Positions 1 through 64,000 of a DNA stretch of 64,000 nt are shown one piece after another; position 1 is the stretch's first letter; the number at the start of each line of letters is the position of its first letter. The notes below the pieces were generated by a model. The model made no database searches. It was given only the letters and a program-made list of their open reading frames with translations, and had not been told where the DNA came from. Origin of the DNA: Mycobacterium cookii (GTDB taxonomy: Bacteria; Actinomycetota; Actinomycetes; Mycobacteriales; Mycobacteriaceae); contig NZ_AP022569.1 of assembly GCF_010727945.1 (NCBI RefSeq), positions 2,790,001 to 2,854,000 on the forward strand, read 5' to 3'. The position numbers and the translations under genes are program-made.

Positions 1-998
1 AACACCGTCAGGTGATCCACCTGGTCGACGCAGGCGTCGACGATCTGCACGGCGGTACAACCGGCTCCGATGATCGCCACCCTCTTTCCCGCGAGATTCA
101 GCGACGAATCCCACAGCGCCGAGTGAACACTGATGCCCGCGAACGTTTCCCGGCCTTTGATGTCGGGCCAGCGCGGGCGGTTCAAGTAGCCTGTCGCGGT
201 CACCACCACGCTGGCGAAGCTGACACCGCGACGGCCGTCGGCGTCCACCGAATGGATCTGCCACTGCCTGCGGCCTTCGTCCCACCACAGTGCCTGCACC
301 TCGGTGCCGAACCGGGTGCACTCGCGCAGTTTGTGCTTGTCGGCCAACGTAACCAGATAACTTTGGTACTCCGCACCTGCGGGGTAGTAACTGCTCCAGT
401 CCGGATTGACCTCACGCGACAGTGAGTAGTACGCCGACGGCGTGTCCACCCCGATGCCCGGATAGGTTGTGGTGCACCATGTTCCACCTACCTCCGCGTT
501 TCGATCGAAGATCTGGTAGCGCACGCCTTCTTCGGCGGCCGCCAGCGCGAGGCTGATCCCGGCGATGCCCGCCCCGATGATGGCGATCTCCACGCTGTCC
601 GGGATCGGCACGGTGCGAGGCAGCGTCGGCTGCGACCGTTGGAAACCGCCCTGCTCGAGCAACAGATCCACCTGTTCGTCGTCGACCTTCGAACCCAGTG
701 CGATCGGCAGCAGTCGCGCGAAGAATTCGCGGTCGTCAGCAGGTGTCGCCTGGGCACGCCGCGGCGTGCCCAGTGCGTCGATGACGGCGTCGACCAACGC
801 CGCGGCCGTATCGGGATCGGTCGCACCGGCCCGCTCGGGCGGATCGGGGATGTATGAGATTTTCGCGGCGTACGCCTCGATCACAGCCGGGTCACCGGTG
901 AGCTGGGCCAGGACTGCCGTCAAAACTCCAGGGTCGGCCTGTCGCAGGTTTTCGCGCAGCTCATCGTGTTCGGGCGCGGCGGGCCCGCCCACCGGCAT
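1..998 (-). CDS. Baeyer-Villiger monooxygenase, 3' end cut by window edge
   Basis: Flavin- and NADPH-dependent monooxygenase that would insert oxygen next to a ketone to give an ester or lactone. Reading leftwards, an N-terminal extension of about 130 residues precedes an FAD Rossmann motif (GAGIAG, residues 142-147). The type I BVMO fingerprint FxGxxxHxxxWD follows as FAGISVHSALWD at about 286-297, then a second Rossmann motif (IIGAG) near the window edge. The C-terminus lies outside the window. The ATG at 998 was chosen because an AGGGAA sits just before it; an in-frame GTG at 1019 is possible. It is divergent from a SnoaL/SDR/esterase operon, and an SDR (alcohol to ketone) plus an esterase are the usual partners of a BVMO. 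Family is clear; the substrate, perhaps a steroid or terpenoid ketone, is inferred from neighbours. Confidence 0.85.
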   Translation of the reverse strand, partial: MPVGGPAAPEHDELRENLRQADPGVLTAVLAQLTGDPAVIEAYAAKISYIPDPPERAGATDPDTAAALVDAVIDALGTPRRAQATPADDREFFARLLPIALGSKVDDEQVDLLLEQGGFQRSQPTLPRTVPIPDSVEIAIIGAGIAGISLALAAAEEGVRYQIFDRNAEVGGTWCTTTYPGIGVDTPSAYYSLSREVNPDWSSYYPAGAEYQSYLVTLADKHKLRECTRFGTEVQALWWDEGRRQWQIHSVDADGRRGVSFASVVVTATGYLNRPRWPDIKGRETFAGISVHSALWDSSLNLAGKRVAIIGAGCTAVQIVDACVDQVDHLTV

Positions 999-1120
999 CG
1001 ATTCCCTGGCTGCGGTCACGGTGACGAGTATCGAAGCCAATGGCCACCTCTGGCAGACGATGTTCCACTGACCGGGCGACCGGGCGATCGGCGAGACGAC
1101 AACGGAGTTGACTGGCCGGC

Positions 1121-1600
1121 ATGACCAACGACATCACACTGTCGGAACTGCAGGAATTCATCGCCGGCTTCTGGTACCACTACGACGAAGCGCTCTACGA
1201 CGATCTGGCCGCCAGCTTCGCTGAGGACGTGCACTATCTGACTCGAAGCGACACCGGAACCAGCCCGTTCGAGAACCTGATGTCCCCCGAGATCCACGGA
1301 CGCGACGCGGTGATGACGTGGCTGATGCAGCATCGCCAGGAAAGCCCCTACCCGTTACGACACCACGCCACCAACATCCACCGGACGGGCGCCGACGGCG
1401 CAATCACCAACGCCCACTTCTACATTCTCGTCAACCAGATCGCCAACTTCGTGCCGTTCGCGGTGTCCAGTGGTGTGGTCAGCGTGGGCGTTCGCCGCGG
1501 CCGGGACGGCTTGGAGTTCACCACGATGGACGTGGTGCTGGACACCCAGAATTCGGTCCCGCAGTCCGAGCTCACCGCTGACAGCGCCGCGGGGTCGTGA
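1121..1600 (+). CDS. SnoaL-like / NTF2-fold protein
   Basis: A 159-residue protein with the look of SnoaL_4 or ring-hydroxylating-dioxygenase beta-subunit-like cone folds: an N-terminal helix with an FWYHYDEALYDDL stretch, FAEDVHYL, a central REAVxxW-like segment (GRDAVMTWL) and a C-terminal beta sheet (SSGVVSVGVRRG). Such proteins are small isomerases, dehydratases or structural partners; no catalytic residue can be assigned from sequence alone. It is the first gene of a rightward operon whose members overlap by 1-4 nt, which points to a shared pathway with the SDR and esterase that follow. The ATG at 1121 is the only good start; the Shine-Dalgarno sequence is weak. Confidence 0.7.
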   Translation: MTNDITLSELQEFIAGFWYHYDEALYDDLAASFAEDVHYLTRSDTGTSPFENLMSPEIHGRDAVMTWLMQHRQESPYPLRHHATNIHRTGADGAITNAHFYILVNQIANFVPFAVSSGVVSVGVRRGRDGLEFTTMDVVLDTQNSVPQSELTADSAAGS

Positions 1601-2427
1601 ACGCGCGGCAGACCTTTTCCGGTGGCGTCGCCGTCATCACCGGGGCCGGTGCCGGTATCGGCGCGGGTATCGCCCGATACGCAAGTCGGTTGGGAATGAC
1701 CGTCGTACTGGCCGATGTCGATGCCGGCGCCATCGCTGCCCTGCGTGACGAGCTGTCCATGACGGGCGGTGTCGCCCTTGACGTGGCTTGCGACGTGCGC
1801 GATGTCGACGCCGTCCAAGATCTCGCCGACAAGACGTACCAGGACCTCGGCCCAGTGCGCCTGTTGGTCAACAACGCCGGCATCGAGCAGTTCGGCTATC
1901 TATGGGACACTCCGGTCGCCAATTGGCAACGCGTGGTGGATATCAACGTCAGCGGGGTTTTCCATGGCGTGCGCGCGTTCGTGCCGAAGATGATCGCCGC
2001 CGGCGAGCGTGCCTGGGTGTGGAACTTGTCGTCGGTCGGCGGGGTGGTGGCAATTCCGTTGCAGGCGCCCTACATCATGAGCAAGCACGCGGTACTGGCA
2101 CTGACCGAATGCCTCTATCTGGATCTTCAGGCCGCCGGCCATGGGGACCACATTCGCGCGCACGCCGTGCTGCCCGGCGCGGTCGAGTCGAACATCTTCG
2201 AATCGGCCGGCGGGGTCGACACCGGCGACGTCGCCGCCGCGGACGCGCAGCGCGAAGCGATGCTCCGCATCAAGGCCGAGGCGATGGACCCGCTGGCGGC
2301 CGCCGAGACGATTTTCGAGCAGGCCGCCGACGGCAAATTCTACCTGCTGACCCAGCAGTCGGTGGGTGCGGCGATGACTACTCGGGCCAAAACCCTTGCC
2401 GCACAACGCCCACCGACGCTCGTATGA
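1597..2427 (+). CDS. short-chain dehydrogenase/reductase
   Basis: Classical SDR of 276 residues using NAD(P)(H) to oxidise or reduce an alcohol/ketone. The cofactor motif TGAGAGIG is near residue 17, NNAGI near 92, and the catalytic YxxxK appears as YIMSK with a Ser (SSVGG) upstream. It starts with GTG at 1597 and overlaps the preceding stop as GTGA, and ends in an ATGA overlap with the esterase, so translation of the three genes is probably coupled. Next to a Baeyer-Villiger monooxygenase it could supply the ketone substrate. Substrate unknown. Confidence 0.85.
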   Translation: MNARQTFSGGVAVITGAGAGIGAGIARYASRLGMTVVLADVDAGAIAALRDELSMTGGVALDVACDVRDVDAVQDLADKTYQDLGPVRLLVNNAGIEQFGYLWDTPVANWQRVVDINVSGVFHGVRAFVPKMIAAGERAWVWNLSSVGGVVAIPLQAPYIMSKHAVLALTECLYLDLQAAGHGDHIRAHAVLPGAVESNIFESAGGVDTGDVAAADAQREAMLRIKAEAMDPLAAAETIFEQAADGKFYLLTQQSVGAAMTTRAKTLAAQRPPTLV

Positions 2428-3455
2428 GCACACCCGAGCTGGATTCGGACGCGGCCGCTCGGGTCGCCTCATTCGGTGATGTTGCCCCGATGCGCCGGCG
2501 TGGCCTAGCGGCGTTGCGCGCCGCGGTCGAATCCGCACCGCTACCCGACGACATGCCCGACATGGTTGACATCACTGAGACCGCGATCCCCGGCCTTACC
2601 GGCTCGATCGCGATCCGAATCTACCGCCCGACAAACGATCCCGGACAACCGGTGCTGGTGTACTTTCACGGCGGCGGACTCGTCATGGGTTCCAACCACT
2701 CGTTCGAGCCACTCGCCCGCATGCTGGCGGCGACATCGGGCGCCACCCTGGTGGCCGTCGACTATCGCTTGGCGCCTGAATATCCGCCGCCGGCACAGTT
2801 CGACGACGCCTTCGCCGCGACGGCGTGGGTGTCGCAGAACGCTGGCGGCCTCGGGCTCGACGCGGAGCGTCTCGCTGTCGTGGGTGACAGCGCAGGTGGT
2901 GCGCTGGCGGCCGGCGTCGCGTTGGCAGCGCGCGACCGCGGCGGCCCGGCGATCTGTGCACAGGTCCTGCTGTACCCGGGCCTGGATCGCGACATGACAG
3001 CGCCGTCGATCACCGCGCTGGCCGATGCACCGATGCTCACCCGCGATGACATCGAATACCTCCACGAGGTGGCCGACGGCGATGTCGGGCCGACTCATCA
3101 CCCGTATCTGGTTCCGGCCGATGCCGACGACATGTCCTGTCTGCCAACCGCGATCGTCGTGACCGCAGGCTGCGACCCGATCCGGGACTGGGGTGAGCGG
3201 TACGCGACCCGGCTGCGCGATGCCGGTGTACAAACCACCGCCACCCGCTATCCGGGGATGTACCACGGCTTTCTGATGCGGTCCGACGCGACGGCCAGAG
3301 GTCGGCTGGCCGTCGCCGAGGTCGGGGCGTTGCTCCGGGCAAAGTTCGCTCACCCGCTGGTATCCGCGTCCCGGTCACCGGACATCGGGCAACCGCGCCG
3401 CGGCGCTGCCGCAGACAATCTGACGACCGCGCAATCAGCAGAAGGGGGCCGTTGA
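2424..3455 (+). CDS. alpha/beta hydrolase, hormone-sensitive-lipase family esterase
   Basis: Serine esterase of 343 residues. The oxyanion motif HGGG (FHGGGLVMGS) and nucleophile elbow GDSAGG are those of the HSL/LipR family; the late Asp (GCDPIRD) and His (YPGMYHGF) complete the triad. The ATG at 2424 overlaps the upstream TGA (ATGA); an upstream extension of the same open frame is antisense-like noise and was discarded. The stop overlaps the next start by one base. In the neighbourhood of a BVMO, the plausible job is hydrolysis of the ester or lactone that the BVMO makes, an arrangement seen for MymA/LipR in M. tuberculosis; that role is inference. Confidence 0.85.
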   Translation: MSTPELDSDAAARVASFGDVAPMRRRGLAALRAAVESAPLPDDMPDMVDITETAIPGLTGSIAIRIYRPTNDPGQPVLVYFHGGGLVMGSNHSFEPLARMLAATSGATLVAVDYRLAPEYPPPAQFDDAFAATAWVSQNAGGLGLDAERLAVVGDSAGGALAAGVALAARDRGGPAICAQVLLYPGLDRDMTAPSITALADAPMLTRDDIEYLHEVADGDVGPTHHPYLVPADADDMSCLPTAIVVTAGCDPIRDWGERYATRLRDAGVQTTATRYPGMYHGFLMRSDATARGRLAVAEVGALLRAKFAHPLVSASRSPDIGQPRRGAAADNLTTAQSAEGGR

Positions 3456-4531
3456 TGCTCACCGATGAGCGACGAATGCAGCTTTCCGACGTGTTGCGTC
3501 CGGCGGCGCCGCCTCGCGAGATCGACAACGTCTATTCCGCCGACCAACGCGCGCGTCTGCTCGACATCGTCCATACCGGTGGCCCGTGGAAGTTGATCAT
3601 CGCGCAGCACTTCGCGTCGGCAGAGGAACTCATCGCGACGATGAGCGGGGTCTTCCCGGAGGGTTTCACGCCGTCGCTGGACCTCTTCCTCACGCCGACC
3701 TTCCGCGGCTATCTCGCCAACTACGGCGCGGTGCTCTATCCCCAACTACATGACTGCTTCTATAACCAGCGATTCGTGGACATGGCGAAGAGCTACTGGA
3801 ACGCCGATTACGCCAAGCCTCAGCTGATGCTGTTCAACATCAACGGTCCGTGCGCCAATCGCGATCCGGGGCATTTGGATTCGCCGAGCTTCCGCGGCGT
3901 GCGGCACGAGAACGCGCCGACGTGGCTCACCAGCGTCATGGGCAAGTCCGGGTTGTTCAGGGAGTATCTGATCAAGATGGCCCAGGTGATCACCTGGTTC
4001 TCGCTGGACGGCGGCAGCGGCTTCACCTATTGGCCTGACGGGCCGTTACGCCCACCCAACCGGGTTCTGCCCCCGATCAACAACCGCGGAGTCGTCGTAC
4101 AAAACGAGATGATGGTGCATCGCGGCGAGGCGAACGGCCCACTGGATCAACAGATCCCGGCCGGTTTGGCGTTCGACACCGTGTTCACCGGCGATCCCGA
4201 CGACAACGACTACTGGCTGCTGATGAACGGCGACCAGCAGATAGCGCGTCATCACACCGACGAGTTGCGGTTCCTGGTGCACTGGTCGGCTGAGGTCTTC
4301 GCGGACTACGACGAACTGAAGAAGAACATGGAAGGTTCCCACGATCTGAGCATCGAGCAGGCGATCGACACCCTGACCAAGGACGTCAACGCGCGGGGCA
4401 TCAAACTCGCGATACCCGATGACCCGCTGCACGACCCGGAGTTCATCGCGACCCTCAACGCAGCCTACGACCTCGGCGGCCCGTCAACCTATCCGGACGA
4501 AGCGCCGATCAGCGCATTCCAGCTGGCTTAA
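3455..4531 (+). CDS. uncharacterised protein, possible Fe(II)/2-oxoglutarate-type oxygenase
   Basis: Protein of 358 residues that I do not recognise. It has no signal peptide or membrane segment. A His-x-Asp (GHLDSP, H140/D142) is followed some 80 residues later by VHRGEANGP (H222), with beta-strand-like stretches GGSGFTYWP and RGVVVQNEMM between. This is the order of an HxD...H metal facial triad in a double-stranded beta helix, as in phytanoyl-CoA-dioxygenase-like enzymes, but I cannot place the 2-oxoglutarate-binding Arg with certainty. The ATG at 3455 has a strong Shine-Dalgarno (AGAAGGGGG) six bases upstream and overlaps the esterase stop as TGATG. It is the last gene of the operon starting at 1121. 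Confidence 0.6.
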   Translation: MLTDERRMQLSDVLRPAAPPREIDNVYSADQRARLLDIVHTGGPWKLIIAQHFASAEELIATMSGVFPEGFTPSLDLFLTPTFRGYLANYGAVLYPQLHDCFYNQRFVDMAKSYWNADYAKPQLMLFNINGPCANRDPGHLDSPSFRGVRHENAPTWLTSVMGKSGLFREYLIKMAQVITWFSLDGGSGFTYWPDGPLRPPNRVLPPINNRGVVVQNEMMVHRGEANGPLDQQIPAGLAFDTVFTGDPDDNDYWLLMNGDQQIARHHTDELRFLVHWSAEVFADYDELKKNMEGSHDLSIEQAIDTLTKDVNARGIKLAIPDDPLHDPEFIATLNAAYDLGGPSTYPDEAPISAFQLA

Positions 4532-4544
4532 ATCACGAAAAGCC
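4525..4544. terminator. weak stem-loop at convergent gene ends
   Basis: GGCTT at 4525-4529 pairs with AAGCC at 4540-4544 around a 10-base loop, across the junction of two convergent genes. There is no U-run, and the 5-bp stem is short, so this is at best a weak terminator. Confidence 0.25.
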
Positions 4545-4551
4545 CTATACA

Positions 4552-4818
4552 TCAAAGTGATTCATCCACGATCGGCACATTACCGTCGCGCACCGCGCCG
4601 GCAATCGACTCGGCCAGCGCGGAGCAAGCCATGAAGACCCCCTGTCGCTGAGCAGCGGGGTGTCGACGTTCGACGCAGCCGGCCGACGCCTCGGCATTCC
4701 ACTGCACACTGGTCTGATTCCAGCTGCTCTTCCGCGCCAACATCTGCCCGCCACAACGTCGGCAGGACACTGTCACCATCGGACAGTCCGATAGCCGGCT
4801 GTCAATCGGAACCGGCAT
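4552..4818 (-). CDS. small four-cysteine protein coupled to a KshA-like oxygenase
   Basis: Protein of 88 residues with cysteines C19 and C22 (CRRC), C48 and C65, preceded by an unconserved C12. It shares with the protein at 62222-62680 the pattern CRxC, a TxVQWNxEAS block, a third Cys and a fourth Cys 17-19 residues later, so the two are paralogues (the latter resembles Rv3527 of M. tuberculosis). The ATG at 4818 overlaps the stop of the Rieske oxygenase by one base (TGATG), so both are made from one message. The cysteines look like a zinc-ribbon or small iron-sulphur site. Function unknown; an accessory role for the oxygenase is inferred from the repeated pairing. Confidence 0.75.
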   Translation of the reverse strand: MPVPIDSRLSDCPMVTVSCRRCGGQMLARKSSWNQTSVQWNAEASAGCVERRHPAAQRQGVFMACSALAESIAGAVRDGNVPIVDESL

Positions 4819-5957
4819 CAGCCGGTTCCCGCCGGAGAGCTCAAAGCCAGGTTCGCCTCGACTACCTTCATCCACTCCTCACGTGGACTTGTGGTGTCGA
4901 GCTCGTGCTCGAACCGATCGACCATGTCCGCTGTCACATCGGCGACATCGACATAGAACTGCTCATACCAACGTCGAAGCTGGTACACGGGCCCGTCCTC
5001 TTCGCATAGCAGCGGATTGTCGACACGCGCCTTGTTCGTCCAGATCGCGACGTCCTGCTCGAATCCCATCTTGACGAAGTCGCCGAGAGCGACGGCGGTC
5101 TGCATTGCGAGCTCCTCGGACAGCACCTCGGACTTCTTCACGATGATGCCGTATTGCAAGACAAAGGAATTCGCGTCAATTGGATAGTGACAGTTGATCA
5201 GCACGGTTTCGTGGTCGGCATCCCCGTAGTGATAAGTGAGCTCATCGATCATGAACGAGGGGCCGTAGTAGGACGCGACCGATGTCGTGCCGAGTATTCG
5301 TGCGCCTTCGGTGTCACCGAGGTCGGGGCGGCCCGCGCTGTCCATGTACTGGGTCGCCACATGCCCTTCGAAGATGTTCTTGAAGTGTGTCGGCAACGAA
5401 CCGTGGATGTAGAAGAAGTGCGCCATATCCACCACGTTGTCGATGATTTCGCGGCAGTTGGTGTCGACGGTGGTGGTGTACCAATGCCAGTCGGTCCACT
5501 CGTCGCTGAGCGCACCCGCGATCCGCGGGATCGTCACGCCGGCCGGCGGGGGGTTGCCTTCGGGATCGTTCCACACAAACAACATGCCGTCCTGCTCCAA
5601 CGTGATCCACGTCGCGGTCCGAGCCAATTTCGGGACCCGCTTGCTGTAGGGCACCCTCTTGCAGCGGCCGTCACCGCCCCAGCGCCAATCGTGGAACGGA
5701 CAGGCGAGTTCGTTGCCCTTCACCTCGCCCTGGGACAGGTCGCCGCCCATGTGGCGGCAGTAGCCGTCGAGAACGCTGATGTTCCCGTCCCCGCTCCGGA
5801 AGACCACCAGCTTCCGTCCGAATGCATGGACGGCATGCGGCTTACCGTCGCCGAATGTCTCGACCAGCCCCAGGCAATGCCAGCCGCGAGCAAATCGGGA
5901 TGGCGTGGCCTCGGCCTCGATCCGTCGGACCTCGTCGGTGTTCGCCTGCAACGTCAT
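4818..5957 (-). CDS. KshA-like Rieske oxygenase (3-ketosteroid 9alpha-hydroxylase family)
   Basis: Oxygenase component of 379 residues that would use electrons from a KshB-type reductase to hydroxylate a steroid. The Rieske [2Fe-2S] ligands are visible as CRH (C67, H69) and CPFH (C86, H89). The mononuclear iron ligands are H180 and H185 (DMAHFFYIH) and D302 (QDVAIW). It is a clear paralogue of the kshA at 61074 with the same domain order and length. The ATG at 5957 is preferred to an in-frame TTG at 5972; no Shine-Dalgarno is visible and a 14-bp palindrome lies directly upstream. It is divergent from a KstD-family gene, the enzyme that together with KshA opens steroid ring B. A second KshA suggests a different steroid or bile-acid-like substrate. 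Confidence 0.9.
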   Translation of the reverse strand: MTLQANTDEVRRIEAEATPSRFARGWHCLGLVETFGDGKPHAVHAFGRKLVVFRSGDGNISVLDGYCRHMGGDLSQGEVKGNELACPFHDWRWGGDGRCKRVPYSKRVPKLARTATWITLEQDGMLFVWNDPEGNPPPAGVTIPRIAGALSDEWTDWHWYTTTVDTNCREIIDNVVDMAHFFYIHGSLPTHFKNIFEGHVATQYMDSAGRPDLGDTEGARILGTTSVASYYGPSFMIDELTYHYGDADHETVLINCHYPIDANSFVLQYGIIVKKSEVLSEELAMQTAVALGDFVKMGFEQDVAIWTNKARVDNPLLCEEDGPVYQLRRWYEQFYVDVADVTADMVDRFEHELDTTSPREEWMKVVEANLALSSPAGTG

Positions 5958-5961
5958 ATCG

Positions 5962-5975
5962 CCGTTGTACAACGG
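5962..5975. promoter_or_regulatory. perfect 14-bp palindrome between divergent Rieske and KstD-type genes
   Basis: CCGTTGTACAACGG is a perfect inverted repeat ending 4 bp before the Rieske ATG and 81 bp before the divergent flavoprotein start. It is unlike the KstR consensus. A TetR-type operator controlling both genes is a reasonable guess. Confidence 0.45.
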
Positions 5976-6056
5976 TTGGCGTCGATGTGGCGCTCGGTGT
6001 CCCGCTGGCAGGGAAAAGCGCTCGCCGCACCGATTCTGCGACCTAAGGTCAACGTT

Positions 6057-7760
6057 GTGACGTCAGCGCACCCCACCAGAATTTCGGCCGGTACAGCGGT
6101 GCAAGACCTGACCGTCGACCTTCTCGTCGTGGGTTCCGGGACGGGTATGGCAGCGGCGTTGACCGCCTACGAATGTGGGTTGACGGTGGTGATCGTAGAG
6201 AAGTCGTCCTATGTCGGCGGCTCGACCGCACGCTCGGGCGGCGCGTTGTGGTTACCGGCCAGCTCCATTCTCGAGGAGCAGGCCCCCGGCGACACCATGG
6301 AGCGAGCCGAAACCTATCTGCGGTCCGTGGTCGCCGGCAGCGCACCGGTCGATCGGTCGATCGGCTACCTCCGCAACGTCACGGCGACCGTCGAGATGCT
6401 GCGACGGACCACTCCGATCCGATTGAGCTGGGCCAGAGACTATTCCGACTATCACCCGGAGAAGCCAGGCGGCTCCGCCGGCGGACGGACCTGCGAATGC
6501 CGGCCGCTGAATTCCGCGATCCTCGGCGAGCACCTGACCCGTTTGCGGCCCGGGGTCATGGAAGTGAAGATCCCGATGCCCACCACCACCGCTGATTATC
6601 GCTGGATGAACTTGATGACCCGCGTTCCGCGCAAAGGGTTGCCGACGATCGCCAAGCGTTTGGCTCAGGGGGTGGGCGGACTACTGCTCGGCCGACGTTA
6701 CGTCGCGGGCGGACAGGCTCTGGCCGCCGGCCTGTTCGCCGGTGTCATCCGCGCGGGCATCCCGGTGTGGACCGACACCGAGTTGCAGCAGTTGACGACC
6801 GAGGGAGAGCGCGTCACCGGCGCCGTGCTGCGTCACGACGGACGCGAGGTCACCGTCACGGCGCGACGCGGAGTGGTGTTGGCGGCCGGCGGGTTCGATC
6901 ACAGCATGGGCATGCGGCGGAAGTTTCAGTCCGAATCCCTCGGCGAGCATCTCAGCCTCGGAGCCGAGACAAACACCGGTGACGCGATCCACGCCGCCCA
7001 AGACCTCGGCGCCGCAATCGATCTGATGGATCAGGCATGGTGGTTTCCGGCCGTCGCCCCCCTGCCCGGGGGAAGCCCATCGGTGTTGTTGGCCGAACGA
7101 TCGCTGCCGGGTTCCCTGATCGTCGACCACAGCGGATCCCGATTCGCGAACGAGGCAACGGATTACATGTCCTTCGGACAGCTCGTGCTGCAACGCGAAC
7201 GCTCGGGCCACCCGGTAGAGCCGATGTGGATTGTCTTCGACCAGAAATACCGCAACAGCTATGTCTTCGCCGGCGCGCTGTTTCCGCGCATGCCGCTACC
7301 GCGATCCTGGTACGCGGCAGGCATCGCCCATCGGTCTCATGATCTGGGCGAACTCGCCGAGAAGATGGGCGTGCCGGCGCCGGTGTTTCGTTCCACGGTA
7401 ACGCGTTTCAATGAGATGTCGCGGGCCGGATGCGACGCCGACTTCGACCGCGGCAGCAGCGCCTACGACCGTTACTACGGCGATCCCACCGTCACCCCGA
7501 ATCCGAGCCTCCGCGCCCTGGACAAAGGGCCCTTCTACGCGGTGAAGATGGTGCTCAGTGATCTGGGCACCTGTGGCGGCCTGCGGGCCGACGATCACGC
7601 GCGGGTACTGCGCGAAGACGGCAGCGTCATCGAGGGTTTGTACGGGATCGGGAACACCGCGGCCAACGCGTTCGGGAACACCTATCCCGGCGCCGGCGCG
7701 ACCATCGCCCAGGGATTGGTGTACGGCCACATCGCCGCCCGGCACGCCGCAAGCCTTTGA
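6057..7760 (+). CDS. 3-ketosteroid delta1-dehydrogenase family flavoprotein
   Basis: FAD enzyme of 567 residues in the KstD / fumarate-reductase-flavoprotein family, which introduces the C1-C2 double bond into 3-ketosteroids. Seen in the sequence: an N-terminal dinucleotide motif (GSGTG, residues 26-30), GGSTARSGG contacting FAD, YSDYHPE (position of an active-site Tyr in KstD enzymes), AYDRYYGDP, and a C-terminal NTYPGAGAT in which Tyr543 and Gly547 match the conserved catalytic Tyr and Gly of the family. GTG at 6057 was chosen; a much longer upstream open frame is antisense to the Rieske gene. It is divergent from the KshA-like gene and convergent with padR. It is a divergent paralogue, so the exact steroid substrate is uncertain. 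Confidence 0.85.
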   Translation: MTSAHPTRISAGTAVQDLTVDLLVVGSGTGMAAALTAYECGLTVVIVEKSSYVGGSTARSGGALWLPASSILEEQAPGDTMERAETYLRSVVAGSAPVDRSIGYLRNVTATVEMLRRTTPIRLSWARDYSDYHPEKPGGSAGGRTCECRPLNSAILGEHLTRLRPGVMEVKIPMPTTTADYRWMNLMTRVPRKGLPTIAKRLAQGVGGLLLGRRYVAGGQALAAGLFAGVIRAGIPVWTDTELQQLTTEGERVTGAVLRHDGREVTVTARRGVVLAAGGFDHSMGMRRKFQSESLGEHLSLGAETNTGDAIHAAQDLGAAIDLMDQAWWFPAVAPLPGGSPSVLLAERSLPGSLIVDHSGSRFANEATDYMSFGQLVLQRERSGHPVEPMWIVFDQKYRNSYVFAGALFPRMPLPRSWYAAGIAHRSHDLGELAEKMGVPAPVFRSTVTRFNEMSRAGCDADFDRGSSAYDRYYGDPTVTPNPSLRALDKGPFYAVKMVLSDLGTCGGLRADDHARVLREDGSVIEGLYGIGNTAANAFGNTYPGAGATIAQGLVYGHIAARHAASL

Positions 7761-8435
7761 TCAGTCCGGTTCTTCGGCGTCTGCTTTCTTCTCGATCTCG
7801 TACCAGAAGTCCGGTGTAGGCCAGGGGATCTTGATGGGGCCACCTTTTTCCCGTTGCGGGAACGCAGCTTCCGCCTCATCAAGTTCTTTGATCATCTTCA
7901 AGGCCAGCTCACGCTCGTTGGCGTAATACCGCTCTGCCCATTGCAACGCGACGCGAGCGTATGCCCACGAGTCATCCGCGCCGGCCCACCGCGCATCCTT
8001 CGCCGCCTTGCGGTGCATTTCGTCGGCGTACGCGACATGTTGTTGCAGCGTCTGCTTGAGCCGCGCCGGACTGGTCAGATGTCCCAATGTCACGCGCAGC
8101 AGCGGTCCGTGCTTAAGCGTCGGCGGATCGACCGGTGCCTCGTTTGCCCATCGGGTCACCGCGTCCAGTCCCTGAGCGGTGATCTTGTAGAGCCTGCGGT
8201 TACGGGTGCCGCCGGTATTCTCCACGCGCGACGTCACCATGCCCAGTTTCTCGAGCTTCCTGAGCTCCGAATAGATCTGGCTGAAGGCGGGGCTGCCGTA
8301 GAAGAACCGCATGCTCCAGTCGATCCACTTACGGATGTCATAGCCCGACAATTCGTGTTCGTAGGACAGCATGCCGAGCAGTGCCCAGCTGGTCGCCGCA
8401 AGATTCTGCCTGCCCGCCGCATTGCCGTCCTCCAC
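7761..8435 (-). CDS. PadR-family transcriptional regulator
   Basis: Protein of 224 residues with the PadR winged-helix at the N-terminus (LLGMLSYEHELSGYDIRKWID, then FSQIYSELRKLEKLGMV and a wing with TRNRRLYKIT) followed by the C-terminal coiled-coil dimerisation region typical of PadR/Vir domains. PadR proteins are usually repressors that sense aromatic or other small ligands. GTG at 8435 is the likely start. A 23-bp palindrome (8451-8473) lies 15 bp upstream, between this gene and the divergent thioesterase, and is the best candidate operator, implying autoregulation and control of the thioesterase. Confidence 0.9.
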   Translation of the reverse strand: MEDGNAAGRQNLAATSWALLGMLSYEHELSGYDIRKWIDWSMRFFYGSPAFSQIYSELRKLEKLGMVTSRVENTGGTRNRRLYKITAQGLDAVTRWANEAPVDPPTLKHGPLLRVTLGHLTSPARLKQTLQQHVAYADEMHRKAAKDARWAGADDSWAYARVALQWAERYYANERELALKMIKELDEAEAAFPQREKGGPIKIPWPTPDFWYEIEKKADAEEPD

Positions 8436-8450
8436 TTCGCCAGGCTAACA

Positions 8451-8473
8451 ACTCCGAGCCGCCGGTTCGGAGT
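8451..8473. promoter_or_regulatory. palindromic operator candidate for the PadR regulator
   Basis: ACTCCGAGCCG and CGGTTCGGAGT form 11-bp arms around one central base with a single mismatch. The site lies between divergent padR (start 8435) and the thioesterase gene (start 8560), where an autoregulatory operator is expected. Confidence 0.5.
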
Positions 8474-8559
8474 AACTGACCGCTGGCCGGGACACGGCGT
8501 TGCCGGGTGTGCGCTCGGCGATAGACGCTGTTGTCCGCCCGATTTGCGACGGAGGTGCG

Positions 8560-9162
8560 ATGACCGACGAACTCGCGACGCTGGAGTCGGCGTCTCGACA
8601 ACTCGCGGAGTCGGTACGCCGGCTCATCGACGCCACGGTGAGAACACAAGTCGATGCGGCAACTCTCGCTGCAGCCCAAGCGAAAATCGACGCTGTTACA
8701 GGTGAATTGAGTGCAGCACCGATGCCGGATTCTTTCGGCGTGCAGGAATCCGACAGCGGCCGGCCAATGGCGTGGGGCAACGTGATGATCGGTGTACGCA
8801 ATCCCATCGCCCCTCCCCTGTCGATCAACCACGGAGCCGACGGTCTGGTGTGGAGTGACTTCACTTTAGGTGCGGCCTACGAAGGGCCGCCCGGCCACGT
8901 GCACGGCGGGGTGTGCGCAATGGTGCTCGACCATGTTCTCGGCGCGACAGCGCACCAACCGGGACGGCCCGCATACACTGGCACACTTCGCATTCGCTAC
9001 CTTCGCGGCACGTCACTCGGTGCGCTGCGCGCGGAAGCCCGGGTCGATCGGGTGCACGGGGTCAAGACCTTCGCCATCGGCCACCTTGCCGATGCGCGCG
9101 GGGTCACTGTCGAGGCCGAGGGCGTGTTCATCCACCCGAAGGACCGCGGATCCCCCGGCTAG
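8560..9162 (+). CDS. hotdog-fold acyl-CoA thioesterase (PaaI-like)
   Basis: Protein of 200 residues with a helical N-terminus and a C-terminal hotdog domain: GPPGHVHGGVCAMVLDHVLG holds the HGG active-site turn of PaaI/YbgC-type thioesterases, followed by TGTLRIRYLR. It probably hydrolyses an acyl-CoA in the cytoplasm. ATG 8560 follows a GGAGG Shine-Dalgarno. It is divergent from padR, and its stop codon overlaps the stop of the convergent amidohydrolase within CTAG. Confidence 0.8.
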   Translation: MTDELATLESASRQLAESVRRLIDATVRTQVDAATLAAAQAKIDAVTGELSAAPMPDSFGVQESDSGRPMAWGNVMIGVRNPIAPPLSINHGADGLVWSDFTLGAAYEGPPGHVHGGVCAMVLDHVLGATAHQPGRPAYTGTLRIRYLRGTSLGALRAEARVDRVHGVKTFAIGHLADARGVTVEAEGVFIHPKDRGSPG

Positions 9163-10433
9163 CTGCGGGCCGGGGCAAGACGCTTGAGCGCCAGTCCGCC
9201 TTCGAACGGGCGATAGGCGAAAGCGGCCGGGGCGCGATAGCCGGTGTCTTCGAGCGGAGTGCGCACCTCGGCGACTGTGGGTCCGATCTCCGCAGCGACG
9301 GCCGCCAGTGCATCGAGGTCGAATCGGTACAACCGACCGGCGTTGCCGCCCAGTATCTTTCGGCAGACATTCTCCGACTTGTCGTGGAGCGCCCAACGGA
9401 TCGCGAGCGTCGAGTGAGGCGTGAAGCCCTCCTCGTGCGGGTAGTCGCTCCCCCACATGATGTGGTCCGCCCCCATGAAATCGATCATCCCGGACTCGTA
9501 CGGCGTCAGCTCGCTCGCCAAATAGCAATTGCGCCTGACATATTCGCTCGGCGTCAGCGTCAGCGCATCGACCGACGACCCGCCGAACATCCCGTAGGTC
9601 CGGTTACCCGCCTCCGACTTCATGGTGGGCACCATGGCGTCGAGCACGGCCAGTTGCGATTGCACCCATAGCGTGCCCTGCTCGGTAGGGACGAACCGCA
9701 GTGTCGGGTGCCTCTCGAAGACACCGGCCAGGATCAGGTGTCCCAGCGTGCGTTGTGCCCACAACGCCATTTCGGTTATCAGCACCGCGTTAGATGCGGG
9801 CTGATCCATCGGCATCTCGGGGCTACCTGCTCCCGCGTGCTGGACCACCGTCAGGTCCAATTCCGTGCAGAGCGCCCAAATCGGCTCGTAGCGAGTGTGA
9901 AACAGAGGCGCCACGTTCGGATCGCCGGGTGAGACCGGCGGGAGGAGCACGCCGCCGAAGCAGTGCTGCTCCGCACCCCAGCGAATCTCCTGCAACGCCA
10001 ATTCGATGTCGTTGGGAAAGATCTGAATCAGACCGCGGCGACGCATCGGTGCCAGCGAGCAGAAGTCGACCTGCCAGCGGTTGTGCGCTTGCACGCCCGC
10101 CCAACGCTTCTCGAACTCGTCGCGGGTCCGGGGCAGGCTGATGGTGATGTTGGGAGTAGTCGGAAAGAAGGGGGGAACGGTGTTGGGCAGCAACACTTCC
10201 CCCGCTACGCCGTCGGCGTTCATCTCGCTGATTCGGAGCTTGTGATCCCAGTTCCGGCTTGCGGTCGCGATGATCAGGTCGTCGAACGGGCTGACGTACG
10301 TCTTCGCCCAGGCGTCGAACTCGTCGTGCAGACGCGCAGGTAGGTACTGCCGGTAATCATGAAGGTCGGCGCCGGCGTGAGTGTCCGTTGAGATCACGAC
10401 GTAGCGGTCGCTTGTGTCCCATGTTGTAGCCAT
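9159..10433 (-). CDS. amidohydrolase-2 family metal-dependent hydrolase
   Basis: Protein of 424 residues of the ACMSD-like amidohydrolase_2 family. Metal-ligand motifs are an N-terminal DTH (STDTHAGADL; family proteins usually have HxH here, so the first ligand is changed to Asp), QHAGAGSPEM in the middle and GSDYPHEEG near the C-terminus with the conserved Asp. Such enzymes decarboxylate or hydrolyse ring-cleavage and other carboxylated intermediates. ATG at 10433. A 10-bp palindrome AGGCTAGCCT lies at 10460-10469 upstream. Neighbouring catabolic genes suggest a role in steroid or aromatic breakdown, substrate unknown. Confidence 0.8.
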   Translation of the reverse strand: MATTWDTSDRYVVISTDTHAGADLHDYRQYLPARLHDEFDAWAKTYVSPFDDLIIATASRNWDHKLRISEMNADGVAGEVLLPNTVPPFFPTTPNITISLPRTRDEFEKRWAGVQAHNRWQVDFCSLAPMRRRGLIQIFPNDIELALQEIRWGAEQHCFGGVLLPPVSPGDPNVAPLFHTRYEPIWALCTELDLTVVQHAGAGSPEMPMDQPASNAVLITEMALWAQRTLGHLILAGVFERHPTLRFVPTEQGTLWVQSQLAVLDAMVPTMKSEAGNRTYGMFGGSSVDALTLTPSEYVRRNCYLASELTPYESGMIDFMGADHIMWGSDYPHEEGFTPHSTLAIRWALHDKSENVCRKILGGNAGRLYRFDLDALAAVAAEIGPTVAEVRTPLEDTGYRAPAAFAYRPFEGGLALKRLAPARS

Positions 10434-10524
10434 CGAGTCCTCCGGCCTTATTGTTCTCGAGGCTAGCCTTCCGCGTTAGTCCGTGACTGCAAGATCACCA
10501 TCTCAGTGAGCGGACGTCGAATCG

Positions 10525-11364
10525 CTATCCGACCACGCCGCGCAGCGCGTCGGCTCCGAACATCTGCTCCATCATCGAGGAGTAGTCCGGGCCGCGGCGC
10601 AAGATATGACCGCCGTCGACGTTGATGCACTGCCCGGTGATCCAGGTAGCGGCATCGCTCAACAGGAACATCGCGAGGTTGGCCACGTCCTCGACCTCAC
10701 CCACCCGCGGGATCGGCGTGCAGAGTGCGTAGTCGCCGCTGATCTCCGGCGACTGGATCACGCTCGCGTCGACAAGATCGGTGCGGATCAGGCCCGGCCG
10801 GATGCTGTTCACCCGCACCCACGACGGGCCAAGCTCATCGGCGGCCAACATCATCATGTGGTCGATGGCTGATTTGGTGACCCCGTACGGCCCGAACCAG
10901 CGATGGGTGTTGCTGGCCGCGATCGACGAGATGCCGATGAACGAGCCGCCGCCGCCACGGACCAGTTCGCGCGCGACGTGCTTGAGCACGTACATGGTGC
11001 CGTTGACGTTCAGGTCGACGGTGCGTCGCCATGCCTCGGAATCGGTATGAGTGATCGGGCCGACGGTCAGCGAGCCGCCCGCACAGTGCACCGCGCCGTG
11101 CAATCGGCCGTGCCACGCCGTCGCCGCATCGACGGCATGGGTGACCTCGTCTTCATTGGTGACGTCCGCGGGCTCGTAGCGGATCGCGCCGACGTTTCCC
11201 GTGGCGGCCTCGATCTCGGCCACGGCGGCGGCCAGCCGGTCGGGATTACGGCCGATGATCATCACCGAGGCGCCCGAGGCGACCAGGCCGGCGGCCACCC
11301 CCTTGCCGATTCCGCTGCCACCACCGGTAACCAGATAGGTCCGGTCTTCGAACGAAAGCTCCAT
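10525..11364 (-). CDS. short-chain dehydrogenase with KstR-type box upstream
   Basis: SDR of 279 residues: TGGGSGIGKG cofactor motif near residue 11, catalytic Ser in GISSIAAS and YGVTK as YxxxK, and a conserved C-terminal TGQCINVDGGH. The ATG at 11364 has a GAAGGAGC Shine-Dalgarno five bases upstream and is preferred over an upstream start at 11406 that would run through the KstR box at 11388-11401. The box 24 bp upstream of the start places the gene in the sterol regulon, so it is probably a hydroxysteroid or beta-hydroxyacyl-CoA dehydrogenase. Confidence 0.85.
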   Translation of the reverse strand: MELSFEDRTYLVTGGGSGIGKGVAAGLVASGASVMIIGRNPDRLAAAVAEIEAATGNVGAIRYEPADVTNEDEVTHAVDAATAWHGRLHGAVHCAGGSLTVGPITHTDSEAWRRTVDLNVNGTMYVLKHVARELVRGGGGSFIGISSIAASNTHRWFGPYGVTKSAIDHMMMLAADELGPSWVRVNSIRPGLIRTDLVDASVIQSPEISGDYALCTPIPRVGEVEDVANLAMFLLSDAATWITGQCINVDGGHILRRGPDYSSMMEQMFGADALRGVVG

Positions 11365-11387
11365 GCCAGCTCCTTCGCGGCCGAAAC

Positions 11388-11401
11388 TGAAACAGGTTCT
11401 A
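11388..11401. promoter_or_regulatory. KstR operator match
   Basis: TGAAACAGGTTCTA fits the KstR consensus TnnAACnnGTTnnA at every fixed position and lies just upstream of the SDR start at 11364. Confidence 0.75.
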
Positions 11402-11514
11402 GTCATAGCAGACGCCGGGAGGTCGACGAACTCGATATGCCTGCCTTAAAGCGACAAGTTGTCGCTCAGAGGCGGGCACAAACACTGCCCACCTGCGGAG
11501 AGGTCGCTACAAAC

Positions 11515-12429
11515 TCACGGGGTATCGCGCTGGGACTGCTTCGACGGCTTCGCGTTGCGCCAATCCTCGACGTCGGGCGGCAGCCCGATCGGGTACCGAT
11601 TCTCGTTGTGCGCCGCCCAGTGTGCGTGGCCGAGTTCGTGGATGTGGAACGCGTGCCGCAGCGCCTCGGTGAAGCCCATCGCATCCGATGCCGCGTTCAC
11701 CGAGTCTTTGATCAGCAGCGCGGCCATGGTGGGCCGCTCGGCGATGCGCTTGGCGAACTCCAAAGTCTTGTCCGCCAATTCTTCGGTCGGAAAGATTTTC
11801 GAGACCATGCCGAGCCGGTAAGCTTCGTCGGCGTCCAGGTAGTCGCCGGTAAGCAGCAGCTCCTTGGCTTTGCGCGGGCCGAATTCCCAAGGGTGGGCAT
11901 AGTATTCGACGCCGGGCATGCCCATCCGCACACCTACGACGTCACTGAACTTGGCGTTGTCGGCGGCGACGATCAGGTCGCACGCCCAGATCAGCATCAG
12001 CCCCGCCGAGATCGCGTTGCCCTGCACCTGCGCGATGGTGATCTTGCGTAGATCACGCCAGCGGCAGGTGTTCTGGAAGAAGTAGTGCCACTCCTGCAGA
12101 TAGGTTTTTTCGGCGACGGCATCGCGGTTGGCGCCGTTGATCCGGAAGCTCGGGAGCTGGTCGGGTCCGGGTGCACGTTCGGCCAGGGCCAACTCCGAAC
12201 CCAGGTCGTGCCCGGCGGAGAAGTTCTTGCCGCGCGCTGCCAGGATCACCACCCGCACGGTGTCGTCGGCCTCGGCCCTCAGGAAGGCCTCGTCGAGTTG
12301 GACCAGCAGGCCGCGACTCTGCGCGTTGTGGGCCTCGGGCCGGTTCAGCCAGATCCGGGCAACCCGGCCCTCGTCGAGCGTCTCGTAGGCCACCAACTCA
12401 TCGGACTTCGCCTCAACCGGGACTGCCAT
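11515..12429 (-). CDS. enoyl-CoA hydratase/isomerase family protein
   Basis: Crotonase-fold protein of 304 residues. Oxyanion-hole segments are visible: ARGKNFSAGHDLGSE and VQGNAISAGLMLIWACD. A long C-terminal part (HAHWAAHNENRYP) is shared with mycobacterial EchA20/CaiD-like paralogues. ATG 12429 has GAGGTGG upstream and is preferred to a longer frame starting at 12504. No KstR box is seen in the 146 bp shared with the divergent small gene at 12576. Reaction: hydration of an enoyl-CoA; the substrate is unknown. Confidence 0.85.
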   Translation of the reverse strand: MAVPVEAKSDELVAYETLDEGRVARIWLNRPEAHNAQSRGLLVQLDEAFLRAEADDTVRVVILAARGKNFSAGHDLGSELALAERAPGPDQLPSFRINGANRDAVAEKTYLQEWHYFFQNTCRWRDLRKITIAQVQGNAISAGLMLIWACDLIVAADNAKFSDVVGVRMGMPGVEYYAHPWEFGPRKAKELLLTGDYLDADEAYRLGMVSKIFPTEELADKTLEFAKRIAERPTMAALLIKDSVNAASDAMGFTEALRHAFHIHELGHAHWAAHNENRYPIGLPPDVEDWRNAKPSKQSQRDTP

Positions 12430-12575
12430 CGGCCACCTCGCTCGCTGGAGTTGTGTCTCACTACCCGGCTTCTCGTCGGGCGAGTGCTTACACATTACGA
12501 CCACGCCGTAACGCCTCTACCGGCGGGTTGTGGCACCCGATGCGGCTGTTTACGCACTTCGCCTACAGTTATGTC

Positions 12576-12740
12576 ATGCCCGCCAAATCTGAGACCCATG
12601 AAATCGACGACGTCGAGCCTCTGGCCGACGACACGGCCAGCCAGGCCAGGCGCGTAGTAGCGGCCTACGCGACCGACGCCGACGAATGCCGCATCTTCTT
12701 GTCGATGCTTGGCATCGGGCCGGCGAAGATCGAGGTGTAG
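12576..12740 (+). CDS. small conserved protein (Rv3489-like)
   Basis: A 54-residue acidic protein without membrane segment or signal, ending one base before the otsA start. Position directly before otsA matches Rv3489 of M. tuberculosis as I remember it. The ATG at 12576 is the only good start; a much longer frame upstream is antisense to the enoyl-CoA hydratase. Function unknown; likely translated together with otsA. Confidence 0.65.
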   Translation: MPAKSETHEIDDVEPLADDTASQARRVVAAYATDADECRIFLSMLGIGPAKIEV

Positions 12741-14234
12741 GTGCCCCGCGCGGCAGGCCAAGGGGGGCGAAGTTCGCCGAAGAAGACTGTCAACGGGGAA
12801 TCCGACTTCGTGGTGGTGGCTAATCGGCTGCCGGTCGACTTGGAACGATTGCCCGACGGCACCACCACCTGGAAGCGCAGCCCGGGCGGCCTGGTCACCG
12901 CGCTAGAACCAATCTTGCGTCGCAGGCACGGCGCCTGGATCGGCTGGTCGGGCGGCGTCGACGACGACGACGTCGACGCCGAGGACGAACCGATCCTGCT
13001 CGAGGAGCTTCGGCTGCACCCCGTCCGTCTGTCATCCGACGACGTCGAGGAGTACTACGAGGGCTTCTCGAACGCCACGCTCTGGCCGCTCTATCACGAC
13101 GTCATCGTCAAACCGCTCTATCACCGGGAGTGGTGGGACCGCTACGTCGCGGTCAACCGCCGGTTCGCCAAGGCCGCGGCACGCGCCGCCGCCACCGGCG
13201 CGGTCGTCTGGGTGCAGGACTACCAGCTTCAGCTGGTCCCGAAAATGCTGCGCGAACTGCGACCCGATCTGACGATCGGGTTTTTTCTGCACATCCCCTT
13301 CCCGCCCGTCGAACTGTTCATGCAACTCCCGTGGCGCTCCGAGATCGTCGAGGGCCTGCTCGGCGCAGACCTGGTGGGGTTCCACTTGGCCGGCGGCGCA
13401 CAGAACTTCCTCATCCTGGCGAGACGCTTGCTCGGCGCGCCCACCTCCCGCGCGTCGGTGGGGGTGCGGTCCCGACCCGGTCATGTGGACCTCGACGACC
13501 GGACCGTTCGGGTGGGCGCGTTCCCCATCTCGATCGATTCGGCTGAGCTCGACCAGAAGGGCCGGGATCGAAGCATCCGACGGCGGGCCAAGGAGATCCG
13601 GGCCGAGGTCGGCAACCCCCGCAAAATCATGCTCGGCGTCGACCGGCTGGACTACACCAAAGGCATCGATGTGCGACTCAAGGCGTTCGCCGAGCTGCTC
13701 GCCGAGGGCCGTGTCAAAGGCGACGACACTGTGCTCGTGCAACTCGCCACACCCAGCCGTGAGCGGGTGGACAGCTATCAGAAGCTGCGCGAGGACATCG
13801 AACGCCAGGTCGGCCACATCAACGGTGAGTACGCCGAGGTCGGCCATCCGGTGGTGCATTATCTGCACCGCCCCATTCCGCGCGACGAGCTGATCGCGTT
13901 CTTCGTCGCCAGCGACGTCATGCTGGTCACCCCGCTGCGCGACGGGATGAACCTGGTGGCCAAGGAGTACGTCGCGTGCCGCAGCGATCTCGGCGGGGCA
14001 CTGGTGCTCAGCGAATTCACCGGCGCCGCAGCCGAACTCCAACAGGCCTACCAGGTCAATCCGCATGACACCGAAGGCGTCAAAGCCGGTATCGAAGCGG
14101 CGCTCAACCAGTCGCCTGAGGAGGGGCGGCGCCGGATGCGGGCGCTGCGACGGCAGGTACTGGTCCACGATGTCGACCGGTGGGCCCGGTCCTTCCTCGA
14201 TGCGCTGACCGAGGGACGGCCGTCAAACAGCTGA
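12741..14234 (+). CDS. otsA: trehalose-6-phosphate synthase
   Basis: GT20 glycosyltransferase of 497 residues joining a nucleotide-activated glucose to glucose-6-phosphate to make trehalose-6-phosphate in the cytoplasm. Recognised by [13 protein letters not shown] at the N-terminus, [36 protein letters not shown] and a C-terminal [15 protein letters not shown] donor-binding segment. The GTG at 12741 directly abuts the preceding small gene. Length and sequence match mycobacterial OtsA closely. Confidence 0.97.
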
Positions 14235-14298
14235 ATCCGTGGTGCCCTTACGGGCACACTGCGATACTCGATGCACCCGTCCGGAAGGGAGCGCGAAG

Positions 14299-14862
14299 GT
14301 GATCATCTCCCGCGGCCTGACCGCCGCCGCCGTCGTGACGCTCGCGGCCGTCGCCACCGCAGGCCCCGCCAAAGCGTTGGGGCCGCCACCGGATGGTCTG
14401 TACAACTTCAGCGAAGCGGGTGCGCCGGCGGGCACATGGAAGATCTACGCGCTCTGCGATGCGCCGTCACGGCAGCGGGCGATCCCCGATTTCACCGATC
14501 CGGTCGTCGCGGCGGACCTGTGTGCGCTGAACGTCGTGAGCACCACCCCGAGCCTGGCCAGCCGGTCCGAGCGGCAGGCGAATTACAGCGGTAGGGCCCG
14601 CTTGACCAGTGACCTGTGGACCTTTCAGGTGCCGAAACCTGAGGGCATGATGTGTCCGGATGGCAGCACCGCGGCCACGATGGAAACGTATGCGTTCGAT
14701 GACGTTTCGCTGGCCGGCACGCACACCAGCGTCCACGGCGATGTCTGCGGGTTACAGCCCGGGATGACCAAAACGCCGTTCACACTGGCATTTCAGGCGC
14801 CGCTGCCCAACCCGGTCGAGCGTTACCCGTTGAACTGCAACGAGATCGGACAGTGTCGCTGA
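14299..14862 (+). CDS. secreted protein (Rv3491-like)
   Basis: Protein of 187 residues with a Sec signal peptide (hydrophobic LTAAAVVTLAAVATAG, cleavage likely after AKA near residue 26). The mature part has several cysteines (LCDAPS, DLCAL, MCPDG, DVCGL, LNCNE, GQCR), probably disulfide-bonded outside the membrane. GTG 14299 is chosen because GGAAGGGA lies 9 bases upstream. It sits between otsA and the mce4-associated genes as in M. tuberculosis. Function unknown. Confidence 0.8.
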   Translation: MIISRGLTAAAVVTLAAVATAGPAKALGPPPDGLYNFSEAGAPAGTWKIYALCDAPSRQRAIPDFTDPVVAADLCALNVVSTTPSLASRSERQANYSGRARLTSDLWTFQVPKPEGMMCPDGSTAATMETYAFDDVSLAGTHTSVHGDVCGLQPGMTKTPFTLAFQAPLPNPVERYPLNCNEIGQCR

Positions 14863-14878
14863 GCTACGAACGGCTCAG
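14859..14878. terminator. stem-loop at convergent ends of secreted protein and mce4 operon
   Basis: CTGAGC (14859-14864) pairs perfectly with GCTCAG (14873-14878) around an 8-base loop. It spans both convergent stop codons and lacks a U-run, as is common in mycobacteria; it could act on both strands. Confidence 0.45.
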
Positions 14879-15357
14879 ATCGGCGTGATGAAGTTGATCA
14901 GCCACTTGCCGCCGATCTGCTGGTAGTCGACCCGCAGCCTGCTGCCGTCATAGACCGGTTGCTTCGACTTGTCCGTCACGGTGCGGTTCATGTAGACCAT
15001 CACCGAAGCCGAATCACGTTTGGCGGCCATAACTCCCACGCCGACGACGTTGGCCTGCACGACCACTTCCCGCTTCTTGGCCTCAGGGATGATCTGCGCG
15101 TTGACACTTCGCTCGAACTCTCGACGATAGGACGGCGTCAGCAACGGGAATGCGTCGGAAAGGCTTCGCTCGACGGTCTGGAAGTCATAGGCGAAAACCC
15201 GGGGTATCTCGTCCTTGGCCAGCTTCGGCAGCGTCGCGCGGGCCGCCTGCTCGCCACGGGTCTCGACGCGATCCCAGTAGAACCAGCCGCTGGCGGCCGC
15301 CAACCCGACGAACGTGGTAATCAGCAGGCTGACGACGGCGGCGATCAACCACCGCAT
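14875..15357 (-). CDS. Mce-associated membrane protein (Rv3492c-like)
   Basis: A 160-residue protein with one N-terminal membrane segment (residues about 3-27) and an extracytoplasmic NTF2-like domain ending in GGKWLINFITPI. Mas proteins accompany mce operons and are thought to stabilise the Mce transporter. It is the last gene of the mce4 operon; its ATG at 15357 coincides with the end of the previous stop codon, so translation is probably coupled. Confidence 0.88.
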   Translation of the reverse strand: MRWLIAAVVSLLITTFVGLAAASGWFYWDRVETRGEQAARATLPKLAKDEIPRVFAYDFQTVERSLSDAFPLLTPSYRREFERSVNAQIIPEAKKREVVVQANVVGVGVMAAKRDSASVMVYMNRTVTDKSKQPVYDGSRLRVDYQQIGGKWLINFITPI

Positions 15358-16034
15358 CAGTTGCCCCCGTCCGGGTACTTCAGGTCATAGCCGGTCATCC
15401 GACCGGTGTCGTCCTCGTGCACGATGACGCGCATCCGAAACGGAACCGACGGCTTGTTCACGCCTTCCATGTCGGTCGCGGTCACCCGCAGCGACACCAG
15501 CACCGACGCATTGTCGGTGACGTCGTCGACGCCCTCCAAGGCGGCGCCGTTGACGACCGCCTCCGAGCTGGAATTGGTATGGCGGAAAATCGCTTTGATG
15601 TTCTCGACGTTGTTGTTGGCGCTGAGCATGCCTCGCAGCGGCCCACTGGTGCCGTCCACCATTCGCCCGACGCTCTGGTCGATGGTGTCCTGGGTATAGC
15701 TGAACATGTTGACCACCGTCTGGGTGGCAGTGTCGATGAAGCGCTGCTGGCGCGCCTGGGTGGCATCGGCGTGGCGCTGCTGGATCAGCTCGAATGTCAA
15801 ACCGCTTGCCAGCGCGGCGATCCCGATCACTCCAAAGGCGAGCGCGAGCCAACCCACCCGCACGCGGTGGGCGGGCCGACGCGGTGGCGGCCCGACCGGG
15901 GTGTTCTGCCGTTTGACCGACGATGCCGACGTGGCGACCTCGACGGTCGTAGTCGCAACCTCACTACCGGTGGGCCCAGCGGCCCGCGAAGCCCGTCGTC
16001 GCGCGGGCCGGGTCACAGGCTCTGCTTCTGTCAC
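15357..16034 (-). CDS. Mce-associated membrane protein (Rv3493c-like)
   Basis: A 225-residue protein: an Arg/Thr-rich cytoplasmic N-terminus, a single membrane segment (LALAFGVIGIAALASGLTF, about 65-83) and an outer domain homologous in layout to the next gene. Such Mas proteins are paired at the 3' end of mce operons. The start overlaps the mce4F stop by 4 nt. Confidence 0.88.
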   Translation of the reverse strand: MTEAEPVTRPARRRASRAAGPTGSEVATTTVEVATSASSVKRQNTPVGPPPRRPAHRVRVGWLALAFGVIGIAALASGLTFELIQQRHADATQARQQRFIDTATQTVVNMFSYTQDTIDQSVGRMVDGTSGPLRGMLSANNNVENIKAIFRHTNSSSEAVVNGAALEGVDDVTDNASVLVSLRVTATDMEGVNKPSVPFRMRVIVHEDDTGRMTGYDLKYPDGGN

Positions 16035-17743
16035 AACTGCCTCGGGTCACGCATCAGGTCCACCCAATTCTCCGCACTCGACACTCTGCCGGGCGCGAAG
16101 ATACCAGTGGTTCCATCGGGGTCCTGGAAAGCGCCGGTGCTCTGGTCGTAGGTGGTGTACGCCGCGCCGTTGGCCTGCGGCGCCGGGCCGGGCGGCGGTC
16201 CCCACGGCTTCTCCGGCGGCGGGTACGGCGCCGGAGGTGACAACCCTTCGGGCGGTGGCGGCGCCGGAACCGCCTTGGGGAAGGGTATCGCCGGGTTCTG
16301 CGGCGGGTAAGGCGACGGCGGGATCCACGCCTGCCTCCCGTCGGTGCCACCGGTGTTGGGTGGCGGTTGCACCGGGAAAGGCTGGTTTGGGGCCGGACCG
16401 GGCCCGGCGACCACACCCGGCGGGAGCGGCCCCGCGATCGCTGTACCCGGGTCGGGGTCATTGCGCGGTGGGATATAGGGGAACTTGTTGGGCGGCAGGA
16501 TGTTCAGCCCGTTGGTCACCGGGGTGTCGTACGGGATCGGCGGACCGCGCCAGGGATTGGTGCCGGTCGGCACGTAGCCGCGCGGATCACGGCAGAGCGC
16601 AACCGTCGGCGCCCGCTTACCCGGAAACTCTTGGCACGGGTAGTTACGCGCGCCGCGCACAGTCGACGGATCGTTCTGCGCCGTCTTGCAATACATGTCC
16701 GTCGGGATCTCCCGCACCGTCTCGTCGGCGGGTGTCCGGATCAACGGCGGCGGGATGAAGCCGGTGTTGCACGGCGGCGGGTCGATGTTGATCTTGAAGT
16801 CGAGCTTGGCGCCCTCGTCCTGAGGCTCACCGCCCGCCGCGGTGGTGATGGCGGCGAACAACGCGGGCAGCACGACGAGGAGTTGCTCGATCGACTTGTG
16901 ATAGATCACGCCGACCCGGCCGAGGTTGGCCAGGCTGGCCGCGAGGATCGGGAACGACGGGCGAATGCCGGAGAAAGCCGTGTTCGCCTGGTCCACTGCC
17001 CCCGGCACGACGTCCAAGGTCGTCCGCAGCTGCGGGTCGGCGTTGCGCACTTCGGAAGTGAACCGCGCCAGCCCGTTGGAGAGCGCCTTGATGCTGTCGC
17101 CGGAACGGATTTGGGCCTGCAGGAAGGGCCCGAGCTGATCGATCAGTTGCGATGTCTGCGGGAAGTTGGCGTTGGCTTCGTCGACCAACAGACGGGCCGA
17201 CTCGATCAACCTGGCCAGCTGCGGACCGGTTCCGTTGAACGCGGTGAAGGTCTCGTGTAAGAGCTCCCGCAGTCGGGTATCGGCGACGCTGTTGACCAGC
17301 GTCTCCGATTGGTGCAGCAAGGTCGCAACTTCCACACCGATCACCGTGTTGTCTCGTGCGATGCGAGACCCGTTGTGCAGCTTGGTGTCTGCGGGACGCG
17401 CGGGTGGCACCAGGTCGATATACTGCTCGCCGATTGCAGACACGCTCTTCACCGACGCGGTGACGTTCGACGGGACGCTGGTGCCGCTGTTCAGTCGCAT
17501 GACCGCATCGACACCGTGCTGATTCAGGCCTACCGACTCGACCCGTCCGACCGCGACTCCGCGGTAGGTGACGTTGGCATTCTTGTACAGACCGCCGCCG
17601 GCGACGAAATCCGCTGTCACCGAGTAGGTCCCAATGCCCAGCGCAGCGGGCAACCGCAGATAGAAGATCGCCATCACCGCGACGGTGATCACCGTGACCA
17701 CCCCGAAGATAGCCAGTTGCATTTTGGTCAGACGATCAAGCAT
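16031..17743 (-). CDS. mce4F: Mce4F, MCE-family substrate-binding protein of the sterol importer
   Basis: A 570-residue protein with an N-terminal membrane anchor (LAIFGVVTVITVAVMAIFYL), an MCE domain (VTADFVAGGGLYKNANVTYRGVAVGRV), a helical coiled-coil middle and a long proline-rich tail from about residue 440 to the end. Mce proteins form the periplasmic tunnel through which Mce4 takes up cholesterol. The ATG at 17743 overlaps the mce4E stop (TGATG); a longer upstream frame was rejected. Confidence 0.95.
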   Translation of the reverse strand: MLDRLTKMQLAIFGVVTVITVAVMAIFYLRLPAALGIGTYSVTADFVAGGGLYKNANVTYRGVAVGRVESVGLNQHGVDAVMRLNSGTSVPSNVTASVKSVSAIGEQYIDLVPPARPADTKLHNGSRIARDNTVIGVEVATLLHQSETLVNSVADTRLRELLHETFTAFNGTGPQLARLIESARLLVDEANANFPQTSQLIDQLGPFLQAQIRSGDSIKALSNGLARFTSEVRNADPQLRTTLDVVPGAVDQANTAFSGIRPSFPILAASLANLGRVGVIYHKSIEQLLVVLPALFAAITTAAGGEPQDEGAKLDFKINIDPPPCNTGFIPPPLIRTPADETVREIPTDMYCKTAQNDPSTVRGARNYPCQEFPGKRAPTVALCRDPRGYVPTGTNPWRGPPIPYDTPVTNGLNILPPNKFPYIPPRNDPDPGTAIAGPLPPGVVAGPGPAPNQPFPVQPPPNTGGTDGRQAWIPPSPYPPQNPAIPFPKAVPAPPPPEGLSPPAPYPPPEKPWGPPPGPAPQANGAAYTTYDQSTGAFQDPDGTTGIFAPGRVSSAENWVDLMRDPRQL

Positions 17744-18903
17744 CAGTGTTGTCCTGCCGGTGCGCCCGGAGGGATCTTGAACGGGTCGGCAGCCTGCCCG
17801 GACAGATTGGCCATCTCGCCGATGAGGAAGTCCGGCGGGTTCAAGACGTCGGGCATGTGCTGCATGTTCGGGTCCAGCGGCCACGACGTGGTGAAGATCG
17901 TCTCGCCGAGCCGGCGGACCGTCAGGTCGAACGTGGTGAAGACGTTCAGGTAGTCACCACGCACCGCCTGCTTGATCCCGAAGTTCGGAAACGGGAACGT
18001 CGGCAACAACTGCAGTGACGTCACGAAGTTCTTCCGATTGTCGGCCAGCGCCTTGGTCGCCGAGTAGAGGCTTTTGAGATCTTCGGCGAAATCCACTTTG
18101 GTTTGCGAAAGGACATGGGCGGCAACGGTCGCCACCTTCTTCAGCGCGGCAAACGCCTCGACAATTTTGTCCCGGTTCTTGTTGAGCACGATCAGCGCAC
18201 CGGGCAGCGAATCCAAGGTTCGCCCGAGGCTGTCTTTATTGCCGGCCAGGATGGCCGAGAACCGGTCCAATCCTTCGATGGCTGCGATGATGTCGTTGAC
18301 TTGGTTGTTCAGCCCGGCCGTCAACTGAGCGAGCCGCGGCACCAGATCGACGAATTGGCTTTCTCTGCCGGCGACCGCCTTGTATGTCTCGTCAGTGATG
18401 TCTTGCAGCGCCGCGAGATTACCCTTATTCACCACGACGCCGAGCGCGGAAAGCACCTCTTCGGTGGTGGGATAGCGCTTGGTACGAGATTCCTGGATGG
18501 TCGAGCCGTTGACCAGCTTGCCCACCGCCGGTTCGTTCTTCGGTGCGGCGAGTTCGACATGCTGCGAACCCAGCAGCGAGGTCTGCGCGACATTGGCCGT
18601 CGAGTTCGCCGGCAGCACCACGTTGCGGTCCACCGCGAGTTTGACTGCGGCGAAGAAACTTCCGTCCGGACGCTGCACGGCGTCGATCCCGGACACGCTG
18701 CCGACAGTGACATCGTCGACCATCACCGGCGAATTCTGCGGCAGCGTTGCCACGTCAGCCAGGTCGACGGTGATCGAGTAGGAGCCTGGGCCGTGTCCTG
18801 CAGTCCCGGGCAGCGCAACTGAGTTCAATCCACCGAACTGACATCCCGCCAGCAGAGCACTCCCCGCCGCTAACACACTGCCACGCAACAAGATCCGCTT
18901 CAT
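17743..18903 (-). CDS. mce4E: Mce4E lipoprotein (LprN)
   Basis: A 386-residue lipoprotein. The signal peptide ends in the lipobox LLAGC with lipidated Cys21. An MCE domain (YSITVDLADVATLPQNSPVMVDDVTVG) and the helical region follow. In each mce operon the fifth mce gene encodes a lipoprotein, and this one matches LprN. Start ATG 18903 overlaps the mce4D stop as ATGA. Confidence 0.95.
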   Translation of the reverse strand: MKRILLRGSVLAAGSALLAGCQFGGLNSVALPGTAGHGPGSYSITVDLADVATLPQNSPVMVDDVTVGSVSGIDAVQRPDGSFFAAVKLAVDRNVVLPANSTANVAQTSLLGSQHVELAAPKNEPAVGKLVNGSTIQESRTKRYPTTEEVLSALGVVVNKGNLAALQDITDETYKAVAGRESQFVDLVPRLAQLTAGLNNQVNDIIAAIEGLDRFSAILAGNKDSLGRTLDSLPGALIVLNKNRDKIVEAFAALKKVATVAAHVLSQTKVDFAEDLKSLYSATKALADNRKNFVTSLQLLPTFPFPNFGIKQAVRGDYLNVFTTFDLTVRRLGETIFTTSWPLDPNMQHMPDVLNPPDFLIGEMANLSGQAADPFKIPPGAPAGQH

Positions 18904-20306
18904 CGGCCCGCCCCTTGCTCGGCGGGTAAGGGTCCCGGGGCGGCCGGGGCAGGCCCGGGCAGCGGACCGAACTGACCCGACGCCGGGGCAGGTGCGGCGG
19001 GGGTGGGACCCGCACCCGGGGCCGGCGGCATCAACAGTGCCTGCAGATCCGTCGGGTTGGGCGGATGCACACCGGGCGCCGGGATCCATTTCAGATCTGG
19101 AATCGGTGTCTGCGCCTTGGCCTGAGTGGCCGGGGTGTCGTAGATGATCTGACCCTTGTAGGCGGTAATCGTGTTGAGCGGGTGGAACATGATCGGCGGA
19201 TAGTTGAACGTCAACCGGCGCAGCGGCGGAGCCAGTCGTTCCCGGCAGATTTCGGCACGCTTGTAATACTCCGGCGCGGACAGCCCGGCCGCGGTGTCGA
19301 AGGAACCGCCGCAGATGAACTGAACAGGGTTGGAGAACTCAGGAATCGAGAGCAAACCATTCAGCGTGCCCTGGGCCGGGTCGTAGATGTTGTAGAAGTT
19401 GGCGATACCGGGTCCGGCGACATGGAGCACCTGCTCGATGTCTTCGCTCTGATCGCTCAATACCTTGGTCAGATCATTCAGCTTGTCGACGGTCCCGATC
19501 AGTGTGGAGTTGTTCTGTTGCAGGAAACCTCTGACGTCCACAAGCGCCTGGTTCAGGGTCGCGAGAGTCTGGTCGAGGTGGGTAGAGCTGTTGGCGAGGA
19601 CCTGCGAGACCGACGCCACGTGGCCGGCGAATGAGACGATCTGCTCGTTGCTCTTCGACAGCGCGTCGACCAGCACCCCGAGGTTCTTCACCGTGCCGAA
19701 GACATCGGTGCGGGAATCACCGAGACGGCCGGCAACTTGCGACAACTCACGCAGCGCGCTGTGGAACGAGTCGCCGTTGCCGTCGAACGTGTCGGCGGCC
19801 TGGTTGATCAGTGTGCCCAACGGTCCTTGCAGCTGCCCGGCGGCGGGGCTCAGCTGTTTGGCCAGATCCGTCAGCGATGCTTTGACCTCATCCCACTCGA
19901 CCGGCACCGCGGTGTGCGCCAAGTCGATCGTCGCCCCGTCCGGCATCGCCGGCCCGTGGGTGTAGGCGGGCGTGAGCTGGATGAACCGCGCCGCAACGAG
20001 ATTGGGCGACATGATGACCGCGCGTGCACCCTGCGGAACCTTGACCCCGTCGTCCACCGCCATGGTGATTTTGACGTCGGTTGCGCGGGGCTCGATCGAC
20101 GCGATCTTGCCGACCGGTACGCCGACGATCCGGATCTGGTCGCCGGGATACAGCCCGACCGCTGAGGTGAAATAAGCAACGATCTTGTTGCCGCCGTTGC
20201 CCGGCCAGACCAGATAGGCACCCACCGCGAGCAATAGGGCGAGCAGTACGACCAGCGCTCGCCGCACGCTGCGGTGGCGCTGCCTGAGGGCCGAGAAAAG
20301 TTTCAT
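18900..20306 (-). CDS. mce4D: Mce4D, MCE-family protein
   Basis: A 468-residue component of the Mce4 sterol importer with an N-terminal membrane anchor (about 15-36), MCE domain (IVAYFTSAVGLYPGDQIRIVGVPVG), long helices and a Pro/Ala-rich C-terminal tail. It is joined to mce4C by a 4-nt overlap and to mce4E by ATGA, so the genes are translated in series. Confidence 0.95.
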   Translation of the reverse strand: MKLFSALRQRHRSVRRALVVLLALLLAVGAYLVWPGNGGNKIVAYFTSAVGLYPGDQIRIVGVPVGKIASIEPRATDVKITMAVDDGVKVPQGARAVIMSPNLVAARFIQLTPAYTHGPAMPDGATIDLAHTAVPVEWDEVKASLTDLAKQLSPAAGQLQGPLGTLINQAADTFDGNGDSFHSALRELSQVAGRLGDSRTDVFGTVKNLGVLVDALSKSNEQIVSFAGHVASVSQVLANSSTHLDQTLATLNQALVDVRGFLQQNNSTLIGTVDKLNDLTKVLSDQSEDIEQVLHVAGPGIANFYNIYDPAQGTLNGLLSIPEFSNPVQFICGGSFDTAAGLSAPEYYKRAEICRERLAPPLRRLTFNYPPIMFHPLNTITAYKGQIIYDTPATQAKAQTPIPDLKWIPAPGVHPPNPTDLQALLMPPAPGAGPTPAAPAPASGQFGPLPGPAPAAPGPLPAEQGAGR

Positions 20307-21373
20307 GGCGCCTGCGGCCTTATCCGCCAGCGTTCCTGGACCATCCCGCGCAGGTAGTCCGCGAAACTCGCCGGCAGCTTGCCGGGCTGGAACACTGCAT
20401 CGAACATCGTCGCGACCAGCGGTGACGGCAGTAGCCCGTAGACGTTCACGTTGAAGCCAGGGCCTGATCCGACGACCTCACCGAGCGTGGTCGCGTACGG
20501 TGGCAGCCGTTTCAGCGCTTCGCTGATGTAATCGCGACGCTCGTTTAGGTTGTCCAGCACAGAATTCAGCTTGTTCAGCGACGGCCCGAATTCTCTGCGG
20601 TTGTCGGCCACGAAACCCGAAAGCTGTGCGGACACATCGTCGATGCCGGCGATCAGCTCGGCCAGCGCGGCACGCCGCGCGTCGAGCGCGGCAAACAGTT
20701 GGCTGCCGTCCACGACCAGCCTGTTGACCTGTCCGGCTCGCTGCGCCAGCACCGCAGTCACCGACTTAGCGTGCGCCAGAAGGCTTTCCAATGCCTGGTC
20801 ACGTTTGTTCAGCGTCCGCGACAGCGACGTGACGCCGTCCAGCGCGCCGCGCAGTTGCGGCGTGGCGTCGTGCAGTGCGTCGGTAAGGACCTTCAGCGAC
20901 TTCTCGAATTGGGGCTTGTCCAAGTTGCCGGCGTTGTCGCCCAGGTCCTCCAGCGCGGAGCCTAAGGCGTACGGCGTGGTCGTCCGGTTCAGCGGAATCG
21001 TCGTGGCCATCCCGCTGCCGGCCGGCGTCACGCCGACCGAGCGCTGCCCCAGGATGGTTTCGGTCCGGATCGCTGCCAGCGATTGGTTGCCGACGTGCAC
21101 GTGACGGTCCACGGTGAAGTCGACCCTGGCGGTGTCGCCGGCCAGGCTGACCGACTGCACCTTACCGACCTTGATACCCGAGACGAAAACGTCGTTTCCA
21201 GGATTGATGCCGCCCGCGTCGCTGAAGTACGCGGTGTAACCCCGGCCCTGGGGCCAGAACGGCAACTTGCTGTACCCGAACGCGACCAAAATGACGCACA
21301 CCACGAGAACCACGCCGAAGATGCCCGTGCGCAGCGGGTCCCGTTCTTGTCTGGAGCCGGCGTTACTTGGCAA
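20303..21373 (-). CDS. mce4C: Mce4C, MCE-family protein
   Basis: A 356-residue MCE protein: anchor GIFGVVLVVCVILVAFGY, MCE domain YTAYFSDAGGINPGNDVFVSG, helical C-terminus. The start is taken as TTG 21373 because GGGGAGG lies 7 bases upstream and the resulting length matches the usual 357 residues; a longer frame reaching 21493 runs deep into mce4B. It overlaps the mce4B stop by 11 nt. Confidence 0.92.
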   Translation of the reverse strand: MPSNAGSRQERDPLRTGIFGVVLVVCVILVAFGYSKLPFWPQGRGYTAYFSDAGGINPGNDVFVSGIKVGKVQSVSLAGDTARVDFTVDRHVHVGNQSLAAIRTETILGQRSVGVTPAGSGMATTIPLNRTTTPYALGSALEDLGDNAGNLDKPQFEKSLKVLTDALHDATPQLRGALDGVTSLSRTLNKRDQALESLLAHAKSVTAVLAQRAGQVNRLVVDGSQLFAALDARRAALAELIAGIDDVSAQLSGFVADNRREFGPSLNKLNSVLDNLNERRDYISEALKRLPPYATTLGEVVGSGPGFNVNVYGLLPSPLVATMFDAVFQPGKLPASFADYLRGMVQERWRIRPQAP

Positions 21374-22409
21374 AAGCGCACCTCCCCTTGCTGGGATCGG
21401 CCTGACCGCCGAACGGGATCGAAATGTCGCTACCGGCCGGTCCGTTGATCTTGAGCGTGACGGTGCAGAAGTAGATGTTGAAGTAAGCCCCATATGCCCC
21501 GAGCGCGGACAGCCGGAGGTAGTCCTCGCCGAGTTGCTCGACGTCGTTGTCCACCTCGCCTATTCGATCCTGGGTCTCGGTGGCGATCGGTCGGGTGTTC
21601 TCGATGACGCCCTGCAGCGGCCGTCGTCCCTGCTTCAGGAACTGGGTCAGATCCGTTGTCGCCGAGGCCAGCGGCGGAATGGCGCCGGCGATCGCGTCTC
21701 GGCCCTGCGCCAGCCCGGTGATCAGTTTCTGCAGCTCGTCGACGCTGGCCGAGAACTGCGCGCCCTTGGCGTCGACGGTGCCCAGCACCGTGTTGAGGTT
21801 GGTGATCACGTCGCCGATCACTTGGTCGCGGGCACCCAGCGTCGATCCGAAGGTGTTGGTGTCGGCCAGCAGATTCGACAGTGCCCCGCCCTGGCCCTGC
21901 AGCAGCTGGATGACGTAGCTGCTGACCGTGTTGATCTTGTCGGCGTCCAAGCCCTTGAGCACCGGACGTAGGCCGCCGAGCAGCGCGTCGAGGTCCAGCG
22001 CCGGCTGGGTGTGCTGCTGGTCGATCGTCCCTCCCGGCCGCAACCTGCGTAATTCCCCAGGGCCGGCGGTGATTTCGAGAAACCGGTCACCGACCAGGTT
22101 GTCGTAGCGGATAAGCGCGCGCGTCGAGGTGTACAGCGTGTAGCGCTTGTCCACGCCGAAGGTCACGTCGACGCTGTTGTTGGGATTGAGCTTGAGCCCT
22201 TTGACCGCGCCGACCGGGACCCCCGCGATGCGGACTTTCTGGCCGGATTTCAACCGCGTCGCGTCGGTGAAGTTGGCGTGGTAGGTGTTCTCCGGCCCGA
22301 ACCGGAACTCACCGAAGATCACCACCAGGCCGACCGCCACCAAGAGCATGGTCACGGTGAAGATGCCGACCTTGATCAGCATCGAGCGCTGCGATTCCCT
22401 ACCGTCCAT
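21363..22409 (-). CDS. mce4B: Mce4B, MCE-family protein
   Basis: A 348-residue MCE protein with anchor VGIFTVTMLLVAVGLVVIF and MCE domain YHANFTDATRLKSGQKVRIAG. The ATG at 22409 overlaps the mce4A stop (TGATG) and gives the family length; the upstream 14-codon extension is rejected. Confidence 0.94.
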   Translation of the reverse strand: MDGRESQRSMLIKVGIFTVTMLLVAVGLVVIFGEFRFGPENTYHANFTDATRLKSGQKVRIAGVPVGAVKGLKLNPNNSVDVTFGVDKRYTLYTSTRALIRYDNLVGDRFLEITAGPGELRRLRPGGTIDQQHTQPALDLDALLGGLRPVLKGLDADKINTVSSYVIQLLQGQGGALSNLLADTNTFGSTLGARDQVIGDVITNLNTVLGTVDAKGAQFSASVDELQKLITGLAQGRDAIAGAIPPLASATTDLTQFLKQGRRPLQGVIENTRPIATETQDRIGEVDNDVEQLGEDYLRLSALGAYGAYFNIYFCTVTLKINGPAGSDISIPFGGQADPSKGRCAFAK

Positions 22410-23611
22410 CAGCGGTCGTCCCGTTCCGCGAACGCGCCGTGGAACAACCACTGCAGCGTCGAAGGCGCGTCGACCTGCATCTCGGTGAACGGCTCGTAGG
22501 GAATGTTGGCGTTGTCGGTCACCAGGAACGGTGACCGGAAGAAGGACCCGCCGCTCTGCTTGGTCGGGATGTCAGGCAGGCCACGGCAGTTCGGCCCACC
22601 CGTCGCGTTGACGACCGGCAGGCTTTCCGGATAGGTGTACGACGGCGCACCCAGGATGAAGCTCGACGACGTGAACAGTCCCGCCTTGCGCACACCGATC
22701 AGGGGCGCGAATTCTTCGATGCCACGCTCGATTCCGGCGAACAGGCAGCCGAATTCCGGCGAGTAGTCACCGGCGAGCTTGAGCGGCGCGCGCAGCCGTT
22801 GCAGAGCGGCGATCAAATCCTGCTCGGCTGGTGCAAGCGTGTCATATGCGTTGTTGGACAACCCGATCGCCGAAAGCAGGGTGGTGTTCAGATTGGTCTG
22901 CTGATCGACGACCGTCCGGGCGATCGTCGGCGTGTTGTTGAACACCGAGACGAGATCGGGCGCCGCATCGGAGTAGATGTTGGCGACCGCAGCCGTCTTC
23001 CGAAAGTCCTGTTGGAGGGTCGGGAGTTTCGGGTTGGTCTGCTGCGCAAGGGTATTCAGCCCGGCAAGCAATGCGCCGAGATCATTACCGTGTCCACGGA
23101 AGCCTTCGGCGACAGCACCAAGTGTGCCGTTCAGCTCGACGGGGTCGATCTTGTGTAGCAAATCGATCAGCGACTGGAACAAGGTGTTGACTTCCAGCGA
23201 GACCGCTGACGCCGCAACGTGTGCGCCCGGGCGCAGCGTGTTCGCCAGCGGCGAGGTGGGTGGGACGAACTCCACCGACTTGGCGCCAAAAATAGTGTTG
23301 CTGGCGATGTGCACCGGCGCATTGGCCGGGATGTACTTCAGTTGGCCGGAGTCGATGGCCAGAGTCAACTGCGCCTGGTCGTCGGCGTAGCTGATGTTGT
23401 TGACCGTGCCGATCTGGATGCCGCGATATTTGACCTTGCCGCCACGGTCCATGACCAGGCCGGCGCGGGGTGCGGTGACAGTGACGGTGTCGAAGGAGGA
23501 GAACGCCGCGGTGTAGGACAGGTAGGTCAGCGCCGCGAACGCCAGCAACAGAGAGGCCAGCAGCGCCGCTGCCAGCCTGACGTGAGTGCGTCGTGCGCCG
23601 GTGCTCGCCAC
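22409..23611 (-). CDS. mce4A: Mce4A, MCE-family protein
   Basis: A 400-residue MCE protein of the sterol importer, same length as M. tuberculosis Mce4A. Membrane anchor LAAALLASLLLAFAALTYL, MCE domain with VKYRGIQIGTV. GTG start at 23611 with AAAGGGGGA upstream. It is separated from yrbE4B by 49 bp that contain a hairpin-forming MIRU-like fragment. Confidence 0.95.
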   Translation of the reverse strand: MASTGARRTHVRLAAALLASLLLAFAALTYLSYTAAFSSFDTVTVTAPRAGLVMDRGGKVKYRGIQIGTVNNISYADDQAQLTLAIDSGQLKYIPANAPVHIASNTIFGAKSVEFVPPTSPLANTLRPGAHVAASAVSLEVNTLFQSLIDLLHKIDPVELNGTLGAVAEGFRGHGNDLGALLAGLNTLAQQTNPKLPTLQQDFRKTAAVANIYSDAAPDLVSVFNNTPTIARTVVDQQTNLNTTLLSAIGLSNNAYDTLAPAEQDLIAALQRLRAPLKLAGDYSPEFGCLFAGIERGIEEFAPLIGVRKAGLFTSSSFILGAPSYTYPESLPVVNATGGPNCRGLPDIPTKQSGGSFFRSPFLVTDNANIPYEPFTEMQVDAPSTLQWLFHGAFAERDDR

Positions 23612-23625
23612 CGTCCCCCTTTCCT

Positions 23626-23660
23626 AACTCGCCGGGCTCTGCATCGCCGCCCGGCCCCCG
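23626..23660 (-). repeat. degenerate MIRU-like fragment with hairpin, yrbE4B-mce4A gap
   Basis: On the minus strand this carries CGATGCAGAGC, the core of the MIRU-like copies elsewhere in the window. GCCGGGC (23631-23637) and GCCCGGC (23649-23655) form a perfect 7-bp stem with an 11-base loop inside the mce4 message. Confidence 0.45.
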
Positions 23661-24503
23661 TTACCCGGAGAGGTTGAAATTACCGGATGCGCCGTAGACA
23701 GCCAGTGAGATGAACAAAGTGATGACGACCACGACGATCAGCGACGTGCGGACCGCCTGACCTACCGCCAGACCGACCCCCACCGGACCGCCAGAAGCGT
23801 TGTAGCCGTAGTACGTATGGATCAGCATCACCCCGATCGACATCACGATGGCCTGCAGGAACGACCACAACAGATCAGTGGGGATCAGGAACGTGCCGAA
23901 GTAGTGGTCGTACAGACCGGCCGACTGCCCGTTGATGAACACGGTGGTGAAGCGGGCCGCGAAAAACGAGGCCAGCACCGCCAGCGAGTACAGCGGAACG
24001 ATCGCGATCAGCCCCGCGATCAGCCGGGTGGACACCAGGTAGGACACCGAGTGCACCGCCATCGACTCGATCGCGTCGATCTCCTCGGCGACCCGCATCG
24101 CGCCCAATTGGGCGGTGGTGCCTGCGCCGATCGTGGCGGCCAACGCAATACCGGCGACGACGGGCGCGACGATGCGCACGTTGAGAAACGCCGACAGGAA
24201 CCCGGTCAACGCCTCGATGCCGATGTTGCCCAGCGACTCGTAGCCCTGGACCGCGATGACGCCGCCGGACGCCAACGTCAAGAACGCGGCGACACCGACC
24301 GTGCCGCCGATGAGTACCAATGCGCCTGTGCCCATGGTCATTTCGGCGATCAGGCGAATCGTCTCTTTCCGATAGCGGGTGATCGCATTCGGGATGTAGC
24401 GCATCGACTCGCCGTAGAACAGCGCCTGCTCGCCGAAGGAGTCGACCGGCCCGCCGAACCGGGAGAACAAGCGGCGGATCCGCAGCGAGGCGTCGTAACT
24501 CAT
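23661..24503 (-). CDS. yrbE4B: YrbE4B, MlaE-type permease of the Mce4 transporter
   Basis: A 280-residue permease with the MlaE/YrbE layout: an N-terminal amphipathic helix region, then about five membrane segments, and the conserved EEIDAIESMAVHSVSYLVSTR loop that in this family contacts the MceG ATPase. With YrbE4A it forms the inner-membrane channel for cholesterol uptake. Four bases separate it from yrbE4A. No ATPase gene is in the window; MceG is encoded elsewhere in mycobacteria. Confidence 0.95.
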   Translation of the reverse strand: MSYDASLRIRRLFSRFGGPVDSFGEQALFYGESMRYIPNAITRYRKETIRLIAEMTMGTGALVLIGGTVGVAAFLTLASGGVIAVQGYESLGNIGIEALTGFLSAFLNVRIVAPVVAGIALAATIGAGTTAQLGAMRVAEEIDAIESMAVHSVSYLVSTRLIAGLIAIVPLYSLAVLASFFAARFTTVFINGQSAGLYDHYFGTFLIPTDLLWSFLQAIVMSIGVMLIHTYYGYNASGGPVGVGLAVGQAVRTSLIVVVVITLFISLAVYGASGNFNLSG

Positions 24504-24507
24504 CCGT

Positions 24508-25272
24508 TCACCGGGCCAGCACTCGAACGCCGATCGCCGTCATGATCACGTTGATGACGAACAAGCAGATGAAGGCATACACCACCGTCTCGTTGACGGC
24601 GACACCGACGCCTTTCGGCCCCCCTTTGACTGTCAGCCCGCGGTAGCAACCGACCAGGCCGGCCACCACACCGAACAGCAGTGCCTTGACCTCGGAGAGA
24701 ATCAGCTCGCCGAGATGGGTGAGCACGGTCAGGCCGCTGACGAACGCCCCCGGGTTGACGCCCTGCAACAGGACGGAGAAGACGTAGCCCCCGGCGATGC
24801 CGATCGCTGACACCAGTCCGTTGAGCAGCAGCGCGACAAATGTCGACGCCAGCACCCGGGGCACCACCAGACGCTGGATCGGGTCGATGCCCAAGACCCG
24901 CATGGCGTCGATCTCCTCGCGGATGGTGCGCGCACCCAGGTCGGCGCAGATGGCGGTCGCGCCCGCCCCGGCCACCACGAGCACGGTGACGACGGGTCCG
25001 AGCTGGGTGATCGTGCCGAACGCGGTACCGGCCCCGGACAGGTCGGCGGCGCCGATCTCGCGCAGCAGGATGTTGAGCGTGAACGCCACCAGAACCGTGA
25101 ACGGAATCGCCACCAACAACGTGGGAACCAGTGATACCCGGGCGATCATCCAGGTCTGGTCGAGGAACTCGCGGAACTGAAAGGGGCGCTGGAATGTCTT
25201 GCGAAACGTGTCCAGGGACATCTCGACGAAACCGCCCACGGCCCGTGCCGGCACCGCGAGCTGTTCGATCAA
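24508..25272 (-). CDS. yrbE4A: YrbE4A, MlaE-type permease of the Mce4 transporter
   Basis: A 254-residue permease, family length when started at TTG 25272, which follows a GAGGGGAA Shine-Dalgarno. The MlaE loop EEIDAMRVLGIDPIQRLVVP is present. It is the first gene of the leftward mce4 operon. A longer frame to 25416 is rejected because it would run through a KstR-type box. Confidence 0.94.
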   Translation of the reverse strand: MIEQLAVPARAVGGFVEMSLDTFRKTFQRPFQFREFLDQTWMIARVSLVPTLLVAIPFTVLVAFTLNILLREIGAADLSGAGTAFGTITQLGPVVTVLVVAGAGATAICADLGARTIREEIDAMRVLGIDPIQRLVVPRVLASTFVALLLNGLVSAIGIAGGYVFSVLLQGVNPGAFVSGLTVLTHLGELILSEVKALLFGVVAGLVGCYRGLTVKGGPKGVGVAVNETVVYAFICLFVINVIMTAIGVRVLAR

Positions 25273-25394
25273 CCTGGTTCCCCTCTCGCGCGGGTGTCTG
25301 CAAGTTCGCCAGCGATGCCACTGCGTCCCCGGTGGGCACCACCCTGGCGTGTTTCTGAGCCGGCGGCGGTCCGCGTGAGCCGGCCAATCGTAAC

Positions 25395-25408
25395 TAGAAC
25401 AAGTTCGG
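25395..25408. promoter_or_regulatory. KstR operator match (proximal, mce4 operon)
   Basis: TAGAACAAGTTCGG fits TnnAACnnGTTnnA except for the last base (G instead of A). It is 122 bp upstream of yrbE4A. Confidence 0.6.
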
Positions 25409-25483
25409 AGTGTCAAAGAACGGCAAAATTAGACAAAAGTTAATAGTTTCAGCTGGTCAGGGCCATTGTGACCCAGGTCATGC

Positions 25484-25497
25484 TGAAACGTGTTCTA
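25484..25497. promoter_or_regulatory. KstR operator match (distal, mce4 operon)
   Basis: TGAAACGTGTTCTA is a full match to TnnAACnnGTTnnA, 211 bp upstream of yrbE4A and just downstream of the hsd4A stop. With the box at 25395 it gives the mce4 operon its own pair of sites, separate from the fdxD/fadE26 site. Confidence 0.75.
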
Positions 25498-25538
25498 GTT
25501 ACGTAGTAACGCCATCGAGCCTGGTCCGAACCAGGCTG

Positions 25539-26450
25539 TCAGTCCACCAAACCGGTAGCTGCAAACGTGCGTGTCGGATCGCGATCAGCAAAGTAATCTC
25601 CGAGCGCGCCGCTGAGCTTGTCGGCGTCCCAGGCCTGCGCGTCCGCCTGGAATCGGTGCTCGACCGTAGGAGCCGCCATCAGCGTCACCTGCGGGCCGTA
25701 CACGATGAAAACCTGGCCGTTGACGTCCTTGGCCGCCGGCGACGCCAGAAAGCGCACCAACGTGACGACATGCTCGGGCGAGAGCGGGTCGATCCCCCCG
25801 GCGTCGACCTCCGGCGCATCGCCGAACACGTCGGCCGTCATCGCGGTCCGGGCCCGCGGCGCGATCGCGTTGGCGCACACCCCGTAGCGACCCAGACCCC
25901 GCGCCGCGGTCAAGGTGAGCGAGATGATGCCCGCCTTGGCGGCGCCGTAGTTGGCCTGCCCGACCGGACCCACCAGCCCAGCCTCCGACGAGGTGTTGAT
26001 GATGCGGCCATAGACCGATCCACCGGCGTCTTTGGCCTTGGACCGCCAGTACGTCGCGGCATTGCGGGTCAGTAGGAAGTGGCCGCGCAGGTGCACGGCG
26101 ATCACGGCGTCCCACTCCTCGTCGGACATGTTGAACAGCATCCGGTCGCGGGTGATCCCGGCGTTGTTGACCACGATGCTCAGGCCGCCGAGCCCGTCGG
26201 CGGTGCTGATCAACTCGTCGGCGGTGTCGCGTCGGCTGATATCACCGGCGACCGCGACCGCCTTGGAGCCGGCGGAGCTGATCTCGTCGATGACGTCAGA
26301 AGCATCCAACGCGGCGGCAATGTCGTTGACGACGACGGTTGCGCCCGCGCGGGCCAAGCCGATCGCTTCGGCGCGGCCCAATCCCGCGGCCGCCCCGGTC
26401 ACCACCGCGACCTTTCCGGACAGGTCGGCCGAATTTGTGCTGTTACTCAT
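25539..26450 (-). CDS. hsd4A: Hsd4A-type 17beta-hydroxysteroid / beta-hydroxyacyl-CoA dehydrogenase
   Basis: SDR of 303 residues resembling Rv3502c and the sterol-degrading Hsd4A of other mycobacteria, which oxidises the beta-hydroxyl of side-chain acyl-CoAs and 17beta-hydroxysteroids. Cofactor motif TGAAAGLGRA, NNAGI, SSEAGLVG and catalytic YGAAK are present, with an acidic region after residue 260. The ATG at 26450 lies behind a MIRU-like repeat that supplies GAGGAGG upstream. It follows fdxD in the same direction. Confidence 0.9.
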   Translation of the reverse strand: MSNSTNSADLSGKVAVVTGAAAGLGRAEAIGLARAGATVVVNDIAAALDASDVIDEISSAGSKAVAVAGDISRRDTADELISTADGLGGLSIVVNNAGITRDRMLFNMSDEEWDAVIAVHLRGHFLLTRNAATYWRSKAKDAGGSVYGRIINTSSEAGLVGPVGQANYGAAKAGIISLTLTAARGLGRYGVCANAIAPRARTAMTADVFGDAPEVDAGGIDPLSPEHVVTLVRFLASPAAKDVNGQVFIVYGPQVTLMAAPTVEHRFQADAQAWDADKLSGALGDYFADRDPTRTFAATGLVD

Positions 26451-26456
26451 CTAGGT

Positions 26457-26503
26457 ACGCCGCTCCTCCTCATCGCCGGAGCTCTGCATCGTCGCCGGCG
26501 GTT
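26457..26503 (-). repeat. MIRU-like repeat, fdxD-hsd4A gap
   Basis: Minus-strand copy of the mycobacterial interspersed unit type: GACGATGCAGAGC at 26481-26493 and GCGATGAGGAGGA at 26464-26476, matching the copies before ltp3 and the KSI-like gene. It ends directly before the hsd4A start and supplies a purine-rich segment. Confidence 0.65.
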
Positions 26504-26513
26504 ATGAATACCT

Positions 26514-26705
26514 CTAGTCTTCGCGCGTCAGGGCGGCTCGCGGGCATTCGGCGATCGCCTGCTCGGCCGCAGCCTCCAGATCGGCCGGAATCGGGTCGGT
26601 CTTCACCACTGCGTAGTCGTCATCATCGAGGTCGAAGATATCCGGCGCGATTCCCAAGCACACCGCGTTGCCCTCACACCGGTCGTGGTCGACTATCACC
26701 CGCAC
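26514..26705 (-). CDS. fdxD: 3Fe-4S ferredoxin
   Basis: A 63-residue ferredoxin with CEGNAVC early and CPRA late: three cluster Cys (11, 17 and about 55) and no fourth Cys, typical of the [3Fe-4S] ferredoxins that feed cytochromes P450 in mycobacteria. GTG start at 26705 is preceded by AGGAGG. It is divergent from fadE26 across a KstR box; it could reduce CYP142, whose gene is in the same locus. Confidence 0.92.
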   Translation of the reverse strand: MRVIVDHDRCEGNAVCLGIAPDIFDLDDDDYAVVKTDPIPADLEAAAEQAIAECPRAALTRED

Positions 26706-26797
26706 GACAACCTCCTAGAACGTGACTTCCAATTCGGTATGCCCACCATACGACCCGTCCTGCTGCGTCTGGGCGATCGGTCGCTGGACCCTCAGAC

Positions 26798-26811
26798 TAG
26801 AACGTGTTACA
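26798..26811. promoter_or_regulatory. KstR operator match between fdxD and fadE26
   Basis: TAGAACGTGTTACA, a full consensus match, 70 bp before fadE26 and 93 bp before fdxD; it can control both divergent operons. Confidence 0.85.
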
Positions 26812-26881
26812 ACCAGGAAGGCGAATGGGTGGCCGTCGATGCTGGCTGCCGAAAATCCACCGACGACTGGAGGCGGCCGGA

Positions 26882-28063
26882 ATGCGCATCAGTTACACGC
26901 CCGAGCAGGAAGAGCTGCGTCGCGAACTGCGGTCGTACTTCGAGAAGCTGATCACCCCCGAACGTCGCGAAGCGCTGAGCTCGACATCGGGTGAGGTCGG
27001 CGAAGGCAACGTCTACCGCGAGACCGTCTCCCAGATGGGCAAAGACGGGTGGCTCACGCTCAACTGGCCCAAGAAGTACGGCGGTCAGGACCGCTCCCCG
27101 ATGGACTCGCTGATCTTCACCGACGAGGCCGCGATCGCCGGCGCGCCGGTGCCGTTCCTGACCATCAACAGTGTCGCGCCGACCATCATGCACTTCGGGT
27201 CCGAGGAGCAGAAGAAATTCTTCCTACCCAAGATCGCCGCAGGTGACCTGCACTTCTCGATCGGCTACTCCGAGCCCGGCGCCGGCACCGACCTGGCGAA
27301 CCTACGGACCACCGCAGTGCGTGACGGCGACGACTACGTGGTCAACGGCCAGAAGATGTGGACGAGCCTGATCGCCTACGCCGACTACGTCTGGCTGGCC
27401 GTCCGCACCAACCCCGAAGCCAAGAAGCACCGCGGCATCTCGATGCTGATCATGCCGACCACTGCCGAAGGGTTCTCTTGGACGCCGGTGCACACCATGT
27501 CGGGTGTCGACACCAGCGCCACCTACTACCAAGACGTCCGCGTTCCGGTCGCAAACCGGGTGGGTGAGGAGAATGCCGGTTGGAAGCTGGTCACCAACCA
27601 GCTCAACCACGAGCGTGTCGCGCTGGTGTCGCCCATGCCGATCATCATGGCGCTCAACCAAGTTCGCGAGTGGGCGCAGAACACCAAGGACGCCGGCGGC
27701 GCCCGGCTGATCGACTCGGAATGGGTGCAGCTCAACCTGGCCCGCGTGCACGCCAAGGTTGAAGTGCTCAAGCTGATCAACTGGGAGCTGGCCTCGTCGG
27801 ACTCCGCGTCGCCGTCGCCGGCCGACGCCTCGGCGGCCAAGGTGTTCGGCACCGAACTGGCCACCGAGGCCTACCGGCTGCTGATGGAGGTGCTGGGCAC
27901 AGCGGCGACGCTGCGACAGGATTCGCCCGGCGCACTGCTCCGCGGCCGGGTCGAGCGGATGCACCGGGCCTGCCTGATTCTGACCTTCGGCGGTGGCACC
28001 AACGAGGTGCAGCGCGACATCATCGGCATGGTGGCGCTCGGCCTGCCCCGAGCCAACCGCTAA
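26882..28063 (+). CDS. fadE26: acyl-CoA dehydrogenase, alpha subunit (ChsE4-type)
   Basis: A 393-residue acyl-CoA dehydrogenase. With FadE27 it forms the alpha2-beta2 enzyme ChsE4-ChsE5 that dehydrogenates steroid side-chain acyl-CoAs. The FAD/substrate segment GYSEPGAGTDLANL and a C-terminal GGTNEVQRDIIG are present; Glu244 in LNHERVAL is at the position I believe to be the catalytic base. ATG 26882 follows GGAGG; a frame extending to 26804 overlaps the KstR box and is rejected. Confidence 0.93.
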   Translation: MRISYTPEQEELRRELRSYFEKLITPERREALSSTSGEVGEGNVYRETVSQMGKDGWLTLNWPKKYGGQDRSPMDSLIFTDEAAIAGAPVPFLTINSVAPTIMHFGSEEQKKFFLPKIAAGDLHFSIGYSEPGAGTDLANLRTTAVRDGDDYVVNGQKMWTSLIAYADYVWLAVRTNPEAKKHRGISMLIMPTTAEGFSWTPVHTMSGVDTSATYYQDVRVPVANRVGEENAGWKLVTNQLNHERVALVSPMPIIMALNQVREWAQNTKDAGGARLIDSEWVQLNLARVHAKVEVLKLINWELASSDSASPSPADASAAKVFGTELATEAYRLLMEVLGTAATLRQDSPGALLRGRVERMHRACLILTFGGGTNEVQRDIIGMVALGLPRANR

Positions 28064-28080
28064 CGAATTCTGGAGAACCC

Positions 28081-29178
28081 ATGGACTTCTCGACAACCGA
28101 AGCCGCCGAAGATCTCGGTGGCCTGGTCACCACGATCGTCGACGCGGTGTGCACGCCCGAGCATCAGCGCAAGCTGGATGGGCTCGACCAACGATTCGAC
28201 CGTGAATTGTGGAGCAAGCTCGTCGACGCCGACATCCTTTCCACCGCCGCCCCGGAGTCGCTGGGCGGAGGCGGGTTTGGCGTGCTCGAGGAGGTCGCCG
28301 TGCTGGTCGGCCTAGGCCGTCAGCTCGCCGCGGTGCCATACCTGGAGTCGGTGGTGCTGGCCGCCGGAGCGTTGGCCCGGTTCGGGCCCGCAGAACTCCA
28401 GCAGGAGTGGGGCGTTCCCGCGGTGAGCGGCAAGAAGGTGCTCGCCGTCGCGCTCGACGGCGAAATGGGCGACGGCCCGGTGCAGGCCGCCAGCTCGGGT
28501 GACGGCTACCGACTGACCGGAACTCGCACCCAGATCGCCTACGGTCCGGTGGCAGACGGCTTCCTCGTTCCCGCGGAAACCGATTCGGGCACTTCCGTTT
28601 TCCTGGTCGCTGCTGACGATGCCGGCGTGACGGTGACTGCGCTGGAGACCACCGGACTCGGCAGCATCGGGCATCTCCGACTGGACGGCGTCGAGGTTTC
28701 CGCGCAACGGATCGTCGGCGGTGCGGAGGTCGTCTCCTGGATTTCCACCCTCGGCGTGCTGGGTCATGCCGCCTTTCAGCTCGGCGTGCTCGAACGCGGG
28801 CTGCAGTTGACCGCCGAATACGCGCAGACGCGTGAGCAATTCGACCGTCCGATCGGCAGTTTCCAGGCGGTGGGGCAACGGCTGGCCGACGGCTACATCG
28901 ACGTCAAGGGCCTGCGGCTGACGTTGACCCAGGCGGCGTGGCGGCTCAGCGAGGACCTGCCGGCCGACACCGAGGTCGCGACCGCGGCCTTTTGGGCGGC
29001 CGATGCCGGACACCGGGTGGCGCACAGCATCGTGCATATCCACGGTGGTGTCGGCATCGACACCGACCACCCGGTGCACCGATATTTCCTGGCAGCCAAG
29101 CAGACTGAGTTCGCAGTGGGCGGCGCGACCGGGCAACTGCTGCGCATCGGCCGCGAATTGGCGGACACTCCCGCCTAA
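28081..29178 (+). CDS. fadE27: acyl-CoA dehydrogenase, beta subunit (ChsE5-type)
   Basis: A 365-residue partner of FadE26, 17 bp downstream. The N-terminal helical domain is typical; the middle domain lacks the FAD-binding YSEPGAG motif of fadE26, fitting the heteromeric steroid acyl-CoA dehydrogenases in which half the sites are non-catalytic. C-terminal HIHGGVGIDTDHPVHRYF is conserved. Confidence 0.92.
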   Translation: MDFSTTEAAEDLGGLVTTIVDAVCTPEHQRKLDGLDQRFDRELWSKLVDADILSTAAPESLGGGGFGVLEEVAVLVGLGRQLAAVPYLESVVLAAGALARFGPAELQQEWGVPAVSGKKVLAVALDGEMGDGPVQAASSGDGYRLTGTRTQIAYGPVADGFLVPAETDSGTSVFLVAADDAGVTVTALETTGLGSIGHLRLDGVEVSAQRIVGGAEVVSWISTLGVLGHAAFQLGVLERGLQLTAEYAQTREQFDRPIGSFQAVGQRLADGYIDVKGLRLTLTQAAWRLSEDLPADTEVATAAFWAADAGHRVAHSIVHIHGGVGIDTDHPVHRYFLAAKQTEFAVGGATGQLLRIGRELADTPA

Positions 29179-29180
29179 CT

Positions 29181-30686
29181 GTGGACCCGCTTCCGACCGT
29201 TGTCGATCTGCTTCGGCCGCTCGTTGATGTCGACGATCGGGGCGTCTACTTCGAGGACTCCTACGTCAACTGGCGCGACCATCTGCGACACGGCGCCGCA
29301 ATTGCCGCGACGCTGCGCGCGCGCCTCGACCCGGACCGACCCCCGCATGTCGGGGTCTTGTTGGAGAACACGCCGTTCTTCTCAGCCGTCCTGGTCGCGG
29401 CAGGCATGTCCGGGATCGTCCCGGTCGGTCTGAACCCGGTGCGTCGCGGCGCGGCGCTGCAACTCGACATCGACCATGCTGATTGTCAATTGGTGTTGGC
29501 GGACACGAATTCGGCTGCCCCACTGGGCGATACCGAGCACATCAATGTGGATTCCACCGCATGGCGCGACGAGGTGACCGCGCACCGCGACGCACCGCTG
29601 CAATTTCAGTCCGCTTCGGCCGACGACCTGTTCATGCTGATCTACACCTCGGGCACCAGCGGCGATCCCAAGGCGGTCATGTGCAGCCACGGGAAGGTCG
29701 CGATTGCGGGCGTGACGATGACCGATCGCTTCGGACTCGGCCCGAGCGACGTCTGCTACGCATCGATGCCGTTGTTCCACTCCAACGCGGTGCTGGTCGG
29801 ATGGGCGGTGGCGTTGGCCTGCCGAGGCTCAATGGTGTTGCGGCGCAAATTCTCTGCGTCTGGATTCCTGCCAGACGTCCGCCGCTACGGCGCCACCTAC
29901 GCCAACTACGTGGGAAAGCCGCTGTCGTATGTGCTGGCCCAACCCGAGCGTCCGGACGACGCCGACAATCCGTTGCGAGCGGTCTACGGGAACGAAGGCG
30001 CACCCGCCGACATCGACCGCTTCGCCACCAGGTTCGGCTGCCGGGTCATCGACGGGTTCGGCTCAACCGAGGGTGGGATTGCCATCGGGCGGACGCCGGA
30101 TACCCCGGTCGGGGCTTTGGGTCCGCTGCCCGACGAGGTTCAGATCGTCGACGTCGACACCGGTGAACCCTGCCCGGTCGGTGTGGTCGGTGAGTTGGTG
30201 AACGTCACCGGCGCAGGGCGTTTCGAGGGCTACTACAAAAACCCGGAGGCCAACGCGCAACGAATGGCCGGTGGCATCTATCACAGCGGCGACCTGGCCT
30301 ACCGCGACGAGGCAGGATACGCGTATTTCGCCGGACGCCTCGGCGACTGGCTACGGGTCGACGGCGAAAACCTCGGCACAGCGCCCATCGAACGGGTATT
30401 GGCACGCCATCCGGACGTAATGGAGGTGGCGGTGTACGCCGTGCCGGATCCGGCCGTCGGCGACCAGGTGATGGCAGCGCTGGTGTTGGCGACGGGTGCG
30501 GAATTCGACGCGGACAAGTTTCGCGCGTTTCTCGCCGAGCAGCCCGACCTGGGGCCCAAGCAGTGGCCGGCATACGTCCGGCTCAGCACCGGCCTACCTC
30601 GCACCGCGACATTCAAGATCCTCAAGCGGCAGCTGTCGGCCGAAGGAGTCGACTGCGCTGACCCGGTAATACCGATCCACCGCTGA
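29181..30686 (+). CDS. fadD17: acyl-CoA synthetase FadD17
   Basis: A 501-residue AMP-binding ligase making a sterol side-chain or other acyl-CoA from ATP and CoA. P-loop YTSGTSGDPKAVM, GFGSTEGG and the hinge YHSGDLAYRDE are visible. GTG 29181 is 2 bp after the fadE27 stop. Shorter than FadD19, with a shortened region before the A8 motif. Third gene of the KstR-controlled fadE26 operon. Confidence 0.92.
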   Translation: MDPLPTVVDLLRPLVDVDDRGVYFEDSYVNWRDHLRHGAAIAATLRARLDPDRPPHVGVLLENTPFFSAVLVAAGMSGIVPVGLNPVRRGAALQLDIDHADCQLVLADTNSAAPLGDTEHINVDSTAWRDEVTAHRDAPLQFQSASADDLFMLIYTSGTSGDPKAVMCSHGKVAIAGVTMTDRFGLGPSDVCYASMPLFHSNAVLVGWAVALACRGSMVLRRKFSASGFLPDVRRYGATYANYVGKPLSYVLAQPERPDDADNPLRAVYGNEGAPADIDRFATRFGCRVIDGFGSTEGGIAIGRTPDTPVGALGPLPDEVQIVDVDTGEPCPVGVVGELVNVTGAGRFEGYYKNPEANAQRMAGGIYHSGDLAYRDEAGYAYFAGRLGDWLRVDGENLGTAPIERVLARHPDVMEVAVYAVPDPAVGDQVMAALVLATGAEFDADKFRAFLAEQPDLGPKQWPAYVRLSTGLPRTATFKILKRQLSAEGVDCADPVIPIHR

Positions 30687-30687
30687 C

Positions 30688-31359
30688 GTGAATCACGCAC
30701 TGGAAGCGAGCCTCGACGCGTTGACACTGCCCGGGAAGGTCGGCGTCGCGATCGCTTCCATTGGCGCAGAGCCTATTTCCCTCGGCGAGTGGACCGCCGG
30801 AGTGGCGTGGTCGACGATCAAGGTGCCGCTTGCTATTGCCGCATGGCGCGCAGGCTCGGCGAGCCCCGATCAGCTGTTCGCGACGATCACGCAATCCGAC
30901 AATGCCGCGGCAGAACAACTGTGGGCGCAGCTTGGCGAACCCGCTGCACAGCTCGTGCAGTCCGTCATCCGTGACGCAGGCGATGAGGCGACCGTGGTCG
31001 AATCACGGCGACTGCGTGCCGAATACACCCCGTTCGGTCAGACCCGTTGGTCGCTGGCCGACCAGGCCCGTTTTGCCGCCGGTCTGCCACAGGTACCCGA
31101 TGCGTCGCGTGTCCTCGACCTGATGCGCAACCTCAGCTCCGATCACCGTTGGGGCTTGGCAGCGAAAGGCTATGCCGCAAAGGGCGGTTGGGGCCCGGGA
31201 ATCACAGGAGGGTACCTGGTCCGCCAGTTTGCAATCGTCTCCGGGACGGTCGGTGTCGCGGTTGCGGCCGACGTCGGTGAGGGCGGATACGAGGTAGGGG
31301 TCGACGTGGTCAACACGTTGGCCGACTGGGTCGTCGACGAGGTCCTAGCCGAGGATTGA
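30688..31359 (+). CDS. cytoplasmic class A beta-lactamase-fold protein
   Basis: A 223-residue protein with the serine-hydrolase triad of motifs in order: STIK (S42, K45) as SxxK, SDN (70-72) and KGG (165-167) in place of KTG/KSG. No signal peptide and no obvious Glu166-type region, so it is not a typical secreted lactamase. It starts with GTG 1 bp after the fadD17 stop, hence in the KstR-regulated operon, and overlaps the convergent ilvX by 15 nt. I do not recall it next to fadD17 in M. tuberculosis. It may hydrolyse an amide, ester or thioester; function unknown. Confidence 0.75.
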   Translation: MNHALEASLDALTLPGKVGVAIASIGAEPISLGEWTAGVAWSTIKVPLAIAAWRAGSASPDQLFATITQSDNAAAEQLWAQLGEPAAQLVQSVIRDAGDEATVVESRRLRAEYTPFGQTRWSLADQARFAAGLPQVPDASRVLDLMRNLSSDHRWGLAAKGYAAKGGWGPGITGGYLVRQFAIVSGTVGVAVAADVGEGGYEVGVDVVNTLADWVVDEVLAED

Positions 31360-32925
31360 CGGCACGATCGCGTCGATCAGGTGGGGACCAGGCTCGGCGA
31401 AGGCGCTGCGCAGGGCGTCGGCGAAGTCCTCGGCAGCGGTGACGCGGCGGGCCGGAACACCGAGTCCCTCGGCGATCTTGACGAAATCTATTGTTGGTCG
31501 CGATAAGTCGAGCAAGTCCAGCGCTTTGGGGCCGGGCGTGGCGCCGGCCCCGACTCGCTGCAGCTCGATCCGCAGGATGTCATACGCGCTGTTGTTGTAG
31601 ATGACGGTCGTGACGTCGAGTTTTTCCCGCGCCTGCGTCCACAGACCCGAGATCGTGTACATCGCCGACCCGTCGGATTCCAAACACAGCACCGGCCGGT
31701 CGGGCGCGGCGACCGCGGCGCCGACGGCGGCCGGAATGCCATAGCCGATGGCTCCGCCGGTCAGTGTCAGCCAATCGTGGGCGGGCGCACCGGCGGTCGC
31801 CGCCGTCAACGGCACACTGGACGTGTTGGACTCGTCGACAACGATCACGTGTTCGGGCAGCAGCGCACCGACGACGTCTGCCACCGACACGGCCGTCAAT
31901 GGGCCGGTGGGCAATTCGGGGCGCGACGGTATCGCGACGGTGGCCGTCGTGCCGGGCGCCAGCTCGTCAGCGAGCGCCGCAAGTGCCGCGGCGGCACCGT
32001 TTGGCCCGGCCAGCACGTGGACGCTGCAGCCCTCCGGCACCAGATCGCTCGGCTTGCCCGGGTAGGCGAAGAACGACACCGGTGACGGCGCACCGGCCAA
32101 GATCAAGTGTTTGGTGCCCTCAAGTTGTGCGACAACGGCTTCGGCGAAGTACGGAATGCGTTCGACTGCAGGAACTCCAGCACCACGCTCCAGTCGCGTC
32201 GGAAATGTCTCGCAGTACGAACGGTTTCCGGTGGCCTCCGCGATCCGAACGGCCGCCGTCAAACCGCTGCCGCGGGTGGCGCCGCCGCCGATCAGCAGAA
32301 CCGTGGGTTCGCCGGATCGCAACACCGCGGCAGCTGATTCCACGGCCTCGGTGTCGACGTCGACCGGCTTCGGCTGCTGAACCGATACGCCGTCGGTGTG
32401 GGCGCCGTCTGTCCATGAGGTGTCCGCGGGCAGGATCAGCGTGGAGATCCGTTGACTGGCAACAGTTCTTGCGATCGCCTCGGCTGCATCGGCGGCGACG
32501 TCGGCTGTGTCATCGGTTCGGTGCACCCACCCCGAGACGCTGCCGGCCAGTGCGTCGATATCGGATTCCAGTGGGGCGTCGTACTTCTTGTGATACGTAG
32601 CGTGGTCACCGACGACGAGCACCATCGGGACGCGGGCCCGCCGCGCGTTGTGCAGGTTGGCCAGCCCGTTGCCCAACCCGGGGCCCAGATGCAGCAGCAC
32701 CGCAGCGGGCTTGCCGGCGATCCGGGCGTAGCCGTCGGCCGCCCCGGTGGCAATGCCTTCGAACAGAGTCAACACGCCACGCATCTGCGGAACGGTGTCC
32801 AACGCGGCGACGAAGTGCATCTCCGAAGTGCCGGGATTGGCGAAGCACACGTCGACGCCGCCGTCGACCAAGGTATTGATCAGAGCCTGCGCGCCGTTCA
32901 CGACTTGACTGTAGATGCTTCTCAC
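31345..32925 (-). CDS. ilvX: acetolactate-synthase-like ThDP enzyme IlvX
   Basis: A thiamine-diphosphate enzyme of 526 residues (518 if GTG 32901 is used, which gives the M. tuberculosis-like N-terminus). The activating Glu lies in LFEGIATGAADGYAR; the ThDP motif appears as ESDGSAMYTISG with NN about 27 residues later. GTG 32925 overlaps the stop of the kinase-like gene as GTGA, favouring the longer form. Family members decarboxylate 2-keto acids or condense them; the true substrate of IlvX is not established. It sits in a leftward operon after fadD19. Confidence 0.88.
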   Translation of the reverse strand: MRSIYSQVVNGAQALINTLVDGGVDVCFANPGTSEMHFVAALDTVPQMRGVLTLFEGIATGAADGYARIAGKPAAVLLHLGPGLGNGLANLHNARRARVPMVLVVGDHATYHKKYDAPLESDIDALAGSVSGWVHRTDDTADVAADAAEAIARTVASQRISTLILPADTSWTDGAHTDGVSVQQPKPVDVDTEAVESAAAVLRSGEPTVLLIGGGATRGSGLTAAVRIAEATGNRSYCETFPTRLERGAGVPAVERIPYFAEAVVAQLEGTKHLILAGAPSPVSFFAYPGKPSDLVPEGCSVHVLAGPNGAAAALAALADELAPGTTATVAIPSRPELPTGPLTAVSVADVVGALLPEHVIVVDESNTSSVPLTAATAGAPAHDWLTLTGGAIGYGIPAAVGAAVAAPDRPVLCLESDGSAMYTISGLWTQAREKLDVTTVIYNNSAYDILRIELQRVGAGATPGPKALDLLDLSRPTIDFVKIAEGLGVPARRVTAAEDFADALRSAFAEPGPHLIDAIVPSILG

Positions 32926-33689
32926 AGAGCCAACGCGGACCGGGCACAGACACCGGTCCGTTGTGCGTGCCCGCCGCCGAACAACACAACATGTGCGAGT
33001 AGTGCGAAGAGCTGGTGCAGGCCGATGCGGCCGCGCCAGGCCGACCGTAACGGGTGCACCCGTTGGTAGCCGTCGACGATTGCGTCGTAGTGCGGGCAGC
33101 CGAACAGTGCGAGCATCGCCAGGTCGTTCTCGCGGTGGCCGCCGTGCGCGGCGGGGTCGATCAGCACGACTCCGTCGGGGGTCCACATCACGTTGCCGCC
33201 CCATAGGTCGCCGTGCAGCCGGGCGGGCGGATCGTCGTCGTCGAAGTCTCCCGCCCGGCAGCGCGCCGCGACATCGCCGACCGCGGCACGGGTCGCGGCG
33301 TCCAGGCGCGGCGCCGCGAGCTCGGCCATCGGCGCCAGCCGCTCGTCGGCGTAGAACTCGCCCCAGCGTTCGCACGACCGGAGCGACATCGGCAACGGCC
33401 GCGATAACGGCCCAAAGAATCCCGGGCCATCCCAGTCATCGGGCCCGGCACCGAAACCTGCGGCTCCCCCGTCGTGGGTGACGGCCAACCGGCCGCCGAA
33501 CTCAGCAGCCGCCTGTGCGGTCGGATTCACCGAATCGAGCCGCCGCAGTGTCAGACTCGTCGCGTCCACCGATAGCACCGGCACGCAGGGGACGCCACCC
33601 TCGACGGCTGAAAGCCATTGCAGCCCAGCGGCTTCACACGCGAAGAAGTCTTCGGGTGCGTCGCGGTGACTCTTGACGAAGTCGGTCAA
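32922..33689 (-). CDS. fructosamine-kinase / aminoglycoside-phosphotransferase-like protein
   Basis: A 255-residue kinase-fold protein with the catalytic loop RLHGDLWGGNVMW (HGDx4-5N) and LIDPAAHGGHRENDLAM as the metal-binding DP motif, as in fructosamine-3-kinases that repair glycated amines. TTG at 33689 overlaps the fadD19 stop (TTGA) and is taken as the start; the longer frame runs antisense-like into fadD19. Coupled on both sides to fadD19 and ilvX, so it is co-expressed with the sterol regulon. Confidence 0.82.
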   Translation of the reverse strand: MTDFVKSHRDAPEDFFACEAAGLQWLSAVEGGVPCVPVLSVDATSLTLRRLDSVNPTAQAAAEFGGRLAVTHDGGAAGFGAGPDDWDGPGFFGPLSRPLPMSLRSCERWGEFYADERLAPMAELAAPRLDAATRAAVGDVAARCRAGDFDDDDPPARLHGDLWGGNVMWTPDGVVLIDPAAHGGHRENDLAMLALFGCPHYDAIVDGYQRVHPLRSAWRGRIGLHQLFALLAHVVLFGGGHAQRTGVCARSALAL

Positions 33690-35332
33690 GCGGTCGCGTG
33701 CGCGGCGTGCACGTCGTCGGCAGGTCGCGCCTCGGTCTGCTCCTTGGCCCACCGGTAGTCGGGTTTCCCGGCCGGTGAGCGCTTCACCTCGTCGACCAGC
33801 CAAAGACTGCGCGGTACTTTGTATCCCGCGATCTCGGCACGCACGAAAGCGTCAAGATCGGACAGCGTCGGCCGCGCTCCGGGCCGGGCCTGGACGACGG
33901 CGGCCACATGCTGGCCGTAACGGGGATCGGGCACCCCGACCACCAACGCATCGAAGACGTCGGGATGCCCCTTCAAAGCGGCCTCGACCTCCTCGGGATA
34001 GATCTTCTCACCGCCGCTGTTGATCGACACCGAACCGCGACCCAGCATGGTCACCGTGCCGTCCTCCTCGACGGTCGCATAGTCACCCGGGATCGCATAG
34101 CGCACACCGTTGATCGTCTTGAACGTCTCGGCGGTCTTCTTCTCGTCCTTGTAGTAGCCGACCGGGATGTTGCCCTTCTTCGCGATGAAACCCCGCACAC
34201 CGGAACCGGGTTCGACCTCGTTACCGTCGTCGTCGAGGACGACGGTGCGGTGGTCGATCGTCACGCGCGGGCCGCCGCTGTGCGGTGCGTCCTTGGCGAC
34301 GATGCTGGTGCCGCCGAACCCGGTTTCCGAGGAGCCGATCGAGTCGGTGATGACCCGGTTCGGCAGCAGTTCAAGGAACTTGTCCTTGATGCTCGGCGAG
34401 AACAACGCCGCGGTCGAGGCGAGCAGGAACAGCGACGACAGGTCGTACTCGTTGCCTTTTTCCTGGTGTGCCAACAGGGCGTCGAGCAGCGGCCGTGCCA
34501 TCGCGTCGCCGGTGAAGAACAACAGGTTCACTTTGTGCTTGTGAATCGTGCGCCAGACCTCGTCGGCGTTGAATTCCGGTGCAAGAACGGTGGTTTGGCC
34601 CGAGAAGATCGACATCCAGGTGGCCGATTGGGTGGCGCCGTGGATCATCGGCGGGATCGGGTGTCGAATCATCGGCGGATTGGCGGCGGCACCCTTGGCG
34701 AGGTCGTGCTCATCCTTGATGAATTCGCCTGTGGCGAAGTCGGTTCCGCCGAACAGCACCCGGTAGATGTCCTCATGTCGCCACATCACGCCCTTGGGGA
34801 AGCCCGTCGTACCGCCGGTGTAGAGCAGGTAGATATCGTCCGCACTGCGTTCACCGAAGTCACGCTCGGGCGAGCTGTCGGCGATCGCGGAGTAGAACTC
34901 TACTCCGCCATAGCTCTGGTAGTCGGCGTCACTGCCGTCCTCGATCACCAAGATCGTCGTGACGTCCGGGGTGTCCGGCAGTACGTTGGCGACCCGATCC
35001 GAGTACTGCCGCTCGTGCACCAGCGCGACCATGTCGGAGTTGTCGAACAGGTAGCGGAGTTCGCCCTCGACGTAGCGGTAGTTGACGTTGACCAGAATCG
35101 CGCCGGCTTTGACGATGCCCAGCATCGCGATGACGATCTCGTTGCGGTTGCGGCAGTACAGGCCGACCTTGTCGTCCTTCTTTACGCCCTGCTCTTGCAG
35201 GTAGTGCGCGAGGCGGTTGGCTTTCTCCTCGAGCTCGGCGTAGGTCAGCTGATCGTCGCCGCAGATCAAGGCGACACGGTCGGGGACGGCATCGATGGCG
35301 TGCTCCGCCAAATCGGCAATATTCAAGGCCAC
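33686..35332 (-). CDS. fadD19: steroid side-chain acyl-CoA synthetase FadD19
   Basis: A 548-residue acyl-CoA synthetase, exact family length from the GTG at 35332. Motifs: YTGGTTGFPKGVMW, GSSETGFGG, YAIPGDYATVEEDG. FadD19 activates the cholesterol side chain after oxidation by CYP125/CYP142 and is needed for C-24-branched sterols. The KstR box lies 11 bp upstream of the start, shared with divergent echA19. The upstream in-frame start at 35368 would read through the box. Confidence 0.95.
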   Translation of the reverse strand: MALNIADLAEHAIDAVPDRVALICGDDQLTYAELEEKANRLAHYLQEQGVKKDDKVGLYCRNRNEIVIAMLGIVKAGAILVNVNYRYVEGELRYLFDNSDMVALVHERQYSDRVANVLPDTPDVTTILVIEDGSDADYQSYGGVEFYSAIADSSPERDFGERSADDIYLLYTGGTTGFPKGVMWRHEDIYRVLFGGTDFATGEFIKDEHDLAKGAAANPPMIRHPIPPMIHGATQSATWMSIFSGQTTVLAPEFNADEVWRTIHKHKVNLLFFTGDAMARPLLDALLAHQEKGNEYDLSSLFLLASTAALFSPSIKDKFLELLPNRVITDSIGSSETGFGGTSIVAKDAPHSGGPRVTIDHRTVVLDDDGNEVEPGSGVRGFIAKKGNIPVGYYKDEKKTAETFKTINGVRYAIPGDYATVEEDGTVTMLGRGSVSINSGGEKIYPEEVEAALKGHPDVFDALVVGVPDPRYGQHVAAVVQARPGARPTLSDLDAFVRAEIAGYKVPRSLWLVDEVKRSPAGKPDYRWAKEQTEARPADDVHAAHATA

Positions 35333-35343
35333 GGGACCTAAAT

Positions 35344-35357
35344 TAGAACGTGTTACA
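35344..35357. promoter_or_regulatory. KstR operator match between fadD19 and echA19
   Basis: TAGAACGTGTTACA, full match to the consensus and identical to the fdxD/fadE26 box, in the 69-bp divergent promoter region. Confidence 0.85.
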
Positions 35358-35401
35358 TTTCCTGACAAGTTTCCGACCGGCGCACAGGAAGGTGACCATC
35401 G

Positions 35402-36202
35402 GTGAGCGAGTCAGAAAAGAAGGCCGACGCCCTCATTGAGCAGCGCGGACACACCCTGATCCTGACGCTGAACCGCCCGGAGGCCCGCAACGCGCTTTCC
35501 ACCGAGATGCTCTCGATCATGGTCGAGGCCTGGGACCGCGTCGACACCGATCCCGACATCCGGTGCTGCATCCTGACCGGGGCCGGCGGGTACTTCTGCG
35601 CGGGCATGGACCTCAAAGCCGCGACCGCGCGTCCGCCGGGCGACTCGTTCAAAGACGGCAGCTACGACCCGTCGCGCATCGACGCGCTGCTGAAGGGCCG
35701 TCGGCTGACCAAGCCGCTGATCGCGGCCGTGGAGGGACCGGCCATCGCGGGCGGCACCGAGATCCTGCAGGGCACCGACATCCGCATCGCGGGCGAGAGC
35801 GCCAAGTTCGGCATTTCAGAGGCCAAGTGGAGCCTGTACCCGATGGGCGGCTCGGCGGTGCGCCTGGTGCGTCAGATTCCGTACACGATCGCCGCGGACC
35901 TGCTGCTGACCGGACGGCACATCACCGCCACGGAAGCCCTGTCGTACGGCCTCATCGGCTACGTCGTACCCGACGGCAGCGCGCTGGAGAAGGCACTCGA
36001 GATCGCCGACGTGATTTCGAACAACGGGCCGCTGGCCGTGCAGGCCATCCTGCGCTCGATCCGGGAGACCGAGGGTTTGCCGGAGAACGACGCGTTCAAG
36101 ATCGACACCAAGCTCGGCATCGGTGTATTCCTGTCCGACGACGCCAAGGAAGGCCCGCTGGCCTTCAAGGAGAAGCGCGCGCCGCAATTCAAAGGGCGCT
36201 GA
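35402..36202 (+). CDS. echA19: steroid enoyl-CoA hydratase EchA19
   Basis: A 266-residue crotonase-family enzyme hydrating the enoyl-CoA formed from the sterol side chain. Oxyanion-hole segments [13 protein letters not shown] and [21 protein letters not shown] are present. GTG start at 35402 preceded by GGAAGGTGA. Divergent from fadD19 under a common KstR box. Downstream, the gene that follows in M. tuberculosis is absent and the glycan island begins. Confidence 0.93.
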
Positions 36203-36428
36203 TCGTCGACCGTCGGTGGTGAATACCAACCGCGGAGGAGCGTTTACCGCAACCAGTGAATTCGTCAAGCGTCTTCCGGCGCACATCGGCGGCTCGACTC
36301 TGGTCTCCGGCCGAGGTGGATGTCGTCCATCACGATTGGGGCGTTGAGTAGTCGATCGGGCATGCGAAACGCCAGCGCACCGTACTCTAACCTCCAACGA
36401 ACAGCGGGCGCTGACGAAAGGAGGCCCA
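36203..36428. promoter_or_regulatory. boundary region echA19 / glycan island
   Basis: 226 bp without a convincing gene. It should hold the promoter of the rightward island operon; TACTCTAAC at 36384-36392 is a possible -10 region. I see no KstR box, tRNA or integrase remnant. Confidence 0.35.
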
Positions 36429-37520
36429 GTGAAGGCGCTGATAACTGGTTCCGCGGGTCTCATTGGGTCGGCATGTGTAAGCGCTCTGATCTCGCGCGGG
36501 TGGGAAGTCATCGGCGTCGACAATGACATGCGCCGGCAATTCTTCGGTCCGGCCGGATCGACCGCGACAGTAGTCGCCAGCCTCAAAGACCAGTATCGCC
36601 GCTACCGTCATATTGATGCCGACATCCGTGATCGGCAGCTAATCAGAGACGTCGTCGCGGAGCATCGTCCGGATTTCATCATTCACACCGCGGCCCAGCC
36701 GTCCCACGACTTGGCAGCCAAAATCCCATACGATGACTTTGACGTCAACGCGGTGGGCACCCTGAATATCCTCGTGGCGGCTCGCGATTTTTGCCCCGAA
36801 TCCCCGTTCTGCTTCACAAGCACGAACAAGGTCTATGGTGACCGTCCCAACTTCCTGCCGCTGGAGGAGCACCGCACCCGCTACGACTACGCTGACGGCC
36901 TGCGGGCGATCGACGAAACGATGTCGATTGACGGTTGCCTACATTCGCTGTTCGGCGCTTCGAAGGTCGCGGCCGACGTCCTAGCACAGGAATTCGGCCG
37001 TTATTTCAACATGCCGATCGGCATATTTCGGTGCGGATGCCTGACCGGTCCCCTGCACGCCGCGGTGGAACTGCATGGCTATCTGGCCTATATCGTTGAA
37101 TGCGCCCTGACCGGACGCGATTACACCATTTTCGGATACAAAGGAAAACAGGTTAGAGATCAAATTCATTGCGACGATGTAGCGAGGCTATTCCTGGACT
37201 TCTACTCGCAACCACGAAACGGCGAGGTATACAACCTTGGCGGCGGCCGGGAGAACAGCCTATCGATTCTTGAGACGATTGACATTCTCGACGGGATGGG
37301 CCACCCCTTGAAATACCAGCTGAATGCGGACAACAGGACCGGCGATCATATTTGCTACATATCGGATCTCCAAAAGATACGATCACATTTTCCGGAGTGG
37401 AAGATAGAATATAACCTGCAGCAGTGCATCGATGAAATGGTTAGGCTCCAAGACGGCCGGCTCCGTGACGGGAAATTTGTCCGGACGCCTGCAACACCTA
37501 TCGGAGGAGCTGTGAAATGA
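36429..37520 (+). CDS. NAD-dependent nucleotide-sugar epimerase, CDP-paratose/tyvelose 2-epimerase-like
   Basis: Extended-SDR protein of 363 residues. The NAD motif GSAGLIGS and the subfamily marks DNDMRRQFFG, STNKVYGD and IFGYKGKQVRDQIH are those of CDP-paratose/CDP-tyvelose 2-epimerase-like proteins. The usual catalytic YxxxK is FGASK, with Phe where Tyr is expected. I recall FGASK in relatives, but this should be verified. GTG 36429 follows a strong AAAGGAGG. First gene of a tightly coupled operon (ATGA junctions) with a putative glycosyltransferase and an FkbM methyltransferase, so it probably supplies or modifies a sugar donor for a surface glycan. Confidence 0.82.
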   Translation: MKALITGSAGLIGSACVSALISRGWEVIGVDNDMRRQFFGPAGSTATVVASLKDQYRRYRHIDADIRDRQLIRDVVAEHRPDFIIHTAAQPSHDLAAKIPYDDFDVNAVGTLNILVAARDFCPESPFCFTSTNKVYGDRPNFLPLEEHRTRYDYADGLRAIDETMSIDGCLHSLFGASKVAADVLAQEFGRYFNMPIGIFRCGCLTGPLHAAVELHGYLAYIVECALTGRDYTIFGYKGKQVRDQIHCDDVARLFLDFYSQPRNGEVYNLGGGRENSLSILETIDILDGMGHPLKYQLNADNRTGDHICYISDLQKIRSHFPEWKIEYNLQQCIDEMVRLQDGRLRDGKFVRTPATPIGGAVK

Positions 37521-38794
37521 TCGGCAGCCCACTGGTCATCGCCGAAAAGGCGCGCGCGCGGTTGCAGGCCATCCTCTCCGGGGAAGTTGACGCGGCGGCA
37601 AGCATCGAAGAGGTGGACCTGGCGAGCCTGCCCGACTCCGTGGATCTTGTGATCACCGCCTGCGAGGTCAACCCCCTGCATGGAACCGGCACATTGTTGC
37701 TGAGAATCTTTCCCGACCAGAGATCGATCATCTCGCTTCGCGCTGAGGATTTCTACGACGGGGCAACAGATTTCGGCTGTGTGAGACTGCGGCTTCCACT
37801 TGCCCAGGCCGCGAGGCCGGTGATATTGGCCTGGCTCAAATCGAGCCTCGCGGGCGTGAACATCAGACGCATACTTTGCGTCCCCTACACGCCGGCGGAA
37901 GCAACTCTGGCGCTGGCCGCCCACGAGCTGCTCGGCGCGCCCCTGGCCGTCTACGTCATGGACGACAAAAACGTCTGTGCAGACGGGATCACCGACGGCC
38001 TGATGCGCGAACTCCTGGAGAAGGCAAGCTTGCGGCTGGTGATCGGCCCCGAAATGCGCGATGCCTATGAAGAGAAATACGACATGCCGTTCTGGGTCAT
38101 GCCTCCAGTCGTTGCCGACCACATCGTGGAACGTGATGCAGCGTCGTCCGCGCCAGGCATCGACCCGCGTCGCGGGGTTCTGCTCGGCAACATCTGGGGT
38201 CAGCGGTGGCTAGACATGCTGCGGCAGATTTTTCGGGGTGCCGGCGTGACCATCGACTGGTATTGCAATCAAATCAATCCGCCGGGGCTGGAATACGACC
38301 GGGACGAACTTGCCGCGGACGGCATCGTGCAACGGAATCCAATCGCCGAAGATGACCTGCCGAGGGTGCTCGGCGAGTACGCATTCGCCGTCGTTCCCAC
38401 CGACACGCTCGATGGTCTGAGCCCGCTTGCCGTGCGCGCCATCGCCGAGCTGAGCCTGCCCAGCCGGATGGTCACCATGATGGCGACCTCGCACCTGCCG
38501 ATGCTGGTGGTCGGCAGTCCCGCCACCTGTGCTGGCGGCTTTGTCGAGCGCTTCGACCTCGGCGCCATCGCGCCATATGATCGCGCCGCCGTGCTCGCGT
38601 CTATCGAAGCCCTGACCACCCCGGACCGCCAGGCCGACGTTCGCGCCAGGGCCGCGCGATTGAGCGGGTATTTCACCGCGGCCGGTGCAAGCGAGTGGAT
38701 TTGGGACTCGCTCGATGCGGGGCGACCGATCACCTCGATATACGAGGACCTGATGCCCAGACGCAACGTGAGCGCGACGGTCGCCCAATCATGA
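37517..38794 (+). CDS. putative GT-B-type glycosyltransferase
   Basis: A 425-residue cytoplasmic protein. The second half looks like a GT-B fold: RRGVLLGNIWGQRWLDML begins a domain with a displaced sugar-nucleotide site (LGEYAFAVVPTDTLDGLSPLAVRAIAEL, ending in acidic-rich loops), as in GT4-like enzymes. The first half has a Rossmann-like pattern (RRILCVPYTPAEATLAL, PLAVYVMDDKNVCADG). No complete family signature, so the call rests on fold-like pattern and on its place between an epimerase and a methyltransferase, overlapping both by 4 nt. Confidence 0.55.
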   Translation: MIGSPLVIAEKARARLQAILSGEVDAAASIEEVDLASLPDSVDLVITACEVNPLHGTGTLLLRIFPDQRSIISLRAEDFYDGATDFGCVRLRLPLAQAARPVILAWLKSSLAGVNIRRILCVPYTPAEATLALAAHELLGAPLAVYVMDDKNVCADGITDGLMRELLEKASLRLVIGPEMRDAYEEKYDMPFWVMPPVVADHIVERDAASSAPGIDPRRGVLLGNIWGQRWLDMLRQIFRGAGVTIDWYCNQINPPGLEYDRDELAADGIVQRNPIAEDDLPRVLGEYAFAVVPTDTLDGLSPLAVRAIAELSLPSRMVTMMATSHLPMLVVGSPATCAGGFVERFDLGAIAPYDRAAVLASIEALTTPDRQADVRARAARLSGYFTAAGASEWIWDSLDAGRPITSIYEDLMPRRNVSATVAQS

Positions 38795-39825
38795 CCGAGC
38801 GTGACGATGTTGTCGTCAAACTAGACGAGTTCGCCGAATTTAAGCGTGAGCTCGAGCAGTACATCGAGACCCTGGTGCTGAACGACAGCAGCATCATCGA
38901 CGCGCTGGCCCGCACGCTTGGCCTGATCGCCAAGCTGGAGGCGCAGGCCGAGCAGCACCAGACGTGGCTCGTCGCGGAAATCCGTTCGCTGACCGCGGTC
39001 GTCGCCGACCTTGGCTCCTCGACCCGCCCGAGCGCACCCGTCGTCGCGCCGAACGCCGATGAGTTCTCCGCGCTCAATCCCGAAATCGGCCTTTTACAAC
39101 ATGTTTCGTCGTACATCGACAACCGCACTGTGGTCGACGTCGGCGCCCATCTCGGTGATGTCGCCGAACGTCTCCTCGACTGTGGTTGCCGGGTCTACGC
39201 GTTCGAGCCCTTCCCGGCGAGCTTTGCGGCTCTTCAGGACCGGCTCGGCGGCAGGGCAGACTTCACCGCATCGCCAAGCGCAATCGGCGCGGCGGATGGC
39301 GAGGGCAAGCTCAATATCGCGGCAGCGGCGAACGGCGCTGAGGGGCTGGACGCCTCGCTATTCCACAGCCTGGTCGATCATCCACTGGGCACAAGCATCC
39401 GGTTCGCCGATGCCGTCGAGGTCCAAGTCCGGAGCCTCGCCAGCCTTCGACAGAAAGTCGAGATTCCCGAACAGATCGGAATTCTCAAGATCGACGCCGA
39501 GGGTGCCGACATCGAGATCATCAAGGGTCTCGGCGAGCCCGATATTCCAGTCGTGATGACCGAATTCTGGGATTCTCAGCACGCGTTCGGAGCGGGGACG
39601 CACGGGCACTTGGGACCCACTGTGGCGCTTATGCGCTCACTAGGCTATGCCTGGCACGTGGTGATCTACCACATCGATGAAAACGAAACTATTTCCTACT
39701 ACTTTAATAATGCGCAGACGATCCCCAATTCCTGGGGCAATGCGATCTTCTTCAAAGAGCGATCCCTTTTCGCCCGTGCGGCGCAATGGTGTGAAGCTGT
39801 GCTGCGACCTACGCTGCACGGGTAG
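38791..39825 (+). CDS. FkbM-family methyltransferase with coiled-coil N-terminus
   Basis: A 344-residue SAM-dependent O-methyltransferase. The first 80 residues form a heptad-rich helix (EFAEFKRELEQYIETL...). The SAM motif is VVDVGAHLGDVAERLL, with YAFEPFPASF next and the FkbM hallmark LKIDAEGADIEIIKG. FkbM enzymes methylate hydroxyls of sugars in GPL-type and other glycolipids. ATG 38791 overlaps the preceding stop (ATGA). Confidence 0.85.
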   Translation: MTERDDVVVKLDEFAEFKRELEQYIETLVLNDSSIIDALARTLGLIAKLEAQAEQHQTWLVAEIRSLTAVVADLGSSTRPSAPVVAPNADEFSALNPEIGLLQHVSSYIDNRTVVDVGAHLGDVAERLLDCGCRVYAFEPFPASFAALQDRLGGRADFTASPSAIGAADGEGKLNIAAAANGAEGLDASLFHSLVDHPLGTSIRFADAVEVQVRSLASLRQKVEIPEQIGILKIDAEGADIEIIKGLGEPDIPVVMTEFWDSQHAFGAGTHGHLGPTVALMRSLGYAWHVVIYHIDENETISYYFNNAQTIPNSWGNAIFFKERSLFARAAQWCEAVLRPTLHG

Positions 39826-39841
39826 GACCTCGCCTGCCCCT

Positions 39842-40669
39842 ATGACTCGTCCAGAGCTTCGAGTATCTGCTGTGCAGCGCGAACTTCCCCGTCTTCCGGT
39901 CATTCGCAACTTGGGTGGATGTGGCGTCACCATATTGGCTCGCGTAATAGCAGCACTGCCTGAGGTCGTTCTGCTCAGCGAGACCAACCCGCGTTCATCG
40001 GCTCTCTACAACGGGTACTTGAATCCGATTGTTCAGATTCGCAAGTGGTCACCCGAGTTAGCCGCAGCCATATCTACATTCGATGAGCACGAGTTAGGGT
40101 ACCCACCACGCTTCGGCGAATTACTGGAATGCCTGCATTCCGCATCGGAAAAGCTGGGCCGCAACCTCGTCGTTCGTGATTTTAACTATGTAGATTTCAT
40201 CGGCATACCCTTTGTCTGGCCCGTAGCGCATGCCTCCAGCCTCGACTTGGCAGTAGCCGGACGTTTTTGTTTATCTCCGATCGTCGTGGTCCGTCATCCT
40301 GGCGACCAACTCGCGAGCCTGCGCTCACATCGAGCGATACGCGCGAATCTCACTGCCGAGCATTACCTAAATTCCTACTTTACGTTTTTAGATGCCATGA
40401 AGGGCGCGCCACTTTTTCGATACGAGGATATCGTCGCAGACCCCCGGAGTTATTTTCCCCAGATTTGTTCTCAGCTCGGTCTTGGATGGGACCTGAGTGC
40501 GCTCGAAAGAATTGCTTCCATCGACCAAGTAACCGGTAATCCGGACGGCAATAAAGAATCGGTTATCCGGGAGCCTAGAAAGACCGACGCTGCCGCGCTG
40601 GCCGATGAAGAGTTGCGTCGGTTCGGGTCCTACTCCCAGCTTCTCATCGAGATGGGCTACTCCGCTTAG
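39842..40669 (+). CDS. sulfotransferase-like protein 1
   Basis: A 275-residue P-loop protein. IRNLGGCGVTILARVIAAL near residue 21 is a modified 5'-phosphosulfate-binding loop, and VVVRHPGDQLASLRSH fits the 3'-phosphate-binding loop with Arg and Ser of PAPS sulfotransferases. RYEDIVADP is typical of the family. Base composition falls here (29 G/C in 40381-40440), unlike the sterol genes. It starts 16 bp after the FkbM gene with a weak Shine-Dalgarno. Would transfer sulfate to the glycan assembled by the island; acceptor unknown. Confidence 0.65.
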   Translation: MTRPELRVSAVQRELPRLPVIRNLGGCGVTILARVIAALPEVVLLSETNPRSSALYNGYLNPIVQIRKWSPELAAAISTFDEHELGYPPRFGELLECLHSASEKLGRNLVVRDFNYVDFIGIPFVWPVAHASSLDLAVAGRFCLSPIVVVRHPGDQLASLRSHRAIRANLTAEHYLNSYFTFLDAMKGAPLFRYEDIVADPRSYFPQICSQLGLGWDLSALERIASIDQVTGNPDGNKESVIREPRKTDAAALADEELRRFGSYSQLLIEMGYSA

Positions 40670-40780
40670 CCCCTCAGCCATCGGTAGTACAACCTAAGAC
40701 GATGGCGAAAGCCGGGCTGTGCCTACCGATGTGCCAACTAACCTTGAATTGCCCACTGATCTGCCGACCGAGGGATCGCG

Positions 40781-41533
40781 ATGCTCGTTATCTGCAATGG
40801 AATGCCGCGCAGCGCGTCGACGTGGTCCTACAACGTCACCATGGCCCTGCTGCGCCTTACTGCGGAGGAGGTCTATGGCGGCTACGACGAGAACCTGCAT
40901 CGCTTCCTATGCGGCCTGCCGGCGGCCTGTGCGCACGCGGTCGTCAAATGTCATTCGCTTGACGCTGCTGGCCTAAGTCTTGCTCAATTGCACGCCGCCA
41001 AGGTCGTCTACACGTGGCGCGATTTAGCCGATGCGACGGCATCCTTCATGACCATGTTCGACGTCGACTTCGAGCACACTATCGCTCTCATGTCGAGTTC
41101 GCTCGACCTCTATGGGCGCCATCGGAGGAACGGCGCGCTCATCCTGAGCTATGCGGCGATCACCCAGCAACCTGCCGAATCGGTGGCTGCAGTCGCCTGT
41201 TATCTGAATGTCGCCGTGGGCCAAGATCAGATCGCTGAGATCGTCGACGCGAATTCATTTGACAGAGTGCGCGAAAGGCTGAAAGCGATCGGCATGCTCG
41301 ACTATGAAGAGCGTCTGGTTCGCCTCGACCGAACTTCATACACTGATACAGCGCACGACCGTAGCTATCTCTACGATCCTGACACCCTGCTCCACCTCGA
41401 TCACATTCGTGACGGCAGCACCGGCTACGGCACGACTCGATTGACGCGGTCCCAGCTGCGCCGGCTCCGGAACTTGCTGCGCGAAAAGGGTGACGGCGGC
41501 GTCGCCGCCCCGTCAGTCATGCGAGACGCCTAA
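40781..41533 (+). CDS. sulfotransferase-like protein 2
   Basis: A 250-residue sulfotransferase-fold protein: GMPRSASTWSYN at the very N-terminus is a good 5'-PSB loop, and VVYTWRDLADATASFM matches the 3'-PB loop (with Trp-Arg-Asp in place of R(D/N)P). ATG 40781 with GAGGGAT upstream. It is separated by 111 bp from the first sulfotransferase and may have its own promoter. Convergent with the ABC exporter operon, 16 bp away. Confidence 0.7.
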   Translation: MLVICNGMPRSASTWSYNVTMALLRLTAEEVYGGYDENLHRFLCGLPAACAHAVVKCHSLDAAGLSLAQLHAAKVVYTWRDLADATASFMTMFDVDFEHTIALMSSSLDLYGRHRRNGALILSYAAITQQPAESVAAVACYLNVAVGQDQIAEIVDANSFDRVRERLKAIGMLDYEERLVRLDRTSYTDTAHDRSYLYDPDTLLHLDHIRDGSTGYGTTRLTRSQLRRLRNLLREKGDGGVAAPSVMRDA

Positions 41534-41549
41534 CACAACGAACCTCTGC

Positions 41550-42338
41550 CTACTCCATCTTGATCAGCAAGCCCCGCGATCGAGCCGACTCGAACATCCT
41601 CCGGAACAACAAAATCGCCAGTGCTAGGTACGCGATGTCCAGCGTGATGCCGGATCGGAAGTCCGAAATCGAGAATCCCCCACCCGCGAGCAGCTGCCGC
41701 ATCCCTTCGAACGAATGAGTGGTGGGTAGCGCCAGTGCGAGTGGATGCAGGAAAACCGGCAGCGTGTTCAGCGGGTAGAAAACGCAGGAAAAGGGCATCA
41801 GGATACCGGCGAAGCTCCAGGCCAGTCCTTCAAGCTTCGATCCGTACCGCACGATCAGGCTGGTGATTACGACGCCGATTGAGAAGCCAAAGAACATGAG
41901 GACCGCAATAAACGGCACGAATTCGATCAGTAACGGAAAAATATTGAAGTGATAGCAGAGCAGTGCAATAACGGATTCCAAGGCCAATCCAAAGAACGCC
42001 TTGATCAGATTCACGCAGACCAATGCGTAAATGTACTCTGCCACGCTGAGCGGTGAGCTGAAGAGGCCGACAAGGTTTCGCGTCCAAACCTCTTCAAGAA
42101 ATCCCTGCGCCATGTCACGCTGGAAGCCATAAAACAAGCCCCACAAAACAACGCCCCCGAGGAGCGAGCTTATGAGGCCCAGTTGTAGGCGTTGGTGATT
42201 GGTAAGGTAGATAGTGAGGAAGCCCCACATTACGATATTCACCACGGGGAAATACACCATGTTGATCAAGTGATTGCCGTTGTGGCGCAGTTCGTACATA
42301 TGGCGCAGGACGACTGCCTCGATTCTATGGAGTCGCAT
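41550..42338 (-). CDS. ABC-2 type exporter permease
   Basis: A 262-residue integral membrane protein with about six membrane segments (for example residues 27-46, 105-130, 140-165, 170-190 and a C-terminal one ending LAILLFRRM). Layout and the ...GFQRDMAQGFLEEVWTRNLVGLFSSPLS stretch are those of ABC-2 permeases of the NodJ/DrrB/Wzm type that export lipid-linked glycans. ATG 42338 overlaps the ATPase gene by 14 nt. Last gene of the leftward island operon. Confidence 0.85.
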   Translation of the reverse strand: MRLHRIEAVVLRHMYELRHNGNHLINMVYFPVVNIVMWGFLTIYLTNHQRLQLGLISSLLGGVVLWGLFYGFQRDMAQGFLEEVWTRNLVGLFSSPLSVAEYIYALVCVNLIKAFFGLALESVIALLCYHFNIFPLLIEFVPFIAVLMFFGFSIGVVITSLIVRYGSKLEGLAWSFAGILMPFSCVFYPLNTLPVFLHPLALALPTTHSFEGMRQLLAGGGFSISDFRSGITLDIAYLALAILLFRRMFESARSRGLLIKME

Positions 42339-43095
42339 CTCTTTGCCGCCTGGCGATGTGGATAAATACCTCTTCGAGAGCGGGTTCGTCCCGGCGCTCC
42401 GATAAGACGGCCCGGGTGACCTCGATTGGGCTACCGCTTGCAATGTTTCTGCCATGGCTTAGAAAGACAACTCGACTACACATCCGCTGCACTTCGGCCA
42501 TATTGTGTGAGGTATAGAGAATACTGGTACCGCGACTTCGTTGTAGATCCAGCAAGGCGTCTCTCACTTCGAGTGCGATCAACGGGTCAAGATAGACGGT
42601 CGGTTCATCGAGTAACAACAATTCGGGATCGTTCAGGAATGCTTTACACAGGCCCGCGCGCGCGATCTCACCGGAGGACAGTCGTGATATCGGCTTCCGC
42701 GCCAACTTGCTTATGCCGAACCGTTCGAGCAGTTCGGCGATTTTAGCCATCGGGTTACTGACGTTATATATCCGGGCATAAACGGTCAGATTTTCCCGTA
42801 CCGTCAGCCGGGCCGGAAATGCCACATAGGGCGAGGTGAAATTTAGTCGTTGCAGTATCCACTCGCGATCTGCGTCCAAACTTTTACCGAACAAGGAAAA
42901 TGTGCCCGCACTTGGCGTAATCAACCCTGAGAGCATGTGCACGATCGTCGACTTGCCCGCTCCATTCGGACCGACCAGGCCAACGATTTCGCCTTGGTAA
43001 ACGGAGAAGGACACATCGTCCACGGCGCGCAACTTACGAAATGTCTTCGTCAGATGCTTCACGTCGAGCAAGATCGGGACATCAGCCGCGTTCAC
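42325..43095 (-). CDS. ABC exporter ATPase (NodI/DrrA/Wzt-like)
   Basis: A 256-residue nucleotide-binding domain: Walker A GPNGAGKST (42-50), signature LSSGEIARAG, Walker B LLLLDEP and H-loop TSHN. No C-terminal carbohydrate-binding domain, so it is not a Wzt with substrate recognition. GTG 43095 overlaps the UDP-xylose synthase stop as GTGA. Works with the next permease to drive export. Confidence 0.9.
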   Translation of the reverse strand: MNAADVPILLDVKHLTKTFRKLRAVDDVSFSVYQGEIVGLVGPNGAGKSTIVHMLSGLITPSAGTFSLFGKSLDADREWILQRLNFTSPYVAFPARLTVRENLTVYARIYNVSNPMAKIAELLERFGISKLARKPISRLSSGEIARAGLCKAFLNDPELLLLDEPTVYLDPLIALEVRDALLDLQRSRGTSILYTSHNMAEVQRMCSRVVFLSHGRNIASGSPIEVTRAVLSERRDEPALEEVFIHIARRQRDATP

Positions 43096-44036
43096 GAGGC
43101 CAGCTTCTCGACTTCCTTTACATGCCACTCGACAGTGCGTGCGATCCCCTCACGCACCGAAACTTGAGGGTTCCACCCAAGCCGATCACGCGCTCTTGTG
43201 ATGTCGGGTCGCCGGCGGGTGGGATCATCTTGTGGCAGCGGGTGCAGCTCTATCCGGGATGAGGAACCACTTAGCTCGAGCACCAATTCGGCGATCTCGA
43301 CGACGCTCAGTTCCACTGGGTTGCCGAGGTTAATTGGTCCTGGCTCGCTGGAATCCAGCATCGCCAGGATCCCATGAACCAGGTCGTCCACATAGCAAAG
43401 GCTTCGGGTCTGTGTACCGTCGCCGAAAACGGTCAGGGGTCTGGAATTCAGGGCCTGGTCAATGAAACTGGAGACAACGCGCCCGTCATCGGGGCGCATC
43501 CGAGGGCCGTAAGTGTTGAAAATCCGCAGAATTCCGGTGTCTGCGCCACAGTAGGTGCGGTATGCCGTCGTCAACGCCTCTGCGTATCGTTTGGCCTCGT
43601 CGTAGACACTTCGTGGTCCGGCGGGATTGACGTTGCCCCAATATTCTTCTGGCTGCGGGTGAATCAGGGGTTCACCATAAACTTCACTGGTTGACGCGAG
43701 GATGAAGCGTGCGGATTTGGCGACGGCGAACTCGAGCACATTCCGCGTTCCCTCCGACCCCGTCCGCAGAGTGAAGATGGGCCTATCCAGGTATGCGGAC
43801 GGCGACGCAGGGCTGGCGAGGTGAATCACACCGTCGAACCTGCCGTAGATGTCAACGGGCTCAAGGACGCTCGCCTCGATGAGTGAAAATTTGGCAGACG
43901 TAGCGAGATGCTCGATGTTGGTGCGCCAGCCGGTTGAGAGATCGTCCAGGCATACAACCGTATGGTCGTGGGCGATCAGCAGATCGCACAGATGTGATCC
44001 GAGGAACCCTGCCCCACCGGTAACGAGGACTCTCAC
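43092..44036 (-). CDS. UDP-glucuronate decarboxylase (UDP-xylose synthase)
   Basis: An extended SDR of 314 residues converting UDP-glucuronate to UDP-xylose. NAD motif GGAGFLGSH; the UXS signature HLASPASP, ASTSEVYGEPLIHPQ with YWGNVNP, and YDEAKR (catalytic YxxxK) are all present. GTG 44036 follows AGGGGGA. It lies 43 bp downstream of ugd, which makes its substrate; the pair is a UDP-sugar pathway for the island. A related epimerase activity is less likely given the signature. Confidence 0.88.
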   Translation of the reverse strand: MRVLVTGGAGFLGSHLCDLLIAHDHTVVCLDDLSTGWRTNIEHLATSAKFSLIEASVLEPVDIYGRFDGVIHLASPASPSAYLDRPIFTLRTGSEGTRNVLEFAVAKSARFILASTSEVYGEPLIHPQPEEYWGNVNPAGPRSVYDEAKRYAEALTTAYRTYCGADTGILRIFNTYGPRMRPDDGRVVSSFIDQALNSRPLTVFGDGTQTRSLCYVDDLVHGILAMLDSSEPGPINLGNPVELSVVEIAELVLELSGSSSRIELHPLPQDDPTRRRPDITRARDRLGWNPQVSVREGIARTVEWHVKEVEKLAS

Positions 44037-44079
44037 GGCTTTTCCCCCTGCGGTTGCGTTTGCCTTAGTTGCGGCACCA

Positions 44080-45402
44080 TCATGGACGCCCGAAGCCCCG
44101 GTAATTCCAGCCCGCCGCACGCCAACACAGCGGGTCAAGGCAATTACGCGCATCGACGACGCGCTTCGATCCGGTTACCGTTTCGAGTTCTTCCGGTTGC
44201 AGTGCCCGAAATTCATCCCACTCGGTGAGAATCAGAATCACATCGGCCCCCTGACATGCATCCAAGGCTGACAACGAATAATTGGGCGTCGGGAACACCT
44301 GTCGCGCGTTGTCCATGGCTTTGGGGTCGAACACGCTCACAATGGCACCCTGTAGCTGTAATTGCCCGACGACATCGAGTGCCGGCGAGTCACGAATGTC
44401 GTCTGAGTTCGGCTTGAAGGCAACGCCAAGGACCGCCACTCGCGCCCCATCCAGCGAGCCACAAACTTCGCGAGTGGCATCGATTACCCGGCTGCGTTGT
44501 CTGATATTGATGTTGTCGACGATCTGCAAAAATGTGGCGACATCGCCGAGGCCCAGCTCGTCGGCCCGAGTCATGAAGGCACGTATGTCTTTCGGGAGGC
44601 ATCCGCCGCCGAAACCCAGCCCGGCATCCAGGAATTCCCGCCCGATGCGCTTGTCAGCCCCGATGGCCGCGGCGAGCATAGTCACGTCGGCGGATGCGGC
44701 TTCGCACACTTCAGAGATCGCGTTAATAAATGAAATCTTTGTTCCGAGAAAAGCGTTGGCCGCCACTTTGGCCAATTCAGCGGTCGCCAGGCTCGTGATC
44801 AAGAACGGAATATCATCATCGGTCGACAGCGGGCTGTACAGCGCTGCAAGCGTTTTCGCCGCCCGCCCTTCGTGCGAGCTCTCCACACCGACGACAATGC
44901 GATCGGGGTGCAACGTATCGCGCACGGCAAATCCTTCGCGGAGGAACTCGGGATTCCAGGCGAGCTCTACATCGTCACCCGCAGGGGCAATGCTTCGCAT
45001 ACGCCTTGCCAGCCGCTGGGCTGTGCCCACCGGTACCGTCGACTTCCCGACGATCAGAGCTCGTCTATTCAAATGCGGAGACAGAGTATCGACCGCCGCG
45101 TCTATGTACGACAGGTTCGCGCCGAACCCCAATTCGCTTTGTGGCGTACCTACGGTAAGAAAGTGCACGTCCGCGAAATCTGCCGCTTCCACGTAAGAGT
45201 CGGTAAAGCGGAGGCGCCCCGACGTCAGGTTGTCCCGCACGATGTCATCGATGCCCGGTTCGAAGAACGGCACCTCCCCGGACTGAAGCTTGGCTACCTT
45301 GCCCGGGTCGGTATCGACACCCAGGACATCGTGGCCAATGTGTGCCATACAAGCAGCATGGGTTGTACCCAGATACCCCGTTCCAATCACCGCTATGCGC
45401 AT
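44080..45402 (-). CDS. ugd: UDP-glucose 6-dehydrogenase
   Basis: A 440-residue enzyme oxidising UDP-glucose twice to UDP-glucuronate with NAD. N-terminal IGTGYLGTTHAACMAH, STVPVGTA, EFLREGFAV and the catalytic cysteine in GFGGGCLPKD are plain. ATG 45402 is the start; a frame reaching 45486 lacks support. First gene of the leftward island operon. Confidence 0.93.
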   Translation of the reverse strand: MRIAVIGTGYLGTTHAACMAHIGHDVLGVDTDPGKVAKLQSGEVPFFEPGIDDIVRDNLTSGRLRFTDSYVEAADFADVHFLTVGTPQSELGFGANLSYIDAAVDTLSPHLNRRALIVGKSTVPVGTAQRLARRMRSIAPAGDDVELAWNPEFLREGFAVRDTLHPDRIVVGVESSHEGRAAKTLAALYSPLSTDDDIPFLITSLATAELAKVAANAFLGTKISFINAISEVCEAASADVTMLAAAIGADKRIGREFLDAGLGFGGGCLPKDIRAFMTRADELGLGDVATFLQIVDNINIRQRSRVIDATREVCGSLDGARVAVLGVAFKPNSDDIRDSPALDVVGQLQLQGAIVSVFDPKAMDNARQVFPTPNYSLSALDACQGADVILILTEWDEFRALQPEELETVTGSKRVVDARNCLDPLCWRAAGWNYRGFGRP

Positions 45403-46088
45403 CTGAAATCCGCTCGCTTTCGCACGACATGGTGGTCGACTACAGCGACGATTTCTGGCGTGGCCTGGAGCAGCCTCCGGTTGCACACGTGTGTTGTTGT
45501 CGTCTTTGCCGAAGCAACTCCGCGATTCAACGCTTCAGCCCTTCAAGAGAGCTCAAGCGCGCGTGCCAAGACATTTTCCACGGCGCACGCGAGTTGACCA
45601 TCGTGGCCGAAGGCGATAATGAATTCCGGCGGTTGACCGACCAATGCTGCGCAGTCGGTAACCACACGCTAGCCGGGAAGCGCACAGCGGTAACGATCCA
45701 ACAACCAGGCTCCATTCCCCATGCTCTCACCCCAAGCCGCAGTCGTGTGCGCGATTACGTGATCTCGGTAGCCATAGGATTCGACGGCGATGTGACGCGG
45801 TTTCAGGCGAGAATGCCAAACTGATTGGACGACTCGGGGGCTACAAGAGGAGGGGCGGCCTACGCGGGTCCGAGCAGCTGATCACCTTTTCCCGACGAAT
45901 ATTTTTAGTTTGCCGACCGCCTGCACTAGACCCAACAGCGGCGATCTTCGCCACTTAGACAAGACGCGCCAATACCGCCACCGCCGGTGAGCCGTCAACC
46001 ACAGCCTTCAGATCGTCGCCGGCACGCTGGGGTCGCTAAACCCACAGACATCTAACAGTCGTCCCCTGGACCGCACGGTCTGCGGCGG
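45403..46088. other. 686-bp gap between ugd and cyp142
   Basis: No intact gene is convincing here. A plus-strand open frame (45342-45824) has no recognisable features. The stretch should hold the ugd operon promoter. The minus strand carries a protein-like remnant (45543-45881). Composition is mixed, with AT-rich bits such as AATATTTTTAG at 45898-45908. Confidence 0.5.
45543..45881 (-). pseudogene. possible decayed coding remnant with internal TAG
   Basis: Reading minus strand from 45881, one frame gives protein-like sequence including RHIAVESYGYRDHVIAH and, after a TAG at 45669-45671, RVVTDCAALVGQPPEFIIAF, ending at a TGA at 45543-45545. There is no start codon before an internal ATG, so it would be a truncated or nonsense-broken gene. 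I cannot name the family. Another plus-strand frame is also open, as happens in GC-rich DNA, so this may be chance. Confidence 0.3.
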
Positions 46089-47291
46089 TTAGCCGGATAG
46101 CGGCGCGCTCGGGGTAAAGGTCACCGGCATCTTCTCCAAACCGGAGACGAAGTTCGCCGGTCGCAACGGCAGCGCGGCATCCGAGGCCAGCCGCATGTCC
46201 GGAATGCGTTGCAGCAGCCGCGTCTGCATGATCGACAGCTCCAGCCGGGCTAGCTGGTTACCCAGGCAGAAGTGCGTCCCGAAGCCGAACGCCAGGTGGT
46301 TGTTCGGGTAGCGCTCGATGTTGAAGCTCTCCGGCGCCTCGAACACCTTCTCGTCGAAGTTCGCCGACTCGAACAGCAGGATCATCTTCTCGCCCTCGTG
46401 CAGCGCAGTGCCGTGAAACTCGGTGTCGGCGGTGATCGTGCGGGCCATGTTCTTCACCGGCGCGGTCCAGCGCAGCATCTCTTCGATCGCGTTGGGCAGC
46501 AAAGCCAAGTCGCCCGCCAGCCGCTGGTGCTGCTCGGGATGCAGCAGCAGCTGCCTGGTTCCGCCGGACAGCGTGTGGCGTGTCGTCTCGTCGCCGCCGA
46601 TCAGCAGCAGCAGAACCTCGGTGACGATCTGATGGTCCTCCAGGCGTGACCCTTCGACCTCCGCATGCACGAGGACACTGACCAGGTCGTCCGTCGGTTC
46701 GGCCTTGCGGGCCTCGATCATTCCCATCATGTATCCGCTGTAAGCAGCGAAGGCATCCATCGTTACCTGCACGTCCGCTTCGGCCGCGGTACTGCTCAAG
46801 GAACTGACCAGATCGTCGGACCACTTGAGAAACATCTCGCGTTCCTCCGGGCGCACCCCGAGCATGTCGCCGATGACCGCCATCGGCAGGGGCGCCGCGA
46901 GGTCCCAGACGAAGTCGCACTCCCCACGTTCGCACACCGCGTCGATCAGCGTGTCGCACAGCGAAGTGATCTTGGATTCCAGATCTTTCACGCGCTTGCG
47001 GGTGAAGCCGTAGTTGACGAGCTTGCGGCGCAACAGGTGTTGCGGGTCGTCCATCTCGATCATCATCTCGACGCCGGGCTGGTCGGGCCGGATGCCGCCG
47101 GCATTCGAGAACAGCTCCGGGTTGCGCTCGGCTTCGATGACGGCCTGATACGTCGACGCGGCGGCCAACCCGTTGCGGTCCCGGAACACCGGCTCGTTCT
47201 CCCGCATCCAGCGGTAGACCGACCGGGAATCACCCGCGTAAAAGGTGCCGTCGGTCAGATCGACATCTGGTCTGGTCTCTACGGTTGTCAT
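46089..47291 (-). CDS. cyp142: cytochrome P450 CYP142
   Basis: A 400-residue P450 oxidising the cholesterol side-chain terminus (C26/27). I-helix GGDETT at 232-237, EMLR (E271, R274) as ExxR, and heme loop FGFGTHFCLG with Cys342. ATG 47291 overlaps the upstream gene's stop (ATGA), so it is co-transcribed from the KstR-boxed promoter at 48015. Electrons probably come from a 3Fe-4S ferredoxin such as FdxD. Confidence 0.95.
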   Translation of the reverse strand: MTTVETRPDVDLTDGTFYAGDSRSVYRWMRENEPVFRDRNGLAAASTYQAVIEAERNPELFSNAGGIRPDQPGVEMMIEMDDPQHLLRRKLVNYGFTRKRVKDLESKITSLCDTLIDAVCERGECDFVWDLAAPLPMAVIGDMLGVRPEEREMFLKWSDDLVSSLSSTAAEADVQVTMDAFAAYSGYMMGMIEARKAEPTDDLVSVLVHAEVEGSRLEDHQIVTEVLLLLIGGDETTRHTLSGGTRQLLLHPEQHQRLAGDLALLPNAIEEMLRWTAPVKNMARTITADTEFHGTALHEGEKMILLFESANFDEKVFEAPESFNIERYPNNHLAFGFGTHFCLGNQLARLELSIMQTRLLQRIPDMRLASDAALPLRPANFVSGLEKMPVTFTPSAPLSG

Positions 47292-48004
47292 GAGATCTCC
47301 TGAGCATCGCCGAATGTCATTTGCACGTGTTCAACAGAGCTGTTCAGCATCGCGCGCTTCGGAAGGCCCAGCGACGCCAGCTCTTTCGAGTAGGGGTGAT
47401 CACCCAGCCAGATGCGCACTCCACCGAATCGATTGCGCACACCGTCGAGCGTGTGTTCGAAGGAGGTCTCACGGGTAACCCCGTCGCGGTACGAGTAGGT
47501 GCGCTGCGCTTGCTGTCGCGGGGTCAACCGAATCGGCAGGCCGCGGCGAAATTCCATGCCGACCACCAGCTGACCGTCGACGCTGCAGTCGAATCCGAAT
47601 TGGCGGCCCTCTCGAATGGTGAAGTCCGCCATGACTTTCGGGTAGCCCCAGATTTTGGTGCCGGCTTCCAGCGTGAACGCCTGATCGACGGGCAGGTGGT
47701 GGATAAAGGCGCCGGCCGACCCCAAGGCACGGGGTCCGCTCGCGTTCGACCCTGGCGGATTGACCATCACGCTGGTGCCGAACTCGTGATACCTGCCCAG
47801 GTCCCCGTCGATGTAGTGCATCAACATCAGGATCACGATCGCGCGCCCGGGCAGATAGCGGCAGACCCGCAGGCCGCTGTAATCGATCATCCGCTGCGCG
47901 GCGTCGGCATCTACCGAGAACATCGCCATGTGCTGGTTTGCCTTGCGGATCTGCACCGGCATCGTCAGTACCGTGCCCGCGATGGTGTGCTGCGAGGCTG
48001 TCAT
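47288..48004 (-). CDS. acetoacetate-decarboxylase-like protein (Rv3519-like)
   Basis: A 238-residue protein with the acetoacetate decarboxylase fold pattern; WGYPKVMADF carries the Lys that forms the Schiff base in decarboxylases (GxPK). VRIWLGDHPYSKEL is near the C-terminus. The gene has a perfect palindromic KstR box 11 bp before its ATG and overlaps cyp142 by 4 nt. Role in sterol catabolism is unknown; a keto-acid decarboxylase or aldolase-type Schiff-base reaction is possible. Confidence 0.8.
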   Translation of the reverse strand: MTASQHTIAGTVLTMPVQIRKANQHMAMFSVDADAAQRMIDYSGLRVCRYLPGRAIVILMLMHYIDGDLGRYHEFGTSVMVNPPGSNASGPRALGSAGAFIHHLPVDQAFTLEAGTKIWGYPKVMADFTIREGRQFGFDCSVDGQLVVGMEFRRGLPIRLTPRQQAQRTYSYRDGVTRETSFEHTLDGVRNRFGGVRIWLGDHPYSKELASLGLPKRAMLNSSVEHVQMTFGDAQEIS

Positions 48005-48014
48005 CCGGACAACT

Positions 48015-48028
48015 TAGAACGTGTTCTA
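48015..48028. promoter_or_regulatory. KstR operator, perfect palindrome
   Basis: TAGAACGTGTTCTA, full match and symmetric, directly upstream of the Rv3519-like/cyp142 operon. Confidence 0.88.
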
Positions 48029-48047
48029 TCGCCTGGCAAGCACCGGG

Positions 48048-49079
48048 TCAGACCAGCGACGCCAGCTCTTGGACCTGCGCTGTACTGCGGCCGGAGACCA
48101 CCATCATGGTCACGCCCGCGGCTTCCCAGGCCTTGATCTGCTTACGCACGTAGTCGACGTCGCCGACGATCGCCGCGTCGTCGATGACCTCGTCGGGGAT
48201 GACCTCGGCGGCCTTGTCCTTGTGTCCACTGCGGAACAGCGCAGTGACCTCGTCGACCACCTCGGCGTAGCCCATCCGGCGGTAGACGTCGGCGTGGAAG
48301 TTGGTGTCCTCGGCGCCCATCCCACCCATGTACAGGGCGATGTAGGGCTTCATGGCCGCCAATGCCGTGGTGCGGTCGTCGGTGATGACGATGTTGGCCG
48401 TCGCGCAGATCTCGAAGGTCTCGCGGGTGCGACGGGCACCGGGCCGGGCGAAGCCGTCGTCAAGCCACTCGTTGTACATGTCGGCCAACCGCGGCGTGTA
48501 GAAGATGGGCAGCCAGCCGTCGCAGATCTCGGCGGCCAGCGCGACGTTCTTCGGCCCCTCGGCGCCCAACAGGATCGGGATGTCGGCCCGCAGCGGATGC
48601 GTTATCGGCTTGAGCGCCTTGCCTAAACCCGTCGTGCGCTCACCGGTCAGCGGCAGCGGATAGTGCGGGCCGTCGCTCGTGACGGGCTTCTCCCGGGCCA
48701 GCACCTGGCGGACGATGTCGATGTATTCGCGGGTACGGGCCAGCGGCTTGGGAAACGACTGGCCGTACCAGCCCTCGACGACCTGCGGACCCGATACCCC
48801 TAACCCGAGCATGTGGCGCCCGCCGGACAGGTGGTCGAGCGTCAGCGCTGCCATCGCGCAGGCGGTCGGGGTGCGCGCGGACAGTTGCACCACTGAGGTG
48901 CCCAGCCGCAGCCGTTGCGTCGACGACCCCCACCAGGCCAGCGGAGTGTAGGCGTCTGAACCCCACGCCTCGGCGGTGAATACCGCGTCGAAACCGGCGT
49001 CCTCAGCGGCGGCCACGAGTTCGGCGTGGTTGTCGGGCGGCTGAGCGCCCCAATATCCCAGCTGCAGTCCCAGCTTCAT
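48048..49079 (-). CDS. LLM-class F420-dependent oxidoreductase (Rv3520c-like)
   Basis: A 343-residue luciferase-like TIM-barrel protein: MKLGLQLGYWGAQPPDN, GVSGPQVVEGWYGQ, and a C-terminal AGVTMMVVSG. Family members use F420 or FMN. ATG 49079 is chosen as the family start; a longer frame begins in the promoter. Divergent from the DUF35 gene across a KstR box. Confidence 0.87.
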   Translation of the reverse strand: MKLGLQLGYWGAQPPDNHAELVAAAEDAGFDAVFTAEAWGSDAYTPLAWWGSSTQRLRLGTSVVQLSARTPTACAMAALTLDHLSGGRHMLGLGVSGPQVVEGWYGQSFPKPLARTREYIDIVRQVLAREKPVTSDGPHYPLPLTGERTTGLGKALKPITHPLRADIPILLGAEGPKNVALAAEICDGWLPIFYTPRLADMYNEWLDDGFARPGARRTRETFEICATANIVITDDRTTALAAMKPYIALYMGGMGAEDTNFHADVYRRMGYAEVVDEVTALFRSGHKDKAAEVIPDEVIDDAAIVGDVDYVRKQIKAWEAAGVTMMVVSGRSTAQVQELASLV

Positions 49080-49114
49080 TTCCGCCTCCTCGGTAGGCTG
49101 CTTGCCCAGATTCC

Positions 49115-49128
49115 TAGAACCTGTTCTA
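49115..49128. promoter_or_regulatory. KstR operator between LLM and DUF35 genes
   Basis: TAGAACCTGTTCTA, full consensus match, 9 bp before the GTG of the DUF35 gene and 35 bp before the LLM ATG. Confidence 0.85.
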
Positions 49129-49137
49129 CTCGATGCT

Positions 49138-50130
49138 GTGACCACCAGCCAAAGCAGCCCGGTGCAGATCGATACCCATCAGAAGCCACTGTCGGCGCCT
49201 CTGAAGCTGTCGTTCGACTACACCCGTTCAGTCGGACCTACCCTTAGCCAGTTCTTCACCGCCCTGCGCGAGCGACGCATCGTCGGTGTCCGGGGCTCTG
49301 ATGGCCGGGTCTACGTTCCGCCTGCCGAGTTCGACCCCGTGACCTACGAACGACTGACCGAGATCGTACCGGTGGCCAGCGTCGGGACCGTGCTGTCGTG
49401 GACCTGGCAGCCCGAGCCACTGCAGGGTCAGCCGCTGGACCGACCGTTCGCGTGGGCGCTGATCAAGCTCGACGGCGCCGACGTCCCGCTGCTGCACGCT
49501 ATCGACGCTGGATCATCCGACGCGATCAGCACCGGAGCGCGGGTGCACGCACACTGGGTCGACGAGCCGGCCGGCGCGATCACCGACATCGCCTATTTCG
49601 CGCTCGGTGACGAGGCTGAAGCAGCGTCTGAAACGACCGACGACCGAGAGCCGGTGACGGTCCAAGTGACACCGAGCAGCATCGAAATCCAGCACACCGC
49701 TTCACTTCCCGAGACCGCGTTCCTGCGGGCGCTGGAAGAGGGCAAGTTGCTCGGTGCCCGCACCGGCGCCGACGGAAAGGTGTACTTCCCACCGAAAGAA
49801 GCGGATCCCGCGACCGGTCTGGAACTCGACAACTTCATCGAACTGCCCGACAAGGGCACCGTGACGACGTTTGCGATCATCAACATCCCGTTCGCCGGGC
49901 AACGCATCAAGCCGCCGTACGTAGCGGCGTACGTCCTGCTCGACGGCGCCGACATCGCGTTCCTGCACCTGATTCAGGAGATCGACGCCACCGAGGTCCG
50001 AATGGGCATGCGGGTCGAGGCGGTGTGGAAGCCCCGCGAGGAATGGGGCCTGGGCATCGACAACATCGAATACTTCAAGCCGACCGGCGAACCCGACGCC
50101 GAGTACGACACCTACAAACACCACCTGTAA
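49138..50130 (+). CDS. tandem DUF35 OB-fold protein (Rv3521-like)
   Basis: A 330-residue protein of two similar halves, each with the DUF35 look: an N-terminal helix before a loop (FFTALRERRIVGVRGSDGRVYVPP and FLRALEEGKLLGARTGADGKVYFPP) and an OB-fold (VSVGTVLSWTW, LPDKGTVTTFAII). The cysteines of the usual zinc ribbon are absent in both halves. DUF35 proteins pair with thiolase-like Ltp proteins to form acyl-CoA aldolases in steroid side-chain removal, and ltp4 and ltp3 follow directly. GTG 49138 start. Confidence 0.85.
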   Translation: MTTSQSSPVQIDTHQKPLSAPLKLSFDYTRSVGPTLSQFFTALRERRIVGVRGSDGRVYVPPAEFDPVTYERLTEIVPVASVGTVLSWTWQPEPLQGQPLDRPFAWALIKLDGADVPLLHAIDAGSSDAISTGARVHAHWVDEPAGAITDIAYFALGDEAEAASETTDDREPVTVQVTPSSIEIQHTASLPETAFLRALEEGKLLGARTGADGKVYFPPKEADPATGLELDNFIELPDKGTVTTFAIINIPFAGQRIKPPYVAAYVLLDGADIAFLHLIQEIDATEVRMGMRVEAVWKPREEWGLGIDNIEYFKPTGEPDAEYDTYKHHL

Positions 50131-50139
50131 AGGGACAAA

Positions 50140-51201
50140 GTGACCGATCGCGATGTAGCTGTCGTCGGATTCGCCCACGCGCCGCATGTGCGGCGCACCG
50201 ACGGCACCACCAACGGCGTCGAAATGTTGATGCCGTGTTTTCACGCGCTATACGACGAGCTCGGCCTGCAGCAGACCGATATCGGCTTCTGGTGCTCCGG
50301 GTCATCGGATTACCTTGCCGGCCGAGCCTTCTCGTTCATCTCCGCGATCGACTCGATTGGGGCGGTGCCCCCGATCAACGAGTCACATGTCGAGATGGAC
50401 GCAGCGTGGGCGCTCTACGAGGCCTACATCAAGTTGCTGACCGGTCAGGTCGACACCGCGCTGGTCTACGGGTTCGGCAAGTCGTCGGCGGGCACGCTGC
50501 GCCGGGTGCTGTCGCTGCAGACCGATCCGTACACGGTCGCGCCGCTGTGGCCGGACTCGGTGTCGATGGCGGGGCTGCAAGCACGCTTCGGCCTGGACGC
50601 CGGCAAGTGGACGGCCGAGCAGATGGCGCAGGTGGCGCTGGACTCCTTCGCGGTCGCTCAGCGCACCGACGCCGAGAAGCCGGCGAAGAGCATCGACGAA
50701 TTGCTGGCGCGGCCGTACTTCGCCGATCCCCTTCGCCGCCATGACATTGCGCCGATCACCGACGGAGCGTCGGCGATAGTGCTGGCGGCCGGCGACAGGG
50801 CCCGCGAGCTTCGCGAGAACCCGGCGTGGATCACCGGCATCGAGCACCGCATCGAGACACCGGTGCTTGGCGCGCGGGAACTCACCACGTCGCCGTCGAC
50901 GGAGGCATCGGCGAAGGCCGCGACGGGCGGCGATGCCGCCTCGATCGAGGTGGCCGAGATCTACGCGCCGTTCACCCATCAGCAACTCATCCTGACCGAG
51001 GCCATCGGACTGCCGTCATCGACCAAGGTCAACCCGTCGGGCGGCGCACTGGCGGCCAACCCGATGTTCTCGGCAGGCCTCGAGCGCATCGGCTTTGCGG
51101 CACAACACATTTTCGATGGCTCCGCGGGACGGGTGCTCGCCCACGCGACCAGCGGCCCGGTGTTGCAACAGAATCTCGTCGCCGTGCTGGAAGGGAAATA
51201 A
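50140..51201 (+). CDS. ltp4: thiolase-like lipid-transfer protein Ltp4
   Basis: A 353-residue thiolase-fold protein. Where thiolases have the nucleophilic Cys, this sequence has ESHVEMDAAWAL, without Cys, so it cannot do classical thiolysis; an Ltp2-type retro-aldol role is more likely. GTG 50140 lies 9 bp after the DUF35 gene. Related Ltp3/Ltp4 of Rhodococcus are needed for C-24-branched sterol side chains. Confidence 0.88.
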   Translation: MTDRDVAVVGFAHAPHVRRTDGTTNGVEMLMPCFHALYDELGLQQTDIGFWCSGSSDYLAGRAFSFISAIDSIGAVPPINESHVEMDAAWALYEAYIKLLTGQVDTALVYGFGKSSAGTLRRVLSLQTDPYTVAPLWPDSVSMAGLQARFGLDAGKWTAEQMAQVALDSFAVAQRTDAEKPAKSIDELLARPYFADPLRRHDIAPITDGASAIVLAAGDRARELRENPAWITGIEHRIETPVLGARELTTSPSTEASAKAATGGDAASIEVAEIYAPFTHQQLILTEAIGLPSSTKVNPSGGALAANPMFSAGLERIGFAAQHIFDGSAGRVLAHATSGPVLQQNLVAVLEGK

Positions 51202-51255
51202 CGATGTCCGCGCCAGTGACGATGCAGAGCGGAGCGATGAGGAGGAACGGCGCCG
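51202..51255 (+). repeat. MIRU-like repeat, ltp4-ltp3 gap
   Basis: Fills the whole gap between ltp4 and ltp3. GACGATGCAGAGC at 51218-51230 and GCGATGAGGAGGA at 51234-51246 match the copy at 53301-53354 closely and supply the Shine-Dalgarno for ltp3. Confidence 0.7.
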
Positions 51256-52425
51256 ATGGGTAAGCAGCTCGCCGCGGTGCTTGGCACCGGCCAGACGAAG
51301 TATGTCGCCAAGCGGCAAGACGTTTCGATGAACGGCCTGGTTCGCGAGGCCATCGATAAGGCGCTGGCCGACTCCGGGTCGACGATGGACGACATCGACG
51401 CGGTCGTGGTCGGCAAGGCGCCCGACTTCTTCGAGGGCGTCATGATGCCGGAGCTGTTCATGGCCGACGCCGTCGGCGCGACCGGCAAGCCGCTGATCCG
51501 GGTTCACACCGCGGGTTCGGTGGGCGGGTCGACCGGTGTGGTGGCCGCCAGCCTGGTGCAGTCGGGCAAATACCGGCGCGTGCTGGCGATGGCGTGGGAG
51601 AAGCAGTCCGAGTCGAATGCCATGTGGGCGTTGAGCATTCCGGTGCCGTTCACCAAGCCGGTGGGAGCGGGCGCGGGTGGCTACTTCGCCCCGCATGTGC
51701 GTGCCTACATCCGCCGGTCCGGCGCGCCGACGCACATCGGCGCCATGGTCGCGGTCAAGGACCGGCTGAACGGTGCCAAGAATCCGCTGGCGCATCTGCA
51801 TCAGCCCGACATCACGTTGGAAAAAGTGATGGCGTCGCAGATGCTCTGGGATCCCATCCGTTTCGACGAGACCTGCCCGTCGTCCGACGGTGCATGCGCG
51901 GTGGTGATCGGTAACGAGGACGTCGCCGACAAGCGCGTCGCCGACGGTCATCCGGTGGCGTGGATCCACGCCACCGCGTTGCGCACCGAACCGCTGGCGT
52001 ACTCCGGCCGCGACCAGGTCAACCCGCAGGCCGGCCGTGACGCCGCGAAGGCACTGTGGAAAGCCGCCGGCATCACCAGCCCCATCGACGAGATCGACTG
52101 CGCGGAGGTGTACGTACCGTTCTCCTGGTTCGAACCAATGTGGCTGGAGAACCTCGGATTTGCGGCCGAAGGCGAAGGCTGGAAGCTCACCGAGGCGGGC
52201 GAAACCAAGATCGGCGGCCGAATCCCGCTCAACATGTCCGGCGGTGTGCTGTCGTCGAACCCAATCGGTGCATCCGGTCTGATCCGGTTCGCAGAAGCGG
52301 CCATCCAGGTGATGGGCAAAGCGGGTGATCACCAGGTTCAGGGCGCCCGCAAGGCACTTGGCCACGCCTACGGCGGTGGCTCGCAGTACTACTCGATGTG
52401 GGTCGTAGGAGCTGACAAGCCGTGA
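51256..52425 (+). CDS. ltp3: thiolase-like lipid-transfer protein Ltp3
   Basis: A 389-residue thiolase-fold protein. At the thiolase Cys position it has HTAGSVGGSTG, again without Cys; C-terminal HAYGGGSQYYSMWVV is Ltp-like. Likely partner of Ltp4 and the DUF35 protein in aldol cleavage of a sterol side-chain acyl-CoA. The stop overlaps the following GTG (GTGA). Confidence 0.88.
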   Translation: MGKQLAAVLGTGQTKYVAKRQDVSMNGLVREAIDKALADSGSTMDDIDAVVVGKAPDFFEGVMMPELFMADAVGATGKPLIRVHTAGSVGGSTGVVAASLVQSGKYRRVLAMAWEKQSESNAMWALSIPVPFTKPVGAGAGGYFAPHVRAYIRRSGAPTHIGAMVAVKDRLNGAKNPLAHLHQPDITLEKVMASQMLWDPIRFDETCPSSDGACAVVIGNEDVADKRVADGHPVAWIHATALRTEPLAYSGRDQVNPQAGRDAAKALWKAAGITSPIDEIDCAEVYVPFSWFEPMWLENLGFAAEGEGWKLTEAGETKIGGRIPLNMSGGVLSSNPIGASGLIRFAEAAIQVMGKAGDHQVQGARKALGHAYGGGSQYYSMWVVGADKP

Positions 52426-53300
52426 AGTACACCTGCAGTATCGCGTTCGGCCAGATCGACCAGCTGACCGAACTGGCCAAGACCGCAGAGGAAGTGGGGT
52501 TTGACTCGATCGCGCTGCCGGACTCGATCTTCTATTTCGAAAAGCAGTCCGTCGACTACCCCTACACCGCCGACGGCAAGCGGATGTTCGACGAGGAGTC
52601 GCCCTGGGTCGACCCGCTGATCCTGGCGGGCGCGATGGGCGCGGTTACCTCGAAGCTGCGGTTCTACACGAACGTGATGAAGTTAGGTTCGCGCAACCCG
52701 CTGCTGCTGGCCCGCCAAGTTGGCTCGGTGGCTAATCTGACCAACAACCGCTTCGGATTCGGCGTCGGGATCGGCTGGGCACCAGAGGAATTCGAGTGGT
52801 GTGGCGTTCCCTACGCCAAACGCGGCAAGCGTGTCGACGAGATGATCGAGGTCATCAAGCTGGTGCTGGCCGGCGGGATGGTCGAATTCCACGGCGACTT
52901 CTATGATTTTGACCGCCTTCAGATGAGCCCGGCGCCCACTGAACCGGTGCCGTTCTACGTGGGCGGCCACACTGATGTGGCGCTGCGCCGTGCTGCTCGG
53001 ATCGGTGACGGTTGGACCAGCGCGATGATGACGCACGCGCAGCTCGCCGAAACCATCGGCAAGCTCGACGCGCTGCGCACCGAAAATGGCCGCGCGGAAC
53101 TGCCTTTCGAGATCCAGGCGGTGTGCATCGACAAGTTCGGCGTGGACGGCCATCGCGAGCTCGCCGAGATAGGGGTTACCGACTACATCACCATCCCGTG
53201 GATTCTGGACGGCCTCGGGACCGACGCGCCGCTGGACAAAAAGAAAGACTCGCTGAAGCGTTGGGCTGACACCTACATCCACTCGGGCTGGCAGGACTGA
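52422..53300 (+). CDS. LLM-class F420/FMN oxidoreductase
   Basis: A 292-residue luciferase-like protein: MKYTCSIAFGQIDQLTELAK, FGFGVGIGWAPEEFEWCGVP, FYVGGHTDVALRRAARIGDGW and a C-terminal ITIPWILDGLG. Translationally coupled to ltp3. Distinct from the LLM protein at 48048, so the locus holds two. Substrate unknown. Confidence 0.87.
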   Translation: MKYTCSIAFGQIDQLTELAKTAEEVGFDSIALPDSIFYFEKQSVDYPYTADGKRMFDEESPWVDPLILAGAMGAVTSKLRFYTNVMKLGSRNPLLLARQVGSVANLTNNRFGFGVGIGWAPEEFEWCGVPYAKRGKRVDEMIEVIKLVLAGGMVEFHGDFYDFDRLQMSPAPTEPVPFYVGGHTDVALRRAARIGDGWTSAMMTHAQLAETIGKLDALRTENGRAELPFEIQAVCIDKFGVDGHRELAEIGVTDYITIPWILDGLGTDAPLDKKKDSLKRWADTYIHSGWQD

Positions 53301-53354
53301 GATGACGCGCGCCGGCGACGATGCAGAGCGATGCGATGAGGAGGAGCGGCGCCA
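53301..53354 (+). repeat. MIRU-like repeat before the KSI-like gene
   Basis: Fills the gap after the LLM gene; GACGATGCAGAGC at 53317-53329 and GCGATGAGGAGGA at 53333-53345, ending at the ATG of the next gene and providing its Shine-Dalgarno. Confidence 0.7.
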
Positions 53355-53762
53355 ATGACTGACTCTCCCGCACACCTGGCTGGCAAGCGTTCCCGCGATG
53401 CGGTGGCGGCCAGGGACAAAGAAGCCTGGCTGGCGAACTTCGCCGACGACGCCATCGTCGAGGACCCGATTGGCCCGTCGCATTTCGATCCCGAGGGCAA
53501 GGGGCATCGCGGGCGCGACGCCATCTCGGCGTTCTGGGACATGGCGATTGCGCCCACCGACAAGATCGAGTTCGTCTTCGACAAGACGTACCACTGCGGC
53601 AACGAAGAAGCCAACATCGGCCACATCCTGATCACCGCGGCCGGACACCAGGTCACCGCCGAAGGCGTCTTCACCTACAAGGTCGACGACGACGGCAAGA
53701 TGCTGGCGCTGCGCGCCTACTGGGAAGTCGACCAGGCCACCGCGAGCGCCCGCAAGATTTGA
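53355..53762 (+). CDS. ketosteroid-isomerase-like SnoaL protein
   Basis: A 135-residue cone-fold protein. FADDAIVEDPIG carries Asp37 at the place of the catalytic base of bacterial ketosteroid isomerases (VEDPVG), but the oxyanion-hole Tyr and second Asp do not appear at the expected positions. So either an isomerase with altered active site or a related SnoaL protein acting on a steroid-CoA. Same strand as the ltp/LLM genes, behind a MIRU-like repeat. Confidence 0.78.
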   Translation: MTDSPAHLAGKRSRDAVAARDKEAWLANFADDAIVEDPIGPSHFDPEGKGHRGRDAISAFWDMAIAPTDKIEFVFDKTYHCGNEEANIGHILITAAGHQVTAEGVFTYKVDDDGKMLALRAYWEVDQATASARKI

Positions 53763-53793
53763 ACCCAGCGCTGTTCGCCGCCGTATAAAAGTT

Positions 53794-54429
53794 ATGGACG
53801 GCGTTGCCGAGCCCGTTCTCGCGGACGGCCCTGTGCGGGTACGAAGCGATCTCGACGCGCCGTCGCGCCGGCTCTGGCTGGTCAAATGGTGTGCGCTGGC
53901 GGTGCCGCACTATCCCATCCTGATCGGCCTGTACCTGCTGTATCCATTTGTGACGATCGCCGCCGGCGTCGCCATCTTGTTCACCGGCCGCCATCCGCGC
54001 CCACTCTTCGACTTCAACGTCGGGGTGCTGCGGTGGTCGTGGCGCCTGATGAACTACCGCTTCCCGATGAACAGCACCGACAAGTACCCGCCCTTCACGC
54101 TCGCATCGCAGCCGGACTACCCGGCTGACCTCGACGTGGACTACCCCGATGGCCCCACCAACCGCGCCGCGCTTTTCACGCGATGGCTCCTGGGCATGCC
54201 GCAGATACTTCTCTGCTGGGCGATGGAGCCGCTTCTGCAACTGCTCTGCGTGATGAACGCGGCGTGGTTGTTGTGCATCGGCACGATCAACCAGGGCATG
54301 TTCGACCTTCTGCTGGGCATCGTTCGATGGCGTTATCGGGTGGCCGTGTACGTCTCGTTGATGCGCGACGAGTATCCACCGTTCCGGATGGATCTGGGTA
54401 GCGTGCAGGTGGATCATGACGCGGCGTAA
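53794..54429 (+). CDS. DUF4389 membrane protein
   Basis: A 211-residue protein with two hydrophobic blocks (HYPILIGLYLLYPFVTIAAGVAILF and LLGMPQILLCWAMEPLLQLLCVMNAAWLLC) and the motif MNYRFPMNSTDKYPPF repeated loosely near the end (DEYPPFRMD), as in DUF4389. It overlaps the following methyltransferase by 14 nt. Function unknown. Confidence 0.8.
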   Translation: MDGVAEPVLADGPVRVRSDLDAPSRRLWLVKWCALAVPHYPILIGLYLLYPFVTIAAGVAILFTGRHPRPLFDFNVGVLRWSWRLMNYRFPMNSTDKYPPFTLASQPDYPADLDVDYPDGPTNRAALFTRWLLGMPQILLCWAMEPLLQLLCVMNAAWLLCIGTINQGMFDLLLGIVRWRYRVAVYVSLMRDEYPPFRMDLGSVQVDHDAA

Positions 54430-55048
54430 TCCGTTGTTCCCGTACATCTATCGACTCGGGATGCCGATTTTCGACCGGCTTTTCTATCGTCGCTACCGAC
54501 GCACCGCGATGTCACACGCGGTCGGCCGACTGCTGATGGTGGGACTGGGTCCCGGAACCGACCTACTGTTCGTTCCCCCGGCGGTGGTGTCCGTCGCCGC
54601 GGTGGAGCCAGAGCCGGCGATGCGCAGGATGGCGTCCGCCCTGGCGCGCCGCCACGGCATCGACGTCGACATCGTCGATGGGGTCGGGGAGTCGATTCCC
54701 TTTCCGGACGACAGCTTCGACTCTGTGCATATCGGGCTCGTTCTGTGCTCGGTCGACAACGTTGGGGCCACCCTGGCCGAAATCCGACGCGTACTGGCGC
54801 CGGGCGGCAGGCTGGTCGTCCTCGAGCATGTCCGCGGAGAAGGCTTGATGGGGTGGTTTCAGGACTTGATCGCCCAGCCGTGGTCGTGGCTTGCGTCAGG
54901 ATGCGAACCGAATCGTCGCACCGTCGACGCCATTACCGCAGCCGGATTCGACGTCGCCGGCCTGCATCGCATTCGACGAACGCTGGTGCCTCCGCCGTGC
55001 ACACCTCATCTGCAAGGATTCGCCACCGTCATCGACCGCGACGGGTGA
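54416..55048 (+). CDS. class I SAM-dependent methyltransferase
   Basis: A 210-residue UbiE-like methyltransferase: RLLMVGLGPGTDLL (SAM motif, G-rich), VAAVEPEPAMRRMA, FDSVHIGLVLCSV and VLAPGGRLVVLEHV. Overlaps the membrane-protein gene, so the two are expressed together. Acceptor unknown. Confidence 0.85.
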   Translation: MTRRNPLFPYIYRLGMPIFDRLFYRRYRRTAMSHAVGRLLMVGLGPGTDLLFVPPAVVSVAAVEPEPAMRRMASALARRHGIDVDIVDGVGESIPFPDDSFDSVHIGLVLCSVDNVGATLAEIRRVLAPGGRLVVLEHVRGEGLMGWFQDLIAQPWSWLASGCEPNRRTVDAITAAGFDVAGLHRIRRTLVPPPCTPHLQGFATVIDRDG

Positions 55049-55108
55049 ACTTTTTTCGCCGCGGCTTCGTGTACCAGGCAAGTCGATCACTGGCGATGGG
55101 AGTCGATC

Positions 55109-55594
55109 ATGAGTCGCACAATTCTGCCCGGCCTCGGCAGGGCTGCCGGTGGTCTCATCTCCGCCGGGCTGATCTCGTTGGCGACGGGCCCCGTCGCGCA
55201 TGCCGACGGCGAAGACCTGACGCCGGTAGTAGGCGCAGACTTCTTGGTTGGCGACGTGATGCCGGCGGCCGAAACCGACTTCATGGTTGGTCCGCTGCAG
55301 AATTTCGGACTGTTCACCGACCAGTCGTTTGCCGACCCCGACGACCACGAGTTCGTCGCGACTGTCCTCTCGGGCCACTCTTTCACTGATGTCCTGACTT
55401 CTGGGGCCGACCCGTCGGACAGCTTGGCGGCCTTCGGCGTTCCCGGGGACGCGGGCATCGGCGTGGCAGGAGAGACAGTGAACACCTTCATCGACCCGAG
55501 CAACCCGGCGCTCGAATCCTTGCTGTCGTTCTCGCTTCCGTTCACGGACCCGTTGGCCGAACTCTTCACCGCGCTACTGCCGCTTGGCTTCTGA
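55109..55594 (+). CDS. secreted mycobacterial protein, paralogue A
   Basis: A 161-residue protein with a Sec signal peptide (cleavage after AHA, about residue 32) and an acidic mature part. It shares with the next gene the block DVLTSGADPSDSLAAFGVP followed by VNTF and PFTDPLAxL. I do not recognise a known domain. ATG 55109 with GGGAG upstream. Confidence 0.7.
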   Translation: MSRTILPGLGRAAGGLISAGLISLATGPVAHADGEDLTPVVGADFLVGDVMPAAETDFMVGPLQNFGLFTDQSFADPDDHEFVATVLSGHSFTDVLTSGADPSDSLAAFGVPGDAGIGVAGETVNTFIDPSNPALESLLSFSLPFTDPLAELFTALLPLGF

Positions 55595-55674
55595 CCTCAG
55601 CTGGACAATAAGACGGGCTGGTGAGGAGGTTTCGCTCAGGAATTTTTAGGTATATTCTCAGGGTATTGCTAACA

Positions 55675-55688
55675 GTGATCTGGATCAC
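55675..55688. promoter_or_regulatory. CRP/FNR-type palindrome upstream of secreted paralogue B
   Basis: GTGATCTGGATCAC is a perfect GTGA-N6-TCAC inverted repeat, 21 bp before the ATG at 55710, in an AT-rich promoter stretch (TTTTTAGGTATATTC at 55644-55658). It fits the DNA recognition pattern of mycobacterial Crp/Cmr-type regulators. Confidence 0.55.
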
Positions 55689-55709
55689 ACATACGATCGG
55701 AGTTTTCGA

Positions 55710-56171
55710 ATGAGTTCTCGGATGGTGACAGTCGCTCTCGGCACGGCCGCCGGTGCTTTCCTGGCCGCCGGGCTCATACCGCTGGCTGCCGCTGGCTCTG
55801 CCCGAGCCGACGCTGACGACGTCAGCCCAGCAGTGGACACGGACTTCATCTCTGCAACCGACAAGTTATTTGCCCTCTTCGGCATCAATGACGTGGGATT
55901 TGCCGACCCTGACGACAATTTTGAGGCGATGGTCCTGAACATTCCGTCGCTCCACATCACCGATGTATTGACTTCTGGGGCCGACCCCTCGGATAGCTTG
56001 GCGGCATTCGGGGTGCCCGATGACATTGCCGTCGGGACCGCCGGCGTGACAGTCAACACGTTCACAGATTCGATGGACCCACTCCTGAACAGCACGTTCA
56101 CCATTCCCTTCACGGATCCCCTTGCCGGGCTGTGGGACCTTCTTGTTGCTCACGACTTCTTTGGCCTCTGA
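55710..56171 (+). CDS. secreted mycobacterial protein, paralogue B
   Basis: A 153-residue protein with a Sec signal peptide (cleavage near ARA-DA, residue 34). Homologous to the upstream gene across most of its length (FADPDD, then the shared DVLTSGADPSDSLAAFGVP), so they are a tandem duplication. ATG 55710 with GGAG upstream. A CRP-type site lies in its own promoter. Confidence 0.75.
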   Translation: MSSRMVTVALGTAAGAFLAAGLIPLAAAGSARADADDVSPAVDTDFISATDKLFALFGINDVGFADPDDNFEAMVLNIPSLHITDVLTSGADPSDSLAAFGVPDDIAVGTAGVTVNTFTDSMDPLLNSTFTIPFTDPLAGLWDLLVAHDFFGL

Positions 56172-56199
56172 GGAAATAGCTGAACTGAGACCCCGCCGC

Positions 56200-58704
56200 C
56201 TAGTCGACGCCGACGGCGTCGATGATGTTGAGTCGCGCCGCGCGTCGCGCGGGCGGCAGCGAGCCGAGCAGGCTGATCGCCAACGCGCCCACCGTGAACA
56301 CGAGCGCCATTGGACTCGGCCGGAAGTCGACGGTGAAATTCATCAGGTCCCCGCTGACAAGGCTGTAGAGCCACTGGTCGGCGAGGCCGAAGAGCAGACC
56401 GCAGACGCCGCCGACGACTCCGATGGCGGCGGCTTCGGCCAGAATCATCTGCACGGTGAACCGCCGGCTGGTACCCATCGCTCGCAGCACACCGATCTCG
56501 CGGCGCCGTTCGAGAACCGAGAGCGTCAACGTGTTGAAAAGCGCTATCGCCGCGACGAATACAACAATGATCCACACGGCGTTGGCGATGTACATGCTCT
56601 GATGCAGCGGCGCCTCGAGGCCTGCCAGTGCCGCGCGACCGTCGTAGACGTAGTTCGGCGCAGGCACCACCCGCCGTACGTCGGCCAGCAACCGATTCCT
56701 GTCCACGCCCGGGGCTCCGGTGAGCTGGAGCGCCGTCGCGGCCGGGCGGTCAAACCATGCCCGCATCCGATCGAGGTCCATGCCGACGGTGCCGATGACC
56801 GTCGAGAAGTACGGGACCAGGGCCAGCACGGTGGCCTGCCGCGGGCCGTGCGGCGTCTGCAGCTGCAGGTTGTCGCCGACCCGGACGTGCAGGGTCTTGC
56901 CGAGGTTCTGCGAAAGCACGACGCCCCGACCGGCAAGGACCTCACCGCGGACCCGTTGATCGAGCGCCCGGAAGAGTGGATCGGCGGTCCCGGCCGAAAA
57001 TCCATCGAGCATCACGCGGGTGCCGCCGACCTCGGCGAATCCTGATGCGCCCTCGATGACTCGTTGTACGCCCGGCACCCCGGCCGTCTTGCGGGCGAGA
57101 TCCGGTGGCAGCGCATCGACGGCATAGCTGTCCGGAGGATCCGCACTCACCCACACGTCGACGTCGGCGACCGGTGCGAAGATGGCGCGCGCCGACCGAA
57201 TCATGTCGGCGTTCGTCCCGGTGATCACGACCGTGGTGACCACCGCGATGAGCACGGTCATCACCGTGGCCCACACCCGCCGCGGGGCGCGCTCGACCGT
57301 CGCCGCCGCGAGTCGCCCAACCGCTCCGAACATCCCGGCCGTTGTCGCAGTCGCCTTGACCATCAGCGCGGCGAGTGCGAAGCCGAGCGCGATCTCAGCT
57401 GTAAAGACAGCGAAGATCGCGGCGAAAGCCAGGGTGCCGCGTTGGCCGACAACGACGACGATCGCTGCCGCAAAAACGGCGACCGCGGCGATCCCGCATG
57501 CCAGCCGCAGCCATCGCGGTACGACATCGGCGGCTGAAACCCCGACCGGCGCCAACGCCTCGATCGGCGAAACCTTGTACACCTGCCGCGCAGCCATCGC
57601 CGACGCTGCCCCGCTGGTGAGGACCGTCGCCGCCAGAGCCACCGGTATCGCATAGCCCGGCAACCAGTACTCGACCCGGGCTTCGAGGCCTTGCGTTATC
57701 GCCGGAGGCAATCGACCAATCGCCATGCGGCCCATGAGGATTCCGAGACCCGACCCGATCGCACCGCCGATCACCCCGAGAATCGCGGCCTCAGCGAGCA
57801 GGTCGCGAACGATCGTCGCGCGTCGGCCGCCGATCGCGCGCAGCATCGAGATGACCGGGCGGCGCTGAGTGATCGCCATTGTCATCGTGGTGTAGATCAG
57901 GAACGCGCCGACCACCAGCGCAACCCCGGCGCCCATCAACGCCATGTAGTTCATCAGCTTGACCCCGTCGCCGGCCCGGGCTGCGCGCATGCTGGGCTCT
58001 GCCACGATTGCCCGGCCCTTCACCGCGGCCGTCACTGCGGCCCGCACCGCTGCGAGGTTGGCACCGGGCTTTGTCGTGATCAGTATCGAGTCGAGCTGGC
58101 CTTTTCGCCCGGTTATGTTCTGTGCCAATGCAAGTGGGGCCAGAGCGTAGTGGCCGCCGTTGAGGTCCGCGAGTTGCTTGCCGGTGAGCACTTCTGTCAC
58201 GGCAACCGAAGCCGACCCCAGCCGGAACGTCTCGCCTTTGGCGTAACCGACACCGGGCCCGACCTGGACGCCGTTGGGGTTGGCGGACAGTGTCTTCAAC
58301 GGTTTCGCGACGGCGTCCTTCAAGGCACCACCCAACGCGGCACTGCTCTTGTCCGCGCCGAACAACAGAATTGGGCCCGACGCCGTGGCCGCAGACGTCC
58401 GTATCATCGGCGCCGCGGTCGCGACACCGGCCACAGCGGCGACATCGGTCGCTATCGCGTCGGGAAAACCGGCGTCGGTGATGCCCGACACCTCGATCGC
58501 CGCGATTCCGGCGATTCCATCGGACAGCCGGTTCACCGATCCGGTGATCGACCCGAAGATTCCGATGACCGCGACGAGATACATTGCCGACACTGCCATT
58601 ACGGCGATCGACGCGACGGTGCGTCGTCGGTGCACGACCAGTTCACGAAGACTGAACACCCGCAGCCGGCTCGTCGTCGCCGCGACGGCCGAGCCCGGTC
58701 TCAT
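56200..58704 (-). CDS. FtsX-like ABC permease, two-domain (MacB/LolC type)
   Basis: An 834-residue permease: an N-terminal membrane segment, periplasmic domain, an FtsX core of three membrane segments (GVALVVGAFLIYTTMTM ... SGAASAMAARQVY), further membrane helices near 400-490, a second outer domain (DADVWVSADPPDSY) and a final FtsX core (IALFNTLTLSVLERRREIGVLRAMG ... SLLGSLPPARRAARL). Exports or extracts lipids or peptides by a mechanotransmission type of action. ATGA overlap with the ATPase gene. Confidence 0.9.
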   Translation of the reverse strand: MRPGSAVAATTSRLRVFSLRELVVHRRRTVASIAVMAVSAMYLVAVIGIFGSITGSVNRLSDGIAGIAAIEVSGITDAGFPDAIATDVAAVAGVATAAPMIRTSAATASGPILLFGADKSSAALGGALKDAVAKPLKTLSANPNGVQVGPGVGYAKGETFRLGSASVAVTEVLTGKQLADLNGGHYALAPLALAQNITGRKGQLDSILITTKPGANLAAVRAAVTAAVKGRAIVAEPSMRAARAGDGVKLMNYMALMGAGVALVVGAFLIYTTMTMAITQRRPVISMLRAIGGRRATIVRDLLAEAAILGVIGGAIGSGLGILMGRMAIGRLPPAITQGLEARVEYWLPGYAIPVALAATVLTSGAASAMAARQVYKVSPIEALAPVGVSAADVVPRWLRLACGIAAVAVFAAAIVVVVGQRGTLAFAAIFAVFTAEIALGFALAALMVKATATTAGMFGAVGRLAAATVERAPRRVWATVMTVLIAVVTTVVITGTNADMIRSARAIFAPVADVDVWVSADPPDSYAVDALPPDLARKTAGVPGVQRVIEGASGFAEVGGTRVMLDGFSAGTADPLFRALDQRVRGEVLAGRGVVLSQNLGKTLHVRVGDNLQLQTPHGPRQATVLALVPYFSTVIGTVGMDLDRMRAWFDRPAATALQLTGAPGVDRNRLLADVRRVVPAPNYVYDGRAALAGLEAPLHQSMYIANAVWIIVVFVAAIALFNTLTLSVLERRREIGVLRAMGTSRRFTVQMILAEAAAIGVVGGVCGLLFGLADQWLYSLVSGDLMNFTVDFRPSPMALVFTVGALAISLLGSLPPARRAARLNIIDAVGVD

Positions 58705-59441
58705 CCCGCGACCGCCAACAATTCGTCGGAGCCGACCCGGCCGTCCTGCAGTGTGATCACCCGATCCGTTGTCGCCGCGGCCTCGGCGTTGTGGGTCACC
58801 ATCACCACCATCCGACTACCGCCGTCCTCGTGTGCCACCTCCGCTAGCAACGCCAAGATCGAAGCGCCCGTTGAGGAGTCGAGGTTCCCGGTCGGTTCGT
58901 CCGCCAGAATCAGCGACGGGTCCATCATCAAGGCCCGCGCCACGGCTACCCGCTGCATTTGGCCACCCGACAGTTCCGCGGGGCGGTGCTGGGTGCGGTC
59001 CCCCAGCCCGACCCGGTCCAACAACCGGATCGCATCCGACTTGACCCTGCCCAGCCGGACACCGTCGAGCAGCTTGGGGACCGCCACGTTTTCCCACGCC
59101 GACAATGTCGGCAAGAGGTTGAAGAACTGGAATACGAAGCCCACGCGATGGTGACGAAATTGGGACTGTTGCTCGTCGCTGAGGTGGCCGATCTCGTCGC
59201 CGTCGAAAGTGATCGAGCCGGAGTCGGGGGAATCCAATGCCCCGAGCAGGTGCAGCAATGTGCTTTTACCCGCGCCTGACGGCCCGACAACCGCAACGAA
59301 TTGGCCGCCGCCGAACCGCAGGCTGATCTCGTCGAGCGCGCGCACGCTCTGCCCGCCGACCCGGTATTCGCGTGTTACGTCGCGAAGTTCGATGGTCAGT
59401 TCGTGCACTCGCCTATCGCCGGTGGCAAGTCGTCCGATCAT
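58701..59441 (-). CDS. ABC transporter ATPase (MacB/LolD-like)
   Basis: A 246-residue ATPase: Walker A GPSGAGKST, signature LSGGQMQRVAVARAL, Walker B LILADEP with TGNLDS, H-loop VTHN. ATG 59441 chosen because GGGAG precedes it; GTG 59408 is an alternative. Partner of the FtsX-type permease downstream. Confidence 0.9.
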   Translation of the reverse strand: MIGRLATGDRRVHELTIELRDVTREYRVGGQSVRALDEISLRFGGGQFVAVVGPSGAGKSTLLHLLGALDSPDSGSITFDGDEIGHLSDEQQSQFRHHRVGFVFQFFNLLPTLSAWENVAVPKLLDGVRLGRVKSDAIRLLDRVGLGDRTQHRPAELSGGQMQRVAVARALMMDPSLILADEPTGNLDSSTGASILALLAEVAHEDGGSRMVVMVTHNAEAAATTDRVITLQDGRVGSDELLAVAG

Positions 59442-59689
59442 GGCACTCCCGCGATTCGCAGCATTCAATCGGCCGCGGCGACGTGTGTGCGACCGACGGC
59501 CACGCCCGTGCGGATCATGTCGCAAAGGCGCTGGTATCAAAGATAACGAGGTCGAGTCCCAAACGGTTCGATGAATTCGAAATTAATTCTGCGCGGAATA
59601 ATGCGCCGCGGAAGACCGCAGCCGGGCAGTGGCGATCGGTGTATAGTGCAATTCACATTGTCAGCGAAATCCAATTGTTTGCAACGTTT

Positions 59690-59719
59690 TTGACAGGGGA
59701 CAATTTTTTCAATCATTAT
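59690..59719 (+). promoter_or_regulatory. sigma-A-like promoter of the SRPBCC gene
   Basis: TTGACA (59690-59695) followed 18 bp later by CATTAT (59714-59719), inside an AT-rich stretch of the 305-bp gap 59442-59746. Nothing else is evident in that gap. Confidence 0.45.
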
Positions 59720-59746
59720 CGTTCGCTCGCGAAGGAGACCGAATCG

Positions 59747-60412
59747 ATGTCGCTGCCCGCGCTGGAAGATATCGCCGCTCACACCGGCAGCACCGAGCCG
59801 ATCGATGGGGTAACCCGGATCGAAACCAGTCCACGCGAGAAAGCCACGCCGATCATCATGGAGATGATGCACTCGGTGTATCCGCACGATCAGGTTTTCG
59901 GCCAGTACTGCACCGTCAACGACTACATCGACTGCCCGCCGGACGAGCTGTTCGCGTACATGTCCGACACCCGCTGCCTGGAAGAGTGGACCTACAGTCT
60001 GCGTGGGTTCACCGAAACCGACGAGCCCGGACTATGGGAGGCCTACGACCGGCTGGGCTCCGAGACCAAGATCTACACCCGCACCGTAGCCAGTGAGCAA
60101 GGGCGGACGGTGGACTACCACTGCGCGTGGGATCAAGGCAAACATCTGTGGATGGTCTACCTAATGCGGGTCGTCGATGCCCAAATCGTGCTGGACAAGC
60201 CGGGCTCGGTGGTGCTGTGGACCAACTGCCACCACCCGTTCTACGACCGCAATCCGTATCCGGACGCCAGCCCGCCAGACCGTCCGGTCTGGGTCGGCGA
60301 CTTCTGGGAGATGTTCGGCCCGGGCCATCTGCTCGAGATGAAGAACCTCAAAGCCATCGCGGAATACCGGCACCGCAACGGGCTACCGGTGACACCGGAC
60401 TGGATGAGATAG
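59747..60412 (+). CDS. SRPBCC (START-like) family protein
   Basis: A 221-residue protein with the helix-grip pattern: TVNDYIDCPPDELFAYMSDTRCLEEWTYSLRG as the opening strand-helix-helix, and long beta strands after. SRPBCC proteins bind hydrophobic ligands or act as cyclases and ligand carriers. ATG 59747 follows AAGGAG; a longer frame from 59372 is antisense to the ATPase gene. Lies at the edge of the kshA cluster; a sterol-binding role is only a guess. Confidence 0.75.
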   Translation: MSLPALEDIAAHTGSTEPIDGVTRIETSPREKATPIIMEMMHSVYPHDQVFGQYCTVNDYIDCPPDELFAYMSDTRCLEEWTYSLRGFTETDEPGLWEAYDRLGSETKIYTRTVASEQGRTVDYHCAWDQGKHLWMVYLMRVVDAQIVLDKPGSVVLWTNCHHPFYDRNPYPDASPPDRPVWVGDFWEMFGPGHLLEMKNLKAIAEYRHRNGLPVTPDWMR

Positions 60413-60424
60413 CCGCCGGATACG

Positions 60425-60949
60425 CTAAATCGGTTCCAGCCCAGTCAGATAACGCTGCGCGAGATCCTGATAGGCCTTCGGGTTCACCTTCACCCACATC
60501 TCGGCGCCGGTACCCGCAATCGGACCTTTGACGGTCGCCGGCGCCCCGACCACCAGAACCTCGGCGGGGATCTTCGTGCCGGCTGTCACCAGCGCGCCCG
60601 CGGCGACAAGGCTGCGGGCGCCGATCACCGCGCCGTCCAAAACGGTGGCGTGGTTGGCGATCAGCGCCTCGGCGCCGATGTGGGCGCCGTGAATGATGCA
60701 CATGTGCGCGACGGTTGCGCCCGGACCGATGTCGACTGGGATACCGGGCGGCGAGTGCAATACCGATCCGTCCTGCACATTGGCCCCTTCGCGGACGATC
60801 ACCGGCCCGTAGTCGGCACGCAGCACGGTGTTGAACCAGACCGACGCCCCAGCCTCGACCGTCACGTCACCGATCAGAGTCGCGGTAGGCGCGACGAACG
60901 CAGTCGGATCAACCCTTGGCGATCGTCCTTCAAAGGAGAACAGCGGCAT
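60425..60949 (-). CDS. gamma-carbonic-anhydrase-like hexapeptide protein (Rv3525c-like)
   Basis: A 174-residue left-handed beta-helix protein, the exact length I recall for Rv3525c. Metal-site histidines occur in VLHSPPG and AHMCIIHGAH; hexapeptide repeats (IGDVTV, IGPGATVAH, IGAEALIANHATVLDGAVIGARSL) are clear. ATG 60949. Divergent from kshA across a KstR box. Actual activity of this paralogue is not established. Confidence 0.88.
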   Translation of the reverse strand: MPLFSFEGRSPRVDPTAFVAPTATLIGDVTVEAGASVWFNTVLRADYGPVIVREGANVQDGSVLHSPPGIPVDIGPGATVAHMCIIHGAHIGAEALIANHATVLDGAVIGARSLVAAGALVTAGTKIPAEVLVVGAPATVKGPIAGTGAEMWVKVNPKAYQDLAQRYLTGLEPI

Positions 60950-61032
60950 CGTCCAGATATACCGCGGGCCGGGTAGCCAGGCGATTGCCCGGCAGTAAAG
61001 GTGCCCTTCGTTGCGCTTTACCGGGGCAAAAC

Positions 61033-61046
61033 TGTAACGTGTTCTA
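61033..61046. promoter_or_regulatory. KstR operator upstream of kshA
   Basis: TGTAACGTGTTCTA, full match to TnnAACnnGTTnnA, 27 bp before the kshA ATG. Confidence 0.85.
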
Positions 61047-61073
61047 GTTAGAAGCCAAAAATCTGGAGGCGTC

Positions 61074-62225
61074 ATGGCTACCGAGACTGCCGGTATTCGC
61101 GAGATCGACGCCGGCACCCTGCCCGACCGGTATGCCCGCGGCTGGCATTGCCTCGGCCCGGTCAACGATTACCTGGACGGCGAGCCGCACGGGATCGACG
61201 CGTTCGGTACCCGTCTGGTCGTGTTCGCCGACTCGCATGGCGACGTGCACGTGCTCGACGGTTACTGCCGGCACATGGGCGGCAACCTGTCGCAGGGCAC
61301 CGTCAAGGGCGACGAGATCGCCTGTCCTTTCCACGACTGGCGCTGGGGCGGTGACGGCAAGTGCAAGCTGGTGCCTTACGCCAAGCGCACACCACGGCTG
61401 GCCCGTACCCGGTCCTGGACGACCGATGTGCGCAGCGGTCTGCTGTTCGTCTGGCATGACCACGAAGGCAACCCGCCGACCCCTGAGGTGCAGATCCCGG
61501 AGATCCCCGAGTTCACCAGCGGCGACTGGACCGACTGGCGGTGGAACTCCATCCTGATCGAGGGCTCCAACTGCCGGGACATCATCGACAACGTCACCGA
61601 CATGGCGCACTTCTTCTACATCCACTTCGGGTTGCCGACGTACTTCAAGAACGTCTTCGAAGGTCACATCGCCTCGCAGTATCTGCACAATGTCGGCCGC
61701 CCGGACATCGACGACATGGGCACCTCGTACGGTGAGGCGCACCTCGATTCGGAGGCGTCGTACTTCGGTCCGTCGTTCATGATCAACTGGTTGCACAACA
61801 AGTACGGCGACTTCAAGGCTGAGTCCATTCTGATCAACTGCCACTACCCGGTCACCCAGGACTCGTTCGTGCTGCAGTGGGGCGTCATCGTCGAGAAGCC
61901 CAAAGGCATGGACGAGAAGATGACCGAGAAGCTGTCCAGGGTCTTCACCGAAGGCGTCAGCAAGGGATTCCTGCAAGACGTCGAGATCTGGAAACACAAG
62001 ACGCGCATCGAGAACCCGCTGCTGGTCGAGGAAGACGGCGCCGTGTATCAGATGCGACGGTGGTATCAGCAGTTCTACGTCGACGTCGCGGACGTCACGC
62101 CGGACATGACGGACCGCTTCGAGATCGAGGTCGACACCACCATCGCCAACGAGAAGTGGCACGTCGAGGTTGAGGAAAACCTCAAGCAGCAGGCCGAAGA
62201 GAAGGCGGAGCAGCCGGCCACATGA
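61074..62225 (+). CDS. kshA: 3-ketosteroid 9alpha-hydroxylase, oxygenase component
   Basis: A 383-residue Rieske oxygenase hydroxylating C9 of 3-ketosteroids, leading to ring B opening; it works with reductase KshB. Rieske ligands C65-H67 and C84-H87, mononuclear iron ligands H179, H184 and D302. GGAGG before the ATG. Under a KstR box. Overlaps the small four-Cys gene by 4 nt (ATGA). Confidence 0.96.
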   Translation: MATETAGIREIDAGTLPDRYARGWHCLGPVNDYLDGEPHGIDAFGTRLVVFADSHGDVHVLDGYCRHMGGNLSQGTVKGDEIACPFHDWRWGGDGKCKLVPYAKRTPRLARTRSWTTDVRSGLLFVWHDHEGNPPTPEVQIPEIPEFTSGDWTDWRWNSILIEGSNCRDIIDNVTDMAHFFYIHFGLPTYFKNVFEGHIASQYLHNVGRPDIDDMGTSYGEAHLDSEASYFGPSFMINWLHNKYGDFKAESILINCHYPVTQDSFVLQWGVIVEKPKGMDEKMTEKLSRVFTEGVSKGFLQDVEIWKHKTRIENPLLVEEDGAVYQMRRWYQQFYVDVADVTPDMTDRFEIEVDTTIANEKWHVEVEENLKQQAEEKAEQPAT

Positions 62226-62680
62226 GTCCGTCCGACCAGCCGCCCGACGTCGATCGGCTAGCTCGGTCGATGCTGATGCTCCATGGCGATCACACCCATG
62301 ACCATGAGCCTGCTCCGGTCGCCGGCGGCCAGTCCCGCTCCAAGGCAACGGCTTTCGCCGACGATCCAAAGCGCGCCGCCGCTGCGCGCGAAGCCACCCA
62401 GGCCGACAAGACCCGCTATCTGACCTCCGGGCTGCAGCCGGTGGATTGCCGGTTCTGCCACGCCACAGTGAATGTCAAACGACTCGGCCCGGGACACACT
62501 GCGGTGCAATGGAATAGCGAAGCATCACAGCGCTGCGCCTATTTCGCCGAGCTCCGCGCGTCTGGCACCGACAGCGCGCGGACGCGGTCCTGCCCGAAAT
62601 TGGCCGACAGCATCGAACACGCCGTCGCCGAAGGGTGCCTGGATGCGGTGTCCACCGCTCCACCGCCCGGCGACGGCTAG
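62222..62680 (+). CDS. KshA-linked four-cysteine protein (Rv3527-like)
   Basis: A 152-residue protein: a His-rich N-terminus (HGDHTHDHEP) and a C-terminal domain with CRFC (C76, C79), C105 and C124. It is a paralogue of the protein at 4552-4818: same C-x2-C, TxVQWNxEAS, C spacing of 26 residues. ATGA overlap with kshA. Function not established; see the finding on repeated pairing. Confidence 0.85.
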   Translation: MSPSDQPPDVDRLARSMLMLHGDHTHDHEPAPVAGGQSRSKATAFADDPKRAAAAREATQADKTRYLTSGLQPVDCRFCHATVNVKRLGPGHTAVQWNSEASQRCAYFAELRASGTDSARTRSCPKLADSIEHAVAEGCLDAVSTAPPPGDG

Positions 62681-62728
62681 AGCCCGGCGACGATGCGGTT
62701 CGCGCAGCGAACGGCTGAGGAGCCGGGC
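62681..62728 (+). repeat. MIRU-like variant with stem, kshA operon 3' end
   Basis: GCCCGGC (62682-62688) pairs with GCCGGGC (62722-62728), enclosing CGACGATGCGG and GAGGAG-type sequence related to the other copies. It lies between convergent genes and could act as a terminator or message-stabilising stem. Confidence 0.4.
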
Positions 62729-62735
62729 AATCTGA

Positions 62736-63881
62736 TCACAGTCCCGCGAATCGCTCCTTGACGACTTCGGCGGTCAGCCCGTAGTCGGCCAACGAGTACT
62801 TGTGCTTGGGCGCCCTTGCGCCCGTTTGGCTTTCGGCGTGGCTGTCTTCCATGGCCTGCCGAGCCTCGTCGGTGAGCGGGATGTCGAATGTGCGGTAGAT
62901 GTCGGCGACGGTGCCGAGCGGATCGGCGATGAGTTCGCGGTAGTCGACGTCGTAGAACTGCGCCGGGTTGTATTTCGCCCGCGCGGTGTTGAACTGCTCC
63001 AGACCACGCGACCAGGTTTCCATGGCGTCAGCACCGATCTGGGCGCCGGTGAACGACGTCGACCAGCCGTCGGCGGTGTGCTGCGCCAGCGAGCACATCG
63101 ACGCCATGATCGTCTCGACCGGCCGGTGCGTCTGGATGACCAGCGCGTCCGGGTACGTCGCCATCAACGCATCGAGCGCGAACAGGTGGCTGGGGTTCTT
63201 CAGCACCCATCGCTTGCCGATGTCGTTGAGACCGATCAGCTGAAGATTCTTACGATGCCGCGCGTAAGCCGGCGTCCAGTCCTGCTGCGACAACCACTTT
63301 GAGTAGCTGGGCAGGTGCGCCAGTGTCTCGTAGGACACCGAATGCACCGATTGGCGCAGCAACTGCCAGCACTCTTCGAGCTCGTAGGCGGCCATGAAAT
63401 GCAGACCGGTGTAGCCGGGATTGTCCGCGTGATGCTGGTTGAACTGGTCGTCGAGCCGGCGATACAGCGGGTGTGAGTCCCAGGTGTCGCGCGGCGGACG
63501 CGGCTGCGGGAACTCGGCCAGCCACATGTGCAGACCCTGATGCGCGGGGTCGGCGCCGAGCAGCCGATGCAACGCCGTGGTCCCGGTGCGCACCAGCCCG
63601 GTCACGAAGATCGGCCGCTCGACCGGCACATCGGCGTGTTGGGGATATTGCTTCCAGGCGGACTCAGAAAGCAGCCTGGCCACCAGCGCGCCGCGCAAGA
63701 AGAAGCGATTCATCTTGCTGCCCAACACCGTCAGGCCGGCTTCCTGTCGGTAGGAGTCCAGCAACACGCTCAACGCCTCGCGGTAGTTGTCGCTGTCGCC
63801 ACCGAAGTCGTCGAGCCCGGTCAGCTTGGTGGCCGACGCGTGCAGCTCGTCGACGGTGGCGATGTCGGTGCGTTCAGTCAT
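62736..63881 (-). CDS. sulfotransferase family protein (Rv3529c-like)
   Basis: A 381-residue sulfotransferase: 5'-PSB loop FVTGLVRTGTTALHRLL and 3'-PB loop VIQTHRPVETIMASM, with a long N-terminal helical part. Acceptor unknown; conserved next to kshA in mycobacteria. ATG 63881 overlaps the previous SDR's stop by one base (TAATG). Confidence 0.88.
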   Translation of the reverse strand: MTERTDIATVDELHASATKLTGLDDFGGDSDNYREALSVLLDSYRQEAGLTVLGSKMNRFFLRGALVARLLSESAWKQYPQHADVPVERPIFVTGLVRTGTTALHRLLGADPAHQGLHMWLAEFPQPRPPRDTWDSHPLYRRLDDQFNQHHADNPGYTGLHFMAAYELEECWQLLRQSVHSVSYETLAHLPSYSKWLSQQDWTPAYARHRKNLQLIGLNDIGKRWVLKNPSHLFALDALMATYPDALVIQTHRPVETIMASMCSLAQHTADGWSTSFTGAQIGADAMETWSRGLEQFNTARAKYNPAQFYDVDYRELIADPLGTVADIYRTFDIPLTDEARQAMEDSHAESQTGARAPKHKYSLADYGLTAEVVKERFAGL

Positions 63882-64000
63882 TAGTTGTGGTACTCACCGC
63901 AATTGACGTCCAGCGTCTGGCCGCTGATGCCGCTGGACAGGTCACTGGCCATGAACATGATCGCCGACGCGACCTCGTCCTCGGTGGGCAGGCGCTTGAG
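63881..64000 (-). CDS. short-chain dehydrogenase, C-terminal end only (Rv3530c-like)
   Basis: Only the last 39 residues are in the window; the end reads ASDLSSGISGQTLDVNCGEYHN, of which GxTLDVNxG is the SDR C-terminal motif. The rest lies beyond the right edge. Confidence 0.75.
   Translation of the reverse strand, partial: LKRLPTEDEVASAIMFMASDLSSGISGQTLDVNCGEYHN

Follow-up and report, generated by a model that had tools for sequence, protein, structure and literature searches.

A predicted glycoconjugate synthesis-and-export island inserted in the cholesterol-breakdown locus of Mycobacterium cookii

Gene Content of the Island

Within the window, i.e., the whole 64-kb stretch of Mycobacterium cookii DNA that was analyzed, a block of nine genes forms an insertion inside the cholesterol-breakdown locus, between echA19 and cyp142. 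A previous sequence-only reading had described nine genes here, and the ORF check confirmed both their positions and their integrity, with zero internal stops in all nine ORFs. The block and its junctions comprise the following features:

36203..36428, no strand: left junction, after echA19; against relatives' intervals only a 22-nt blastn match (E 0.5)
36429..37520, + strand: gene 1, extended SDR, TyvE-like (PF01370, 133.9 bits; FGASK where YxxxK is expected)
37517..38794, + strand: gene 2, glycosyltransferase-like, with a predicted GT-B model
38791..39825, + strand: gene 3, FkbM-family methyltransferase (TIGR01444, 71.4 bits, cut-off 37.7; PF05050, 61.1 bits)
39872..40669, + strand: gene 4 (STa), sulfotransferase-fold protein (best Foldseek match 4gox; PF13469 below cut-off)
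40781..41533, + strand: gene 5 (STb), second sulfotransferase (PF00685, 23.7 bits, cut-off 22)
41550..42338, − strand: gene 6, ABC-2 permease (PF01061, 37.2 bits, cut-off 26.9, for a longer frame; six hydrophobic segments by hydropathy)
42325..43095, − strand: gene 7, ABC ATPase, DrrA/NodI-like (PF00005, 105.1 bits; Walker A, signature, and Walker B)
43092..44036, − strand: gene 8 (uxs), UDP-glucuronate decarboxylase, i.e., UDP-xylose synthase (nearest solved structure UDP-glucuronate decarboxylase 1, 4gll, 332.8 bits)
44080..45402, − strand: gene 9 (ugd), UDP-glucose 6-dehydrogenase (TIGR03026, 433.4 bits, cut-off 189.8; nearest solved structure 4a7p, 338 bits)
45403..46088, no strand: right junction, before cyp142; against relatives' intervals only 17- and 18-nt matches (E 0.13 and 0.46)

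The 4-nt ATGA overlaps noted earlier between genes 1 and 2 (37517–37520) and genes 2 and 3 (38791–38794) are seen in the sequence, and a further 4-nt overlap joins uxs to the ATPase gene. GTG is the more likely start for gene 4 (39872; the resulting 265 aa equal the length listed for the window's own protein), gene 7 (43095), and gene 8 (44036). Regarding the flanks, EchA19 on the left scores above the NCBIfam cut-off for NF051848, as does the second gene beyond cyp142 for TIGR03559 (Rv3520c type), while cyp142 is named from its position and neighbours because its own NCBIfam matches are below cut-off.

Insertion Site, Composition, and Rarity within the Genus

The gap between echA19 and cyp142 measures 9,892 bp here and 67–2,722 bp in all 20 usable relatives (for G007, a better cyp142 match of 79% lies on a different contig from the one used for the gap). 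Gene 2 was found in 1 of 396 searched genus genomes and STb in 1 of 148 by protein search, in both cases the genome of the window itself. The idea that the nine genes are ordinary residents of this site was therefore rejected, given the short gap in relatives and the restriction of gene 2 to its own genome. Rarity was assessed by protein search for three genes (gene 2, STb, and the permease) and at the DNA level alone for genes 1, 3, 4, and 7, with two candidates scored per genome among the matches listed. One homolog filed as Mycobacterium sp. (P0009) is a full-length gene 2 product with 87% identity. Weak permease matches (21–25% identity) occur in 25 other genomes of the 148, and the genome of the window holds a second permease-like match. 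In the one case read (L070), the permease-like frame comes after a DrrA-like ATPase frame.

Composition further sets the block apart from its surroundings, as the sequence-only reading had suspected from a count of 29 G or C among the 60 bases at 40381–40440, which is correct. The GC content is 0.585 in the island versus 0.650 in the left and 0.643 in the right flank (island versus flank ORFs, Mann–Whitney P about 2e-5), and the twelve lowest-GC windows of the whole 64 kb all start between 36501 and 42751 (1-kb windows, 250-bp steps). Codon usage follows the same trend, with a mean GC3 of 0.68 for the nine genes versus 0.81 for 41 flank ORFs (Mann–Whitney P 4e-5), a contrast that is somewhat flattered because the flank-ORF script favours high-GC3 frames; the plain GC contrast is unaffected.

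At both junctions, blastn detected no remnants of the relatives' intervals beyond chance-level short matches. The sole direct-repeat pair spanning the island (22 nt, 77%) lies inside echA19 and cyp142, and thus no target-site repeats were identified. Furthermore, no integrase or transposase family was found among the nine island proteins (Pfam), no tRNA within the 64-kb window, and no match in the searches for a plasmid or phage origin, which hence gained no support. In viral contigs, 18 stretches fit a pattern, none of them encoding a relative of the island proteins.

Protein Families Encoded by the Island

The nearest solved structures to gene 1 are the CDP-tyvelose 2-epimerases 9rl0 and 1orr, an enzyme type whose catalytic triad is reported as Thr, Tyr, and Lys (Tyr164 in TaTyvE) and which has TNK and VAM segments (PMC13098431). 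Gene 1 shares the TNK segment, with TNKVYGD in 120/120 homologs among the matches listed, and keeps the Thr and Lys of the triad. In contrast to TyvE, the position of Tyr164 is occupied by Phe (120/120 among the matches listed), and PSH aligns with VAM (QPSHD in 120/120 among the matches listed). As the catalytic Tyr is replaced, the name "CDP-paratose epimerase" is unsafe, and the corresponding role assigned in the sequence-only reading is not supported; lacking this Tyr, gene 1 may make no sugar nucleotide. An SDR family that is annotated as CDP-paratose 2-epimerase and whose listed members have no catalytic Tyr poses an enzymatic puzzle in its own right.

Gene 2 poses a second one, being a glycosyltransferase-like family without a Pfam or NCBIfam entry. 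Its profile matched no solved chain at E values up to 1, and GT4-like GT-B enzymes (HepE, BshA, PimA, and MshA) share only 8–14% identity with it in aligned rows. The predicted model does adopt a GT-B fold. EX7E is the donor motif of GT-B/GT4 glycosyltransferases; with the register set by eye, the candidate positions in gene 2 are D299 (89 of 90 rows) and 307 (R in 50, Q in 29, and E in 7 of 90).

The FkbM identity of gene 3 holds, as TIGR01444 is above cut-off. Both sulfotransferase assignments are likewise supported, for gene 5 by the Pfam cut-off and for gene 4 by its fold and an Arg/Ser pair. For gene 4, PF13469 scores 19.3 bits (cut-off 27) and has a precomputed match in 17 of 88 homologs; the AF2 model (pLDDT 93.0) finds the sulfotransferase 4gox as best Foldseek match (3e-7, TMq 0.60), and the 3'-phosphate Arg/Ser pair, Arg141 and Ser149, is kept in 73/73 aligned rows. 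Of the listed homologs, alignment A1 holds 89 of 120 and alignment A2 73 of 88, all hand-picked, with the window's own protein (P0121) among the 73. The usual PAPS P-loop carries Lys/Arg, which is missing from the GGCGxT of gene 4. In gene 5, the PAPS-site motifs PRSASTW and RDLADATAS can be read in the sequence. No useful solved relative was found for genes 5 and 3. Two APS kinase matches above cut-off are present in the host genome.

Genes 6 and 7 are identified as an ABC-2 exporter pair by PF01061 and PF00005, in agreement with their initial annotation. The best NCBIfam model for the permease is drrB, below cut-off, and its sole solved match looks unrelated. The ATPase matches drrA (9.4e-53) and NodI (1.1e-45) with scores under the respective cut-offs; it is DrrA/NodI/ABCA-like and only 256 aa long. 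Genes 8 and 9 were also correctly named: besides the matches to 4gll, TIGR03026, and 4a7p, the YxxxK motif of gene 8 (SVYDEAK) and the catalytic Cys of gene 9 (GFGGGCLPKD) are present. The host genome has other ugd-like and UXS-like genes, and therefore the island pair may not be dedicated.

A Related Core in Acidobacteria

Seven of the island genes (SDR, GT-like, FkbM, two sulfotransferases, ABC-2 ATPase, and permease) form a core that spans two phyla. Two Acidobacteria MAGs each contain six of the seven, those of one MAG being divided between two contigs that overlap. In the first (L002), SDR, GT, FkbM, ATPase, permease, and STa lie on one strand within 6 kb, with identities of 77, 76, 62, 53, 49 (over 261 aa for the permease), and 53%, respectively, and the 14-nt overlap of ATPase and permease is shared with the island. 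In the second (L003 and L055), SDR, GT, FkbM, STb, ATPase, and permease show 66, 56, 44, 44, 54, and 45% identity; the two contig ends are identical over at least 190 nt within gene 2. Gene orientation is not the same in the two clusters, and one of the two sulfotransferases is missing from each; the single run of L002 corresponds to two convergent operons in the island. In a third acidobacterial relative (G889), gene 2 is present at 44% and FkbM is matched over 61 aa, with the other seven island proteins undetected in its 18 kb at E 1e-3.

As six of the seven core genes occur together in each of two Acidobacteria, the leftward and rightward operons can be regarded as linked, as initially proposed, and the sulfotransferase and ABC genes co-occur with the remaining core genes rather than belonging to unrelated pathways. 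Indirectly, source contigs of equal length connect the homolog lists of genes 2 and 4 (4 versus 0.08 expected after jitter, for longest contigs of at least 5 kb) and of genes 2 and 1 (3 versus 0.19 expected), with none shared between genes 1 and 4 (0 versus 0.09 expected, at least 5 kb). By contrast, the acidobacterial stretches yielded no match to ugd or uxs. Their initial inclusion in the same unit is thus not supported as far as the core is concerned, and the two look like a second, separable module.

A gene 2 tree was built from 39 rows: the window, two acidobacterial loci, and 36 homologs from the list of 120. The window and P0001 form a pair (90/88) within a group of 22 that adjoins the L002 group, and the L054 row forms a very long branch. 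As no starred set holds the placement and most rows come without taxonomy, the tree gives no direction of transfer. Gene 2 also has weak partial matches in the window's phylum (two genomes, 1.0e-5 and 5.2e-4) and in the phylum of L002 (one genome, 5.6e-4), which were left out of the family count.

Proposed Function of the Island

Judged from its gene families, the most probable product of the island is a small exported molecule that bears sugar, sulfate, and methyl groups. We give a probability of about 0.5 to the explanation as a whole, namely that the island is a horizontally acquired biosynthesis-and-export cassette for a small sulfated, methylated glycoconjugate, without an evident tie to sterol catabolism. 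Ugd and UXS would convert UDP-glucose to UDP-glucuronate and UDP-xylose, and the TyvE-like SDR may bind or alter a nucleotide sugar. The predicted GT-B enzyme would move a sugar onto an acceptor that is probably a lipid or another type of small molecule; FkbM would O-methylate the glycoconjugate, both sulfotransferases would sulfate it in the cytosol with PAPS as donor, and the DrrAB/NodIJ-type ABC-2 pair would take the finished product across the inner membrane. We infer the substrates, the order of these steps, the small size of the product, and its carriage by this exporter.

None of the nine genes makes an acceptor. One glycosyltransferase and two types of decoration would also fit a rather unlikely alternative, in which a single methylated, sulfated sugar is added to a host lipid or glycolipid whose acceptor genes lie elsewhere; mycobacteria offer many lipid acceptors. 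The related core in Acidobacteria speaks against such tailoring, as it would require a general or a changed acceptor, and so does the transport of mycobacterial LOS, which is reported to depend on MmpL12 (PMC12507525) rather than on an ABC-2 pair.

The glycan predicted in the sequence-only reading could have been polymeric, i.e., a surface polysaccharide that contains xylose or glucuronate, carries methyl and sulfate groups, and is polymerized before its export through the ABC-2 pair. Ugd, UXS, a PF01061 permease, sulfotransferases, and a methyltransferase suit such loci, and in two genus genomes ugd–uxs lies within an apparent polysaccharide cluster (by eye). However, there is only one predicted GT, no polymerase, priming transferase, or chain-length family was found among the nine proteins (Pfam, NCBIfam), and no such genes were seen by eye beside the acidobacterial cores. 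Together with the short, DrrA/NodI-like ATPase, this makes a small glycoconjugate likelier than a polysaccharide, which we consider unlikely and, as a polymer, unsupported.

That the pair is a DrrAB-type efflux system dedicated to a small glycosylated secondary metabolite would agree with drrA and drrB as best models, both below cut-off, but is very unlikely, as no PKS, NRPS, or other scaffold family was found among the nine proteins. Least likely is a silent or decaying passenger without a current product, suggested by rarity in the genus, low GC, and the two convergent operons in place of one run, and opposed by nine intact frames and the full-length gene 2 of P0009.

Comparison with Known Systems

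Mycobacterial glycolipids with xylose or sulfate are known, and the lipooligosaccharide and sulfolipid systems use MmpL exporters and PKS loci. The island differs from these in that none of the other searched genus genomes contains its gene 2 or STb. In the open-licence literature, we found no paper that joins a sulfotransferase, FkbM, an ABC transporter, and a glycosyltransferase. The proposed small glycoconjugate resembles the Nod factor, a sulfated lipochitooligosaccharide that a GT assembles, that receives methyl and sulfate groups in the cytosol, and that a small ABC-2 pair (NodIJ) exports. The likeness, seen also in the NodI match of the ATPase, is one of working only: the ATPase scores 155.9 against a NodI cut-off of 549, no NodA, NodB, or NodC family was found among the nine proteins (Pfam, NCBIfam), and the island has other sugar-nucleotide genes.

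A bolder and doubtful version of the preferred reading would see a new cross-phylum mobile cassette for an exported sulfated, methylated small glycolipid, acting in soil as a Nod-factor-like signal or surface molecule, with an SDR of unorthodox chemistry, a separate GT-B family, and a UDP-xylose supply added in the mycobacterial lineage. Position within the cholesterol locus is no proof of a role in sterol catabolism, and one of the best-known mycobacterial loci here houses a putative glycoconjugate synthesis-and-export set common to soil Acidobacteria and a mycobacterium.

Layout and rarity of the island

The genome of M. cookii forms one contig of 5,318,517 bases (completeness 99.98%), and in the window the interval between the following two genes holds nine intact frames, as the sequence-only reading had claimed.

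35402-36202, echA19 (NF051848 above cut-off)
46089-47291, minus strand, cyp142 (name given from its position)

Genes 1–5 (an SDR, a glycosyltransferase-like protein, an FkbM methyltransferase, and the sulfotransferase-like STa and STb) run rightward and genes 9–6 (ugd, uxs, ATPase, and permease) leftward, converging at 41533/41550. The 4-nt overlaps asserted earlier for the first three genes were recovered as ATGA at 1/2 and 2/3. Genes 7/6 overlap by 14 nt, likewise read in the sequence, and genes 8/7 by 4 nt, provided that GTG 43095 is the start of gene 7. Since uxs overlaps the ATPase gene, the ugd–uxs module is predicted to have joined the exporter in one operon. The lower GC noticed before also holds for the whole island (0.585 vs. 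0.650 and 0.643 in the flanks).

The interval comparison suggested by the same reading was run on 24 other genus genomes, with a strong echA19 match in 21 and both genes on one contig in 20. Measured between tblastn ends, the gap was 67 to 2,722 bp in 20/20 relatives vs. 9,892 bp in the window, which leaves the relatives space for 0 to about two genes. The longest frames within their gaps vary from genome to genome; by eye, some are SDR-like or MFS-like. For M. tuberculosis, Rv3517 is tabulated between echA19 and cyp142 in an excerpt of PMC6429209. Gene 2 was present in 1/198 genus genomes (by profile, 1/396) and STb in 1/148, in each case the own genome. A DNA search with the island gave some match in 186/198 genus genomes; among the matches listed, all outside the island itself fall in the uxs–ugd part, and only G035 and G178 span both genes. 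The name 'Mycobacterium sp.' on one of the gene 2 relatives (P0009, 87%) suggests that a second mycobacterial lineage carries this gene. All enzyme kinds in the island are already known; a description of the gene set as a unit was not found in the open-licence literature searched.

Predicted functions and proposed product

Gene 2 has no family assignment and a confident predicted GT-B model. The predicted model of gene 4 resembles sulfotransferases, and its Arg/Ser pair, conserved in 73/73 aligned rows, has the spacing of PAPS enzymes; gene 5 scored above the Pfam cut-off. The host can probably make PAPS, as its genome encodes two APS kinase domains over the Pfam cut-off (G000:C1:1884201-1884656 and 2099109-2099564). 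By hydropathy, several membrane-like segments (six) occur only in the permease; genes 1 and 4 each show one stretch near the N-terminus, which coincides with the expected Rossmann start in gene 1 and corresponds to a helix and a strand in the gene 4 model.

Gene 1, at 36429-37520, is nearest to CDP-tyvelose 2-epimerases (151 bits to 9rl0). According to PMC13098431, the TyvE triad consists of Thr124, Tyr164, and Lys168, the base is probably Tyr, and variants altered in the TNK segment are inactive. Gene 1 retains TNK and Lys but has Phe at the Tyr position, so a conventional 2-epimerase role is not supported, contrary to the earlier label of CDP-paratose-epimerase-like enzyme. It further has PSH, with a conserved His, where TyvE has VAM; that this His stands in as base is speculation. 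One source annotates the family as CDP-paratose 2-epimerase, a name that looks unsafe for the whole family, as Phe replaces Tyr in 120/120 listed homologs (P0209–P0328; best 120 of 8,000 scored).

For genes 1–9 we propose, at about even odds (roughly 0.5), a small glycoconjugate that would be completed in the cytosol and then exported by the 256-aa ATPase and 262-aa permease of the DrrAB/NodIJ type. One glycosyltransferase, one methyltransferase, two sulfotransferases, and this small pair argue for such a product rather than a polysaccharide. Putative cytosolic finishing followed by export resembles Nod factor export; nodABC is absent from the island, which we do not assign to the Nod system. 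That the cassette instead tailors a host lipid is unlikely. A polymer is similarly doubtful, with the single glycosyltransferase and the exporter type speaking against it. A secondary metabolite is quite improbable, and a silent island the least expected.

The core unit in other bacteria

At E 1e-3, 7,994 scored candidates yielded 177 gene 2 homologs, and the few named ones among the best 120 of 177 include Polyangiaceae, Methylovirgula, Gemmataceae, Rhizomicrobium, Binataceae, and Acidobacteriaceae. In the genome collection, the gene 2 pattern matched 26 stretches, two of which were confirmed, both in acidobacterial MAGs. One locus (L002) carries SDR, GT, FkbM, ATPase, permease, and STa in this order on a single strand. 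In the second MAG, contig L003 holds the gene 2 start and a divergent SDR together with STb, the ATPase, and the permease, and L055 the gene 2 end and FkbM; where they end, the two contigs are identical over at least 190 nt. Of the seven core genes (genes 1–7), six are thus present in each MAG, with STb missing from the first and STa from the second, and neither ugd nor uxs was detected in the acidobacterial stretches at hand. Across 396 genomes of this phylum, gene 2 matched strongly in two (that of L002 and G889) and weakly in one. G889 has gene 2 at 44% and an FkbM match spanning 61 aa; the other seven island proteins were not detected within 18 kb, which counts against strict core linkage. 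Same-length contigs in the homolog lists favour linkage of genes 2/4 and 2/1, not of genes 1/4, and in Rhizomicrobium the tags VHX61_00525 (gene 2) and VHX61_00500 (gene 4) lie close together.

ugd–uxs as a second module

The closest solved enzymes identify gene 9 as a UDP-glucose dehydrogenase and gene 8 as a UDP-glucuronate decarboxylase. Elsewhere in the host genome lie one further ugd-like gene (G000:C1:3972791-3973948, 67% identical at the DNA level) and one further UXS-like gene (G000:C1:2295918-2296838, 54% identical at the protein level). Adjacent ugd/uxs relatives with 66–74% protein identity occur at loci L044 and L045 of two other genus genomes. Judged by eye, their neighbours (L044, 8798-16028; L045, 8613-16978) are priming-sugar-transferase-like, lysine-2,3-aminomutase-like, and FemAB-like; in L045, PKS/NRPS-like frames, again by eye, adjoin ugd–uxs, and an FkbM-like match (30%) is also present.
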